DNA of 42,975 nt from contig RDXH01000080.1 in the NCBI GenBank assembly GCA_004292745.1, positions 1 through 42,975 on the forward strand. The letters run 5' to 3'. Of this stretch, positions 1 through 42,975 are shown piece by piece (the stretch's first letter is position 1; each line of letters opens with the position of its first letter). The stretch comes from Oscillatoriales cyanobacterium. GTDB lineage: Bacteria > Cyanobacteriota > Cyanobacteriia > Cyanobacteriales > Microcoleaceae. The notes under the pieces are model-generated. The model searched no databases. It was not told the DNA's origin and saw nothing but the letters and a program-made list of their open reading frames with translations. The position numbers and the translations under genes were made by a program.

Positions 1-1
1 C

Positions 2-811
2 CCCGCAGTGCTTCTCCTGCGGCGACTAGAGCGACTGCTATTTAGGGCTTGGTGCACCTGGCTGTGCTACCCAGCAAGTTCAGCCAAAGCAGAACAACAC
101 AATCGCAACCAATTTATCAGCGTCGTCGCCCAGGTAGAAGCAGCCTTGGCTAGCACTCCAGGGCCTTATTTCCTCGATGAATTTGGCACTGCGGATGTGA
201 TCTTTACGCCCTATGTCGAACGGATGAATGCCAGTCTTTTCTATTACAAAGGCTACTCCATGCGGGAAGAAAACCCGCGCTTTGCAGACTGGTTTGCGGG
301 GATGGAAAGCCGATCGACTTATCGCGGTACTCAAAGCGATTTTCATACTCATGTACATGATTTACCGCCTCAAATGGGCGGCTGTTATGAAAACGGGGAA
401 CCGCAAATGCTACTCAACAAAGCCCGCGTAGATAACGGGCCTTGGGCTGGATTACCGGATGTGATGTACCCAGAACCGGAAACCTCCCGCGCTGAAGCAC
501 TCCACCGCGTTATCAAGCATCATCGCAACATTATTAAAGTCAATCCTGCTGATGACAACTTATTTGATGAGGCTTTGCGTTGTGCTTTAACTTTGATGAT
601 GACTGGTGAAGTTTGTGCGCCGCCGGGTGGTTCTGATGTGGCTTTGCGGTATTTGCGCGATCGGGTGAATGTGCCCCGTGATATGTCGATTTACGCGGCG
701 AAGCGATTCAGGGAAGCGTTGGAGGAAACGGCGGCTTTGGTGGGCGATGCACAGGGTACTCCGATTCTGTTGAAGAATCGGCGAGATCAAGATCCGGCTA
801 ATTTTGTGTAG
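2..811 (+). CDS. Glutathione S-transferase family protein, C-terminal part (5' end outside window)
   Basis: The frame is open to the left edge, so the GTG at 8 is probably internal and the true start lies upstream. The visible 270 residues contain a GST alpha-helical C-terminal domain: the stretch around residues 50-75 ([20 protein letters not shown]) is the usual GST region where a conserved Asp caps a helix, followed by [12 protein letters not shown]. The rest (about 115-265) is an extension found in large (about 400 aa) cyanobacterial GST-like proteins. The thioredoxin-fold glutathione-binding half is not visible, so substrate and activity cannot be judged. Family known; specific role unknown. 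Confidence 0.7.
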
Positions 812-821
812 TGTTAATCCG

Positions 822-883
822 TAGGGTGCGTCGCTGCGAGATTTTGGATATAACTTGCAGATTATAGATGGCGACGCACCCTA
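822..883. repeat. MITE-like inverted-repeat element (TAGGGTGCGTCGC arms), copy 1
   Basis: Perfect 13-bp arms TAGGGTGCGTCGC (822-834) and GCGACGCACCCTA (871-883) flank a 36-bp spacer. A second copy lies at 5425-5486, also directly upstream of a mazE gene. This arm sequence recurs in cyanobacterial intergenic regions. It has no coding capacity. It could be a non-autonomous mobile element or a hairpin in the mazE leader. Confidence 0.75.
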
Positions 884-942
884 ATTGCAATCTGCGCGAT
901 CGATGTGCTACCATTGGTAGTATTAAAAGTGGCATAAATAAT

Positions 943-1173
943 ATGAAAGTATCTATCTCTTTGCCAGATGAGCTAGTGCGTTACATTGACCAGCGTGTAG
1001 AAAATCGCAGTCGGTTAGTTGAGGTTTTATTGCAAGCATGGCGCAAACAACAAGAACAGCAGGCAATGGTAGAAGCTTGTTTATTGCTGGATGAACTAAG
1101 TGATGAATTAACCGATGAGGATGAAGCATGGCAGCAAGCAGCGATTATCGACTGGGAAGCATCTGGCTTGTGA
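943..1173 (+). CDS. MazE/CopG-like antitoxin (76 aa)
   Basis: A short acidic protein beginning MKVSISLPDELVRYIDQRV, the classic ribbon-helix-helix pattern: a beta strand that pairs in the dimer, then two helices. This fold binds operator DNA and, through the acidic tail (residues 45-70, rich in E and D), would neutralise the MazF-type toxin encoded next. The longer in-frame start at 868 lies inside a repeat-derived leader, so ATG 943 was chosen. It overlaps the toxin gene by 46 nt, indicating translational coupling. The operon is probably autoregulated, as in the family. A near-identical second copy lies at 5550. Confidence 0.85.
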   Translation: MKVSISLPDELVRYIDQRVENRSRLVEVLLQAWRKQQEQQAMVEACLLLDELSDELTDEDEAWQQAAIIDWEASGL

Positions 1174-1484
1174 ATTTCGATCCCTCAGTTGGTACAGAAA
1201 TCCGCAAGACTCGACCAGCGGTAATTATTTCAGGAACTGCTTTTAATCAACGCAGCAAGGTAACTGTTCTACCCATTACTTCTGCTGTTCCCAACGATGG
1301 TTTACGAGCTGTTGTTTTGCCTGTGATTCCTTCGACTCTCAATGGTCTCAATAGCGAAAGTTTTATCGTGTGCATCGATCCGATGACGTTTGATAAACGC
1401 AGACTCGTGCGCTGTCTTGGGCAATTAGAGTTGCAGCAAGTACAAGAAATTCAACAGATTTTGGCTCGATATTTAGAGCTTTAA
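1128..1484 (+). CDS. MazF/PemK-type endoribonuclease toxin (118 aa)
   Basis: Residues 8-33 (GSIWLVNFDPSVGTEIRKTR followed by PAVIIS) match the MazF/PemK signature, G-x-[IV]-W-x-V-x-[FL]-[DN]-P and the T/K-TRP-[AV]-[VL]-[IV]-[IL]-[ST] motif holding the catalytic Arg. The family cuts single-stranded mRNA at short motifs to stop growth. Length (about 115 aa) is normal, and a plausible C-terminal helix QEIQQILARYLEL is present, so this copy looks intact. It overlaps the antitoxin gene. Cut specificity cannot be predicted. A 50-codon truncated copy is found at 5735. Confidence 0.88.
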   Translation: MAASSDYRLGSIWLVNFDPSVGTEIRKTRPAVIISGTAFNQRSKVTVLPITSAVPNDGLRAVVLPVIPSTLNGLNSESFIVCIDPMTFDKRRLVRCLGQLELQQVQEIQQILARYLEL

Positions 1485-1588
1485 GAGTAGAGTAATGCAA
1501 AAGAATGAGCGTTAGATCGAATCCGTTGGTATCAGAATTATTCATCTCTATCTTCTCTGACTCTGTGGCCTCTGCGGTTTAATCATCA

Positions 1589-1930
1589 GGTAACGGACGG
1601 ATATATTCGCCGTTGGTTTGCGAGGATGGGGGATGGGTTGACGGGGGAGAGTTTAGAGGCGCGTGAGCACTGTCGGAAAATTCCCGTCTCAAGGAGTTGA
1701 TTCAAAATCCGTTGCGGTTGTGGATGTTATGTCAAATTTGGCAGACAGGGGGCGGTTTGCCGGAGACGCAGGCGGGGTTATACGGGCAGTTTGTGGATTG
1801 GGTGTATGACTGGAAGGCGGATGATGCAATTTTAAACCAACGGGAGGCAATTGATACAGCTAAACTATGGATAGGGGCAATCCACCTGTGGTTGCCCCTA
1901 CAAACTACTCAATATGGCTATATTGCGTAA
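1589..1930 (+). pseudogene. Fragment of a NACHT-type NTPase gene (frameshifted, truncated both ends)
   Basis: One frame reads GYIRRWFARMGDGL (about 1600-1640) and, after a frameshift near 1685, another reads KELIQNPLRLWMLCQIWQ and LYGQFVDWVYDWK (about 1690-1840). These are consecutive motifs from the helical region after the P-loop of cyanobacterial NACHT STAND ATPases. No P-loop or sensor domain remains, and the frame ends abruptly at 1930. It is a dead remnant of a larger gene, consistent with heavy turnover in this patch. Confidence 0.65.
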
Positions 1931-2007
1931 GTTCTATCTTTGCAATCCATCGAACGAAGTTGGCAAGTTCGGGTGCAGTGACTTGTTATGTCACATCACA
2001 CTAGAAT

Positions 2008-2946
2008 CTATTCTGGTTTTATCCAGCCCTTAACGGTAGCCTTGACAACATTAACATAAGCGTTATCGAAAAATTCTCCGATAGCAGCTTCAGTACCAGC
2101 TTCTAATGCACCAACAACACGACGCTTAAAGCTAGGAGTGGTTTCATCATTGATATAGGCAATTTTTTCACCCTCAGTAGCAGTAGGATTGGTTGCCTCT
2201 AACTGCTTGAGAAGTTTTTGAATTTCTTTGGCGGCTTCAGTTAGACTCTGTTTTTGTTCAGAGTGAAAAAACTTATTATTATCGGAACGAGCATACTTTC
2301 CCACAGCCCCAGCTTGATCAACGTTGTAAGTATCTCCCATAAAATCCTCAATTTTTACTTGACCAATAACATTACCATTGTTGCTTTCAATAATCTGGAC
2401 AAATTTAGCATGGATCACATATTCAACCTTTTTGGATGGATCGTAGTTGGTTAATTCCTTATACTTAGTGGTTAACATATTATACAAATCAAGCAATTCA
2501 TTTTCAATGCCAGCATGATTTTTCAATGAAGTATGCAGATTTGGTATAATATGTTTCTCTAAGCCACGAACAGTCATCACATTTGAATCATGCCCTGGAT
2601 CGTTCACCGGACCAAAATCAGAGATCCCAAGGAATTGAATATTAATGAAGGGTATTAAACTTACCTTATAGTTAGATGTCCCTCGTGTGCCGTGCGTTTC
2701 CGTTCGATATTCGTTTCCGAATCCCCAATAGATTTGTCGTTCATAGTAGGCTGAATAGGGGATAGAAACTTGGATCTCTGTCCCGCTCAAAATAGAGATG
2801 CTGGCAGTACCAGTAGCTCCTCGTTCAATATAAAAAATATTTCCTTTCCTGTTACGCAAAAATCCGTGAACACCAGTGTGATTTTCTTGGTACTCAAAGG
2901 ATTTATTACTAACAGAACTTTGGATTAGATCAATGAGTTGGTTCAT
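2008..2946 (-). CDS. Uncharacterised protein with a conserved cyanobacterial C-terminal module (312 aa)
   Basis: Start ATG 2946 has AGAGGT about seven bases upstream and is preferred to the longer start at 2976. The N-terminal half (1-150) is a mixed beta/alpha region I cannot assign. The middle (about 195-230) carries GNVIGQVKIEDFMGDTYNV, resembling the short beta/linker segment before a C-terminal module I have seen on many cyanobacterial proteins, often beside STAND or effector domains: KEIQKLLKQLEATNP, then EGEKIAYINDETTPSFKRR, then a final helical pair ending VVKATVKGWIKPE. It has no signal peptide or membrane segment. It sits alone on the minus strand among TA modules. Function unknown. 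Confidence 0.7.
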   Translation of the reverse strand: MNQLIDLIQSSVSNKSFEYQENHTGVHGFLRNRKGNIFYIERGATGTASISILSGTEIQVSIPYSAYYERQIYWGFGNEYRTETHGTRGTSNYKVSLIPFINIQFLGISDFGPVNDPGHDSNVMTVRGLEKHIIPNLHTSLKNHAGIENELLDLYNMLTTKYKELTNYDPSKKVEYVIHAKFVQIIESNNGNVIGQVKIEDFMGDTYNVDQAGAVGKYARSDNNKFFHSEQKQSLTEAAKEIQKLLKQLEATNPTATEGEKIAYINDETTPSFKRRVVGALEAGTEAAIGEFFDNAYVNVVKATVKGWIKPE

Positions 2947-3630
2947 AACAACACCTCTAAAAATTTGACAGGTCAAGGGTTGAATCTCCTGAAACTCGAA
3001 AAAGATAGCCGCGATTATGACAGGCTTATTGACAAGGACAATGGGGACTGTTCCCTTGATCCTTATAAGTTCACCCGATCTGATCTTTTTTGAGGTCGTT
3101 CAAATCCAACCCTTGTTTAGTAGTTTTTCTAATTTGCTTGTCACCTGTCAGGAAAATTTTTCTAATAAAGACTTCGGTATAGTCCATAATTATCAGCATC
3201 CCCTGACAAATCACCGAAATCAACCTCCACCAAACCCTGCAACTCTTCTGCATCGACGGTAGCAAATTCGATAACCCCGATCGCCCCGCCAACCACATCT
3301 ACCTGCAACTCATCAAAAAACACCAAGGCCCCAAATCCACAGAAGGCACACCCCCCACCCTCACGGAACTCAAAATCTACTCTTTACTCATAGACTGGGA
3401 AAAACACCCCATTCTCATTTTCTACGAAGATGCGAAACCCCAAGGTTTTAGCCAAACTTTTCTCGATTTTCTCACTCGCTTCGACGCGACAATTTGCGTT
3501 ATTACCGACTCACCCCATCCCATCATTCCCACTTTCTCACCCCAAGATCCGCACTTGATTCAATCTATTATAACTTGGCTACAACGGACTGTTTTAGAAA
3601 GTTAAAATAATAGGTTAGTCGATATGTTAT
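2947..3630 (+). pseudogene. Decayed region: C-terminal remnant of an unidentified gene (copy A)
   Basis: No intact gene. From about 3190 to 3605 a plus-strand frame is open with no usable start, encoding about 135 residues including IYSLLIDWEKHPILIFYEDA, QGFSQTFLDFLTRFDA and VITDSPHP, and ending TAA at 3605. The same ending recurs at 4262-4511 and, shortened, at 5230-5360, so a repeated gene tail is decaying here. A short open stretch at 2982-3090 (LLKLEKDSRDYDRLIDKDNG) may be another piece. The parent family was not recognised. Confidence 0.5.
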
Positions 3631-3972
3631 TTAAGGAGTGTTAGTAATTTCTACAATCATTTCTCCTTGCCGCAATTGTTCTAACGCATCAGGCAAAATA
3701 GCTGTCAACAATTGTCGCAAGTTGCGGTTAGTAACATTGCCACAAGTTAGCCACAAAATTTGAGGCGGCGATCCTAAGCGACATACCAAGTCGATGAAGT
3801 CACTGTCTTTCGTCATAATCGCAACATTTTCGGCTCGTGCTGCTTCAAAAATTTCGATATCTTGAGCATCCCTAAGCGCTAAATCTCGCAATGCACTCGC
3901 TTCCAAACCAAAGGTTTCTGTTAGCCAATTTGCCAGTGTGGGAGGTAGTTGAGCATCGATCCAAATTTTCAT
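3631..3972 (-). CDS. DUF5615-type PIN-like toxin (113 aa)
   Basis: MKIWIDAQLPPTLANWL at the N-terminus, with Asp at position 6, is the DUF5615 hallmark. Later come the acidic pair in RDAQDIEIFEAA (about 34-45) and TKDSDFIDL (about 54-62), the other predicted metal ligands of a PIN-like ribonuclease fold. Family members are presumed RNases and pair with DUF433 antitoxins, exactly as here: the upstream DUF433 gene overlaps this one by 4 nt (ATGA), a translational coupling signature. Looks complete. Confidence 0.85.
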   Translation of the reverse strand: MKIWIDAQLPPTLANWLTETFGLEASALRDLALRDAQDIEIFEAARAENVAIMTKDSDFIDLVCRLGSPPQILWLTCGNVTNRNLRQLLTAILPDALEQLRQGEMIVEITNTP

Positions 3973-4202
3973 GCTGTTAGTCTAGGAAAATCAGTACGTC
4001 GTGCGGCAAACAGCAGACAAGCTTGAATATCTGCTAATTCCAAATCAGGAAAATCTTCTAAAATTTCAGTAACGCTAACATTTTCCGCCAACATTTCTAA
4101 AATATCGGTGACTCTAATTCGCATCCCTCGAATACAGGGACGACCACCACATTGGCCGGGAGTTTGAGTAATGCGGGTTAGTAAGCCAGTTGTTAAATTC
4201 AT
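3969..4202 (-). CDS. DUF433 antitoxin (77 aa)
   Basis: The sequence RITQTPGQCGGRPCIRGMRI followed by RVTDILEMLAENVSVTEILEDFP is the textbook DUF433 pattern (G-x-P-x-I-x-G-T/M-R-I/V followed by a winged-helix-like segment). The domain acts as antitoxin and DNA-binding autoregulator for DUF5615/PIN-like toxins. It is first in a two-gene operon with the toxin at 3631-3972. Only the start at 4202 gives the full domain. Confidence 0.87.
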   Translation of the reverse strand: MNLTTGLLTRITQTPGQCGGRPCIRGMRIRVTDILEMLAENVSVTEILEDFPDLELADIQACLLFAARRTDFPRLTA

Positions 4203-4557
4203 AACCAGTTTTTATGCTTAACTGTTCATTTTATTCTCTAATTAATTATGGCATAGCATCACCCCAATCCGCAACCTCAAAATTTGCTCTTTACTCCTAC
4301 AGTGGGAAAAACACCCCATTCTCATTTTCTACGAAGAAGCGAAACCCCAAGGTTTTAGCCAAACTTTTCTCGATTCTCTCACTCGCTTCGACGCTAAAAT
4401 CTACGTTATTACCGACTCACCCCATCCCACCATTCCCACTTTTTCACCCCAAGAGCCCCACCTGATTCAAACTATTATTAATTGGTTGCAACGCACTGTT
4501 TTAGAAACCTAACCTATAAAGTCAACCCACCCCAACTACCGCTAAATCAACTTACAA
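4203..4557 (+). pseudogene. Decayed gene tail, copy B
   Basis: About 4262-4511 contains a frame reading QWEKHPILIFYEEAKPQGFS, FLDSLTRFDAKIYVITDSPH and ending NWLQRTVLET then TAA at 4511. It is about 90% identical at DNA level to 3372-3605 (copy A). It lacks a start and any upstream domain. It lies between two TA modules and is non-coding in practice. Nothing else is seen in this stretch. Confidence 0.55.
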
Positions 4558-4968
4558 TTAACTAAACCTATCAATAAAAATATCGGGAGTAAGAATTTCT
4601 ACGGCTTGAAAAGGGTTTAAGACCAACAAATCCAAATCACCTGTAACAATTACATTGGCATTACCACTAACAGCCAACTCTAAAAACTTATTATCTTTTT
4701 CATCTCGACAAACGGCAATTTTTTCTGTAATAGAGACTAACTCGGACGCGCTGATAAATTTAAGCAAAAATACCTGCCTGTCTTCTAAAGAAAGATACTT
4801 ATTAAACTTTTTCCGATTCAAAACTTGCTCTAATTCATTTAAAGTTGCTTCAGAATATAAAATCATTCCTTGATTTTCTGCTAATTCAATCGCCCGAAAT
4901 GGGACTGAATTCTTAAACAGTAAAGCACTGATTAAAACATTCGTATCTACGACAAATCTATTCGTCAT
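4558..4968 (-). CDS. PIN-domain toxin of a type II TA module (COG1569-like, 136 aa)
   Basis: N-terminal RFVVDTNVLISALL holds the first catalytic Asp of the PIN fold. The conserved Glu in ATLNELEQVL, the Asp pair in CRDEKDNKFLELAV and the final Asp in VIVTGDLDLLVL complete the acidic metal site. Length and motif order match the COG1569 'putative toxin, PIN family' group, which are presumed Mg-dependent RNases. Start ATG 4968 is chosen over 4974; either overlaps the upstream antitoxin stop (4958), so the two are coupled. Confidence 0.87.
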   Translation of the reverse strand: MTNRFVVDTNVLISALLFKNSVPFRAIELAENQGMILYSEATLNELEQVLNRKKFNKYLSLEDRQVFLLKFISASELVSITEKIAVCRDEKDNKFLELAVSGNANVIVTGDLDLLVLNPFQAVEILTPDIFIDRFS

Positions 4969-5185
4969 TATCATCTGCTAAAATTTGTTGTAAAATCTCT
5001 GGCGTTAAGCCTCGCTGTTGTGCTTTGTCAGAAATTTCTGCCATAACTTCAGTTAAACTTTTATTGTGTAAATTCCCTCTCAAAAACAATTTAACAATGT
5101 AGCTCAACTGTTTCTGAGTCTCAGAAGTAGCCCCTTCAAACGCCGTCTTAATATCTTCATCAACTTGAATCGTAATGCTTGGCAT
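4958..5185 (-). CDS. Antitoxin partner of the PIN toxin (75 aa)
   Basis: A small acidic protein starting MPSITIQVDEDIKTAFEGAT, a beta strand followed by a helix as in RelB/DinJ or ribbon-helix-helix antitoxins, with an acidic C-terminus (ILADDNDE) that would wrap the toxin. The family assignment comes mainly from position: it directly precedes and overlaps a PIN toxin gene. It probably also represses its own promoter. Confidence 0.75.
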   Translation of the reverse strand: MPSITIQVDEDIKTAFEGATSETQKQLSYIVKLFLRGNLHNKSLTEVMAEISDKAQQRGLTPEILQQILADDNDE

Positions 5186-5225
5186 AGTTCTTATTAATCC
5201 TTTGAATATATGCTGTCATTAATTA

Positions 5226-5414
5226 TGGCATAGTGACACCGCAACCCTCAAGCTCAAAATCTACAGAAGGCACAAATGGGGCAACCACTTCTGGATTGCC
5301 CCTACTGGCGTCACAATCTACTCTTCACTCCTAGACTGGGAAAAATACCCCCTTCTCCTCTAAAAATCCCTCAATTGAGCCGTTTGAACAACAACTCGGC
5401 GTTATTCTCTCTAG
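5226..5414. pseudogene. Composite debris: gene tail copy C joined to an internally deleted htrA 3' fragment
   Basis: Around 5240-5348 a plus-strand fragment (LLDWEKYP preceded by TLKLKIY-like codons) is a third, broken copy of the tail at 3372. Bases 5349-5395 are identical over 47 bp to 12802-12848, the 3' end and flank of the htrA pseudogene. Bases 5396-5414 then match 13072-13090 (18 of 19), also inside htrA, so about 220 bp of htrA is missing between them. The fragment runs straight into the mazE direct repeat (5412). Confidence 0.7.
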
Positions 5415-5424
5415 TGTTAATCCG

Positions 5425-5486
5425 TAGGGTGCGTCGCTGCGAGATTTTGGATATAACTTGCAGATTATAGATGGCGACGCACCCTA
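5425..5486. repeat. MITE-like inverted-repeat element, copy 2
   Basis: Same 13-bp arms as at 822-883 (TAGGGTGCGTCGC at 5425-5437, GCGACGCACCCTA at 5474-5486). It lies in the leader of the second mazE gene as part of the 440-bp duplication. Confidence 0.75.
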
Positions 5487-5549
5487 CTTGCAATCTGCGC
5501 GATCGATGTGCTACCATTGGTAGTATTAAAAGTAGCATAAATACTGTCT

Positions 5550-5780
5550 ATGAAAGTATCTATCTCTTTGCCAGATGAGTTAGTGCGTTACATTGACCAG
5601 CGTGTAGAAAATCGCAGTCGGTTAGTTGAGCTTTTATTGCAAGCATGGCGAAAACAACAAGAACAGCAGGCAATGGTAGAAGCTTGTTTATTGTTGGATG
5701 AATTGAGCGATGAATTAAGCGATGAGGATGAAGCATGGCAGCAAGCAGCGATTACCGACTGGGAAGCATCTGGATCGTGA
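5550..5780 (+). CDS. MazE/CopG-like antitoxin, second copy (76 aa)
   Basis: Nearly identical to the antitoxin at 943-1173, with a handful of substitutions (for example VELLLQ for VEVLLQ, ELSDEDEA for ELTDEDEA and a different last residue). The ribbon-helix-helix start MKVSISLPDELVRYI is intact, so it can probably still fold and bind DNA. Its own toxin partner is truncated, so it may act as an orphan antitoxin able to neutralise or co-repress the intact copy-1 module. Confidence 0.85.
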   Translation: MKVSISLPDELVRYIDQRVENRSRLVELLLQAWRKQQEQQAMVEACLLLDELSDELSDEDEAWQQAAITDWEASGS

Positions 5781-5887
5781 ATTTCGATCCCTCAGTCGGT
5801 ACAGAAATCCGCAAGAGTCGATCGGCGGTAATTATTTCAGGAACTGCTTTTAATGAAGGCAGGCGGTACACTGAGAGATTAGGTTAA
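5735..5887 (+). pseudogene. Truncated mazF toxin (50 codons)
   Basis: Begins exactly like the intact toxin (GSIWIVNFDPSVGTEIRKSR), overlaps mazE copy 2 in the same way, but after GTAFN the sequence becomes unrelated (EGRRYTERLG) and stops at 5887. About 70 residues are lost, and the conserved TRP is changed to SRS. It cannot be an active toxin. Its last 9 bases overlap the convergent DruA-like gene, so the break coincides with the edge of the nuclease/translocase cassette. Confidence 0.85.
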
Positions 5888-6976
5888 CTCCGCATCTAGT
5901 TTGCTTTGCAGCGCATCCATTCTAGGAGTAACCCATCTTTCATGCCAATAAGTTACTAAGTCTTTTTGTGTAAATTCTCGCCACACGACAGAATTTGTCT
6001 CTCCTAATAAATATTCATTCCAATTTTCTGCTAGTGGACAACGATAGTATGCTCTCTGCCAACCAATACTTACCATATCTTCTGATAATCCAAGTTCTCG
6101 TAGTCCCCTTTTTAAAATACGCATTTTCCAATTTGGTCCCTTTCCAAATTTGTATGTTTCAAAAATTTCCGGTGGTACAACTTGCTTAATTAGTTCCCAA
6201 CTTCCATTTGCTGTTATATGAAGATGACTTTGACCTTTAGTATAATCAACAAATTCCCAGTTAATCAAACGATTATAGATTGCTGATTTCCCAAAGGCTC
6301 CTAACGTATCAATATAAACAAGATCAGATTTTTTGTTTTCTCCTGTAATAAGAGAAGATTTATTCTTATATTTTCTATAAAACTCTTGACGAACTGTTGG
6401 AAACATTACAGTAAGGGCAACTAATTTCGAGGCAAGCACTCGATTGTATGGAGGGATGGCTCCTAAAATATAGGCTGTCATACAGTTATACAGTCGTTTC
6501 AATTTCTGATTCTTTGTCCAATCAATAGAATTTTCATCTCGTACCCCCAAACCAATTACAGGGTCACAAAGTCCAATAATCCCGATCAATTTATCATTTT
6601 GGCTATCAAAAACAAAATATCGGATTCGTCTACCATAACCATTTGTAACGGGTATCGACCAGTGAGATATAGCATACGCCCATAATCTTTGATGTTCTGC
6701 TATGGGTTCAACAAGAACAAGATATGGATCTATTTTAGATATATTAATATCTGAAGGTTCTGCCAAATACTTCTGAACTTTTTCTTTATATTCTTGGCCC
6801 TTTAAGTTTGTTTGTTCAGAGAGTTTTCTTTGGACTTCTCTAAAATCATTAAAATCATTTACAATGATTTTTTGATTGTCTCTATCCCAAAAAACTCCAT
6901 AATCTTCTAGGTTTTGGATAATCTGTTCTTTAATCAGGAGTTTCTGATCAATTGTACAAAAATCATTATTTTCCAT
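5879..6976 (-). CDS. DUF4338 / Druantia DruA-like protein (365 aa), last gene of the nurA-herA operon
   Basis: Residues about 88-260 match the DUF4338 (DruA) domain: a paired-strand segment RYFVFDSQNDKLIGIIGLCD, then GVRDENSIDW (146-149 plus W153, the RD-x-x-I-x-W signature), a helix with RLYNCMTAYILGAIPPYN and VLASKLVALTV, then DTLGAFGKSAIYNRLINWEF and YTKG (245-248). The first 85 residues and about 100 C-terminal residues are less typical. DruA is the marker of type I Druantia anti-phage systems; its biochemical activity is not settled to my knowledge. Its start codon overlaps the herA stop by one base (TAATG), so it is translationally coupled to HerA. Assignment from motifs only. Confidence 0.75.
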   Translation of the reverse strand: MENNDFCTIDQKLLIKEQIIQNLEDYGVFWDRDNQKIIVNDFNDFREVQRKLSEQTNLKGQEYKEKVQKYLAEPSDINISKIDPYLVLVEPIAEHQRLWAYAISHWSIPVTNGYGRRIRYFVFDSQNDKLIGIIGLCDPVIGLGVRDENSIDWTKNQKLKRLYNCMTAYILGAIPPYNRVLASKLVALTVMFPTVRQEFYRKYKNKSSLITGENKKSDLVYIDTLGAFGKSAIYNRLINWEFVDYTKGQSHLHITANGSWELIKQVVPPEIFETYKFGKGPNWKMRILKRGLRELGLSEDMVSIGWQRAYYRCPLAENWNEYLLGETNSVVWREFTQKDLVTYWHERWVTPRMDALQSKLDAELT

Positions 6977-8637
6977 TAATTAAATTTAGATTCTCTATAA
7001 ACTTTTGATTCTACGAGCTTTTCAAATTCAGTTACTCGTACAGGGAGGGCGAAAGCTTGATCGGATGAAACCATGTAGAGATTACCTGCAATTGTCTCGC
7101 GCTGAATAAAGTTCGATATCACCCCATCATAATTGATATTAGACTTTACCAGTGCCTTAATATCGTCAGAATTTCCCATATGAAAAGCAAAGAAATTTTC
7201 TGCTTGGGTTCTAATTTCATCAGAAATAGCGGATGGGCGTTGTGTTACAGCCACTAATCCCAGCCCAAATTTGCGTCCTTCCTTTGCAACTCTAACAAAT
7301 GGATTGGCATTACTCTTAACGAATTCCTGAGATAAAACATTTTGGGCTTCTTCTACAAATACAACGGCATTGACAACTTCTTCTGGTTGATCTGAAGTGA
7401 ATTTTTCCTTGTTGCTTTCAAACAATTTCCGAACCAGAATAGTTGAAATAATGCTGGCATCCATGTTGTCTTTTAGGGATAGGTCAATGATAACAGTCTT
7501 TCCTTGCTTCAAATATTTGAATACATCTTCTATGAGATTTGATCCTCCAGAATGTAAATTACCTTCATCAATTAAATGACGAATCCTTTTCCGAATCGCC
7601 ATAATCGTTTTTCGGGCAGAAACATCTTCTTTAGCTTTGCCACTTGAGTCTTTCTTCTGTTCGCCAAAGAAATCAGAAAAGTCTCGATAAAGATTGCTTG
7701 GAGTTTGAACATAGTTATCAATATTTTCAATAAAGTTAGATACACCATCTTCATCAAGGTATAGAAGAAAGGCTTTCATTACTTCAGAGAAACCACCACC
7801 AAAATTCAATATGTCTCCTACTGCTAAGTGTCTGTGCATATTGAGCGTAACTTTGCCACCGGAAATAAATTGATTCTGTTTTTGATAAGTTTCTGGTAAC
7901 TTTTTGTCGGTATACACGACAACATTATCGCGAATTGAGCTTTCATTGATATCTCCCAATCCGTATGTAGCTGTACCACGCAAAAAATATTCGCCGTTCA
8001 AATCAAAAATCAACTTTCCATAGGAATTATCACGAGTCATATGGTAAAGCAGTACCTTAACAAGATTAGTTTTGCCAAAGCCTGATTGAGCAAATACCAT
8101 CGTGCGTTTGTTACGCAATTTATCAATTTGGAAAAGAATAGGCCCCTTGTCCTTAAAAATAGTTTCTCCTACACAAAGATATCCAATTTCAGCACCATTT
8201 TCATTGGTTTTATTGAGAATTGACTCTATTTCGCGTTTGTTTAGATGTCTTGCAATGTAAGAAACTGTGGGGAGTTTCCTAACAGCCGTTGTAAAGTCAA
8301 TGGTAGAGCCACTATCTTTAAATGTTCCTAGAATCCGAACTTTGTAGGTGTAACTGAACATTTTCTGTTTGTCTCGCTCTGAAAGTTCTCTTTCTGCAAT
8401 TCGAGCATAATGCACTGCTATTAATGTTTTATCCTGTGATTTAAAGATAGGATCTTCATCATAAATTTCTGCTTCGACCCTAGCAAGATACTTTGTATTT
8501 CCTTCATCTTTGGGTGTCAGAACAATAAAGTCGCCAGTTTGTGGACTAGCTTTAGCATCCTCATAGGATGAGTATATCAATAGGGCATCTTCAGTTGTTT
8601 TCTGCCCATATAAAACGCCAAAATCTGCTTTTCCCAT
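6976..8637 (-). CDS. herA: HerA-type DNA translocase ATPase (553 aa)
   Basis: The N-terminal 150 residues form a HAS-barrel-like beta domain (FGVLYGQKTTEDALL, VGETIFKDKGP). Walker A is AQSGFGKT (183-190), Walker B AVVFVEEAQ (424-432), followed by GLGLVAVTQRPSAISDEI (458-475), a HerA/FtsK-like sensor and arginine-finger segment, and TIAGNLYMV near the C-terminus. HerA hexamers pump double-stranded DNA and work with NurA nuclease at DNA ends; in bacteria HerA-like ATPases are recurrent parts of anti-phage systems. The gene lies 11 bp after nurA and overlaps the DruA-like gene by 1 bp, so the three proteins are probably made in fixed ratio. All motifs intact. Confidence 0.92.
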   Translation of the reverse strand: MGKADFGVLYGQKTTEDALLIYSSYEDAKASPQTGDFIVLTPKDEGNTKYLARVEAEIYDEDPIFKSQDKTLIAVHYARIAERELSERDKQKMFSYTYKVRILGTFKDSGSTIDFTTAVRKLPTVSYIARHLNKREIESILNKTNENGAEIGYLCVGETIFKDKGPILFQIDKLRNKRTMVFAQSGFGKTNLVKVLLYHMTRDNSYGKLIFDLNGEYFLRGTATYGLGDINESSIRDNVVVYTDKKLPETYQKQNQFISGGKVTLNMHRHLAVGDILNFGGGFSEVMKAFLLYLDEDGVSNFIENIDNYVQTPSNLYRDFSDFFGEQKKDSSGKAKEDVSARKTIMAIRKRIRHLIDEGNLHSGGSNLIEDVFKYLKQGKTVIIDLSLKDNMDASIISTILVRKLFESNKEKFTSDQPEEVVNAVVFVEEAQNVLSQEFVKSNANPFVRVAKEGRKFGLGLVAVTQRPSAISDEIRTQAENFFAFHMGNSDDIKALVKSNINYDGVISNFIQRETIAGNLYMVSSDQAFALPVRVTEFEKLVESKVYRESKFN

Positions 8638-8648
8638 AGTGTTCGCTC

Positions 8649-9881
8649 CTAAAATCTGTCGTGTGTGTCTAAAAATAGATTTTCAATATCGACGTTATCC
8701 ATTCTCTGATCCTTATAAAGAGAGTATTTAAGGCGAGCAATTATCTCATCTTTAAAATTTCTTTTCAAGGATATGAAATTATGTACTTCACATAATGGGT
8801 AAGGATAGCCAAGAATATAGTGTTCTTGTGTAAGCCGAGTTAGCTCCTTAAATATTAACTCAAGTTCTTCCCTACATCTTTCATAGGAGCCTGTTCGGAT
8901 TTGTGGAATAGCATCAAAAATGTTGACATCAGCTATAAGCCAGTCATAGTTTTGGAGCTTTTCTACATAATCTAATCTCGCTGCCATAAATAGCCCAAAT
9001 CCTCTCCCTCCACTAATTGATTTTTTAATAAACATATCACCCTGATATGCTGCTTTAAGAACAACTTCTGGAATTTCAAACCAGCAGCATAGTTTTTGGC
9101 GTTTTGACTCTATTTCTACAAAAGGATAATCATGCTTAAGCTGATCTTGTAGATAATTATCAATCTGTCTGAATGTATAAGCTAGTTCCATTTTAACTGG
9201 AGATTGCTTAGTCACAGACACTATCTTTATCTGTTTTTTATGAGCATATTCTCCCAAATTTACTAAGTATTTCTGCTTTATTTGGAGAGGACGTAATGTA
9301 CCATCTCTTAAAATAAAATCGCCAGCTTTTGTTTCTGGGCGATCAATCACCTCTAAAATCAGTGCAATCTCTAGGACTTCCTGACAAAATCCGAGCAGAG
9401 TTGATAAATTTGTACAAATTTGTTCTTTTTTATAGGGGAAAACAATTTCTGGTGAATCATTCAGAAATTTGAATAGATATTTTATTGGGTCTAAGGTTAA
9501 AAATTCATCGTAAATATCATTTAAATGATTCTGATGCGTGATTAAAATATTCTGTGGATAGTATGCCTGTCCAAGTAAAACTGGATCGTCTAATGAATTC
9601 ATTCTAACTTGCTGGCCTCGATGAAAGCAAACGTAACCAGCAGCATAAATTGCTATGGCTAGACCATTATAAAATTGCTCACTGTTGTAACTGCCATCTA
9701 TCGCGTAGAACCTCCTATCGCTATCATCAATTTTGTCAAACTGAATAATTTCAAATATTTGAGGCGTTTCTATATTTTCTTCATGTCCAATCACGGGAAT
9801 GCCGTGATTTTTATTACTTCTGTTATTGATGTGCTTAGCAACTAGCTCGATAGCACTATCCGGTATCTGTTTTCCTGCCAT
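8649..9881 (-). CDS. nurA: NurA-domain nuclease (410 aa), first recognised gene of the operon
   Basis: The NurA domain motifs occur in order: YAIDGS (59-64, catalytic Asp62), FILRDGTLRP (189-198, second acidic site), IVSVTKQSPV (220-229, the conserved Lys loop) and GYPYPLCEVHN (358-368, C-terminal His/Asn motif). NurA is a Mn-dependent 5'-3' exonuclease and endonuclease that binds HerA as a dimer. Length (410 aa) is at the large end for the family because of helical inserts between motifs (about 100-180 and 280-350). No membrane segment. Its start is 21 bp after the stop of a small ORF (9903) that may belong to the same transcript. Confidence 0.88.
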   Translation of the reverse strand: MAGKQIPDSAIELVAKHINNRSNKNHGIPVIGHEENIETPQIFEIIQFDKIDDSDRRFYAIDGSYNSEQFYNGLAIAIYAAGYVCFHRGQQVRMNSLDDPVLLGQAYYPQNILITHQNHLNDIYDEFLTLDPIKYLFKFLNDSPEIVFPYKKEQICTNLSTLLGFCQEVLEIALILEVIDRPETKAGDFILRDGTLRPLQIKQKYLVNLGEYAHKKQIKIVSVTKQSPVKMELAYTFRQIDNYLQDQLKHDYPFVEIESKRQKLCCWFEIPEVVLKAAYQGDMFIKKSISGGRGFGLFMAARLDYVEKLQNYDWLIADVNIFDAIPQIRTGSYERCREELELIFKELTRLTQEHYILGYPYPLCEVHNFISLKRNFKDEIIARLKYSLYKDQRMDNVDIENLFLDTHDRF

Positions 9882-9902
9882 ATTTTACTTTTCTTAGTAG
9901 TT

Positions 9903-10115
9903 TTATACCCAAAGAAAATCTATTGTAACAGTCGCCACCCGGACATTCACGCGATCGCTCTGCAATTTCAGCCCTGCCATCTTAGCACAAGATAGGTTGT
10001 TTGTCAACTCTTCTGGTTTCGATTTCAAAAGGTCAAGAGCCTGGAGCAGTTGTTTGCGATCGTCCTTTTTGTGCATTCCCGCAAACGAGTTAGCACCAAA
10101 AAACTCTGTAAACAC
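9903..10115 (-). CDS. Small uncharacterised ORF upstream of nurA (70 aa; 57 aa from the internal ATG)
   Basis: GTG at 10115 or ATG at 10076 could start it; the latter gives a basic, helical 57-residue protein (MHKKDDRKQLLQALDLLKSK) ending VATVTIDFLWV. No family recognised. It is on the operon strand and ends 21 bp before nurA, so it may be a first gene, a leader peptide or the tail of a lost gene. It contains a HIP1-like GCGATCG site. Coding status uncertain. Confidence 0.35.
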   Translation of the reverse strand: MFTEFFGANSFAGMHKKDDRKQLLQALDLLKSKPEELTNNLSCAKMAGLKLQSDRVNVRVATVTIDFLWV

Positions 10116-10164
10116 AGTAATTTCAGCCCAGTGATACTACTCATTCTCACGAAATTTTGAAGGG

Positions 10165-10198
10165 GTAAAAAGTTAAGCTTTTAAGCTTAACTTTTTAC
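10165..10198. terminator. Perfect hairpin after the EF-hand/ERV gene
   Basis: Arms GTAAAAAGTTAAGCTT (10165-10180) and its exact complement (10183-10198) with a 2-base loop, 11 bp past the stop of the minus-strand EF-hand gene. It likely terminates that transcript, which would make the small-ORF/nurA/herA/druA unit independent. The U-run lies within the arm, so the call is moderate. Confidence 0.55.
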
Positions 10199-10208
10199 TC
10201 ACTAATAT

Positions 10209-12617
10209 CTAAGCAACCTCTACAAACACACCGCTTCGAGCAAACTCCTCTTCTTCAGGACTAAAGACGGGAGCTCGATCGACAAGATCAGGGTCAAAGT
10301 AATATGTCTCTTGTAGGAATTGTCCGGTGACGATCGCCTCCTCCAACTCCTTGATATAATCTTGGGCAACTAAGCAGGCCTCCTTGATGCCTTCCTCATC
10401 CCGCTTATCCAACAGTTTTTGCAATGTTGCTCTCACTCCTGTCAGTCGTGCCGATGGCTTGAGCATACCGTAGAGGCGATACATTCGATCGGTCGCAATG
10501 CTAATGTGTTTGAGGGCTTTGGCTCGTGCTAGCTCAGAGTCAATGCTGGGCCAATAACGAGTGGTATAGAATGCTTTCTCATCCTTGTGATACCACTCCT
10601 CCGATCGCGCAATCGATGAAGAGACAGTATTGTGCAACTTCCAGAAGAATAAGCGCAGGGAAGCGCCATCTACTACAGTGGACAGCTTGGCCTCCATTGA
10701 TACCTCAAAGTTATTCAGAAGCGGGTCGCGCCCAAGCACAAGGTACTCTACAGGGTACATTTCCACCTCCTTATTCTGCACGACATAGGCGTTGAGGTGG
10801 TGGCGGCAGTAGGGGCAGGGATACATAGTGGCAAACAGCTTGAAAAAGTCCTTAAAGAAGGCCACCAGAGTTGTTTGCTGTTGGGGGGTCTTGGTAGAGA
10901 CGATTTCAGCCGTAGTGTGGAAGAAACGCCACACCGCAGGGCCAATATAGTAAGGGAAGCTGACGCGCATTTGTGAATTCTTGATTTCACTGCGATCGAT
11001 ATACACATCGATAAACGACACATATTGCGAAAGTTCGCCAGACTCGCGCCCAAACTCCATGCGTTCGCGCCGTTTCTGTACGCCATTTAGGTAGTTGTGC
11101 GTCAAGCGCCATGCTTGTTTAAGCATCAGCTTCTGTTTTGGAGCGCATTTGGGAAAGCTTTCTACAACATCCGCCCCATAGCGCCCAAATTCCCCTGACG
11201 TTTTAGTGGCTTCGTACCACTGGTTTAAAGCCGCTTCGTCAGCCACCGTGTTCAAGGGGATATCTGCTGCTGTGCTGACGCTGAAGGCAGCCAGCAACTT
11301 CGGCGTAAAGTCTTCATACCAATAGGCCACTGGCATCATCGCACCATCTATTGCCTCTGAGGCATCCGAGACGATGACGCGGTTCCACTTCTTCAGGTAC
11401 TCTTTGGGATTTCCCTCGGATTGGGCTGGTGGCGGTGCCATTTCCTCACTCAGCTCCATTTTTCGCAGTCGGTTGAGTTCGTTGATGGCAAGCACGCCCT
11501 CGGCGATGTCGCGCAAGTTGAGACTCTTCTTTTTGATGGTGATTGCAAACTCGACTCCGGCGGCAAACTTCTCCTTGGCGCTGGCAGATTTACCCCGCGC
11601 TTCCAACATGGCTTTTTGTTCTGCCAACATTTCTGGAGTTTTTTCGATCGCCTTCCAGTTCTTGATCCGAGCCTCTAGTCTGGCATATTCATCTTCGATC
11701 GATTTAACTACTGCATCCAGTAGAGGGTTACACGCAGACTCTACGATACCTAATCCTTTATAAAGGGCGATCGAAATCCTGACAAATTGCACAAAATCAA
11801 CGATTCTGTATGGCAAGTTTCTGACGCGCAGGTGAGTCTCGTGGTTGGCGGAAAAACTCTCGCGGAAGCAGCGGTAGGCTGCTCCCTGGATCAGACGAAA
11901 CAAACCTATCTGCATCTGCAAGCGGGACGTACCCCGCTTCTCCTCAGTTTGTGGGTGTTGAGCGAGTAGTTCTTTTAGCCGCGCTATTTCTGGATCGCTA
12001 TCGGTGGTTGCTTCTTGTAGATTAGGTTCAATAGTGGCAGAAGCAGCCTCGTTGATAGCAGTTGCTGTACTGGCGATCGCCGCCGCTGTACTATCAGAAA
12101 TCTCGGTTGTCTGTGTACTGACAATCGGAACGGGCGAGTCTTGATATCCGGTTTTTATCTGTGACTCATCCGGTATCAGTTTACAGAATTCCTCAAAGTC
12201 AATGGAGGCATCGCCATCATGGTCTACCTCTTTGATGATCTCATCCAGCTCTTGCTCTGTCAGCCCAAACTGGCTCATCACACCCTGCATCTCGTCTTTA
12301 GTGATTTGACCGCTGCCATCTTCATCAAATACACTAAATGACAGTTTGAGACGACTCTGGCGATCGCCTTGCTGGGACACCATCAGCATTTTGAATTCCT
12401 CAAAATCGATACTGCCCGACAAGTCTACGTCCACTTCCTTGATCGTGTCGCGCAACTCGGTTTCGTTAGGACTCTGCCCTAGCGATCGCATCACTTGACC
12501 CAGTTCTTCTGATGAGATACCACCGCTCCCGTCCGCGTCAAATACTTTGAACGCTTCCCATAACTTTGCCACCTCTTCTTCTGTCATGGCTTTTTTTTCA
12601 ATATCCACAGATGTCAT
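10209..12617 (-). CDS. Calmodulin-like EF-hand protein fused to an ERV/ALR-type sulfhydryl oxidase-like domain (802 aa)
   Basis: Numbering is from the GTG at 12620; ATG 12617, 8 bases after GGAGG (12626-12630), is preferred. Residues 16-150 hold four EF-hands with canonical 12-residue loops starting DADGSGG (28), DVDLSGS (64), DEDGSGQ (99) and DHDGDAS (133), arranged as in calmodulin. A low-complexity Ala/Thr linker (165-205) follows, then a long helical region (about 210-550) with no recognised family. At about 555-690 is an ERV/ALR-like segment: WRFFHTTAEIV, then MYPCPYCRHHLNAYV with the redox pair C602/C605, then FFWKLHNTVSSSIA, equivalent to the FAD-contacting HN-x-V motif. ERV/ALR enzymes form disulfides with O2 and FAD. 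No signal peptide, so it is cytoplasmic or exported otherwise. The combination is unusual for a bacterium. Convergence or import from a eukaryote cannot be told apart here. Confidence 0.8.
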   Translation of the reverse strand: MTSVDIEKKAMTEEEVAKLWEAFKVFDADGSGGISSEELGQVMRSLGQSPNETELRDTIKEVDVDLSGSIDFEEFKMLMVSQQGDRQSRLKLSFSVFDEDGSGQITKDEMQGVMSQFGLTEQELDEIIKEVDHDGDASIDFEEFCKLIPDESQIKTGYQDSPVPIVSTQTTEISDSTAAAIASTATAINEAASATIEPNLQEATTDSDPEIARLKELLAQHPQTEEKRGTSRLQMQIGLFRLIQGAAYRCFRESFSANHETHLRVRNLPYRIVDFVQFVRISIALYKGLGIVESACNPLLDAVVKSIEDEYARLEARIKNWKAIEKTPEMLAEQKAMLEARGKSASAKEKFAAGVEFAITIKKKSLNLRDIAEGVLAINELNRLRKMELSEEMAPPPAQSEGNPKEYLKKWNRVIVSDASEAIDGAMMPVAYWYEDFTPKLLAAFSVSTAADIPLNTVADEAALNQWYEATKTSGEFGRYGADVVESFPKCAPKQKLMLKQAWRLTHNYLNGVQKRRERMEFGRESGELSQYVSFIDVYIDRSEIKNSQMRVSFPYYIGPAVWRFFHTTAEIVSTKTPQQQTTLVAFFKDFFKLFATMYPCPYCRHHLNAYVVQNKEVEMYPVEYLVLGRDPLLNNFEVSMEAKLSTVVDGASLRLFFWKLHNTVSSSIARSEEWYHKDEKAFYTTRYWPSIDSELARAKALKHISIATDRMYRLYGMLKPSARLTGVRATLQKLLDKRDEEGIKEACLVAQDYIKELEEAIVTGQFLQETYYFDPDLVDRAPVFSPEEEEFARSGVFVEVA

Positions 12618-12812
12618 CACTAAATCCTCCCTGAGTTTTTAATTTTCTGTCTATTGATTGTGACCAATATACTTTAATTCCTCAAGACCTACGCAACTGT
12701 CACAAACGATCGCATAACTCTGCATAATTGCCAGCCCCGTAGCAATGGTTGGGCGTTTTAGTTGTTGAATTAAAAATTGGCAAGCCAACAGTTTCCCCCT
12801 TCCCCTTCTCCT

Positions 12813-13840
12813 CTAAAAATCCCTCAATTGAGCCGTTTGAACAACAACATCTTTCGTCACAGAACCCCGCCGCAATTTCAGCTTCAAACTTTGACCGATT
12901 TGGCTATTTTCCACCAGATTTTGCAACTGTTCCGCCGTCGTGACAAATTCGCCGTCAATTTGCACGATCGCATCTCCCTTGCGAATCCCCGCTTTCTCCG
13001 CAGGCGTATTTGGCACAACTCGCATCACTAACACCCCTCTCACTTCCGGTATCATCAAAGGAGCATTCGGATCGGCATTATTCTCTCTAGCAATTTCTGG
13101 AGTCAAATCAATCATTTGAATTCCTAAAAATGGGTGACTGACTTGTTCTCCCCGTGCTAACTGTGCGTAAATAGCTTTGGCTTTGTTGATGGGAATTGCA
13201 AAGCCAATACCCATTGCATCGGCTCGAATCGCTGTGTTAATTCCAATCACTTCTCCTGAACCGTTTAACAGCGGGCCGCCGGAATTGCCGGGATTGATGG
13301 CGGCGTCTGTTTGAATGAAATCGAGGCGTTTGCAACAGCCAAATCTGTCACCTCATCCGTACCTAACACTTCTCCCGGAAAAACGCTCCCGTCATTTAAG
13401 GTGACAGTCACTCGATCGGCTTGATCCACTACGTGAGCGTTGGTTAACACAGTCCCGCTTTTGTCGATGACGAAGCCGGAACCTTGACCCCGCAAGCGTT
13501 CTTGTCTGGGGCTTTGGATAGGGAATTCGTCTCCAAAAAATCTCCGAAATAACGGGTCTTCCATTACTGGATCGAAGTTGCGACTGACGGTGCGCTCGGT
13601 ATCAATTCGGACAACTGCTGGTCCGACGCGATCGACTGCTAGTGTCACAAAACTATTGTTGCTAGCAGTCGCCGATAATTCAGATCCCCTGAGTGCCAAC
13701 TTTTGGGGATTTTGGACAGTCGCTGATGCTGATGCTGGGCTGATTGTCCAAGCATTTAGGGCGATCGCAATTGCTAAAAATATGTTTAACAGCGAAGCCA
13801 CCATTTGGGGTGCGGGGCGAAAAAACTTGAATATTTCCAT
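12813..13840 (-). pseudogene. HtrA/Deg serine protease pseudogene (internal deletion with frameshift)
   Basis: The 5' part (13840 to about 13325) encodes an N-terminal membrane/signal segment and the protease half with catalytic His in LTNAHVVDQ and Asp in TDLAV. The 3' part, in another frame, has [20 protein letters not shown] with the catalytic Ser, then [20 protein letters not shown] and a C-terminal PDZ domain ([20 protein letters not shown] onward). Between Asp and Ser the family normally has about 55-60 more residues; here the two halves join directly near 13327 with a frame change. The product from the first start ends with an unrelated tail ([18 protein letters not shown]). A sequencing or assembly error cannot produce so large a loss easily. 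Confidence 0.85.
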
Positions 13841-14188
13841 AGCGTGAATTTTATGCTAGCTGAGTTAGTTTGGTGCAGGAGTTCTGGTGCTGAGTCAATC
13901 TGCTACTAGAAACTCCCACATATATTTTGCCAAATTGTCAGCCCCTTCGGAGCAACCTTTGCTTCGATGCGTGGGTTAGAATACACTAAGTCAGTAATAC
14001 CAATTTAATGTGAAGTTGCATATATCCCGATCCCCCTCGCATCCCCCTTAAAAAGGGGGACTTTGAATTCTTGCTCCCCCTTTTTAAGGGGGCTGGGGGG
14101 ATCAAATTCTATGCACCCTCATGAAAAATTGGTATAACCCTGCACAAACTCAAGATATTCTGAATTCTAACTATTAAATTTTACCCCG
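13841..14188. other. Intergenic region holding a MITE-like element
   Basis: Between the divergent htrA pseudogene and the metal-regulator gene. Apart from the palindromic element at 13998-14134 I see no gene. The promoter of the regulator should lie in the last 60 bases, but no clear operator could be picked out. Confidence 0.5.
13998..14134. repeat. MITE-like nested palindrome (TACCAATTT ends)
   Basis: Outer arms TACCAATTT (13998-14006) and AAATTGGTA (14126-14134), partial symmetry inside them (TGAAGTTGCAT versus ATGCACCCTCA), and a strong inner palindrome from GATCCCCC (14029) to GGGGGGATC (14103) with CCCCCTTAAAAAGGGGGA and TCCCCCTTTTTAAGGGGG arms. No coding capacity. This pattern is frequent between genes in filamentous cyanobacteria. 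Confidence 0.7.
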
Positions 14189-14539
14189 ATGATCATATCT
14201 GATACTTCTGCTGACAAATCTTTGCCCTCAAATTCCCACCATCATCATGATGACTCTGCTCACCCTCACCATCACGATGAAGAATCCATGCGACGGCTGG
14301 TGAATCGCTTGTCTCGGATTGAGGGACACGTTCGCGGCATTAAAACTATGGTACAGGAAAATCGTCCCTGTCCTGAAGTTTTAGTACAAGTTGCTGCGGT
14401 TCGAGGAGCTCTCGATCGCGTTGCGAGAATCATTCTTGACGAACATTTAACTCAATGTATTGGTAGAGCTGCTAAGGAAGGTAATATTGATACGGAAATT
14501 GAAGAGTTGAAAGCTGCTTTGGATCGGTTTTTGCCTTAG
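14189..14539 (+). CDS. CsoR/RcnR/InrS-family metal-responsive repressor (116 aa)
   Basis: The core MRRLVNRLSRIEGHVRGIKT (34-53) is the DNA-contacting first helix of the DUF156/CsoR fold. Candidate ligands are C61, H86 and C90, the X-H-C arrangement of CsoR and of cyanobacterial InrS. The N-terminus is His-rich (HHHH at 17-20 and HPHHH at 25-29), which favours a nickel sensor such as InrS over a copper sensor, though this is inference. The family represses a metal exporter gene until metal binds; no exporter is adjacent in this window. Length is normal. Confidence 0.87.
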   Translation: MIISDTSADKSLPSNSHHHHDDSAHPHHHDEESMRRLVNRLSRIEGHVRGIKTMVQENRPCPEVLVQVAAVRGALDRVARIILDEHLTQCIGRAAKEGNIDTEIEELKAALDRFLP

Positions 14540-14938
14540 ATGCAGACAATTTCAAGATCGAACAACTAAAAAACAGCAAAACCTGCAAGCTGTACCTAGG
14601 GCGCAATTCATTGCGCGTAAAACTTGCTACCAAATATCAGCCCTATTTTGACTTTTTAGATTGATATTCAAGGGAGGGGGGTAGGCAAAGAAAGGCACTA
14701 CCCCTACACAATCATCGTTTTCTTGACAATGAAACAGCCAGCCCTTGACAGCCCAGGGCTGTTTCATTCTGCTGACAAATCATCATTTTGTAGGGGTAGT
14801 GCCCCCGTGCCTACCCTCTTCTTCCACGATTTTGTATGTGTTTGGTGAGATGGGGGCAGCCACGGGGGGCTGCCCCTACAAGAGAATGAAACAGCCCTGC
14901 TTGACAGCCTTTTTGGGAGATGTCTATTAGTGGTGAAT
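14540..14938. other. Intergenic repeat-rich stretch
   Basis: No gene seen. It contains a hairpin TGAAACAGCC...GGGCTGTTTCA (14730-14766), a partial second copy of the GAAACAGCCC...TTGACAGCC sequence (14886-14908), and two GTAGGGG/CCCCTAC inverted blocks (about 14789-14880). These look like composite MITE debris next to the truncated transposase gene. Confidence 0.5.
14730..14766. repeat. Hairpin with TGAAACAGCC arms
   Basis: TGAAACAGCC at 14730-14739 pairs with GGCTGTTTCA further on, and an inner GCCCT/AGGGC pair extends the stem. A direct copy of part of it lies at 14886-14908. Most likely part of a small repeated element. Confidence 0.5.
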
Positions 14939-15376
14939 TTAGACTTTGGTCAGTTTCGTTTTTAATTGGTATCGTACCGTCGCGTAAACGGCTTTATAAG
15001 AAGCCTGAATATTATATTCCTGCTGCAACCAATCTTGAATTTCTCCATAACTTTTGAAGCCTTTATGGGGATCGCTGAGGCGCACTGCTAAGCTAGCGCG
15101 GGCCAAAGGAGGAATTGCTGGCTTGCGGCCTCCGCTGTGCTTTGTTTCTAGGAGTCCTTCGAGTCCATCAGAACGGTATTTTCTGAGCCACCGCTGCACG
15201 GTAATTCGGTTGACACCGATGGTGAGTGCCAATTCTTTCACTGTTTTAACTTGACAAATTTTAAACAAGTACAATGCTTGGATTTTTTGAAATCCACTTG
15301 CCGTTTTTTGTTCGGTTAATAAGCTTTTCAATTGTTCAATTGTCTCTGTGATGCTAAGTTTACATACTCCAGCCAT
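14939..15376 (-). mobile_element. IS630-type transposase N-terminal (helix-turn-helix) ORF, catalytic part missing
   Basis: 145 residues with a first helix-turn-helix VKELALTIGVNRITVQRWLRKYRSDGLEGLL written in two parts: VKELALTIGVNRITVQ (46-61) and RWLRKYRSDGLEGLLE (62-77). Then comes a second winged helix (SYGEIQDWLQQEYNIQAS), the DNA-binding half of IS630/Tc1-mariner transposases. Downstream (14700-14938) there is no DDE catalytic domain, so it is either an orfA whose orfB is lost or a truncated element. Terminal inverted repeats could not be identified. Confidence 0.75.
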
Positions 15377-16372
15377 ACCAATTACCTCATGGGGATACGC
15401 GGTCTGTAATAGCTTTGCTTGACAAGGGAACAGAATCTGTTCCGAGGCTACTGATAACCTTGGACTTGCAGCTTAGCAATATACAACCGATTTACTTGAA
15501 CTTTTGATGGGTAAAAATCCCATCAATCTGACTAACGTTTGATTTTTTTCTAAAAAAATAGCGATTCTTTTTGTTTATTAAAGCACCCTCATTAAGTTTT
15601 TTGTACTATACACAATCCCTGTTTTTTCTTACTATTAATTTCTTTTTACTAATTTATCTGTGGCCGTGTGTCATTAGCAACCAGCAGATAAATAAGATTT
15701 ATCAGTACAGATGCTGTCGATCGCGCTTCTCGATTAACCTGCAATGGCGATCGCACTTTTGTAGAGAATTGACAAGACTCTGACAAGTGCATTCTGTTCT
15801 TCCCTTTTGGAGAAATGCTTAGATTTCAGCAGTCTCATGATTTGACTAAGGTAGCGCTTAGTCAATGTGGTACCGACAAACTGCGATCGGCAAATATCGA
15901 TGAAACTACTTTGTCGATCGCTACTTGAGTAAAACACGTAGAAGGTGTAGTTGTCAATTCCTTAGAGGTACATTACCACTATGTCCTATTTTTCGTAAAA
16001 TACTGTGATCGAAAAAGCTGTATTTATGTGATATTGCCCATAGTTGTTAGTGATCTTTGTCACATTAATAATCAGTAAAATCAACAATGTAGAAAAAAAT
16101 CCCACTGATTTTGGAAACTTTTCATCCATAAACACAATATTTTTACGATCGCAAAGGCTGCAAAGTAATCGGAGTTATTGTTGTTTTTCCAGACCGTGTA
16201 AGTGTTATAATCATCAACAAGAGTGACTAAAAAATAGAATATGAAATTTTCAAAAGCTGTAAATAAGCTCTAAAAATCATTATTTTAGGAAAGACTCTAG
16301 TAACTATAGATTTCCACTTGCCTCAATACAAGTTATTTTAGATTTAATATTTCGGATTTTGGACGGTTAACA
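15377..16372. other. Long AT-rich intergenic region
   Basis: About 1 kb with only short open frames lacking family features or convincing ribosome sites. A 67-codon minus-strand frame at 15734-15937 contains GCGATCG sites but nothing recognisable. The promoter of the following pentapeptide gene should lie in the last 100 bases. No RNA gene recognised. Confidence 0.45.
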
Positions 16373-17149
16373 ATGAAACTCAGCAGAATAGTCATTGCTG
16401 CAACAGTGCTAAGCGCTCTAGCCCCTCTAGCCCCTGCATCGGCCGAAAACATACAACACACCCAACAACTACTAGCCACCCGACAGTGCCCCAACTGCGA
16501 CCTAAACGGTGCTGGCTTAGTCTTAGCCAACTTAACAGGAGCCAATCTCCAAGGTGCAGACCTCAGAGGAGCCAACCTCAGCAGAGCCAACCTGTCTGGG
16601 GCAGACCTCAGCGGAGCCAACCTCAGCGGCACCAGTCTGTTTGGCGTTAACCTAACTGGGGCCAACCTCAGCGGAGCCAACCTCAACGGTGCTGACTTAA
16701 GAAGTGCCTACCTCAGCAACGCCAATTTGCTCAACACTAATTTAACCAGCACCCAACTGCTAGGAGTTCGAGGAATGCCAACTAACATTGGTACTGCTGA
16801 AGACTTCTACAAACTCGGAGTAATCGAGGCCCAAGCTGGAAACTACAGAAACGCCGTAGATTATTACAACCAAGCCCTCAATCTCAAACCGGACTTAGCC
16901 TCGGTTTATTTTGCTCGGAGTATGTCTCGTGCCGACTTAGGAGACTTCGCCGGTGCCACTCAAGACGCAGGAATAGCTAACAAACTTTTTGCCACGCAAG
17001 GGAATTCCCAAGGTCAGGAATTGTCCAAGCAGCTAGCCGAAGCAATTGTAGCGCGCCAAAAGCCAACAGAACCCCGCACAGCGGGCGGTGGCGACTTTAT
17101 GAGTCTTCTGGGTTCCGTCAGTTCTTTCCTACTGCAAGTGCTGTTTTAA
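16373..17149 (+). CDS. Secreted pentapeptide-repeat protein with a C-terminal TPR (258 aa)
   Basis: Residues 1-24 are a Sec signal peptide ([20 protein letters not shown], cleavage after ASA). C39-x-x-C42 (QCPNCDL) is a conserved pair seen before the repeats in many cyanobacterial secreted pentapeptide proteins. Residues about 43-130 hold about 16 A(N/D)LxG/x pentapeptides forming a right-handed quadrilateral beta helix. Residues about 143-205 form a TPR pair ([20 protein letters not shown] and [20 protein letters not shown]). The C-terminus ([15 protein letters not shown]) is hydrophobic. Likely a periplasmic or thylakoid-lumen scaffold; no enzymatic role is implied. Confidence 0.85.
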
Positions 17150-17187
17150 TTGATATCAAATCCGTTAGTATCGGAATCGTGACTTCG

Positions 17188-17230
17188 AGTTAACTGTTAA
17201 CTGTTAACGGTTAACGGTTAACTGTTAACT
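17188..17230. terminator. GTTAAC-tandem palindromic block between convergent genes
   Basis: Six consecutive GTTAAC units spaced by 1-2 bases (CTGTTAACTGTTAACGGTTAACG pattern, written in part). Since GTTAAC is self-complementary, the block folds into a long hairpin. It lies between the convergent pentapeptide gene and the kinase gene and touches the kinase stop codon, so it may serve as a two-way terminator. Confidence 0.4.
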
Positions 17231-20200
17231 AATGGATAGGAATTTCAATCCAGAATTCTGTACCTTTACCGGGAATAGAAATGCACTTCAGTACCCCTTT
17301 ATGCTTCTCAACTACAATTTGGTAACTAATAGAAAGTCCTAAACCTGTGCCGCGACCAACTGGTTTAGTAGTAAAAAACGGATTAAAGATGTGAGAAATT
17401 AACTCTTTCGGGATACCGTGACCGTTGTCTGCAATGCAAATTCTTACTGTTTTTTCATCTATTAATTGAGTGCGAATCCGAATGCAAGGATTGGGAACAT
17501 CGGGAATTAAAGTCTGATTGGTTACATTTAAATTTTCCGCATCGACCGATAAGTTTTGGGAGCTGAAGTTGATAGCTCCTGCACTGGGTGCTAAGCCTGG
17601 TAAACTTGTAATTCGTTCTATCTTTCGGGTTTCTATCGCGTCAACCGCATTGCCGAGGAGATTCATAAACACTTGATTCAAGGAGCTAACATAGCAATCC
17701 ACTCGTGGCAAATTATCGTATTCTTTAATGATTTCTATGGCTGCTCGATCGGAGGTGGCTTTGATGCGGTGCTGCAAAATCAACAGCGTACTCTCGATGC
17801 CCTCGTGAATGTCAACGCAATCTTTCTCTGCCCGATCGAGTCTAGAAAAATTCCGTAAAGATACAACTAATTGACGGATGCGTTCGACTCCCACTTTCAT
17901 AGAGTCCAAAATTTTCGGCAAATCTTCGGTAAGAAAATCTACCTCGATCGCTTCTTCGCACTCTGTAATTTCTGGGTTAGGATTGGGAGTGTGCTGGCGA
18001 TAAAGTTCCACCAAGCAGAGCAAATCTTTGCTGTATTCGTTGGCGTGGGAGAGATTACCGTAGATAAAGTTAACGGGGTTATTGATTTCGTGGGCGACGC
18101 CAGCCACCAGTTGTCCGAGGCTGGACATTTTCTCAGTTTGAATTAATTGAGCTTGGGTATTTTGGAGTTGGGCGAGAGCTTGAGCTAGCTGTTCGGCTTT
18201 TGCTTGATCCGCGGAGGCTGCATTCAAACTTTCTTGATAAAGTTCTGCTTGGTGAAGGGCGATCGCAGCTTGATCTGCCAAATGTTGCAGCAATTCCTGT
18301 TCTGCTGTTTGCCAAACTCTGGGCGCGGAACACTCATGGACAATTAGCAATCCCCAAAATTGGCTATCTTGACCGATCGGCACTATTAAATTTGCCCTCA
18401 CCTCCAAACTTGCCAAAAAATCGCGGTGACAGGGAGTTAAATCCGAATTATCAATGTCATTAATCACCCGCACCTTTCCTTTCCTGTAAAAACAGGATGA
18501 ACCTTCGGGAAAGCATTCTTCTGGAGATTTCAAACCCAAAATTGACCGCCACTCACCGCGAACATCTTCAACAACTACCTCTCCCTGTTCGTCGTCTGCA
18601 AATTGGTAAATTACTGTGCGATCGGTATCTAGCAAAACTCTTACTTCTCGGACAATAGTTTGCAGTATAGTTTTTAAGTCCAAGGTGCTGCGGATTTGGT
18701 CTCTGACTCGCGTCAATACTTTGGCAAAGTCCAAGGATTTTTGCAATTGAGCGGTACGTTCTTGAACTTGACGCTCTAGGTTGGCATTCATCGCCTGCAC
18801 TTCTTGATGCAAATTATAATGCTTAACTGCTGAACTAAATTGGTTCGCAATCGCTAAACATTGTTCAATTTCGTGCCATTCCCACTGAGGAGACTGACCT
18901 TTTTTTATTTCTCGCCACAGTTCAAAGGATTGTCTGGGAAGCTCTTGTTTAGCGCTGGTATCAAAGCGTCCAGCCCACAATTTTTCGGTATCAATTTCCT
19001 TACGAAAAATTGTCAAACACCCGATTAATTGCTGTTGGTAGTGGAGGGGAATTACCAGCAAACCTCGAATTTGAGTAGTTTGGAAAGCCGGAGATAAAAC
19101 TCTAAAGAGAGGTTCTTTATATAAGTCTGTAATTATCCAAATTGGGAATTGGGAGTCAGTACCCACCATATTTGAAATATTGGCAATTGCCAATGGGGAA
19201 ACCTTGGGAGTCTGTTGATGATTGTTCAATCCTGTGGTTAGCCATTTTGGCCACAGAGGATGGGTTTCGATCGCACTTGTGGCATTTTCCCACTCTGGAA
19301 GTATGGGTTGTTCTCCTACGGCGAACACTTCAAAGGCCGAATCGGCGGCATCAGTAGTAGAAGCGACTGTGGAAACTCTATCGCTGGTGGGAACTGGAAA
19401 TTCCCCATCGATTTTGGGAGTTGATAACTTTTCTGGGATGATTTTCGGGGCGCTGATGTAGAGTCTGCCACTACAGCCCTCCATGGCGGTGACAGTAGCT
19501 TCTAAAGCCTGCTGCAATTGAATGTTGGCTTGACCGTACAATAGGGTGGCGATGCGGCTGACTGTGGCTTCCAGGGCTGTTTGAGAGCGAGTTTGCTGGA
19601 GCAGGATGGCATGAGCGATCGCGATCGACAATTGATCTACTACCAACTGAACTACTTCCAAATCAGTTTGGTAAATATTGCGGGAAGCGGAGTGGTGAGA
19701 TACCAAAAGTCCCCACAATTCGATGTGAGTTTGGCTACTTTTGTCTGGATCGTATCTCGTCAAGCACTCCGGCGAATCGCAGATGTCTGTTTTGCTGTTT
19801 GCTGGGGCGGTGCGGCGGTGCAAAATGGGCACGACTAGGGAAGATAGGACTCCCATTGCCATCAGATAAGCTCTGTGACAAGGATCGAGCGATCTGTAAT
19901 ATATCTCCTCACTAGCTAAAGGTTCACCTGTTTGGGGCGCATCCAGGGGACTTAAGGCGATCGTGGCTGACTTGACATCTACTATTGTCCGCTGGCGTTG
20001 ACGGACATACATCTGGCGGGCTTGGGGGGGAATGTCGTCGGCTGGAAAGTTTAATCCTTTTAAAGAAGGAAGACGGTTGCGATCGATTGATTCGGCAACA
20101 ACTTCTCCGCTACCATCTGGACTAAACCGATAAATCATAATCCGGTCTGTTTTCAGAAAAGACCGCACTTCTTCTACAGTACAACTTAAAATATCTTCTA

Positions 20201-20297
20201 ATTCTAAAGATTGGCGGATACGTTCAGTTATGCGACGTACCAAGACTTCTCGGTCTAGTTGATGATTGATTTTTTCGGGTTCTTCTGTCAATTTCAT
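17229..20297 (-). CDS. Phytochrome-like multi-GAF sensor histidine kinase (1022 aa)
   Basis: GAF1 (about 20-235) has FPADDIPPQAR (84-94), the PASDIP-type motif of phytochromes, and a bilin-ligand pair C140-H141 in DPCHRAYL. A second, degenerate GAF (about 240-500) lacks these. A coiled linker (about 500-520) leads to GAF3 (about 530-685) with C623-H624 in LTPCHRDFL, the cyanobacteriochrome-type chromophore site. The kinase core follows: H736 in AGVAHEINNP (H box), NLLGNAVDAIE (N box), DNGHGIP and GTGLGLS (G boxes). No PHY domain or receiver is present. It probably senses light or redox through bilin and passes phosphate to an unlinked response regulator. It was not assigned to a named gene. 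Confidence 0.88.
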   Translation of the reverse strand: MKLTEEPEKINHQLDREVLVRRITERIRQSLELEDILSCTVEEVRSFLKTDRIMIYRFSPDGSGEVVAESIDRNRLPSLKGLNFPADDIPPQARQMYVRQRQRTIVDVKSATIALSPLDAPQTGEPLASEEIYYRSLDPCHRAYLMAMGVLSSLVVPILHRRTAPANSKTDICDSPECLTRYDPDKSSQTHIELWGLLVSHHSASRNIYQTDLEVVQLVVDQLSIAIAHAILLQQTRSQTALEATVSRIATLLYGQANIQLQQALEATVTAMEGCSGRLYISAPKIIPEKLSTPKIDGEFPVPTSDRVSTVASTTDAADSAFEVFAVGEQPILPEWENATSAIETHPLWPKWLTTGLNNHQQTPKVSPLAIANISNMVGTDSQFPIWIITDLYKEPLFRVLSPAFQTTQIRGLLVIPLHYQQQLIGCLTIFRKEIDTEKLWAGRFDTSAKQELPRQSFELWREIKKGQSPQWEWHEIEQCLAIANQFSSAVKHYNLHQEVQAMNANLERQVQERTAQLQKSLDFAKVLTRVRDQIRSTLDLKTILQTIVREVRVLLDTDRTVIYQFADDEQGEVVVEDVRGEWRSILGLKSPEECFPEGSSCFYRKGKVRVINDIDNSDLTPCHRDFLASLEVRANLIVPIGQDSQFWGLLIVHECSAPRVWQTAEQELLQHLADQAAIALHQAELYQESLNAASADQAKAEQLAQALAQLQNTQAQLIQTEKMSSLGQLVAGVAHEINNPVNFIYGNLSHANEYSKDLLCLVELYRQHTPNPNPEITECEEAIEVDFLTEDLPKILDSMKVGVERIRQLVVSLRNFSRLDRAEKDCVDIHEGIESTLLILQHRIKATSDRAAIEIIKEYDNLPRVDCYVSSLNQVFMNLLGNAVDAIETRKIERITSLPGLAPSAGAINFSSQNLSVDAENLNVTNQTLIPDVPNPCIRIRTQLIDEKTVRICIADNGHGIPKELISHIFNPFFTTKPVGRGTGLGLSISYQIVVEKHKGVLKCISIPGKGTEFWIEIPIH

Positions 20298-20664
20298 AAA
20301 TCTCCTTTTTCGGCAATGTAATGTAATATTTATCAGAATTTTTTACTGTAGACGGGGATGTCCCGATATCAAAAGTCGGATTCAGACTTAATATTTTGTA
20401 GATTTTTGGAGCGATCGCAGCTCGAACTAAACGATCCCTTGGACTCCTGATTATTATTTTAACGATCCGATCAATTTCTCGCAATCTTAAAATTTTGTTA
20501 CATTAATTAACAATCTTTATAATTTCTTATTATTATTGATATATAACGGTTCTCGAAAAAGTGAGGTATGCCCTATGCCCTATGCCCTATGCCCTATGCC
20601 CGACAGTACCCCATTTTTCTGAGAAAGGCTATATAACTTTATGTATCGACAATTCACTTAAAAA
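20298..20664. other. Intergenic region with a short tandem repeat
   Basis: No gene seen. Upstream side of the kinase gene; an AT-rich promoter-like stretch occupies 20490-20560. Contains the heptamer tandem at 20569-20600. Confidence 0.5.
20569..20600. repeat. Tandem repeat of TATGCCC
   Basis: About four and a half copies of the 7-mer TATGCCC in a row. The unit is short and has no spacers, so it is a simple microsatellite, prone to slippage. Confidence 0.85.
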
Positions 20665-21132
20665 TTAGAGTTTTTCGCAGTTAGCAAGGCTTTCAGAGAT
20701 ATCGCGCCGCACCCTCATCAAAATTTTACCCAAATGATTTTGCCCAGTTTGGTCGCAACCGCAGCCCCAATAGTAATCTGTTGGTGAATTTTCGACAATC
20801 AGGCGATCGCCTGTGTTGAGGAGAATCTGTTGAATATCTGTATGGGTGAGAAACTTAGTTTTAACCGCCTCCCACATAACTGAAATTTTTACCGCTTCCC
20901 AATCAGCACGAAGGCGATGGTTGGGATCGCGACCCAAGTTAGCAGCTTCTTGAGGAGTAGGTACGGCTCGAATCGCAGCCACCAACCTTTCATCAGCACT
21001 GGTGACAAATTTTTGAGCTTGATAGTAGTGTTCCACAGTCAACCATTTTTGACCATCGATGCAAATGTCATGGAGTGAAAAGTTAGAAAAGCAGCCGTAA
21101 GGCTCATCTACTTTATAAAAATAAATTGTCAT
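20665..21132 (-). CDS. NADAR/YbiA-family N-glycosidase-like protein (155 aa)
   Basis: Motifs of the NADAR (DUF1768) fold: IYFYKVDEPYGCFSNFS (3-19), WLTVEHYYQAQKF (30-42, with the conserved Glu and His) and DYYWGCGCDQTGQNHLGKIL (118-137). Members cleave N-glycosidic bonds; YbiA acts on riboflavin-pathway intermediates, and other NADAR proteins remove ADP-ribose from guanine. Which applies here is not visible. The gene appears solitary, with a low-complexity tract downstream. Length (155 aa) is typical. Confidence 0.88.
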   Translation of the reverse strand: MTIYFYKVDEPYGCFSNFSLHDICIDGQKWLTVEHYYQAQKFVTSADERLVAAIRAVPTPQEAANLGRDPNHRLRADWEAVKISVMWEAVKTKFLTHTDIQQILLNTGDRLIVENSPTDYYWGCGCDQTGQNHLGKILMRVRRDISESLANCEKL

Positions 21133-21194
21133 TCGATTTTAGATTTTAGATTTTAGACAATTCAGCATGAAAAATCAAGAGTGAGAACTTCAGA

Positions 21195-21450
21195 ATATTT
21201 CCCTCTTCCTTCTTCCCTCTTCCTTCTTCCCTCTTCCCTCTTCCCTCTTCCCTCTTCCCTCTTCATTCTTCTCTCCCCCTTCTTCTCTCCCCCTTCTTCC
21301 CTCCCCCCTTGGGGGGGGTAGGGGGGGGTTCTTCTTCCTTCTTCCTTCTTCCTTCTTCCTGAAGCGTTCCCTGAGCGTAGTCGAAGGGCCTTCTTCCTTC
21401 TTCCTGAAGCGTTCCCTGAGCGTAGTCGAAGGGCCTTCTTCCTGGCATCA
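21195..21450. repeat. Low-complexity CTTCTTCC tract with 45-bp tandem duplication
   Basis: Long runs of CTTCC/CTTCTTCCCT fill about 21195-21360. A 38-bp unit (GAAGCGTTCCCTGAGCGTAG within it) occurs twice at 21353-21390 and 21398-21435, period 45 bp, so it stays in frame in the overlapping flavoprotein gene. Related TAGTCGAAGGG pieces occur at 35430-35457. This unit is a dispersed repeat in cyanobacteria. Confidence 0.8.
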
Positions 21451-22540
21451 GCTTTTTAATAGCGCGGTGAGCGATATCGGCATAACACACTTCGCCGCAC
21501 AAAATTTTGCTCATTACCTGACTAGCTCTAGGGGATTTAACCCCAGCTCTGTAAGCAGCACCAGTAAACTGATAGAATGCCGCAGCCAAACGACTAGCCC
21601 AAAGCATATCGCTTCCCCATTCTTCGCTAATAATTTGAGTATACTTTTCCAGAGCGTCGCCCACACCTCCAAGAGCTCGATCGATCGCCTCAGCCGCCTT
21701 AAATCCGCTAAAAATAGCAGGTCGAATCCCCTCGCCGGACAGGGGATCGGTGAGACTAGCTGCTTCTCCTACTAACAGTGCATTTTGGGAGTGTAATTGG
21801 CGATCGCCATCCCATAGACAGATCGGATATTCGCGGATGTCGCTGACAATCACATCCGCACCGCAGTGACTTGCGTAATCAGCCAACATATTTTTGATAT
21901 TTTTTGGTCGATCGCCCCGCATAGCAGCAATACTCAAAGAGTAGCCATCAGCCTTGGGTAAACTCCAGATAAAACCTTTTTTAATCGTGCCAAAATCAAA
22001 ATTGAGAACATCACCTGTGATTGCAGAAGTTTCCAAACTTGCACTCACATAGAGTTTTGGTTCTTTCAAACCCAACCACTTAGCCATGGGACCACCAGCA
22101 CCGTCAGCACCAATTAAATAGCGAGCATAAACCGGTTCAGTGGTAGTTTTAACTAACCAAACAGAGTTGGTAAACTCAATTCCTATGACTTCAGTAGCAT
22201 CTCTAACTTCCGCACCAATCTTTTGAGCTTGTTTGAGTAAAAATTCATCAAATACATCCCGCTGCACCATCCACATGGGCGACTCTAGATCCACTTCCAC
22301 CGCGTCTGCCATTTTCCAGGTGTAGCTAATTTTAGTAGCTTTCATAGAAATAGCTGGTGTCAGGTCAAAATCTAGCCATTGGGCGATCGCCGGAGAAACA
22401 CCTCCGCCACAGGGTTTATGGCGGGGTAAAGACATCTTTTCTAGTACCAAAACAGAACGACCCAGCTTGGACAAGTGATAAGCTGCTGTGCTACCTGCTG
22501 GTCCCGAACCGACAATAATACAATCAAAGATTTTAGTCAT
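21263..22540 (-). CDS. Geranylgeranyl-reductase-family FAD oxidoreductase with repeat-derived C-terminal tail
   Basis: The N-terminal FAD-binding Rossmann motif IVGSGPAGSTAAYHLSKLGR (about 11-30) is followed by RHKPCGGGVSP, typical of the geranylgeranyl reductase (ChlP-like) family, and LVGEAASLTDPLSGEGI (about 258-275), the second FAD motif. These enzymes reduce isoprenoid double bonds with NADPH; chlorophyll/tocopherol ChlP is one subgroup, but this member could be a paralogue. The conserved protein ends near IAHRAIKKLMPG (about 368). The last 59 residues are encoded by the CTTCTTCC/45-bp repeat tract and end EEPPPTPPKGGGKK and REE, so the natural stop was displaced by repeat insertion. ATG 22540 is preferred to the start two codons earlier. 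Confidence 0.82.
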   Translation of the reverse strand: MTKIFDCIIVGSGPAGSTAAYHLSKLGRSVLVLEKMSLPRHKPCGGGVSPAIAQWLDFDLTPAISMKATKISYTWKMADAVEVDLESPMWMVQRDVFDEFLLKQAQKIGAEVRDATEVIGIEFTNSVWLVKTTTEPVYARYLIGADGAGGPMAKWLGLKEPKLYVSASLETSAITGDVLNFDFGTIKKGFIWSLPKADGYSLSIAAMRGDRPKNIKNMLADYASHCGADVIVSDIREYPICLWDGDRQLHSQNALLVGEAASLTDPLSGEGIRPAIFSGFKAAEAIDRALGGVGDALEKYTQIISEEWGSDMLWASRLAAAFYQFTGAAYRAGVKSPRASQVMSKILCGEVCYADIAHRAIKKLMPGRRPFDYAQGTLQEEGRRPFDYAQGTLQEEGRRKKEEEPPPTPPKGGGKKGERRRGREE

Positions 22541-22555
22541 TAGCAATTAGTCATT

Positions 22556-22613
22556 AGTCAAAAGTCATCAGTCAGTTGCTAATTGTTAGTTAACTGACCA
22601 ATGACTTTTGACT
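22556..22613. terminator. Large hairpin immediately after frr
   Basis: AGTCAAAAGTCAT (22556-22568) and ATGACTTTTGACT (22601-22613) are perfect 13-bp arms; inside, GTCAGTT (22571-22577) pairs with AACTGAC (22592-22598). It begins 5 bases past the frr stop on the minus strand. Likely a terminator or mRNA-stabilising structure separating frr from the downstream flavoprotein gene. No clear U-run. Confidence 0.6.
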
Positions 22614-22617
22614 GTTG

Positions 22618-23166
22618 TTATACTTTCACGATATCTTTCTCTTTCGCAGCCAGAACTTCTTCGATTTTGGCAATGTACTTATCGGTCAGCTTTTGAACTT
22701 TATCTTGCAAGTCGCGGGATTCATCTTTAGAAATCTCGCTGCTTTTTTCTTGCTTGCGAACTGAGTCTACGGCATCACGGCGGACATTCCGAATAGCAAC
22801 TTTGCCTTCTTCAGCAAATTTTCCTGCCATTTTGACAAATTCTTGGCGTCTCTCGCTCGTGAGCGGCGGAATGTTCAAACGAATTATGGAACCGTCATTG
22901 TTGGGTACGAGTCCCACATCAGACAGCGAAATCGCTTTTTCAATTAAATTGAGTGCTTGGCGATCGAAAGGTTGGATGCTGATGGTAGAAGCATCCGGCG
23001 TACCGATATTGGCAAGAGATTTGATCGGAGTTGGAGCACCGTAGTAATCTACCATAATCCGATCGAGGAGAGATGCGTTTGCCCGTCCCGTCCTAATAGT
23101 ATTAAAAGACCGTTGAGTAGCCTCAACTGCCTTTTGCATATGATCTTCCACGTCAGCTAACTTCAC
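22618..23166 (-). CDS. frr: Ribosome-recycling factor
   Basis: With GTG 23166 as start (GGAGG five bases upstream), the protein starts [18 protein letters not shown], the usual cyanobacterial RRF N-terminus, and has 182 residues. [17 protein letters not shown] (about 21-37) is the hallmark of domain I, and the C-terminal helix [20 protein letters not shown] is typical. With EF-G, RRF splits post-termination ribosomes. The longer start at 23190 lies within pyrH. It overlaps the pyrH end by 14 bp, so the two are coupled, the common bacterial arrangement. Confidence 0.95.
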
Positions 23167-23875
23167 AAAAACCTCCCACAAGGGTTCCAATAGATTCTCC
23201 CATTACTGCTCGGTAGATGTTGCCCGATACCGTCAGGTCAAATACCATAATAGGAATATTATTCTCTTTACAAAGAGCGATCGCCGTACTATCCATCACC
23301 CGCAAGTCTTGGTTCAAGACGTGTCCGTAGGTGAGGGTTTGGTATCTGCGAGCGTTGGGGTTGATGTGGGGGTCAGAATCGTACACCCCATCTACCTTAG
23401 TAGCTTTAAAAATCACCTCTGCATCAATTTCAGCCGCCCGCAAAGCTGCTGTAGTATCAGTAGTAAAAAAAGGATTACCAGAACCGGCACCAAAAATCAC
23501 TACCCGTTTTTTTTCCAAGTGACGAATCGCGCGCCGTCGAATGTAGGTTTCAGCTACTTCTTGCATGGCGATCGCCGTTTGCACCCTGGTGGGTACTCCT
23601 GCTTGTTCTAGGGCATCCTGCAATGTGATGGCATTCATGACTGTAGCAATCATACCCACATAGTCTGCCGTTGCCCGATCCATACCCGCCGAAGCTGCCT
23701 TCACGCCGCGAAAAATATTGCCGCCACCGACAACGATCGCTAGCTGAATACCTTCAGAAACGACTTTGGCTACTTCCTGAGCGATCGAACTAACAACTAC
23801 CGGATCGATCCCGTAGCCCAAATCGCCCATCAGCGCTTCACCGCTGAGCTTCAGCAAAACCCGCTGATAAACCAT
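23153..23875 (-). CDS. pyrH: UMP kinase
   Basis: The start at 23875 gives [20 protein letters not shown], the amino-acid-kinase N-terminus; upstream in-frame codons have no family counterpart. Motifs: [18 protein letters not shown] (about 50-67, phosphate/UMP binding), [37 protein letters not shown] (about 130-149) and VDGVYDSDP. It phosphorylates UMP to UDP with ATP as a hexamer and is subject to GTP/UTP control. About 240 aa, normal. In operon with frr downstream. Confidence 0.95.
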
Positions 23876-24022
23876 CCCTATGCCGCCACTATTTTTTATT
23901 CTGTTTGCTTCCACCATAAGATAGCAGTATGGGAGCATTTTGAACATAAATTAACTGGAACAGGATTTTAGGCCCATTCCAGAAGAGCTTGCCATGTTGA
24001 CGGTTGACGGTCAACTCAAGGT

Positions 24023-24421
24023 TCAATCCTTGGGTACGAAATTAAGAGAAGCAGAATTCATGCAGTAGCGCTGACCTGTTGGTCTGGGGCCGTCATTGAA
24101 TACATGACCGAGATGAGCATCACAGACAGCACACAACACCTCTGTGCGGCGCATAAACAAAGTATTATCGGATTCACACTTAACATTTTCTTCGCTAACT
24201 GGAGCGTAGAAACTCGGCCAACCCGTACCGGAATCGTACTTTGTTTCTGATTCAAATAGTGGGGTGCCGCAGCAAATACAATTATAAATTCCTGGCTTTT
24301 TGTTGTCGTGATATTCGCCACTAAATGCTCTTTCAGTTCCCTTTTTTCTAGTAACTTTGAACTGTTCGGCTGTGAGTTTCTCTTTCCACTCTGCTTCAGT
24401 TTTTTGAACTTTATTAGTCAT
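24023..24421 (-). CDS. msrB: Peptide-methionine (R)-S-oxide reductase
   Basis: Complete MsrB fold: zinc-site cysteines C48/C51 (NCICCG) and C97/C100 (LCAVCD), the SGTGWPSF core (64-71), [10 protein letters not shown] (103-112) and catalytic Cys in RYCMNSASL (C120). Repairs methionine-R-sulfoxide in oxidised proteins, recycled by thioredoxin. 132 aa, cytoplasmic form with no signal peptide. Stands alone on the minus strand. Confidence 0.95.
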
Positions 24422-25092
24422 GATTTGAGGTTGTTAACTGTTAGCTGTTGAATGTTAATCGTTGACTGTATATATAGGGAAAAATCAGGTAATCGGGAAA
24501 GTCAAAATTGCTCAAATTATCTATTTTATGGAATTTTACCTCTGCCGTTTGCCGTCTTCCTTATAATATAGCGAGTCAACTCATGTCTCCATTAATATTA
24601 ACCTAATTTGCTCGAAATGAACATAGCTGCAAAAAGGAGTAGCTGAATAGCTCTGCTGTTTTGATTTTTTGATTTGGGCATTAATTGAGAACACCTACTT
24701 GTTGAAGAAGTCGAGTAGATGGCGATGGTGCGATCGGCAAATAATCACCAGATTCTGCTATATAAGAATCAAGCGGATAAGACTGACCTCAAGGAAATAC
24801 TGGTGATGGATTGAAGTAAGATCGGGGCGATCGACACAGAGGCGATCGCCACAGTCTGCCAAAGCCCGGTAAACTGTCCCTAACTCTTCCTATAGAAAAT
24901 GGCCACGGACAGCAGCCTCAGCAACATATGCAGTAAAATTGGCATTTCTATTGCTAGGATAATTGGTTGATAGTAGGTCGTGAACCGATCGACAGAACGG
25001 GAGTCTTCCCGGTCGTTAAGATAAAATACTTAACTGTCAAAGCTAAAAGTTATGCCGTTGAGCAATTTTACAAATTTTGAGGCAGACAATCT
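24422..25092. other. Intergenic region, no gene recognised
   Basis: About 670 bp between divergent msrB and lptA. Rich in short HIP1-like sites (GCGATCGCC at 24842) and GTTAACTGTTAGCTGTTGAATG-type debris at 24432. No open frame with family features, no tRNA, no clear hairpin. It must hold both divergent promoters. Confidence 0.45.
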
Positions 25093-25563
25093 ATGATGTC
25101 CTCCGCTAAATTACTTAATTCGAGAATATTCAAAGGATTATCGCTGCTGTTGCCCCTCACTCTGGCAGGCGCGATAGCATCTCCCACCTATCCCCAAGCA
25201 ACGCCGCCCCGCACCCTCAGCGTGCGATCGGACATCCAAGAAGCAGACTCCAAAACCGGCATCGTGACAGCCCGTGGCAACGTCCAAATCAACTACCCAG
25301 CCCGCCAAATGCAAGCCACCGCAGCTCAAGCCCAATACTTCAGCCGCGAGCGCCGGATCATTCTCAGCGGAGACGTTTACGTCTTGCAGCAAGGGAACAG
25401 CCTCCGGGGCGAAACCGTGACATATCTAATCGACGAAGGGCGGTTTATTGCCCTACCAGACAAACCAGGGCAGGTAGAATCGGTCTATCTGGTTGCCCCA
25501 GAGCAAGATGCAGCCGCTCAAAATGCAGTCGGCTCCCCACGTCCCACCATTGCCCCGCGCTAA
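25093..25563 (+). CDS. lptA: LptA/OstA-like periplasmic LPS-transport protein (156 aa)
   Basis: Signal peptide at 1-34 (LSLLLPLTLAGAIASPTYP). The OstA/LptA domain is visible as repeating short beta strands: VRSDIQEADSKTGIVTARGN, VQINYPARQMQATAAQAQYF, RRIILSGDVYVLQQGNSLRG and ETVTYLIDEGRFIALP. The protein forms part of the beta-jellyroll bridge carrying LPS from the inner to the outer membrane. It is followed in the same direction by LptB- and LptF-like genes, which supports the call. Short but within range. Confidence 0.88.
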   Translation: MMSSAKLLNSRIFKGLSLLLPLTLAGAIASPTYPQATPPRTLSVRSDIQEADSKTGIVTARGNVQINYPARQMQATAAQAQYFSRERRIILSGDVYVLQQGNSLRGETVTYLIDEGRFIALPDKPGQVESVYLVAPEQDAAAQNAVGSPRPTIAPR

Positions 25564-25745
25564 AAACTGCTGGCAGCAAAATTTTGCGTGGGAGTTCTCC
25601 TACCCACCATTAAATTGACTGTTTCTCGAACAGGCCAGGCCCGATGGCCTGTTCAGCAGAATCATACAAAATCTCAGATCAACTTGAAATTCGATCGCCT
25701 TTGCCCGCCTACGGGAATTTAACTGGTAGAAATTGCTCGACGATA

Positions 25746-26474
25746 ATGAAAATTGTACTCGAAAATATTCACAAATCCTACGGAAAACGCAATATAGTCA
25801 GTCGCGTCAATCTTTCTGTAGCACAAGGAGAAATCGTCGGATTGCTCGGTCCCAACGGTGCTGGCAAAACCACCACCTTTTACATCGCTACGGGATTAGA
25901 AAAACCCAATCAAGGCAGCGTTTGGCTCAACGATTTAGACATCACTCAATTGCCGATGCACAAACGAGCACATTTGGGAATAGGATATCTGGCCCAAGAA
26001 GCCAGCATCTTTCGCAACATGACGGTGCGAGATAACATTTTGTTAGTCCTAGAACAAACTCAAGTGCCACGATGGGAATGGCGCGATCGCATAGATTTCC
26101 TGTTGCAAGAATTTCGCTTAGAAAAAATTGCATCCAGTTTAGGAATTCAAATTTCCGGCGGCGAAAGACGGCGGACTGAACTAGCGAGAGCTTTGGCTGC
26201 GGGGCGAGACGGACCGATGTTCCTATTTTTAGACGAACCCTTTGCAGGAGTAGATCCGATCGCCGTCAACGAAATTCAAAGTATTATTGCTAAATTGCGC
26301 GATCGGCAAATCGGCATCCTGATCACGGATCATAACGTGCGAGAAACCCTGGAAATTACCGATCGAGCCTACATCATGCGAGACGGCCAAATTTTAGCAT
26401 CCGGCGCAGAAGAAGAACTCTACGGGAACCCTTTAGTACGGCAATATTATTTAGGCGACAACTTCGTGCGATAA
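25746..26474 (+). CDS. lptB: LptB-type ABC ATPase of LPS export
   Basis: ATG 25746 gives MKIVLENIHKSYGKR, the standard start; the longer in-frame start at 25644 adds 34 atypical residues. Walker A GPNGAGKT (35-42), signature ISGGERRRTELARAL (about 136-150), Walker B FLFLDEPFAGVDP (about 158-170), and the LptB-type C-terminal end NPLVRQYYLGDNF. Powers LPS extraction from the inner membrane with LptF/G. Lies between lptA and the LptF/G permease gene. Confidence 0.93.
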   Translation: MKIVLENIHKSYGKRNIVSRVNLSVAQGEIVGLLGPNGAGKTTTFYIATGLEKPNQGSVWLNDLDITQLPMHKRAHLGIGYLAQEASIFRNMTVRDNILLVLEQTQVPRWEWRDRIDFLLQEFRLEKIASSLGIQISGGERRRTELARALAAGRDGPMFLFLDEPFAGVDPIAVNEIQSIIAKLRDRQIGILITDHNVRETLEITDRAYIMRDGQILASGAEEELYGNPLVRQYYLGDNFVR

Positions 26475-26541
26475 TCTCCTGAAGGAATTGAAGAGCAGGC
26501 AAAATTTAATAATAAGGAAGAATCTGCGATCGCGTGCAACT

Positions 26542-27708
26542 ATGAAAATAGCAATGTCCAAATCTTTCAATCCCCTCAACTGGCTGCCGAGAATTTCGGT
26601 AATGGACTGGTACATTGTCAAAGAACTAATGGGTCCATTTCTGTTTGGTGTCGGACTCTTTACATCCGTCGCCATCACCGTCGGTGCCTTATTTGAATTA
26701 GTACGCAGAGTCGCAGAATCAGGACTCCCCTACGGCGCAGCCCTGGAAATTTTCATGCTACAAATTCCCTATTTCGTAGTATTAGCTTTCCCCATGTCAA
26801 TGCTGTTAGCTACCTTAATGGCTTACAGCCGAATGTCGAGCGATAGCGAACTCGTAGCCCTACGCAGTTGTGGAGTTAGCGTCTACCGACTGGTAATCCC
26901 AGCAGTAATTTTAGGGTTAGTTGTCACAGCCCTTACCTTCCCCTTACAAGAATTAGTAGTACCGGCGGCCAACTACCGGGCTACATTGACTTTAGACAAA
27001 GCCCTGAAGCGAGAAACACCGCTATTTCAAAAAGGCAATATTATTTACACAGAATTTCGGACAACTGACAAAAGCGCCAATGAAACCCTAGCCCGCTTTT
27101 TTTATGCAGAAGAATTTGACGGGAAACGCATGAAAGGTTTAACAATTATCGATCGCTCCACCCCCGGCCTCAATCAAATAGTTTCTTCAGAATCAGCAAC
27201 CTGGAATCCCTCCGAAAACACCTGGGATTTTTTCAACGGCACCGCTTATATAGTAGCTCCTGATGGTTCTTACCGCAATATCGTCAGATTTGAACACCAA
27301 CAATTGAAACTACCCCGCACACCCTTAGATTTAGCCGCTAGAGCGCGGGATTTTAAGGAAATGAATATTGCACAGGCTTTAGAGCGATTGGAGCTAATTA
27401 AAAACAGTGGTGACGAGCAACAAATTCGCAAACTTAGGGTAAGAATTCAAGAGAAATATGCTTTTCCCTTTGTATCTATGGTGTTTGCGATTGTCGGAGC
27501 TGCTTTGGGCACTCAACCGCGCCGCTCTGGTAAAGGCACGAGTTTTGGTATTAGCGTAGTGGTGATTTTCACTTACTATGTATTTTCTTTCATCACCAGT
27601 TCTATGGGCGTGAAAGCTGTCTTGAGTCCCATCCTATCAGCTTGGCTGCCCATCGCCTTTGGCTTTGGCATCGGCGGAGTCTTGTTAGTACGAGCCGCCT
27701 CTAGGTAA
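26542..27708 (+). CDS. LptF/LptG family permease (YjgP/YjgQ)
   Basis: About 388 residues with the LptF/G layout: an N-terminal DWYIVKELMGPFLFGVGLFT helix, two more membrane helices up to about 125, a large periplasmic beta-jellyroll (about 130-290), and three C-terminal helices (FPFVSMVFAIVGAALGTQ; GISVVVIFTYYVFSFITSSM; LPIAFGFGIGGVLLVRAA). It forms the channel with LptB. Only one permease is visible, so it may serve both LptF and LptG positions, as has been suggested for cyanobacteria. The start is uncertain: ATG 26542 is used, and TTG 26488 with a nearby AAGGA is possible. Confidence 0.88.
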   Translation: MKIAMSKSFNPLNWLPRISVMDWYIVKELMGPFLFGVGLFTSVAITVGALFELVRRVAESGLPYGAALEIFMLQIPYFVVLAFPMSMLLATLMAYSRMSSDSELVALRSCGVSVYRLVIPAVILGLVVTALTFPLQELVVPAANYRATLTLDKALKRETPLFQKGNIIYTEFRTTDKSANETLARFFYAEEFDGKRMKGLTIIDRSTPGLNQIVSSESATWNPSENTWDFFNGTAYIVAPDGSYRNIVRFEHQQLKLPRTPLDLAARARDFKEMNIAQALERLELIKNSGDEQQIRKLRVRIQEKYAFPFVSMVFAIVGAALGTQPRRSGKGTSFGISVVVIFTYYVFSFITSSMGVKAVLSPILSAWLPIAFGFGIGGVLLVRAASR

Positions 27709-28058
27709 GGACATCGAGGCATTTGAGATTTGAAATTTGAATTTTTTTTGAATTAAAATCTGATATCAATTCCGGTTGTATCGTCAGGTGATTTAACCGC
27801 GAAGGCGCGAAGTACGCGAAGGAAGACAAGTCCCCATCTTCCATAAGTCCTCTGCCATAAAAAAGAAGGATTACCTATTGACTTTCGTTGATTTGGCATG
27901 ATATTATTAGATAATGGGAGTGGTGGCAAAAATAATTATTTTTGCCACCACTCCCATTATTAGATTGTACCTTATTAAACGGCAAGAGTCAAGCGTTTAA
28001 CCCTAAAAAAAAGGGCGTTTTTTTTATATTCAATCAAATAAAAAATTACATAAAAAAT
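27709..28058. other. Intergenic region between convergent genes with a perfect palindrome
   Basis: No gene recognised. It contains the 50-bp palindrome at 27911-27960 and a fragment ACCGCGAAGGCGCGAAGTAC (27799-27818) of a dispersed repeat family. AT-rich towards 28058. Confidence 0.5.
27911..27960. repeat. Perfect 50-bp palindrome
   Basis: 25-bp arms (left: ATAATGGGAGTGGTGGCAAA followed by AATAA) with an exact reverse complement and no loop. Lies between convergent genes. It can form a cruciform or, as RNA, a long hairpin with an A/U-rich tip. Candidate bidirectional terminator or MITE relic. Confidence 0.9.
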
Positions 28059-29414
28059 TTATGGGTTAGCAAAAGAATTGATTTCGCCTCCACCAAGATA
28101 GCGTCCTGGAATCTGTCGCTGTGGAGGAGAAGGCTGTGGTGGAATTGGTGGCAGGCCCTGATTTGTGTTTTGAGGAACAACTCCAAAATTAGACTGGGTG
28201 GGCGAGTTGGACTGACTCGGCTGAGCTGATTTAAATTGAGAATTGGCTGAATTTGGAGATAATTGAGGGTTAAGGATTTTGCTTTCGACCATCGCATTAG
28301 GAACAGCAGATTTTTCGACATTGGGAAGTAGCTGTATGGGGGAAGGTGTGGCGAGGGGAATTACAGAAGGTTGAGTTTTAGGTGTGAAATCGGAACCGGA
28401 TAAATTAGTTTGGTAGGGATTTTTTGGTGCCGCCACATTGACAGGCTGTATGGTAATTTCGGGCATAACTGGTACTGTGGAATTTAATCGACCCCAGGAT
28501 TCAGGTAAGGTTGTGGATGGGTTAGAAACTGACTGAGAGTCGTTAATAATATTTGTGGAAGCCGAAACCTGCGTAAGTGGAGTGGGAAAATTCACAGGAT
28601 TTGGTTTTGCTTGAGCTGTAGTCGTGGTTGGGAGCAAATTGTCGGGATTTGTAGGAGACAAAGTGGCGTTTAGTCGATCGGGCAATTTAGTTTCCTTGGC
28701 AGTTTTTTCTGTAGAATTTGCCATTACCAAAGTGTCGGCAGCGATGTATTTTTTCATAGCTGCTTGTAAGGGACTTAAAGGAAGAGAATTTTGGTTTTTG
28801 ATCCCAGAACTAGCACTACCGTTGGCCTGGGATAAAGTTGCTGTCTCCAAGGAGTCTCCCAGGGGAAGGTTGGAAGTTGTGGAAGCCTGCCCGCCGTCGA
28901 GAGAAGGACTCAAAGCTGATGTGGCGTTTGCATTGGGAAATCTGGATTTTGGCTGGTTATTTTGGGTGGCAGAAGCCACTGAATTTGCGATATTGGGGAG
29001 GGATAAAGATGTGTTGATTGCTGGCTGCTTAGAAACTAGAGATGGCGGAAATTTTTCGGCTCGTCTAGCGGTAATTTCATCGAATAAACCTTGGGTTTTG
29101 ACTATGGGTGAATTAAAAAAACCGAGTTCTGGATTAGAGCGATTGAATTGATTGACTAGCAGCGGTACGCTATCGATTTCAGCAGCAATTGCACTATCTT
29201 CAGCAGATAGCCCCGCGATGGCAGTAGGATTATTTGAAGTTGCTGAATCTTCGCCATCTATGCTCAAGCGTTCTGGATTTACCGATATCTCCCACATAAA
29301 CAAACCCCCGGCACAGAGCACTGCTAGCGGTGCCCAAACCGTAGGCTGCATCCAATGGCGAAACCGCGCTATCAGATAGCGGACAGATGTAGGGAATCGT
29401 TTAAAACTTGACAT
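28059..29414 (-). CDS. Membrane-anchored, disordered low-complexity protein of unknown function (451 aa)
   Basis: ATG 29414 is taken as the start (the longer frame begins with GTG at 29441). About residues 20-45 form a single membrane helix (WAPLAVLCAGGLFMWEISV), so the rest is probably periplasmic. Most of the chain (about 60-420) is Ser/Thr/Pro/Asn/Gln-rich with few hydrophobics and is likely disordered. Only the beginning (EDSAIAAEIDSVPLLVNQFN) and the extreme C-terminus (GRYLGGGEINSFANP) look constrained; I have seen similar ends in cyanobacterial proteins. Convergent to the LptF/G gene. No function assigned. Confidence 0.75.
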   Translation of the reverse strand: MSSFKRFPTSVRYLIARFRHWMQPTVWAPLAVLCAGGLFMWEISVNPERLSIDGEDSATSNNPTAIAGLSAEDSAIAAEIDSVPLLVNQFNRSNPELGFFNSPIVKTQGLFDEITARRAEKFPPSLVSKQPAINTSLSLPNIANSVASATQNNQPKSRFPNANATSALSPSLDGGQASTTSNLPLGDSLETATLSQANGSASSGIKNQNSLPLSPLQAAMKKYIAADTLVMANSTEKTAKETKLPDRLNATLSPTNPDNLLPTTTTAQAKPNPVNFPTPLTQVSASTNIINDSQSVSNPSTTLPESWGRLNSTVPVMPEITIQPVNVAAPKNPYQTNLSGSDFTPKTQPSVIPLATPSPIQLLPNVEKSAVPNAMVESKILNPQLSPNSANSQFKSAQPSQSNSPTQSNFGVVPQNTNQGLPPIPPQPSPPQRQIPGRYLGGGEINSFANP

Positions 29415-29547
29415 AGTTTTGCTTTGGTATTTAGCACACACTTAAAACAAGTTTGGGTAATTATATTATATCCTAAACTTGTACTATTTATAAAGAACTA
29501 TCACAACGCACTGATAATTGCTCAAATTGCGGATATACAACTGACTT

Positions 29548-29717
29548 TAATTGTTGCCGCCGCACAAATAGTTCTCCAACGAGGACTTGCAGCCGTAGGG
29601 TATACGGTCAAGATGCTTGCTGAGGGTAAATTCATGGGAATCCCTGCGAAGCAAGAATCCTCACGCCTTGATAGCCCGGGAGTGTCAAAAAATATGAATT
29701 TGTCTAAGGCAAGATGA
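29548..29717 (+). pseudogene. TnpB (IS200/IS605-type) C-terminal remnant
   Basis: The frame reads AAAQIVLQRGLAAVGYTVKM and KQESSRLDSPGVSKN, very like the end of cyanobacterial TnpB/OrfB proteins after the RuvC motif, where DVxAAxxVLQRGL-type helices precede the stop. The DNA at 29658-29693 (CAAGAATCCTCACGCC...GGGAGTGTCAA) also resembles an IS605-type right end. The rest of the gene is absent. Confidence 0.6.
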
Positions 29718-29884
29718 GAAAATAATTTATTGCCTAGTAAAAATCAACGGCTCATCAGGATGATAAAATTCGAGTGGGCACGGTGTCAATCCTGCCGGTG
29801 GGGTAGGCGATCGACAGACAAGGAAAAAAAGTGACAGCCAAGTTGGCAATTGCCGACTACTTAAGACAATTTGAGATTAAAAAG

Positions 29885-30613
29885 ATGACAAAAGTAGTAG
29901 AAGTATTAGCCAATCGGGAAGAATTAATAGCTCGATCGCTCTTGGTTGTGTGTTCCCAAATCCAAGCAGCCATAGCAGAACGAGGAATATGTACGATCGC
30001 CGCTGCCGGTGGAAGTACACCAGAACCACTTTATAAATTGCTGAGCGCTCAAGACTTGCCGTGGGATAAAATTCACGTTTTCTGGGGGGATGAACGCTAC
30101 GTACCTTCAGATCACCAGGATAGCAATCAAAAAATGGCACGTCTGGCATGGCTGGACAAAGTAAACATCCCCCCCAGTAACATTCACCCGATGCCGACAG
30201 GTAGTGGGGACCCGGCTGCCGATGCCCTGGCCTACCAAACTCAATTGCAAGACTTCTTCCAGGTATCGGAGGGGGAGTTTCCGGCGATCGACATAATTTT
30301 ATTAGGGATCGGAGACGACGCCCACACAGCCTCTCTATTTCCCCACACAGCAGCTTTACAAGTGCGCGATGCCCTAGTGACGGTGGGTAACAAGGACGGT
30401 CAACCGCGCATCACGTTTACAGTTCCCTTAATTAACCATGCTCGTTGTGTCATATTCATTGTTGCAGGTGCCAGCAAAAAACCAGCCCTAGCTCAAATTT
30501 TTGCCCCCGTAGCCGATGACTTGACTTATCCATCGAGACTGATTCAACCCAGTGGCGAACTCTTGTGGTTGCTAGATGCGGCGGCGGGGGAAGAGTTACA
30601 ATCCCTCGGTTAG
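29885..30613 (+). CDS. pgl: 6-Phosphogluconolactonase
   Basis: ATG 29885 gives 242 residues; an upstream in-frame GTG (29831) adds nothing conserved. Motifs AAAGGSTPEPLYKLL (about 36-50), FWGDERYVPSDHQDSN (about 65-80) and LGIGDDAHTASLFPHT (about 138-153) are the classic Pgl sites. Hydrolyses 6-phosphogluconolactone in the oxidative pentose phosphate pathway, which supplies NADPH in the dark. Preceded by a TnpB remnant and followed by about 300 bp without a gene. Confidence 0.95.
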   Translation: MTKVVEVLANREELIARSLLVVCSQIQAAIAERGICTIAAAGGSTPEPLYKLLSAQDLPWDKIHVFWGDERYVPSDHQDSNQKMARLAWLDKVNIPPSNIHPMPTGSGDPAADALAYQTQLQDFFQVSEGEFPAIDIILLGIGDDAHTASLFPHTAALQVRDALVTVGNKDGQPRITFTVPLINHARCVIFIVAGASKKPALAQIFAPVADDLTYPSRLIQPSGELLWLLDAAAGEELQSLG

Positions 30614-30909
30614 GTCTGAGGTGATAGCTGTGGGAGTGTGTAGATATAGTATTATAAAACTTCATTAAGATTATAATCATCGATCGACACTGGTGCTATT
30701 GAGGGTAACAGAAAGCCACAGCGATCAAGCCGTGGATTAGTTGATTAACTTAAAAAAGCCCGTCATCGCTCCCAGAACCGCCCAAGCCCAGTTGCTAGCA
30801 TTGGCAAAGCAATAGGAGAATGGTGGCGGTTAAAGTTAAAATTTGACCGTACACTAAACTATTTTTATGAGGCTGATTTGAAAATCTGGCCGATAGCAAG
30901 GAGAAATCG

Positions 30910-31704
30910 ATGATTGTCTGTCCCAATTGCAATCACCAAAACCCCGACGGAGCTAACCAGTGTGAGGCTTGCTACACGCCTTTACCCGTTACCGCCAGTT
31001 GCTCGAACTGCGGTGCTGCGGTTCAGACAGATGCAGCTTTTTGTGGTCAGTGTGGCTTTAATTTACGTCCAGGTTCCTCGGTTCCAGAAACAGAGGCAAC
31101 TTTAGTGCCATCGTCTGTGGGCCCGACAGTGGTATCGCCATTGATGCCAGATTTAGTGTCGCCGGAGCCGCTGATAGTACCGGAAACTGTGGTGACGGCA
31201 AATCCAGGACCTAACTTGGAAAAAACTCCCCTTAGCATTCCGCCTGCTGTTCCCGATGCGCCACCATTGCCCTCGGTTGCTGTGACAACGCAACCTGTGG
31301 CAACCTCGGTTAATACTACTCCTCCGGTTGCTGGCCAACCGACGACACCGGGTGTAGCGAAAACTCAACTGCAACAGCAGTCAGCGAGGCTGATACACGT
31401 CCAGACAAATACGCTGATGGAATTGCCTCACAATCTTTCTGTAATTCATATAGGCAAGCCCAATGACTTGGTACCGCCGGATATTGATGTTGCTGGATTT
31501 GCTAATTCTGAGATCGTCTCTAGGGTACACGCTAATCTCCGGGTTGAGGGAGATGCTTGTTATCTAGAGGATGTGGGTAGTTCCAACGGTACTTATGTCA
31601 ACAATACTCCCCTCCCGAAGGGAAATCGACACCGGTTGCGACCGGGAGATCGCATCTCTTTGGGTAAAGGAGACCTGGTTACGTTTTTATTTCAAGTTTC
31701 TTAG
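30910..31704 (+). CDS. Double zinc-ribbon + FHA protein (264 aa)
   Basis: AAGGAG precedes the start. Residues 4-49 form two zinc ribbons (CPNC and CEAC; CSNC and CGQC). Residues 55-155 are a Pro/Val/Thr-rich linker. The FHA domain spans about 165-262, with HIGKPND (Gly/Lys at the Arg position), SRVHANL and DVGSSNGTYVNN. FHA domains bind phosphothreonine, so this is a phospho-dependent adaptor, probably partnered by a Ser/Thr kinase elsewhere. First of three consecutive FHA genes. Confidence 0.9.
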   Translation: MIVCPNCNHQNPDGANQCEACYTPLPVTASCSNCGAAVQTDAAFCGQCGFNLRPGSSVPETEATLVPSSVGPTVVSPLMPDLVSPEPLIVPETVVTANPGPNLEKTPLSIPPAVPDAPPLPSVAVTTQPVATSVNTTPPVAGQPTTPGVAKTQLQQQSARLIHVQTNTLMELPHNLSVIHIGKPNDLVPPDIDVAGFANSEIVSRVHANLRVEGDACYLEDVGSSNGTYVNNTPLPKGNRHRLRPGDRISLGKGDLVTFLFQVS

Positions 31705-31786
31705 ATCGAGTTTGGATTGGGCGAAAGAAAGTCTAAAATCTAAAATCGCATCAAGAACCCATCTACCAAAACTCACTGCTGCCAAT

Positions 31787-32269
31787 GTGATTAAGCTGAC
31801 CTTGCTACATCCACTCCAGTCTATACCCGTCCGCAGTTGGACCTTTGAAGACGAAGAGGTCGTCTGCATTGGGCGATCGACAGAAAGCCACGTAGTTCTT
31901 TTCAGTGCGGTGGTTTCTCGTCGCCACATAGAATTGCGGCGTTCTGGAAAAAACTGGGAATTGATTAATTTAGGCACCAATGGCACTTACCTCGATGGTC
32001 AACCGATCGCGAGCATTCCCATTGTGGACGGTCTGATCGTTCACTTGGCTCGATCGGGGCCAAAAATTCAAATCAACTTTGTCCCCAATCAGCCCTCGGT
32101 CCAGGTCGAAAAAATTAGCATCAGTCCGAGGGATGCTAAGGCAATTTCTAATCCTTTAGAAGCGGCGCAAATCGTCACAATTCCAATTCCCCAAACAGAA
32201 ATTACCATTTCTAGGGAAGAGGATGATTTAACGGAGGGGGAGAATACTCGCGATTATACTGCTCAATAA
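31787..32269 (+). CDS. FHA-domain protein (160 aa)
   Basis: Start GTG 31787 is inferred by alignment with the next gene, whose protein also starts V/MI-LTLLHPIQS; longer in-frame starts overlap the preceding FHA gene. FHA core: VVCIGRSTESHV (about 24-35), SAVVSRRHIELRR and NLGTNGTYLDG. The C-terminal 60 residues are acidic and Thr/Ile-rich with possible phosphorylation sites (TIPIPQTEITISREEDDLTE). About 58% identical by eye to its downstream neighbour in the core, so they arose by duplication. Confidence 0.85.
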   Translation: MIKLTLLHPLQSIPVRSWTFEDEEVVCIGRSTESHVVLFSAVVSRRHIELRRSGKNWELINLGTNGTYLDGQPIASIPIVDGLIVHLARSGPKIQINFVPNQPSVQVEKISISPRDAKAISNPLEAAQIVTIPIPQTEITISREEDDLTEGENTRDYTAQ

Positions 32270-32417
32270 TATGAAGTCAGTGTACGATGGCCGATGGAAA
32301 TATCGAGCTGCTGTATACATGATTCGGAGGTGATTCCCAGAGTGGGACTCAAAGCCCAATACTTTGCTAAAAGCCTAGGAAGTGAATACTAATTATGCCT
32401 AAATTTCTGTAAGATCA

Positions 32418-32855
32418 GTGATTACCTTAACCCTACTTCATCCTATCCAATCAGTCCCAGTTCAAAGTTGGTCTTTTGAATCCGAATCAGTGGTTCGGAT
32501 CGGTCGATCGAACGACAATGATGTAATTATTTACAGCGCGGTTGTTTCTCGCCACCACGTCGAGTTGTGGAAGCATCCCTTTGGCTGGGAAATTATTAAT
32601 TTTGGCGCTAATGGCACTTACATCAATGACCAATCCATCGCTCAAGCTTTGGTGGTAGACGGGATGACGATTCGTTTGGGTCATTCTGGACCCTCTATCC
32701 GGATTCGGGTAGGTGGGACGAATTTGCCACCGCAGTCATCGCGCTCTGACAAAAAGGACAAAACTTCCACACAGAAGCAAACAGATTCTCCTTTCCGTCA
32801 CGGAATCATTGAGGACGATGAAGATGGTGCCTTGACTCAAATCGATCTTGATTAG
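32418..32855 (+). CDS. FHA-domain protein (145 aa)
   Basis: Starts with GTG at 32418. FHA core VVRIGRSNDNDV (about 24-35), SAVVSRHHVELWK and NFGANGTYINDQ carries the conserved Arg, Ser-x-x-His and Asn-Gly phosphothreonine-binding residues. The charged tail (RSDKKDKTSTQKQTDSP, then EDDEDGALTQIDLD) contains Thr-Gln-Ile that could itself be phosphorylated and bound by a sibling FHA domain. Third gene of the FHA set. Confidence 0.88.
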   Translation: MITLTLLHPIQSVPVQSWSFESESVVRIGRSNDNDVIIYSAVVSRHHVELWKHPFGWEIINFGANGTYINDQSIAQALVVDGMTIRLGHSGPSIRIRVGGTNLPPQSSRSDKKDKTSTQKQTDSPFRHGIIEDDEDGALTQIDLD

Positions 32856-32954
32856 ACATCTGGCAAAAAGCTGGTCTGGAACAGGCCAAAGAGCCTGTTC
32901 CAAAGGAATTATGGGAGATGTCTATCGACGCAGAATGATGTTTAGACTTGTTTA

Positions 32955-33533
32955 TTAACCTTCTAAAGATAAGATTGTGGGGCTATCGGTTAACAGGGCC
33001 TGAGTTTCGTTACCAGCCCACCTGCGGTAATCCAAAAGTAACTGGTACATCAATCGTTGTTTGACACTAAGCAGTACGCTCTTGAGCAAACCGTTGCCGG
33101 TTGCTTCCAAAATTGGTTTGGGAGTCAGCCACAAAGGTGGTGGTAGCTCTACTCGCACTTCCAAATCCGCTTTTCCGTTCAGATATGTTACCCCGCCACT
33201 TTGATGCGGTGACAACAGTCCTTTGAGATTGAGAGCAAAGCGATCGTTGATATAATCGACGCCTAGAATGTCACAGGCGACGGACTCCAAATTGATTGTG
33301 CCGTCGGAGAGCGCCCACACCCTCATGTCTACCGTGGGTTGAATGCTGAGCATCATAAATTGTAACGGCCGCATTTTGAGCCGAAAACATTCATCACTTA
33401 GCTGCTCAGTGCGACTGCGATCGACTAGAGCATTTACAAGTCGCTTGGGCTGACGCAGATAATGTTGAATGGGAACCCGTTCCTCTGGTACGGCGATCTC
33501 AACTGATTGGCAAGCATTAAACCGGATATACAT
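32955..33533 (-). CDS. DUF1997 family protein (192 aa)
   Basis: The whole length fits DUF1997: N-terminal IRFNACQSVEIAVPEERVPI, middle PLQFMMLSIQPTVDMRVW, DVRVELPPPLWL-like segment (LEVRVELPPPLWLTPKPI, about 123-140), and C-terminal GNGLLKSVLLSVKQRLMYQL. The family is found in cyanobacteria and plastids and has no established biochemical function that I can state. No signal peptide. Divergent from pheA. Confidence 0.8.
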   Translation of the reverse strand: MYIRFNACQSVEIAVPEERVPIQHYLRQPKRLVNALVDRSRTEQLSDECFRLKMRPLQFMMLSIQPTVDMRVWALSDGTINLESVACDILGVDYINDRFALNLKGLLSPHQSGGVTYLNGKADLEVRVELPPPLWLTPKPILEATGNGLLKSVLLSVKQRLMYQLLLDYRRWAGNETQALLTDSPTILSLEG

Positions 33534-33755
33534 GAGACGATATCAAATTAGAGGAGTCGTAACCATATCTTAATAAACTATAACCCTTTTCCAGTGACAT
33601 AAGTCACGCAGCGAGTAATGTCATCCGAGAAATAACGGAGAAAAGTTTCCCAGATACTGCGCTAATTTTCGGATTTTACTTGCTGCTGCCATCTAGAAGA
33701 AACACAGATTCCTGCCTGTCTGCTATGTAGCCACAATTAGGTAAAATTCCCTACT

Positions 33756-34676
33756 ATGAAAATTTCGATCGCACATCTGGGCCCTGTGGGTACCAATGCA
33801 GAAACAGCGGCTCTGGCTTATGTTCAGTGGTTGACCAAAGAAACTAACTCTGAATGCACCCTCTGTCCTTATGCAACCATTTCCCAGGCCCTAGAGGCAT
33901 CGGCTACAGGGCTGGTTGACTTATCAGTTGTGCCAGTGGAAAATTCGATCGAAGGAAGTGTGACTGTCACCTTAGACACGTTGTGGCGACTCGATAGCCT
34001 CCGCATTCAACACGCCTTAGTGCTCCCAATTTCCCACGCCCTAATCTCAAAAGCTCAAAGTTTTAACGAGATCCAAAAAGTTTACTCTCACCCGCAAGCC
34101 TTAGCTCAGTGTCAGTTGTGGCTGGGGAAGTTTATCCCATCGGCTCAGTTAATTCCAGCGAATTCAACCACGGAATCGTTGGATTACCTGGAGGATACAA
34201 GTGTGGCGGTGATTTCTGCGCCCAGAGCTGCTCAACTTTATAATTTGCCAGTGTTAGCTCATCCGATTAATGATTATCCCGACAATTACACTCGATTTTG
34301 GATACTCGGTAAGGGAGTTGAAGAACTGGAAAATGTAGCAATAGGCAAGAGTCAACCATCAACTAAATCCATCACCAAATCCGCTGCTAAGTTGATCCTG
34401 GATGCTTCACCGTCTAATTGCACCCATACGTCCCTAGCTTTTAGCGTGCCTGCCAATATGCCGGGAGCGCTGGTAAAGCCATTACAAGTATTTGCCAGTC
34501 GGGGAATTAATCTCAGTCGGATTGAATCTAGACCGACTAAGCGATCGCTCGGAGAATATATTTTCTTTATGGATGTTGAAGCTAATGCCTGTCACGCAGT
34601 GGTGCGATCGGCATTAGAAGAGCTAAAAGTTTACACTGAGACTTTAAAAATATTTGGGTGTTACAGTGTATTGTAG
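33756..34676 (+). CDS. pheA: Prephenate dehydratase
   Basis: The catalytic domain (1-190) begins MKISIAHLGPVGTNAETAAL and has VPVENSIEGSVTVTLDTLW (about 64-82) and NDYPDNYTRFWILG with the TRF motif essential for catalysis (about 173-186). The ACT regulatory domain (about 225-300) has PGALVKPLQVFASRGINLSR and IESRP, the phenylalanine-binding signature. Converts prephenate to phenylpyruvate and is expected to be inhibited by Phe. An inserted Ser/Lys-rich linker separates the domains. Length normal for a monofunctional enzyme. Confidence 0.94.
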   Translation: MKISIAHLGPVGTNAETAALAYVQWLTKETNSECTLCPYATISQALEASATGLVDLSVVPVENSIEGSVTVTLDTLWRLDSLRIQHALVLPISHALISKAQSFNEIQKVYSHPQALAQCQLWLGKFIPSAQLIPANSTTESLDYLEDTSVAVISAPRAAQLYNLPVLAHPINDYPDNYTRFWILGKGVEELENVAIGKSQPSTKSITKSAAKLILDASPSNCTHTSLAFSVPANMPGALVKPLQVFASRGINLSRIESRPTKRSLGEYIFFMDVEANACHAVVRSALEELKVYTETLKIFGCYSVL

Positions 34677-34727
34677 TATACTGTCAGTAGTATAATTTTG
34701 AGTATTTAAAGTTAGGAGGCTAGCAAG

Positions 34728-35369
34728 ATGAATGCTGATGAACTTCTGAAGCGATATGCTGCCGGGGAAAGAAATTTTCATGAAACAAACTTAAAAGAGG
34801 CTTCTTTGCCAGAAGCTTTCCTGAGTCATATTAATTTGGCGTGTGCTAATTTGAAAGAGATTAATTTATCTTTAGCAGACTTAAGTTGGGCCAACTTAAT
34901 AGGAGCAAACCTCAAGAATGCTTGCTTACTGATGACTCAATTAAATTGGGCAAACCTCAGAGGTGCAGATCTAACATTTGCGAGATTAACAGGGGCTGAT
35001 TTGGTTGAAGCAAACCTGAAAAAAGCCAACTTGAGTGACACTAAAATGATCGGTGTCAACTTGACTGGTGCATCCTTGCAAGGGGCCAATCTCATGGAAG
35101 CAAACTTAATAGATTCTTGCTTAGAGCGGGCTGATTTGAGTTCCGCGAATTTAACTGAGGTGAAGTTAAGGGGAGCAAATTTGCAAAAGGCTAACTTGAG
35201 AGGAGCTCTTTTATATGAAGCGAATCTTCATCGTGCCGATTTGAGAGAAGCTGACTTGGAGGGCGCTAATCTTAGTGGGGCTTTTTTGTGCGGTGCAAAT
35301 TTGGAAGGAGCCAACTTAAAGGGGGCAATTTTCAGCGGTGCTATACAGTTTTGTGTGCGACAAGTTTAA
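34728..35369 (+). CDS. Cytoplasmic pentapeptide-repeat protein (213 aa)
   Basis: AGGAGG sits upstream of the ATG at normal distance. A short N-cap MNADELLKRYAAGERNFHET precedes about 35 tandem A(N/D)Lxx pentapeptides over almost the whole chain (about 20-205), giving a single long right-handed beta-helix. No signal peptide. The N-cap DELLKRYAAGERNF is common to cyanobacterial pentapeptide proteins. Function unknown; some family members mimic DNA, but this cannot be inferred here. Confidence 0.88.
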   Translation: MNADELLKRYAAGERNFHETNLKEASLPEAFLSHINLACANLKEINLSLADLSWANLIGANLKNACLLMTQLNWANLRGADLTFARLTGADLVEANLKKANLSDTKMIGVNLTGASLQGANLMEANLIDSCLERADLSSANLTEVKLRGANLQKANLRGALLYEANLHRADLREADLEGANLSGAFLCGANLEGANLKGAIFSGAIQFCVRQV

Positions 35370-35543
35370 TAGGGCCCAAGAAAGAGGGAAGAAGGTGTTT
35401 CGACCCTGACACTCGGCGATTGGGCCTGGGTAGTCGAAGGGTCGAAGGGTCGAAGGGCGAGGGTGGCTTCAGGAAGAATGAAGAAATCCTTTTAGATACT
35501 AATTTTGGACTACCTAGACCGTACAGATACTTAAGTAGATGGA

Positions 35544-36185
35544 CTATTTGAGTGTATCTTTCAGTACAGTCCTAGCTGCTAAATGATTGCGAGTAGAAGT
35601 CAAAATTTCTGTTTCGCGTTCCAATCTAGCAGCAGTATCTTGCAATTCTAAAAGTATTTGCTGTTCTGTCGCCGCGCCGTAAAGGTAGCTGGCTACCCAA
35701 TAGGACAACTCTGTAGGCAAACTGGGAATATCTTCTGGTAGGTCGATCGCCTGATCCATCAATTTACTAGAGAGGCGAACTACATCACGAAGCAGTTGTT
35801 CGACATCTCGGCTTAAAGATCTAAGGTCTTTTTGCGGCGGTTCGTCTTCGATCCATTCTACTAAACCGACTAAATAGGGTTTTTCCCTCACTGCGTCGAG
35901 CACTCGGAACCGTTGCTGTCCGATAGTCATGATTTTCAGGCGATCGTCGGGGAGTCGCTGACAGTGAATTACTTCGGCGCAGCAGCCGACAGCAGAGACT
36001 TTATTTTGTTCAGGGTCCCACATGAGTACACCGAAACGGCGATCGCCCTCCAGAATCGTATTCATCATGATTCGATAGCGAAACTCGAAGATTTGCAGCG
36101 GGAGCGGCCTACCTGGAAATAGAACCACTTCCGGCAAGGGAAATAGGGGGAGTTCGCGAACTGCTACTGAGGAAGAGGATGCCAT
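35544..36185 (-). CDS. Lon-substrate-binding (LAN) domain protein (213 aa)
   Basis: Begins RELPLFPLPEVVLFPGRPLPL and IFEFRYRIMMNTIL, the N-terminal domain of Lon protease, followed by GDRRFGVLMWDP and VGCCAEVIHCQRLPDDRLKI. The remaining part is a helical bundle (about 120-205). No ATPase or protease domain follows, so it is a stand-alone LAN protein, common in cyanobacteria, perhaps an adaptor. The product is cytoplasmic. Confidence 0.88.
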   Translation of the reverse strand: MASSSSVAVRELPLFPLPEVVLFPGRPLPLQIFEFRYRIMMNTILEGDRRFGVLMWDPEQNKVSAVGCCAEVIHCQRLPDDRLKIMTIGQQRFRVLDAVREKPYLVGLVEWIEDEPPQKDLRSLSRDVEQLLRDVVRLSSKLMDQAIDLPEDIPSLPTELSYWVASYLYGAATEQQILLELQDTAARLERETEILTSTRNHLAARTVLKDTLK

Positions 36186-36484
36186 TATCGCTGGAATGTG
36201 AGGGTACTTGCGCTTCTTTTTTTTACTTTAACTGATTTGAGGCAATTCCGGGCGGGGTGAGGGGCGATCGGCGGAAAATGCGGTTAAATGCAAGTGTACC
36301 CAGTGCTGTCAGCTTGAAAACATCCGTCACCGGCGATCGGCAGCCGACCTAGGGGGATGTACAGTCCTGGACGCGATCGCGCTACATAATAGCTTGCCAA
36401 AATTTCCGATCGCCCGTTAAATCGGAGCAACGTAGGTTTAAGGATTAAAATAGAGTAGGTTTGCCTATTAACCTCAACATATCG

Positions 36485-38575
36485 CTAATTTCCTACTGCG
36501 CCTAATACTTTCAGCGTATCTTTGCGATCGTTAGTAATCCCAGTCACACCTGTAATATTCATTCCTTCATAAAGGCATTCAGCTTTCAGTGTTTTAATAC
36601 AGGTACCTGTTTCAACATTCCACAGTTTAATTGTCTCATCTTCGCTGCCACTTGCCAGCATTAATCCGTCAGCACTAAAAACAACTGCTCGAACTGTATT
36701 TATATGTCCTATTAAAGTTTGGATGCAATGACCACTTTGTACATCCCATAATTTGATGGTGAAGTCATCACTGCCACTGGCTACAATTTGGCTATTAGGA
36801 CTAAAAGCAACCGATCTAATTTGATCGGTATGTTCTTTTAAACTATGCAGACATTTACCTGTGCTAACGTCCCATAGTTTGATGGTGAGGTCATCACTGC
36901 CACTAGCTATAATTTTACCATTAGGACTCCAAGCAACTGAACGCACCCGATTGTTATGTTCTCCTAAATTTGTTAGCTGTTGTGTTTCAATATTCCATAA
37001 CTGTAACGTTTTAGCATCACTACCAATAACTAAATTTTTAGCATCATGACTCATCGCAATTGACCAAATCCAATCTGGATAATCCTTTAAATTTTTCAAG
37101 CATTGACCTGTCTTAATGTCCCATAATTTGATAGCGCGATCGTCCCCAGCACTAATCAGTTTTGTTCCTTCATCGTAGAAAGAAACTAACCAAATCCAAT
37201 CTCTGTGTTTCTCTGGTAAAATTAAACATTCACGAGTACCAATATCCCATAATTGAACCCTACCATCATTACCACCACTGGCTATTTTTGTTCCTTGAGG
37301 ATGGAAAGCAACTGACTGTACGCGCTTTTTAGCTATACCCAAAATTTTGCCGTTACCCGTCTCAATATCCCATAGCTTAATTGTGCGATCGTCACTTCCA
37401 CTAACAAGGGTTTTTCCATCAGGAGAAAAAGCAACTGACCACACTCGTTGAGTATAGCCATAGATAGTTTTCAAAGATTCGCCTTTGCGGACATCCCACA
37501 ATCTGACACTTTGATCGTCACTACCACTAATTAGAATTTCACCATCAGGACTAAAGGCTATAACTCGCACTCGGCGATCGCGTTCTGGTAAAGTGAATAA
37601 TAATTGACCTGTTTCAATGTTCCATAACTTTACGTCTGCACCACCACTGGCCAGAGTGTAACCGTCAGGACTAAAAATAACAGACCAAACTCGTCCATCA
37701 TGTCCCTGAAAAGTTTTGAGACATTCACCATTATGAATATCCAACAATCTCACAAGTTTATCATCGCCACCAGTTGCTAGAGTTTTACCATCTGGACTAA
37801 AAGCTATTGAGCGAACAGGATGATTACCTTGTCGCCAAGATTGGTTACATTCACCTGTTTGAACATTCCATAATTTCACAGTTTGATCGGCACTCGCACT
37901 TGCTAAAATTGTTCCTTGAGCATCAAAAGCAACTGCGCGTACCCAGTAACGATGTTCTTTTAAAATGTGTAGGCATTGAGGAGAATCAACATCATTTATA
38001 TTCCACAATCTTACGGTGCAATCATCACTAGCACTAGCCAAAATCTGACCATCAGGACTAAAAGCAACTGACCAAACTTGATCGGTGTGTCCCTCTAACG
38101 TGGCAAGGCATTCACCAGTATTACTATTCCAAATTCTGACGGTGCGATCGTTACTACTACTGACTAAAATTGGTTTCTGGGGATGAAAGACAACCGATCT
38201 TACCCAATTAGTATGACCGACACAAGTAGTGATGATTTGACCATCCGCCACTCGCCAAATATAAATATTTTTATCCGCATCGCCTGTCGCCCATAATTTG
38301 CCATCAGAACTAAATGCTACTGAGAGAACGCTACCCAAAGGTTCAGAAAAAACCGATTTACATAAGTTAGAATAGGCAAAATTAACTTGATGTAAATCAA
38401 CTCCATGAAGATAGGCTTGACAAATAGTTAAACGTGAAAAATCATAGTTTCTTAAATCGGTGTTTAGCTGGCTCAATATGTTGAGAATATTGCCTCCTAA
38501 ATATCCTGGAGCTTGCGGAGATTGTTGCTGGTAATTTGAGATAATTTGTTTCAGCTTATTTTCGAGAATAGCTAT
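36485..38575 (-). pseudogene. WD40 beta-propeller half of a broken NB-ARC/WD40 STAND gene
   Basis: About 14 WD40 repeats (pattern [27 protein letters not shown]) fill residues about 45-640, forming two propellers for ligand sensing. A 663-codon ORF could start at TTG 38476, but the frame stays open upstream to 38575 and encodes [20 protein letters not shown] then GNILN, the linker that joins NB-ARC and WD40 in intact cyanobacterial homologues. So the ORF is the displaced 3' half of the gene starting at 40055. The propeller itself is intact and could still be made if the TTG is used after the internal AGGAGG. Confidence 0.75.
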
Positions 38576-40055
38576 TCAAAAATTCTATTTTTCCTGTTTT
38601 AATTTCTTGGCAGACTTCGTTTATTAATTGATTGATAATGTATTCTCTCAATGAGGCTATCTGTGCATATCCAAATTGAGTATTTTTGATGAGCGATCGC
38701 CTTTTCAAAGATGCTAAAGATTCGAGCAATTCTTGTTTAGCTTTCCAGAAAATAATATCCTCTTTTAGTTCTAAGTCGGAAATTGGTTCATAGTTAATAG
38801 CTAACCAGTACATGATTTGCTTTTCCGAGGAAGATAGACGACCAAACTGACGTTCTAATTCATTGTTGATTTGAGTAAAGTTTGATTTACCTAAGTATTC
38901 TTTGACAAATCGAGATAAATTTCCTCCTAATGAATCTTGTATTTCTACCGCCACTACTTCTAAGAAAAAAGGAATACCTTCATAGTTTTCAATAACTAAT
39001 TTCCATTCATCGTCCGAACCGAAAAAAGTTCCATGATTTTCTGTAAAGATTTTTTGGCAATCTTCTACGTTTAAACCATCTAAATCCAACGAGCGTATAG
39101 TTTGAGTTTGTCTGGCAATCCGGTCAATTCCTGCTGGTTTTTCTCGACTGGTGATTACTAAACAGCTTTGATGAGATGATTGAGCTATTCGTTTTAGCAA
39201 ATCACCATACCCTTGATATCCTTCCCGATATTCACCTATATGATTACTACTTTGAAGAATTGACTCTGCATTATCCAGTATGAGCAAACAACGTGAAGAT
39301 TTTAGGTAATCAATCAGTCTCGTTATTTTTTCTTCTAAAGTCTCTGGTAGTATAGTTTCTTGCTGATTAGAAAATAATTTGATTGCATCTGCTAGGATTT
39401 TTTCTACTGAGGGAGATGCTTCAAGACTTCGCCAGATTATATATTGAAATTTATTTTGAATTTCTTTTTCTAATTCGATTTCTTTTGCTAATTTGATCGA
39501 GAGAGTCGTTTTACCTATACCTCCTTGACCTAGCAGAAAAATTAATTGACATTTTTCCTTAATCCATTTTTTTAATGTATGTAGTTTCTGAGTGCGCCCG
39601 TAGCAATAGGAGACAATGGGGGCATCTCCCCAGTCTACGTTTGGCGATCGCTTTTCCTCTAATACCTGCGTCAATTCAATCTCGGCTGTTACCTGAACTG
39701 AGGATGAGTCACAACGACCTTTTTCTTCTGATATTTCTTGAATATTTTCTTCATTCGTAACAGTCAAAGAGGAATCTTGAACTAAATCAGGTTTATATTT
39801 ACAAAACAGTTCCTTTAGTTCATGGCGCTTGGGATAACTTTCACCAGACTCATTTTTTAGACCAAATTCTTTGCAGATTTCTTCAATATGTTTTCTGACT
39901 GTTGCCTTTACAATTTGTAGGCTCTTTGCAATACTCGGATCGTCATGTCCAGCCAAAAACATTTTTAGTACCTCTTGTCTTCGCTTTGTCAGGTTATCGA
40001 ATACTGTATTAAAGTTTTGCTCATTCATGCTTGTCAGAACCTCCCGGACAGACAT
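38556..40055 (-). CDS. NB-ARC STAND NTPase with N-terminal helix-turn-helix (499 aa, C-terminus lost to a frame change)
   Basis: Residues 15-70 form a LuxR-like helix-turn-helix ([20 protein letters not shown], then [13 protein letters not shown]). The NTPase has Walker [10 protein letters not shown] (175-183), Walker [11 protein letters not shown] (about 246-255) and [14 protein letters not shown] (about 282-295, the RNBS/sensor region). Helical ARC-like segments follow, ending [10 protein letters not shown], where intact homologues continue with about 25-40 more residues before the WD40 linker. The stop at 38556 overlaps the +2 frame of the WD40 half (from 38575). STAND proteins are ligand-triggered switches, often in immunity or regulation. 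No effector domain is seen, so output may be through the DNA-binding domain. Confidence 0.8.
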
Positions 40056-40170
40056 TTGTGTACTGTGAGTCTTTGTACACAGCCATATTTAGTGTATCAG
40101 TGTAGTGCTTACATAATACTCAGGCAGTGATAAGTCTGTCTACATCCACAGTCCAAAAGGAGTGTTCTTC
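40056..40170. promoter_or_regulatory. Divergent promoter region, NB-ARC gene versus small-gene cluster
   Basis: 115 bp between the start of the minus-strand NB-ARC gene and the plus-strand small gene. AAAAGGAG (40157-40164) lies at normal distance before ATG 40171. No specific operator can be named. Confidence 0.3.
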
Positions 40171-40527
40171 ATGGCAAGCAGCAAGTATAGCGCCAAAAAA
40201 GAAGCAGAGCGAATTGTTAACGCTTATGCAGCCACAGCAGGAGCAACGGGCTGGATTCCTCATGCTTGTGCGTGGTTGATTCCCCTGCAATACCAGATGT
40301 GTGATGAGATTGCAAGTGTTTTCAATGTTTCCAACTACACCGCTGAAGGAGTTCTTGCAGTTGTTGGAGCTAGTGTTGTGGGACACACAACAGCAGATAC
40401 TATTTTATCTTTCATCCCAGGTTTGGGATGGGGAGCTAAAGCAGTAACCGCAGGGGTAGTCACAAAAGGAGTGGGAGAACTATTGATTGAATATTTTTAC
40501 GAACATTCTCCCTTACCCGCATATTAA
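40171..40527 (+). CDS. Small DUF697-like hydrophobic protein (118 aa)
   Basis: ATG 40171 follows AAAAGGAG. Residues 10-50 (AERIVNAYAATAGATGWIPH, ACAWLIPLQYQMCDEIASVF) and 85-115 (ILSFIPGLGWGAKAVTAGVV, TKGVGELLIEYFYEH) match the DUF697/YcjF C-terminal domain layout: a small-residue-rich helix, LxxLQxxMxxxIAxxF, then a glycine-rich IPGxGxxxxA hairpin and a terminal helix. The domain usually follows a GTPase; here it stands alone and could insert in or lie on a membrane. First of a plus-strand set; followed by a hairpin. Confidence 0.7.
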   Translation: MASSKYSAKKEAERIVNAYAATAGATGWIPHACAWLIPLQYQMCDEIASVFNVSNYTAEGVLAVVGASVVGHTTADTILSFIPGLGWGAKAVTAGVVTKGVGELLIEYFYEHSPLPAY

Positions 40528-40539
40528 GTCAGTTTTTCA

Positions 40540-40565
40540 GGTGCGTTACTTTTAGCTAACGCACC
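40540..40565. terminator. Intergenic hairpin with GGTGCGTTA arms (1)
   Basis: GGTGCGTTA (40540-40548) pairs with TAACGCACC (40557-40565), loop CTTTTAGC, 12 bases past the stop of the DUF697-like gene. A sister structure lies at 41298-41325. Could terminate or attenuate transcription; no U-run follows. Confidence 0.5.
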
Positions 40566-40692
40566 GTTTATCTCAAATAGTTTGCTAGCCTTGCACATCA
40601 GGAATTTGGAGTAGCCGTCAACTAAAATCGATCGATTTCATCACATGATTGCTATTCATTATCCCAATCTTTTGTCTTTCAGGAGTTTTTAA

Positions 40693-41241
40693 ATGATAAT
40701 CGCACTACGACGCCAAATCAATAAGGATAGCTATCCAGTCAATTCAGTGACAAATACTAAGTTTTTTTTCTCGAACAACTGGTCGCAAAAAATCGATGCA
40801 GTCGGACTCGTACAAGCAATCAGGAATGAAGGTGAAGGATACCTATTGAGGCTAGTAAATGATTGCCTGTATCGACCTGTCGATCCAGAAAACGGACTGC
40901 GTGTAAAAAACCCGTTTGATGGTTTGAATGGCAATGGAACTGGTGGCACAACACAAGCTATTATCAACCTAGCCAATCCCCACAATACCCTTTTTTCAGT
41001 TAGCTTTAATTATTATAAAAGCTTTCTGAGCTATCGTCGCCCTGAAACTCGGATGCAGCAGTTATGGGAAATTCTCATCTTTTTTAAATGGTACATCTTC
41101 ATGGCAATTAACATGATTGTAGCCTATCCAGCTATTCGGGTCATGCAGAAACAGTTTCCCACAGAAGGAGAGAAGTTTAAAAACTGGTATGCCACCTCAC
41201 CAATTTACCAGCAATCTGAGTGCGATGTTATCGTCAAGTGA
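40693..41241 (+). CDS. Uncharacterised protein (182 aa) with one hydrophobic segment
   Basis: CAGGAG before ATG 40693. No family recognised. The N-terminal 120 residues are soluble, with Gly/Asn-rich FDGLNGNGTGGTTQAIINLA (75-94). About 125-147 (WEILIFFKWYIFMAINMIVA) could be a membrane helix. The tail is polar (FPTEGEKFKNWYATSPIYQQ). No signal peptide. Placed between the DUF697-like gene and two more plus-strand genes. Confidence 0.7.
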   Translation: MIIALRRQINKDSYPVNSVTNTKFFFSNNWSQKIDAVGLVQAIRNEGEGYLLRLVNDCLYRPVDPENGLRVKNPFDGLNGNGTGGTTQAIINLANPHNTLFSVSFNYYKSFLSYRRPETRMQQLWEILIFFKWYIFMAINMIVAYPAIRVMQKQFPTEGEKFKNWYATSPIYQQSECDVIVK

Positions 41242-41297
41242 TTGAGGTAACTCTGGTGATGTCTTACTTTTCTATACTGTACATAGTTTAGCTTATG

Positions 41298-41325
41298 GGT
41301 GCGTTATGCCATTTGCTAGCGCACC
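41298..41325. terminator. Intergenic hairpin with GGTGCG arms (2)
   Basis: GGTGCGTTA...TAGCGCACC (41298-41325) with a 10-base loop; arms differ by one position. Same stem sequence as the hairpin at 40540-40565, again lying in the gap after a small plus-strand gene. Confidence 0.5.
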
Positions 41326-41357
41326 TTCATTTGAATAGTTCACAAAGGGAGAATTAA

Positions 41358-41594
41358 ATGAGAACTGAATCGTTTAAAGTTTTGCAAACTTTCGGACTTG
41401 AATCTTTTAGTTACAAAATGCTTGTTCAATCAAAAAGTGGCAACCGTTACATTGTTTTGTATTCGGACAGTCTTGGATTAGATGTGGGTCAAGAAATCCT
41501 GGTCGATTTCAATGACTACGATGACTGGCGGACAGTAGATAATCCAAAAAATGGGAAAAAATCTAGCATCTCAAAAGTCAGCAAAGTCAATTAA
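41358..41594 (+). CDS. Small uncharacterised protein (78 aa)
   Basis: AGGGAG precedes ATG 41358. Reads as a compact beta-rich domain (FKVLQTFGLESFSYKMLVQS; NRYIVLYSDSLGLDVGQEIL; VDFNDYDDWRTVDN) with a basic tail. No family recognised. Lies 37 bp before the RTX-type gene and could be co-transcribed with it. Confidence 0.65.
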   Translation: MRTESFKVLQTFGLESFSYKMLVQSKSGNRYIVLYSDSLGLDVGQEILVDFNDYDDWRTVDNPKNGKKSSISKVSKVN

Positions 41595-41631
41595 CTTCAT
41601 TCAGCAAAAATTTTCACATAAGGAGAAACTC

Positions 41632-42975
41632 ATGGAAATTTTCATTTCTAACTCTAACATTACTTCTTCTAACTCTAACATTACTTCCTCAACCACTAAG
41701 TTTCCCAATATGGGAACCATGAGTCTAAATCTACCGCTCAATTCTTCTTTACCGGGGATGGATGCCAGTTTATTCCTCAATCAGTCTTCCAATATGAGTA
41801 TTGGAAGCATGACGATGAACACTACAATGAACGCTTTTGGGTCAATGTCTTCTAATCCTAATGGCGCTTCAGGAGTTAGTTTTAATATTTGGGGTAATGG
41901 CTCGATCGACCGATCGGCACGGATCAATCCTGATGCACCAACTTATGTACTTATTCACGGCTGGCGAAATACCGGCGGAAATGCAGGCAACGGCTACAAA
42001 CCAGGCGCATGGCTGGCAGACCAAGCTCAAACTATACGCCAGCGAGAATCTAATGCGAATATCGTCGTGGTTGACTGGGAAAAAGATGCTGGTAATGTCT
42101 TGTATTTCCCTTCTGCCGACAAAACACAGAATGTTGGCAATCAGCTATCTGCTTACTTGAAAAATAGCGGTGTAGATCCTAATTACACCACCTTAATCGG
42201 ACACAGATCCACCGGAAAAGTGATTAATCAAATTGTGGGATTAGACCCCGCTGGCCCGGCATTTGAAGGTAAGGGTGCAGGCGATCGCCTCGATCCAACT
42301 GACGCTACTCGCGTTGTAACTTTTCATACCAGCCAGGTATTAGGTTACAACGATCGGCTCGGTTCTCTCGATATTTATGCCAACAAAAAAGATTGGTTCC
42401 AACCTGGACAAACTATCTTCCCGAAGAACTTTTTAGGTGGCAATCATACCTACGGTACTACCCTCTTCACAGAATTGCTCCAAGGTAATAGTTTTTCACA
42501 GTCTAACGGTTCTCTCCTCAACCTAAATACAGTAGTGAACGCAGCATTTACTGGCGAAAACGATGCTATTACAAAAAATAATAAATCCGTTGTTTCCCTC
42601 AACCTGTTGGGTACTGCCAATAACGATAATCAAGCAGGTGGCGCAGCCAATGACACTATTCGTGGCGGCACAGGAAACGACAAGATTTCCGGTGGCGATG
42701 GCAATGATTCTTTGTTTGGGGAAGGTAACAACGATATCATTAATGGTGGACGCGGTAATGATTCTGTTTTCGGTGGTACTGGTGGCGATCGCCTGTTTGG
42801 AGATGAAGGCGACGATGTACTCACGGGAGCAGATGCCGCAGTAGGAAGAGGTGTTGGCGAAATCGATCGCTTGACTGGCGGCGCTGGGCGCGATCGCTTT
42901 GTGCTAGGCGCTACTCAGGGAGCTTTCTACAGCGATAATAATATTAGCACCTCCGGTCTTAGCGATTTTGCGGTA
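41632..42975 (+). CDS. Lipase-like protein with RTX calcium-binding repeats, 5' part (gene continues past the window)
   Basis: Frame open from ATG 41632 (preceded by AAGGAG) to the right edge, 448 codons seen. The N-terminus is low-complexity Ser/Asn/Met-rich, with a 21-bp tandem (NSNITSSNSNITSS); no Sec signal, fitting type I (ABC) export. Residues about 80-265 resemble the vertebrate-pancreatic-type lipase fold (PF00151): oxyanion-side LIHGWRNTGGN, NIVVVDWEKDAG, then LIGHRSTGKVINQ, IVGLDPAGPAFEG (catalytic Asp), RLDPTDATRVV and TFHTSQVLG (catalytic His). The nucleophile GHSxG is absent: the usual Ser elbow and following helix appear deleted in frame. About 335-410 hold GGxGxDxL/I RTX nonapeptides (GGTGNDKISGGDGNDSLFGE) that fold on Ca2+ outside the cell. 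Confidence 0.82.
   Translation, partial: MEIFISNSNITSSNSNITSSTTKFPNMGTMSLNLPLNSSLPGMDASLFLNQSSNMSIGSMTMNTTMNAFGSMSSNPNGASGVSFNIWGNGSIDRSARINPDAPTYVLIHGWRNTGGNAGNGYKPGAWLADQAQTIRQRESNANIVVVDWEKDAGNVLYFPSADKTQNVGNQLSAYLKNSGVDPNYTTLIGHRSTGKVINQIVGLDPAGPAFEGKGAGDRLDPTDATRVVTFHTSQVLGYNDRLGSLDIYANKKDWFQPGQTIFPKNFLGGNHTYGTTLFTELLQGNSFSQSNGSLLNLNTVVNAAFTGENDAITKNNKSVVSLNLLGTANNDNQAGGAANDTIRGGTGNDKISGGDGNDSLFGEGNNDIINGGRGNDSVFGGTGGDRLFGDEGDDVLTGADAAVGRGVGEIDRLTGGAGRDRFVLGATQGAFYSDNNISTSGLSDFAV

What the first reader, a model, noticed from the sequence alone, without database searches (positions are those of the whole stretch)
5879..9881. Three-gene NurA + HerA + DUF4338 (DruA-like) operon: candidate undescribed defence system
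Seen: nurA (8649-9881), herA (6976-8637) and a DUF4338-type gene (5879-6976) on one strand, 11 bp apart and then overlapping by 1 bp (TAATG), all with intact motifs. Known: HerA-NurA is a translocase-nuclease machine; HerA-like ATPases occur in several anti-phage systems (for example with Sir2 or DUF4297); DUF4338 is the marker of type I Druantia, whose helicase partner DruE is absent here. Inferred: the DruA-like protein may supply target recognition or a catalytic role while HerA-NurA degrades the DNA. I know of no named system with this exact triad. Its setting beside TA modules and gene debris fits a defence island.
Basis: partly seen in the sequence, partly recalled or inferred. Interest (0 to 1): 0.87.

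Follow-up and report, generated by a model that had tools for sequence, protein, structure and literature searches.

The report
NurA–HerA–DruA three-gene restriction-like cassette
A compact three-gene operon that joins a DNA-pumping nuclease machine (HerA–NurA) to a DruA protein, whose family is distantly related to a phage DNA-modifying enzyme, recurs in distant bacteria and moves as a unit, so it is probably an undescribed immune system that tells self from foreign DNA.

Summary
In detail: nurA (8649-9881), herA (6976-8637) and druA (5879-6976) are intact, co-directional and nearly gapless; DruA matches Pfam at 2e-64. The triad is not private to this genome: 17 of 20 nurA relatives carry herA and druA beside it, and the other three end or break first. 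A second, very distant HerA–NurA lineage also pairs with DruA: window DruA is 62-63% identical to two of its members, while HerA is 24-25% and NurA unalignable. In four phylum samples, 18 of 30 non-centre genomes with DruA-family hits have the triad; one has a Druantia-type helicase. The cassette (5863-10039) is 93-95% identical in DNA to two Planktothrix-genus genomes in other flanks; two congeners lack it at the syntenic site. Among solved structures HerA and NurA most resemble TdpA and TdpB. DruA models as GNAT-like (weak match). Short DruA forms are related to phage Mom; the window's long form only through them, without Mom's signature. Best reading: DruA marks self DNA (or selects targets) and HerA–NurA destroys the rest; defence role and marking are inferred. 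It is not Druantia type I. I found no printed description in the library held.

The parts
8649..9881 (-). nurA-like nuclease gene, first gene of the operon (410 aa)
   Evidence: ORF; Pfam NurA 2.5e-6; AF2 model (pLDDT 79) best PDB match TdpB 8wfd_G E 3.9e-10, TM 0.52; profile hits TdpB 1.1e-4
6976..8637 (-). herA-like translocase ATPase gene (553 aa)
   Evidence: Pfam DUF87 1.1e-16; profile best PDB match TdpA 8wet 1.3e-28; 62-97% identical in 17 relatives
5879..6976 (-). druA (DUF4338) gene, third gene (365 aa); predicted GNAT-like fold, long form
   Evidence: Pfam DruA 2.1e-64; AF2 pLDDT 81; Foldseek rows mostly acyltransferases but none at E<=0.001
8068..8091 (-). HerA Walker A, AQSGFGKT, residues 183-190
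   Evidence: invariant in 18 aligned sequences, window included
9690..9704 (-). NurA motif AIDGS, residues 60-64 (D62)
9882..10039 (-). conserved leader upstream of nurA (likely promoter region)
   Evidence: Shared with L038 and L039, where homology ends at 10039
5863..10039 (.). transferred cassette: leader plus the three genes only
   Evidence: 95% over 4177 bp (L038) and 93% over 4187 bp from 5854 (L039) in unrelated flanks; homology to congeners stops at 5862 (L152) and resumes at 10047 (L153)
1503..10164 (.). variable hotspot that holds the cassette; flanks syntenic in congeners that lack it
   Evidence: Window 1-1503 and 10164-12701 lie 3.9 kb apart in L152 (G203); 1-811 and 10171-12671 lie 3.1 kb apart in L153 (G099); neither genome has this nurA

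Best explanation
The operon encodes a three-protein DNA-destroying immune system. HerA forms a ring that pumps duplex DNA into NurA, which cuts it (works like TdpAB). DruA, a GNAT-like protein whose family is related to the phage Mu DNA modifier Mom, supplies self/non-self discrimination, most likely by putting an acyl-type mark on host DNA that HerA-NurA cannot process, so that unmarked phage or plasmid DNA is degraded. Shown here: the conserved triad, DruA's pairing with two distant HerA-NurA lineages, movement as a three-gene unit, resemblance of HerA and NurA to TdpA and TdpB, and kinship of short DruA forms with Mom. Inferred: the anti-invader role, DNA as the substrate of the window's long DruA, and the mark's blocking effect.
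For: Triad: 17 of 20 nurA loci found without conditioning on druA; the other 3 end or break before druA. Gaps 0-22 bp (nurA-herA) and -13 to 41 bp (herA-druA) in the 17 loci with the window's order, window included. Second lineage: window DruA 62-63% identical to L035/L036, HerA 24-25%, NurA unalignable; on the DruA tree the lineages intermingle (at least 3 partner changes; AU test against one clade p 1e-13). Effector: NurA model to TdpB, HerA to TdpA. DruA-Mom: six short DruA against Mom, hhalign 96.8%, E 2.8e-10; L113+L114, which sit in lineage-2 triads, 62%, E 7.4e-5; long against short DruA 94.5%, E 7.6e-8. A Mom HMM ranks seven DruA-family ORFs, all short or partial forms, first of 1,364 ORFs, best 1.4e-8. 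Controls: 40 column-shuffled Mom profiles reach at best P 0.11 against 1.1e-3 for the real one. The transferred unit holds only these three genes, so if self-marking is needed, DruA is the candidate. Precedent: jumbo-phage Mom domains fused to REase domains (PMC7824862, passages).
Against: The Mom signal comes from short DruA only: long DruA without them does not match Mom (lineage 1 alone 0.6%; 11 long forms 0.9%, 29 long forms 1.1%), so the window's link to Mom is transitive. 0 of 18 lineage-1 DruA, window included, have Mom's HY or GxxYxAxN motifs. HerA-based defences such as HerA-Sir2 work without a modifier (recalled). A targeting role would explain the same anatomy. No experiment bears on the three genes.
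Confidence: 0.4

Rival explanations
1. DruA is a recognition/loading adaptor: it binds a foreign DNA feature and recruits or activates HerA-NurA, with no modification of host DNA.
For: DruA varies far more than its partners (26-94% against 52-95% for NurA and 62-97% for HerA), as a target-facing part would. Mom's motifs are missing in long DruA and long DruA alone does not match Mom.
Against: 38 invariant columns, many of them polar, in 18 DruA sequences that fall to 26% identity with the window's look more like an active site than a variable reader; the family's Mom/GNAT kinship points to chemistry on DNA.
Confidence: 0.35
2. DruA acylates a protein (HerA, NurA or a host/phage factor) and acts as a switch or abortive-infection trigger.
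For: GNAT-like fold; PMC10853773 describes a GNAT domain annotated as DUF4338 fused to DndF and suggests protein targets (passages).
Against: The kinship found is to the DNA modifier Mom. DruA pairs with two distant HerA-NurA lineages, which is odd for an enzyme dedicated to one partner's residue.
Confidence: 0.12
3. Ordinary DNA repair: an end-resection HerA-NurA with an accessory protein.
For: HerA-NurA complexes resect DNA ends (PMC5715905, PMC9960219: search listing and start of abstract only).
Against: The genome has another, better-matching NurA. This nurA is patchy (5 of 386 cyanobacterial genomes, own genome included and one a fragment), horizontally moved and absent at the syntenic site of two congeners.
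Confidence: 0.08
4. A mobile-element function: DruA serves transposition and the cassette is a passenger.
For: Some DruA domains are fused to or beside transposases (L099, L070, L073; L069).
Against: The immediate neighbours that were scanned are RHH-, PIN/TA- and EF-hand/Erv1-type, not transposases (ORFs 868-1484, 2008-2976, 3017-3262 and 4214-4465 were not scanned with Pfam), and no repeat marks both cassette edges. The transposase-linked forms are short or partial DruA, not the triad's long type.
Confidence: 0.05

Closest known systems
TdpABC (Tdp phosphorothioation-restriction system; function recalled)
   Same: HerA's best solved relative is TdpA (1.3e-28) and NurA's best solved relative is TdpB (3.9e-10 by fold; 1.1e-4 by sequence); three genes: translocase, nuclease, third component.
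   Different: The third gene is DruA. I recall TdpC as a phosphorothioation enzyme but had no TdpC sequence to compare, so I cannot exclude that TdpC and DruA are related.
Druantia type I
   Same: Contains a DruA-family protein.
   Different: No MZB-domain (DruE hallmark) protein in the genome; three genes, not five (five-gene layout: PMC7251935, passages); the effector is HerA-NurA.
HerA-Sir2 and HerA-DUF4297 defence complexes
   Same: HerA-clade ATPase coupled to an effector (PADLOC HerA models, best 1.3e-29).
   Different: Effector is NurA; NCBIfam anti-phage HerA equivalogs score 79 of 800 and 50 of 850 bits; a third gene is present.
HerA-NurA end-resection machine
   Same: Same two enzyme families.
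   Different: This copy is mobile, patchy and linked to DruA; the genome's other NurA lies elsewhere.
Mom (momylation) systems of phages
   Same: Short DruA forms are related to Mom; Mom-REase fusions are described as modification plus restriction (PMC7824862, passages).
   Different: Bacterial operon with HerA-NurA; the window's long DruA lacks Mom's HY and GxxYxAxN motifs.

Membership tests
Druantia type I | DruA (DUF4338) | tested here: met
   Pfam 2.1e-64, PADLOC DruA1 1.5e-78
Druantia type I | DruE, a large helicase with MZB (DUF1998) domain | tested here: not met
   No MZB match in the genome, while the same search finds it in 8 of 14 control genomes; contrast L106, where DruA neighbours an 1820-aa DEAD+MZB protein
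Druantia type I | DruB, DruC, DruD | tested here: inconclusive
   Only three genes in the operon and the scanned neighbours are PIN/TA-like and EF-hand/Erv1 proteins; the genome was not searched for DruB-D
TdpABC | TdpA-like HerA translocase | tested here: met
   Best PDB match by sequence, 1.3e-28
TdpABC | TdpB-like nuclease | tested here: met
   Model match E 3.9e-10; profile 1.1e-4
TdpABC | TdpC phosphorothioation enzyme | not testable with these tools
   No TdpC sequence was at hand; the third gene is Pfam DruA, and DruA profiles find no credible PDB entry
HerA-Sir2 / HerA-DUF4297 | Sir2 or DUF4297 effector next to HerA | tested here: not met
   Neighbours are NurA and DruA
Mom family | Homology to Mom | tested here: inconclusive
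   Met for short DruA (E 2.8e-10; HMM 1.4e-8; Pfam 1.6e-4 for L115); not detectable for the window's long type directly, only through long-short DruA kinship (E 7.6e-8)
Mom family | HY and GxxYxAxN motifs | tested here: not met
   0 of 18 lineage-1 DruA, window included; HY, D and GxxYxAxN in short L099, L100, L115; HY and GxxYxAxN without the D in L113, L114; the full pattern is found in 8 of 10 Mom proteins
Mom family | DNA adenine acyl-type modification activity | not testable with these tools
   Needs LC-MS/MS of DNA

The most novel reading that the evidence does not exclude
A new kind of restriction-modification: a Mom-related GNAT enzyme (DruA) acylates host DNA bases, and a HerA-NurA ring pump-nuclease destroys DNA lacking the mark. 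DruA would be a portable self-marking module exchanged between distant HerA-NurA engines and Druantia type I, which would also explain DruA's unknown role in Druantia.
Probability: 0.3. Interest if true: 0.9.

Novelty: new variant of a known kind. Interest (0 to 1): 0.73.

Why it matters
HerA-type pumps with partner effectors are a growing class of bacterial immunity, and how such machines spare host DNA is a central question. This operon occurs in cyanobacteria, Chloroflexota, Spirochaetota, Bacteroidota and candidate phyla. If DruA marks DNA, it would give a function to a protein family best known as an unexplained Druantia component and reveal a hypermodification-based restriction system on bacterial chromosomes. 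The idea is directly testable by DNA mass spectrometry and plaque assays in laboratory E. coli.

Tried and rejected
DruA against PDB sequences gave nothing credible, alone (best 0.18) or as a profile (best 0.24). tblastn of DruA in phages and of HerA in plasmids found nothing, and viral-contig scans with NurA and HerA profiles found no relative; yet a structure-library row from an uncultured Caudovirales phage resembles DruA (E 1.2e-7), so phages may carry DruA-like proteins.

The mixed DruA profile that matched Mom (89%, E 2.2e-6) includes six short DruA. A control made while checking this report shows that they carry the whole signal: short alone 96.8%, long alone 0.9%. The reciprocal DruA-HMM search places a Mom protein only at E 1.6, behind three other ORFs. 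NurA of lineages 1 and 2 cannot be joined by hhalign (0.2%); each is called NurA through Pfam, 13 of 14 in lineage-2 alignment A4 matching at E up to 1, best 3.8e-12. Within lineage 1, NurA's tree agrees with the DruA split except L022 (p 0.022); HerA rejects it weakly (p 0.014-0.016), perhaps because L015 and L023 share an exchanged middle segment: I do not claim swapping within lineage 1. The DruA tree flags long branches (L098, L106) and leaves out the short forms. L115's two partner genes show no NurA or HerA match in Pfam, so it is not in the triad count. ORF 2008-2976 has no PDB match at 0.01.

Defence context is suggestive only: 80 of 164 flanking ORFs, from 14 lineage-1 loci, match 130 PADLOC families at 1e-15 (the 25 shown include AbiE, type IIG R-M, PDC-S05 and RT models; some, such as DnaG-like, may be housekeeping), against 17 families for 48 ORFs from 14 chosen places, mostly contig starts, 12 of them in the same genomes. 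Families are redundant and matching proteins were not counted. Several flanks are ordinary metabolism.

Rows dropped: DruA alignment A6 has 17 chosen sequences; left out were L037, L069, L071-L078, L101, L109, L110 and L116. Mom alignment A7 uses 10 of 11 fetched Mom loci (L122, unannotated, left out), themselves picked from 40 rows shown of 284 records. Lineage-2 HerA alignment A5 leaves out L103, L108 and L109; NurA alignment A4 leaves out L109. A4 and A5 include L115.
Full report
WHAT IS THERE. Three ORFs on the minus strand, 8649-9881 (410 aa), 6976-8637 (553 aa) and 5879-6976 (365 aa), are 11 bp apart and then overlap by one base. Pfam calls them NurA (2.5e-6), DUF87/HerA (1.1e-16) and DruA (2.1e-64). 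PADLOC has DruA1 at 1.5e-78 and HerA models up to 1.3e-29; none for NurA. NCBIfam's anti-phage HerA equivalogs score a tenth of their cut-offs or less. Motifs are intact: Walker A AQSGFGKT, FVEEAQ and Q466 in HerA; AIDGS in NurA. The genome holds one DruA, no other match to this HerA profile, and another NurA at 149 bits against 23 bits for this one.

CONSERVATION. A genome-contig search with NurA alone gave 20 loci. In 17, HerA and DruA lie beside NurA on the same strand (in L028 nurA itself runs off the contig); L010 ends and L012 breaks inside herA, L027 ends inside nurA. One (L022) has the order druA-nurA-herA. By record titles hosts include Cyanobacteria, Calditrichota, Ignavibacteriota, Bacteroidota, Spirochaetota, Chloroflexota, KSB1 and candidate-phylum bacteria. 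Gaps are 0-22 bp and -13 to 41 bp in the 17 loci with the window's gene order, the window included. HerA is 62-97% and NurA 52-95% identical to the window's, DruA 26-94%. Against three other cyanobacterial copies dN/dS is 0.03-0.15 for each gene. Each of 17 triad genomes searched has exactly one DruA-family match.

A SECOND LINEAGE. Sampling by DruA family instead (373 cyanobacterial, 296 Bacteroidota, 247 Spirochaetota, 251 Chloroflexota genomes) found hits in 7, 6, 5 and 16 genomes. Excluding the four genomes used as centres, 30 remain, of which 18 have a NurA–HerA–DruA set (Cyanobacteria 5 of 6, Bacteroidota 0 of 5, Spirochaetota 2 of 4, Chloroflexota 11 of 15). The 12 others: one Druantia-type neighbourhood (L106, DruA beside an 1820-aa DEAD/MZB protein); one three-gene operon with unassigned partners (L115); two on cut or short contigs (L111, L116); two short DruA without HerA–NurA in the stretch read (L037, L100); and six (five Bacteroidota, one spirochaete) with transposase-fused, transposase-adjacent, partial or unclassified DruA. 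Of the 18, three are imperfect: L098 has an extra 361-aa gene inside, L101's DruA is cut by the contig end, and L109, 99.9% identical to L108 over nurA, differs by a one-base indel that shifts the nurA frame, so L108 and L109 count as one independent case.

Fourteen of the 18 belong to a second lineage, in which HerA (about 600 aa; hhalign to lineage 1 E 1.2e-13) and NurA (about 380 aa; Pfam NurA in 13 of 14 aligned, best 3.8e-12; not joinable to lineage-1 NurA by hhalign) are far from the window's. Yet window DruA is 62-63% identical to DruA of lineage-2 triads L035 and L036, whose HerA is 24-25% identical. On a DruA tree of 31 rows the lineages intermingle: at least three partner changes, and one clade is rejected (AU p 1e-13). 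I infer that DruA has been re-paired with different HerA–NurA engines, good evidence that the three work together.

MOBILITY. The stretch 5863-10039, the three genes and a 160-bp leader, is 95% and 93% identical in DNA to two genomes of one other genus (one of them Planktothrix rubescens PCC 7821 by contig), in different flanks. Homology to congeners stops at 5862 (L152; also the end of a copy of window 801-1255) and resumes at 10047 (L153), and the window's flanks are syntenic in both congeners, which lack this nurA. Other genes fill the spot there, for instance a Schlafen/AlbA_2 protein in L153. The triad thus travels alone through a variable hotspot.

WHAT THE PARTS ARE. HerA's best solved relative is TdpA (1.3e-28), ahead of archaeal HerA (1.1e-17) and other HerA entries. 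The NurA model (pLDDT 79) matches TdpB in the TdpAB–DNA complex first (E 3.9e-10, TM 0.52, 13% identity), and its profile finds TdpB at 1.1e-4. Lineage-2 HerA is nearer other HerA entries than TdpA. From recall, not from a paper held here: TdpC phosphorothioates DNA and TdpAB degrades unmarked DNA. A library search for TdpA+TdpB+phosphorothioate found no paper; one for TdpABC returned a single paper, unrelated by title.

DruA (pLDDT 81) finds no PDB structure at E<=0.001 (best 0.12), but 45 of the 50 listed rows are acetyl- or acyltransferases or acyl-group synthases, by my reading of titles. PMC10853773 mentions a GNAT domain annotated as DUF4338 in Pfam (passage). Pfam's Mom family, the DNA modifier of phage Mu, matched 3 of 17 diverse DruA (best 1.6e-4) and 0 of 18 lineage-1 DruA. 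With a Mom profile of ten phage proteins, six short DruA give hhalign 96.8%, E 2.8e-10; L113+L114 alone, from lineage-2 triads, 62%, E 7.4e-5; long DruA alone 0.9-1.1%, E 0.05-0.06; long against short DruA 94.5%, E 7.6e-8. The mixed sets fall between (89%, E 2.2e-6; 21%, E 1.1e-3); for the last, 40 column-shuffled controls reach at best P 0.11, the reversed profile 0.84, and four NurA/HerA profiles 0.16-0.44. A Mom HMM over 1,364 ORFs ranks seven DruA-family ORFs, all short or partial, first (1.4e-8 to 7e-3), the next ORF at 0.96; 41 of 48 DruA ORFs are not found at 0.01. Short L099, L100 and L115 have Mom's HY, D and GxxYxAxNW; L113 and L114 lack the D; long DruA, the window's included, has neither HY nor GxxYxAxN but KSxxYNRL-type motifs and 38 invariant columns of its own. 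So the DruA family includes Mom-like members, some inside HerA–NurA triads, while the window's protein is a diverged long form.

HOW IT MOST LIKELY WORKS. HerA pumps DNA into NurA (by homology). Such a machine needs a rule for sparing the host. Since only three genes travel together, DruA is the candidate, by marking host DNA (first choice, about 0.40) or by selecting targets (about 0.35). PMC7824862 describes jumbo-phage Mom domains fused to REase domains as modification plus restriction (passages), a precedent for the first. Against it: the indirect link of long DruA to Mom, and HerA defences that need no modifier (recalled).

WHAT IT IS NOT. Not Druantia type I: no MZB match in the genome; PMC7251935 gives that system as druA, druBCD and a DUF1998 helicase druE (passages). 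Not HerA–Sir2 or HerA–DUF4297. Its effector works like TdpAB; whether DruA and TdpC are related could not be tested. Not simply repair: patchy, mobile, an extra NurA.

NOVELTY. No paper in the held library has NurA+HerA+DUF4338 or NurA+HerA+Druantia. Three papers hold DUF4338; I read passages of two. Of 77 papers with two of DruA, HerA, NurA I saw 20 listed, none with DruA. Two preprints on Druantia or its helicase family have no whole-word DruA or NurA. Of 223 papers with two of Druantia, DruA, GNAT, momylation, acyltransferase I saw 20 listed; none shows the link in title or start of abstract, and in PMC7251935 the acyltransferase is an unrelated table row. The library lacks most subscription papers, so a description elsewhere is possible.

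LIMITS. No experiment; the defence role rests on architecture, mobility and neighbours. The PADLOC flank contrast (130 families in 80 ORFs against 17 in 48) is crude. DruA in Pseudomonadota and Bacillota was not sampled.

Noticed in passing
window 10209-12620: 803-aa protein joining EF-hands to an Erv1/Alr sulfhydryl-oxidase domain; matches at 67-95% identity in 7 other genomes of 31 of the family.
   Followed up: partly
window 3631-5185: DUF5615 and PIN_3 genes and a 75-aa antitoxin-like ORF, all TA-like, in the same variable hotspot.
   Followed up: no
window 801-1255 and 5404-5862: A 459-bp duplication, 94% identical, holding an RHH-type ORF; its second copy ends exactly at the left edge of the cassette.
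   Followed up: partly
window 5424-5487 and 10165-10198: Perfect inverted repeats with 14- and 16-nt arms; the second looks like a terminator between the cassette and the Erv1 gene.
   Followed up: no
L099 3-1583, L070 2-1363, L073 7428-9002: DruA domains fused to transposase DNA-binding or DDE domains in a spirochaete and Bacteroidota: a Mom-like domain on a transposase.
   Followed up: partly
BFVD rows A0A3G4ZXG3, A0A5K0UAJ3, A0A3G4ZRA1, A0A6J5SK47: Giant-virus proteins (Faunusvirus, Yasminevirus, Dasosvirus) and one uncultured phage protein resemble the DruA model, E 5e-14 to 2e-6.
   Followed up: no
L041 7051-8129: A 197-aa NurA N-terminal fragment, 79% identical, sits beside a XisH gene with no DruA or HerA match: a decayed triad.
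   Followed up: partly
L098 3214-4299: 361-aa gene without a Pfam family over its cut-off between nurA and herA of a lineage-2 triad.
   Followed up: no
L015 5092-6729 and L023 4452-6158: Two HerA from different phyla share, by eye, an unusual middle segment unlike the other 16 aligned and pair on the tree at 99/99, which suggests exchange within herA.
   Followed up: partly
L115 5153-8841: Three-gene operon whose short DruA is the best Mom match (1.4e-8) but whose two partners have no credible Pfam family; possibly a third triad type.
   Followed up: partly
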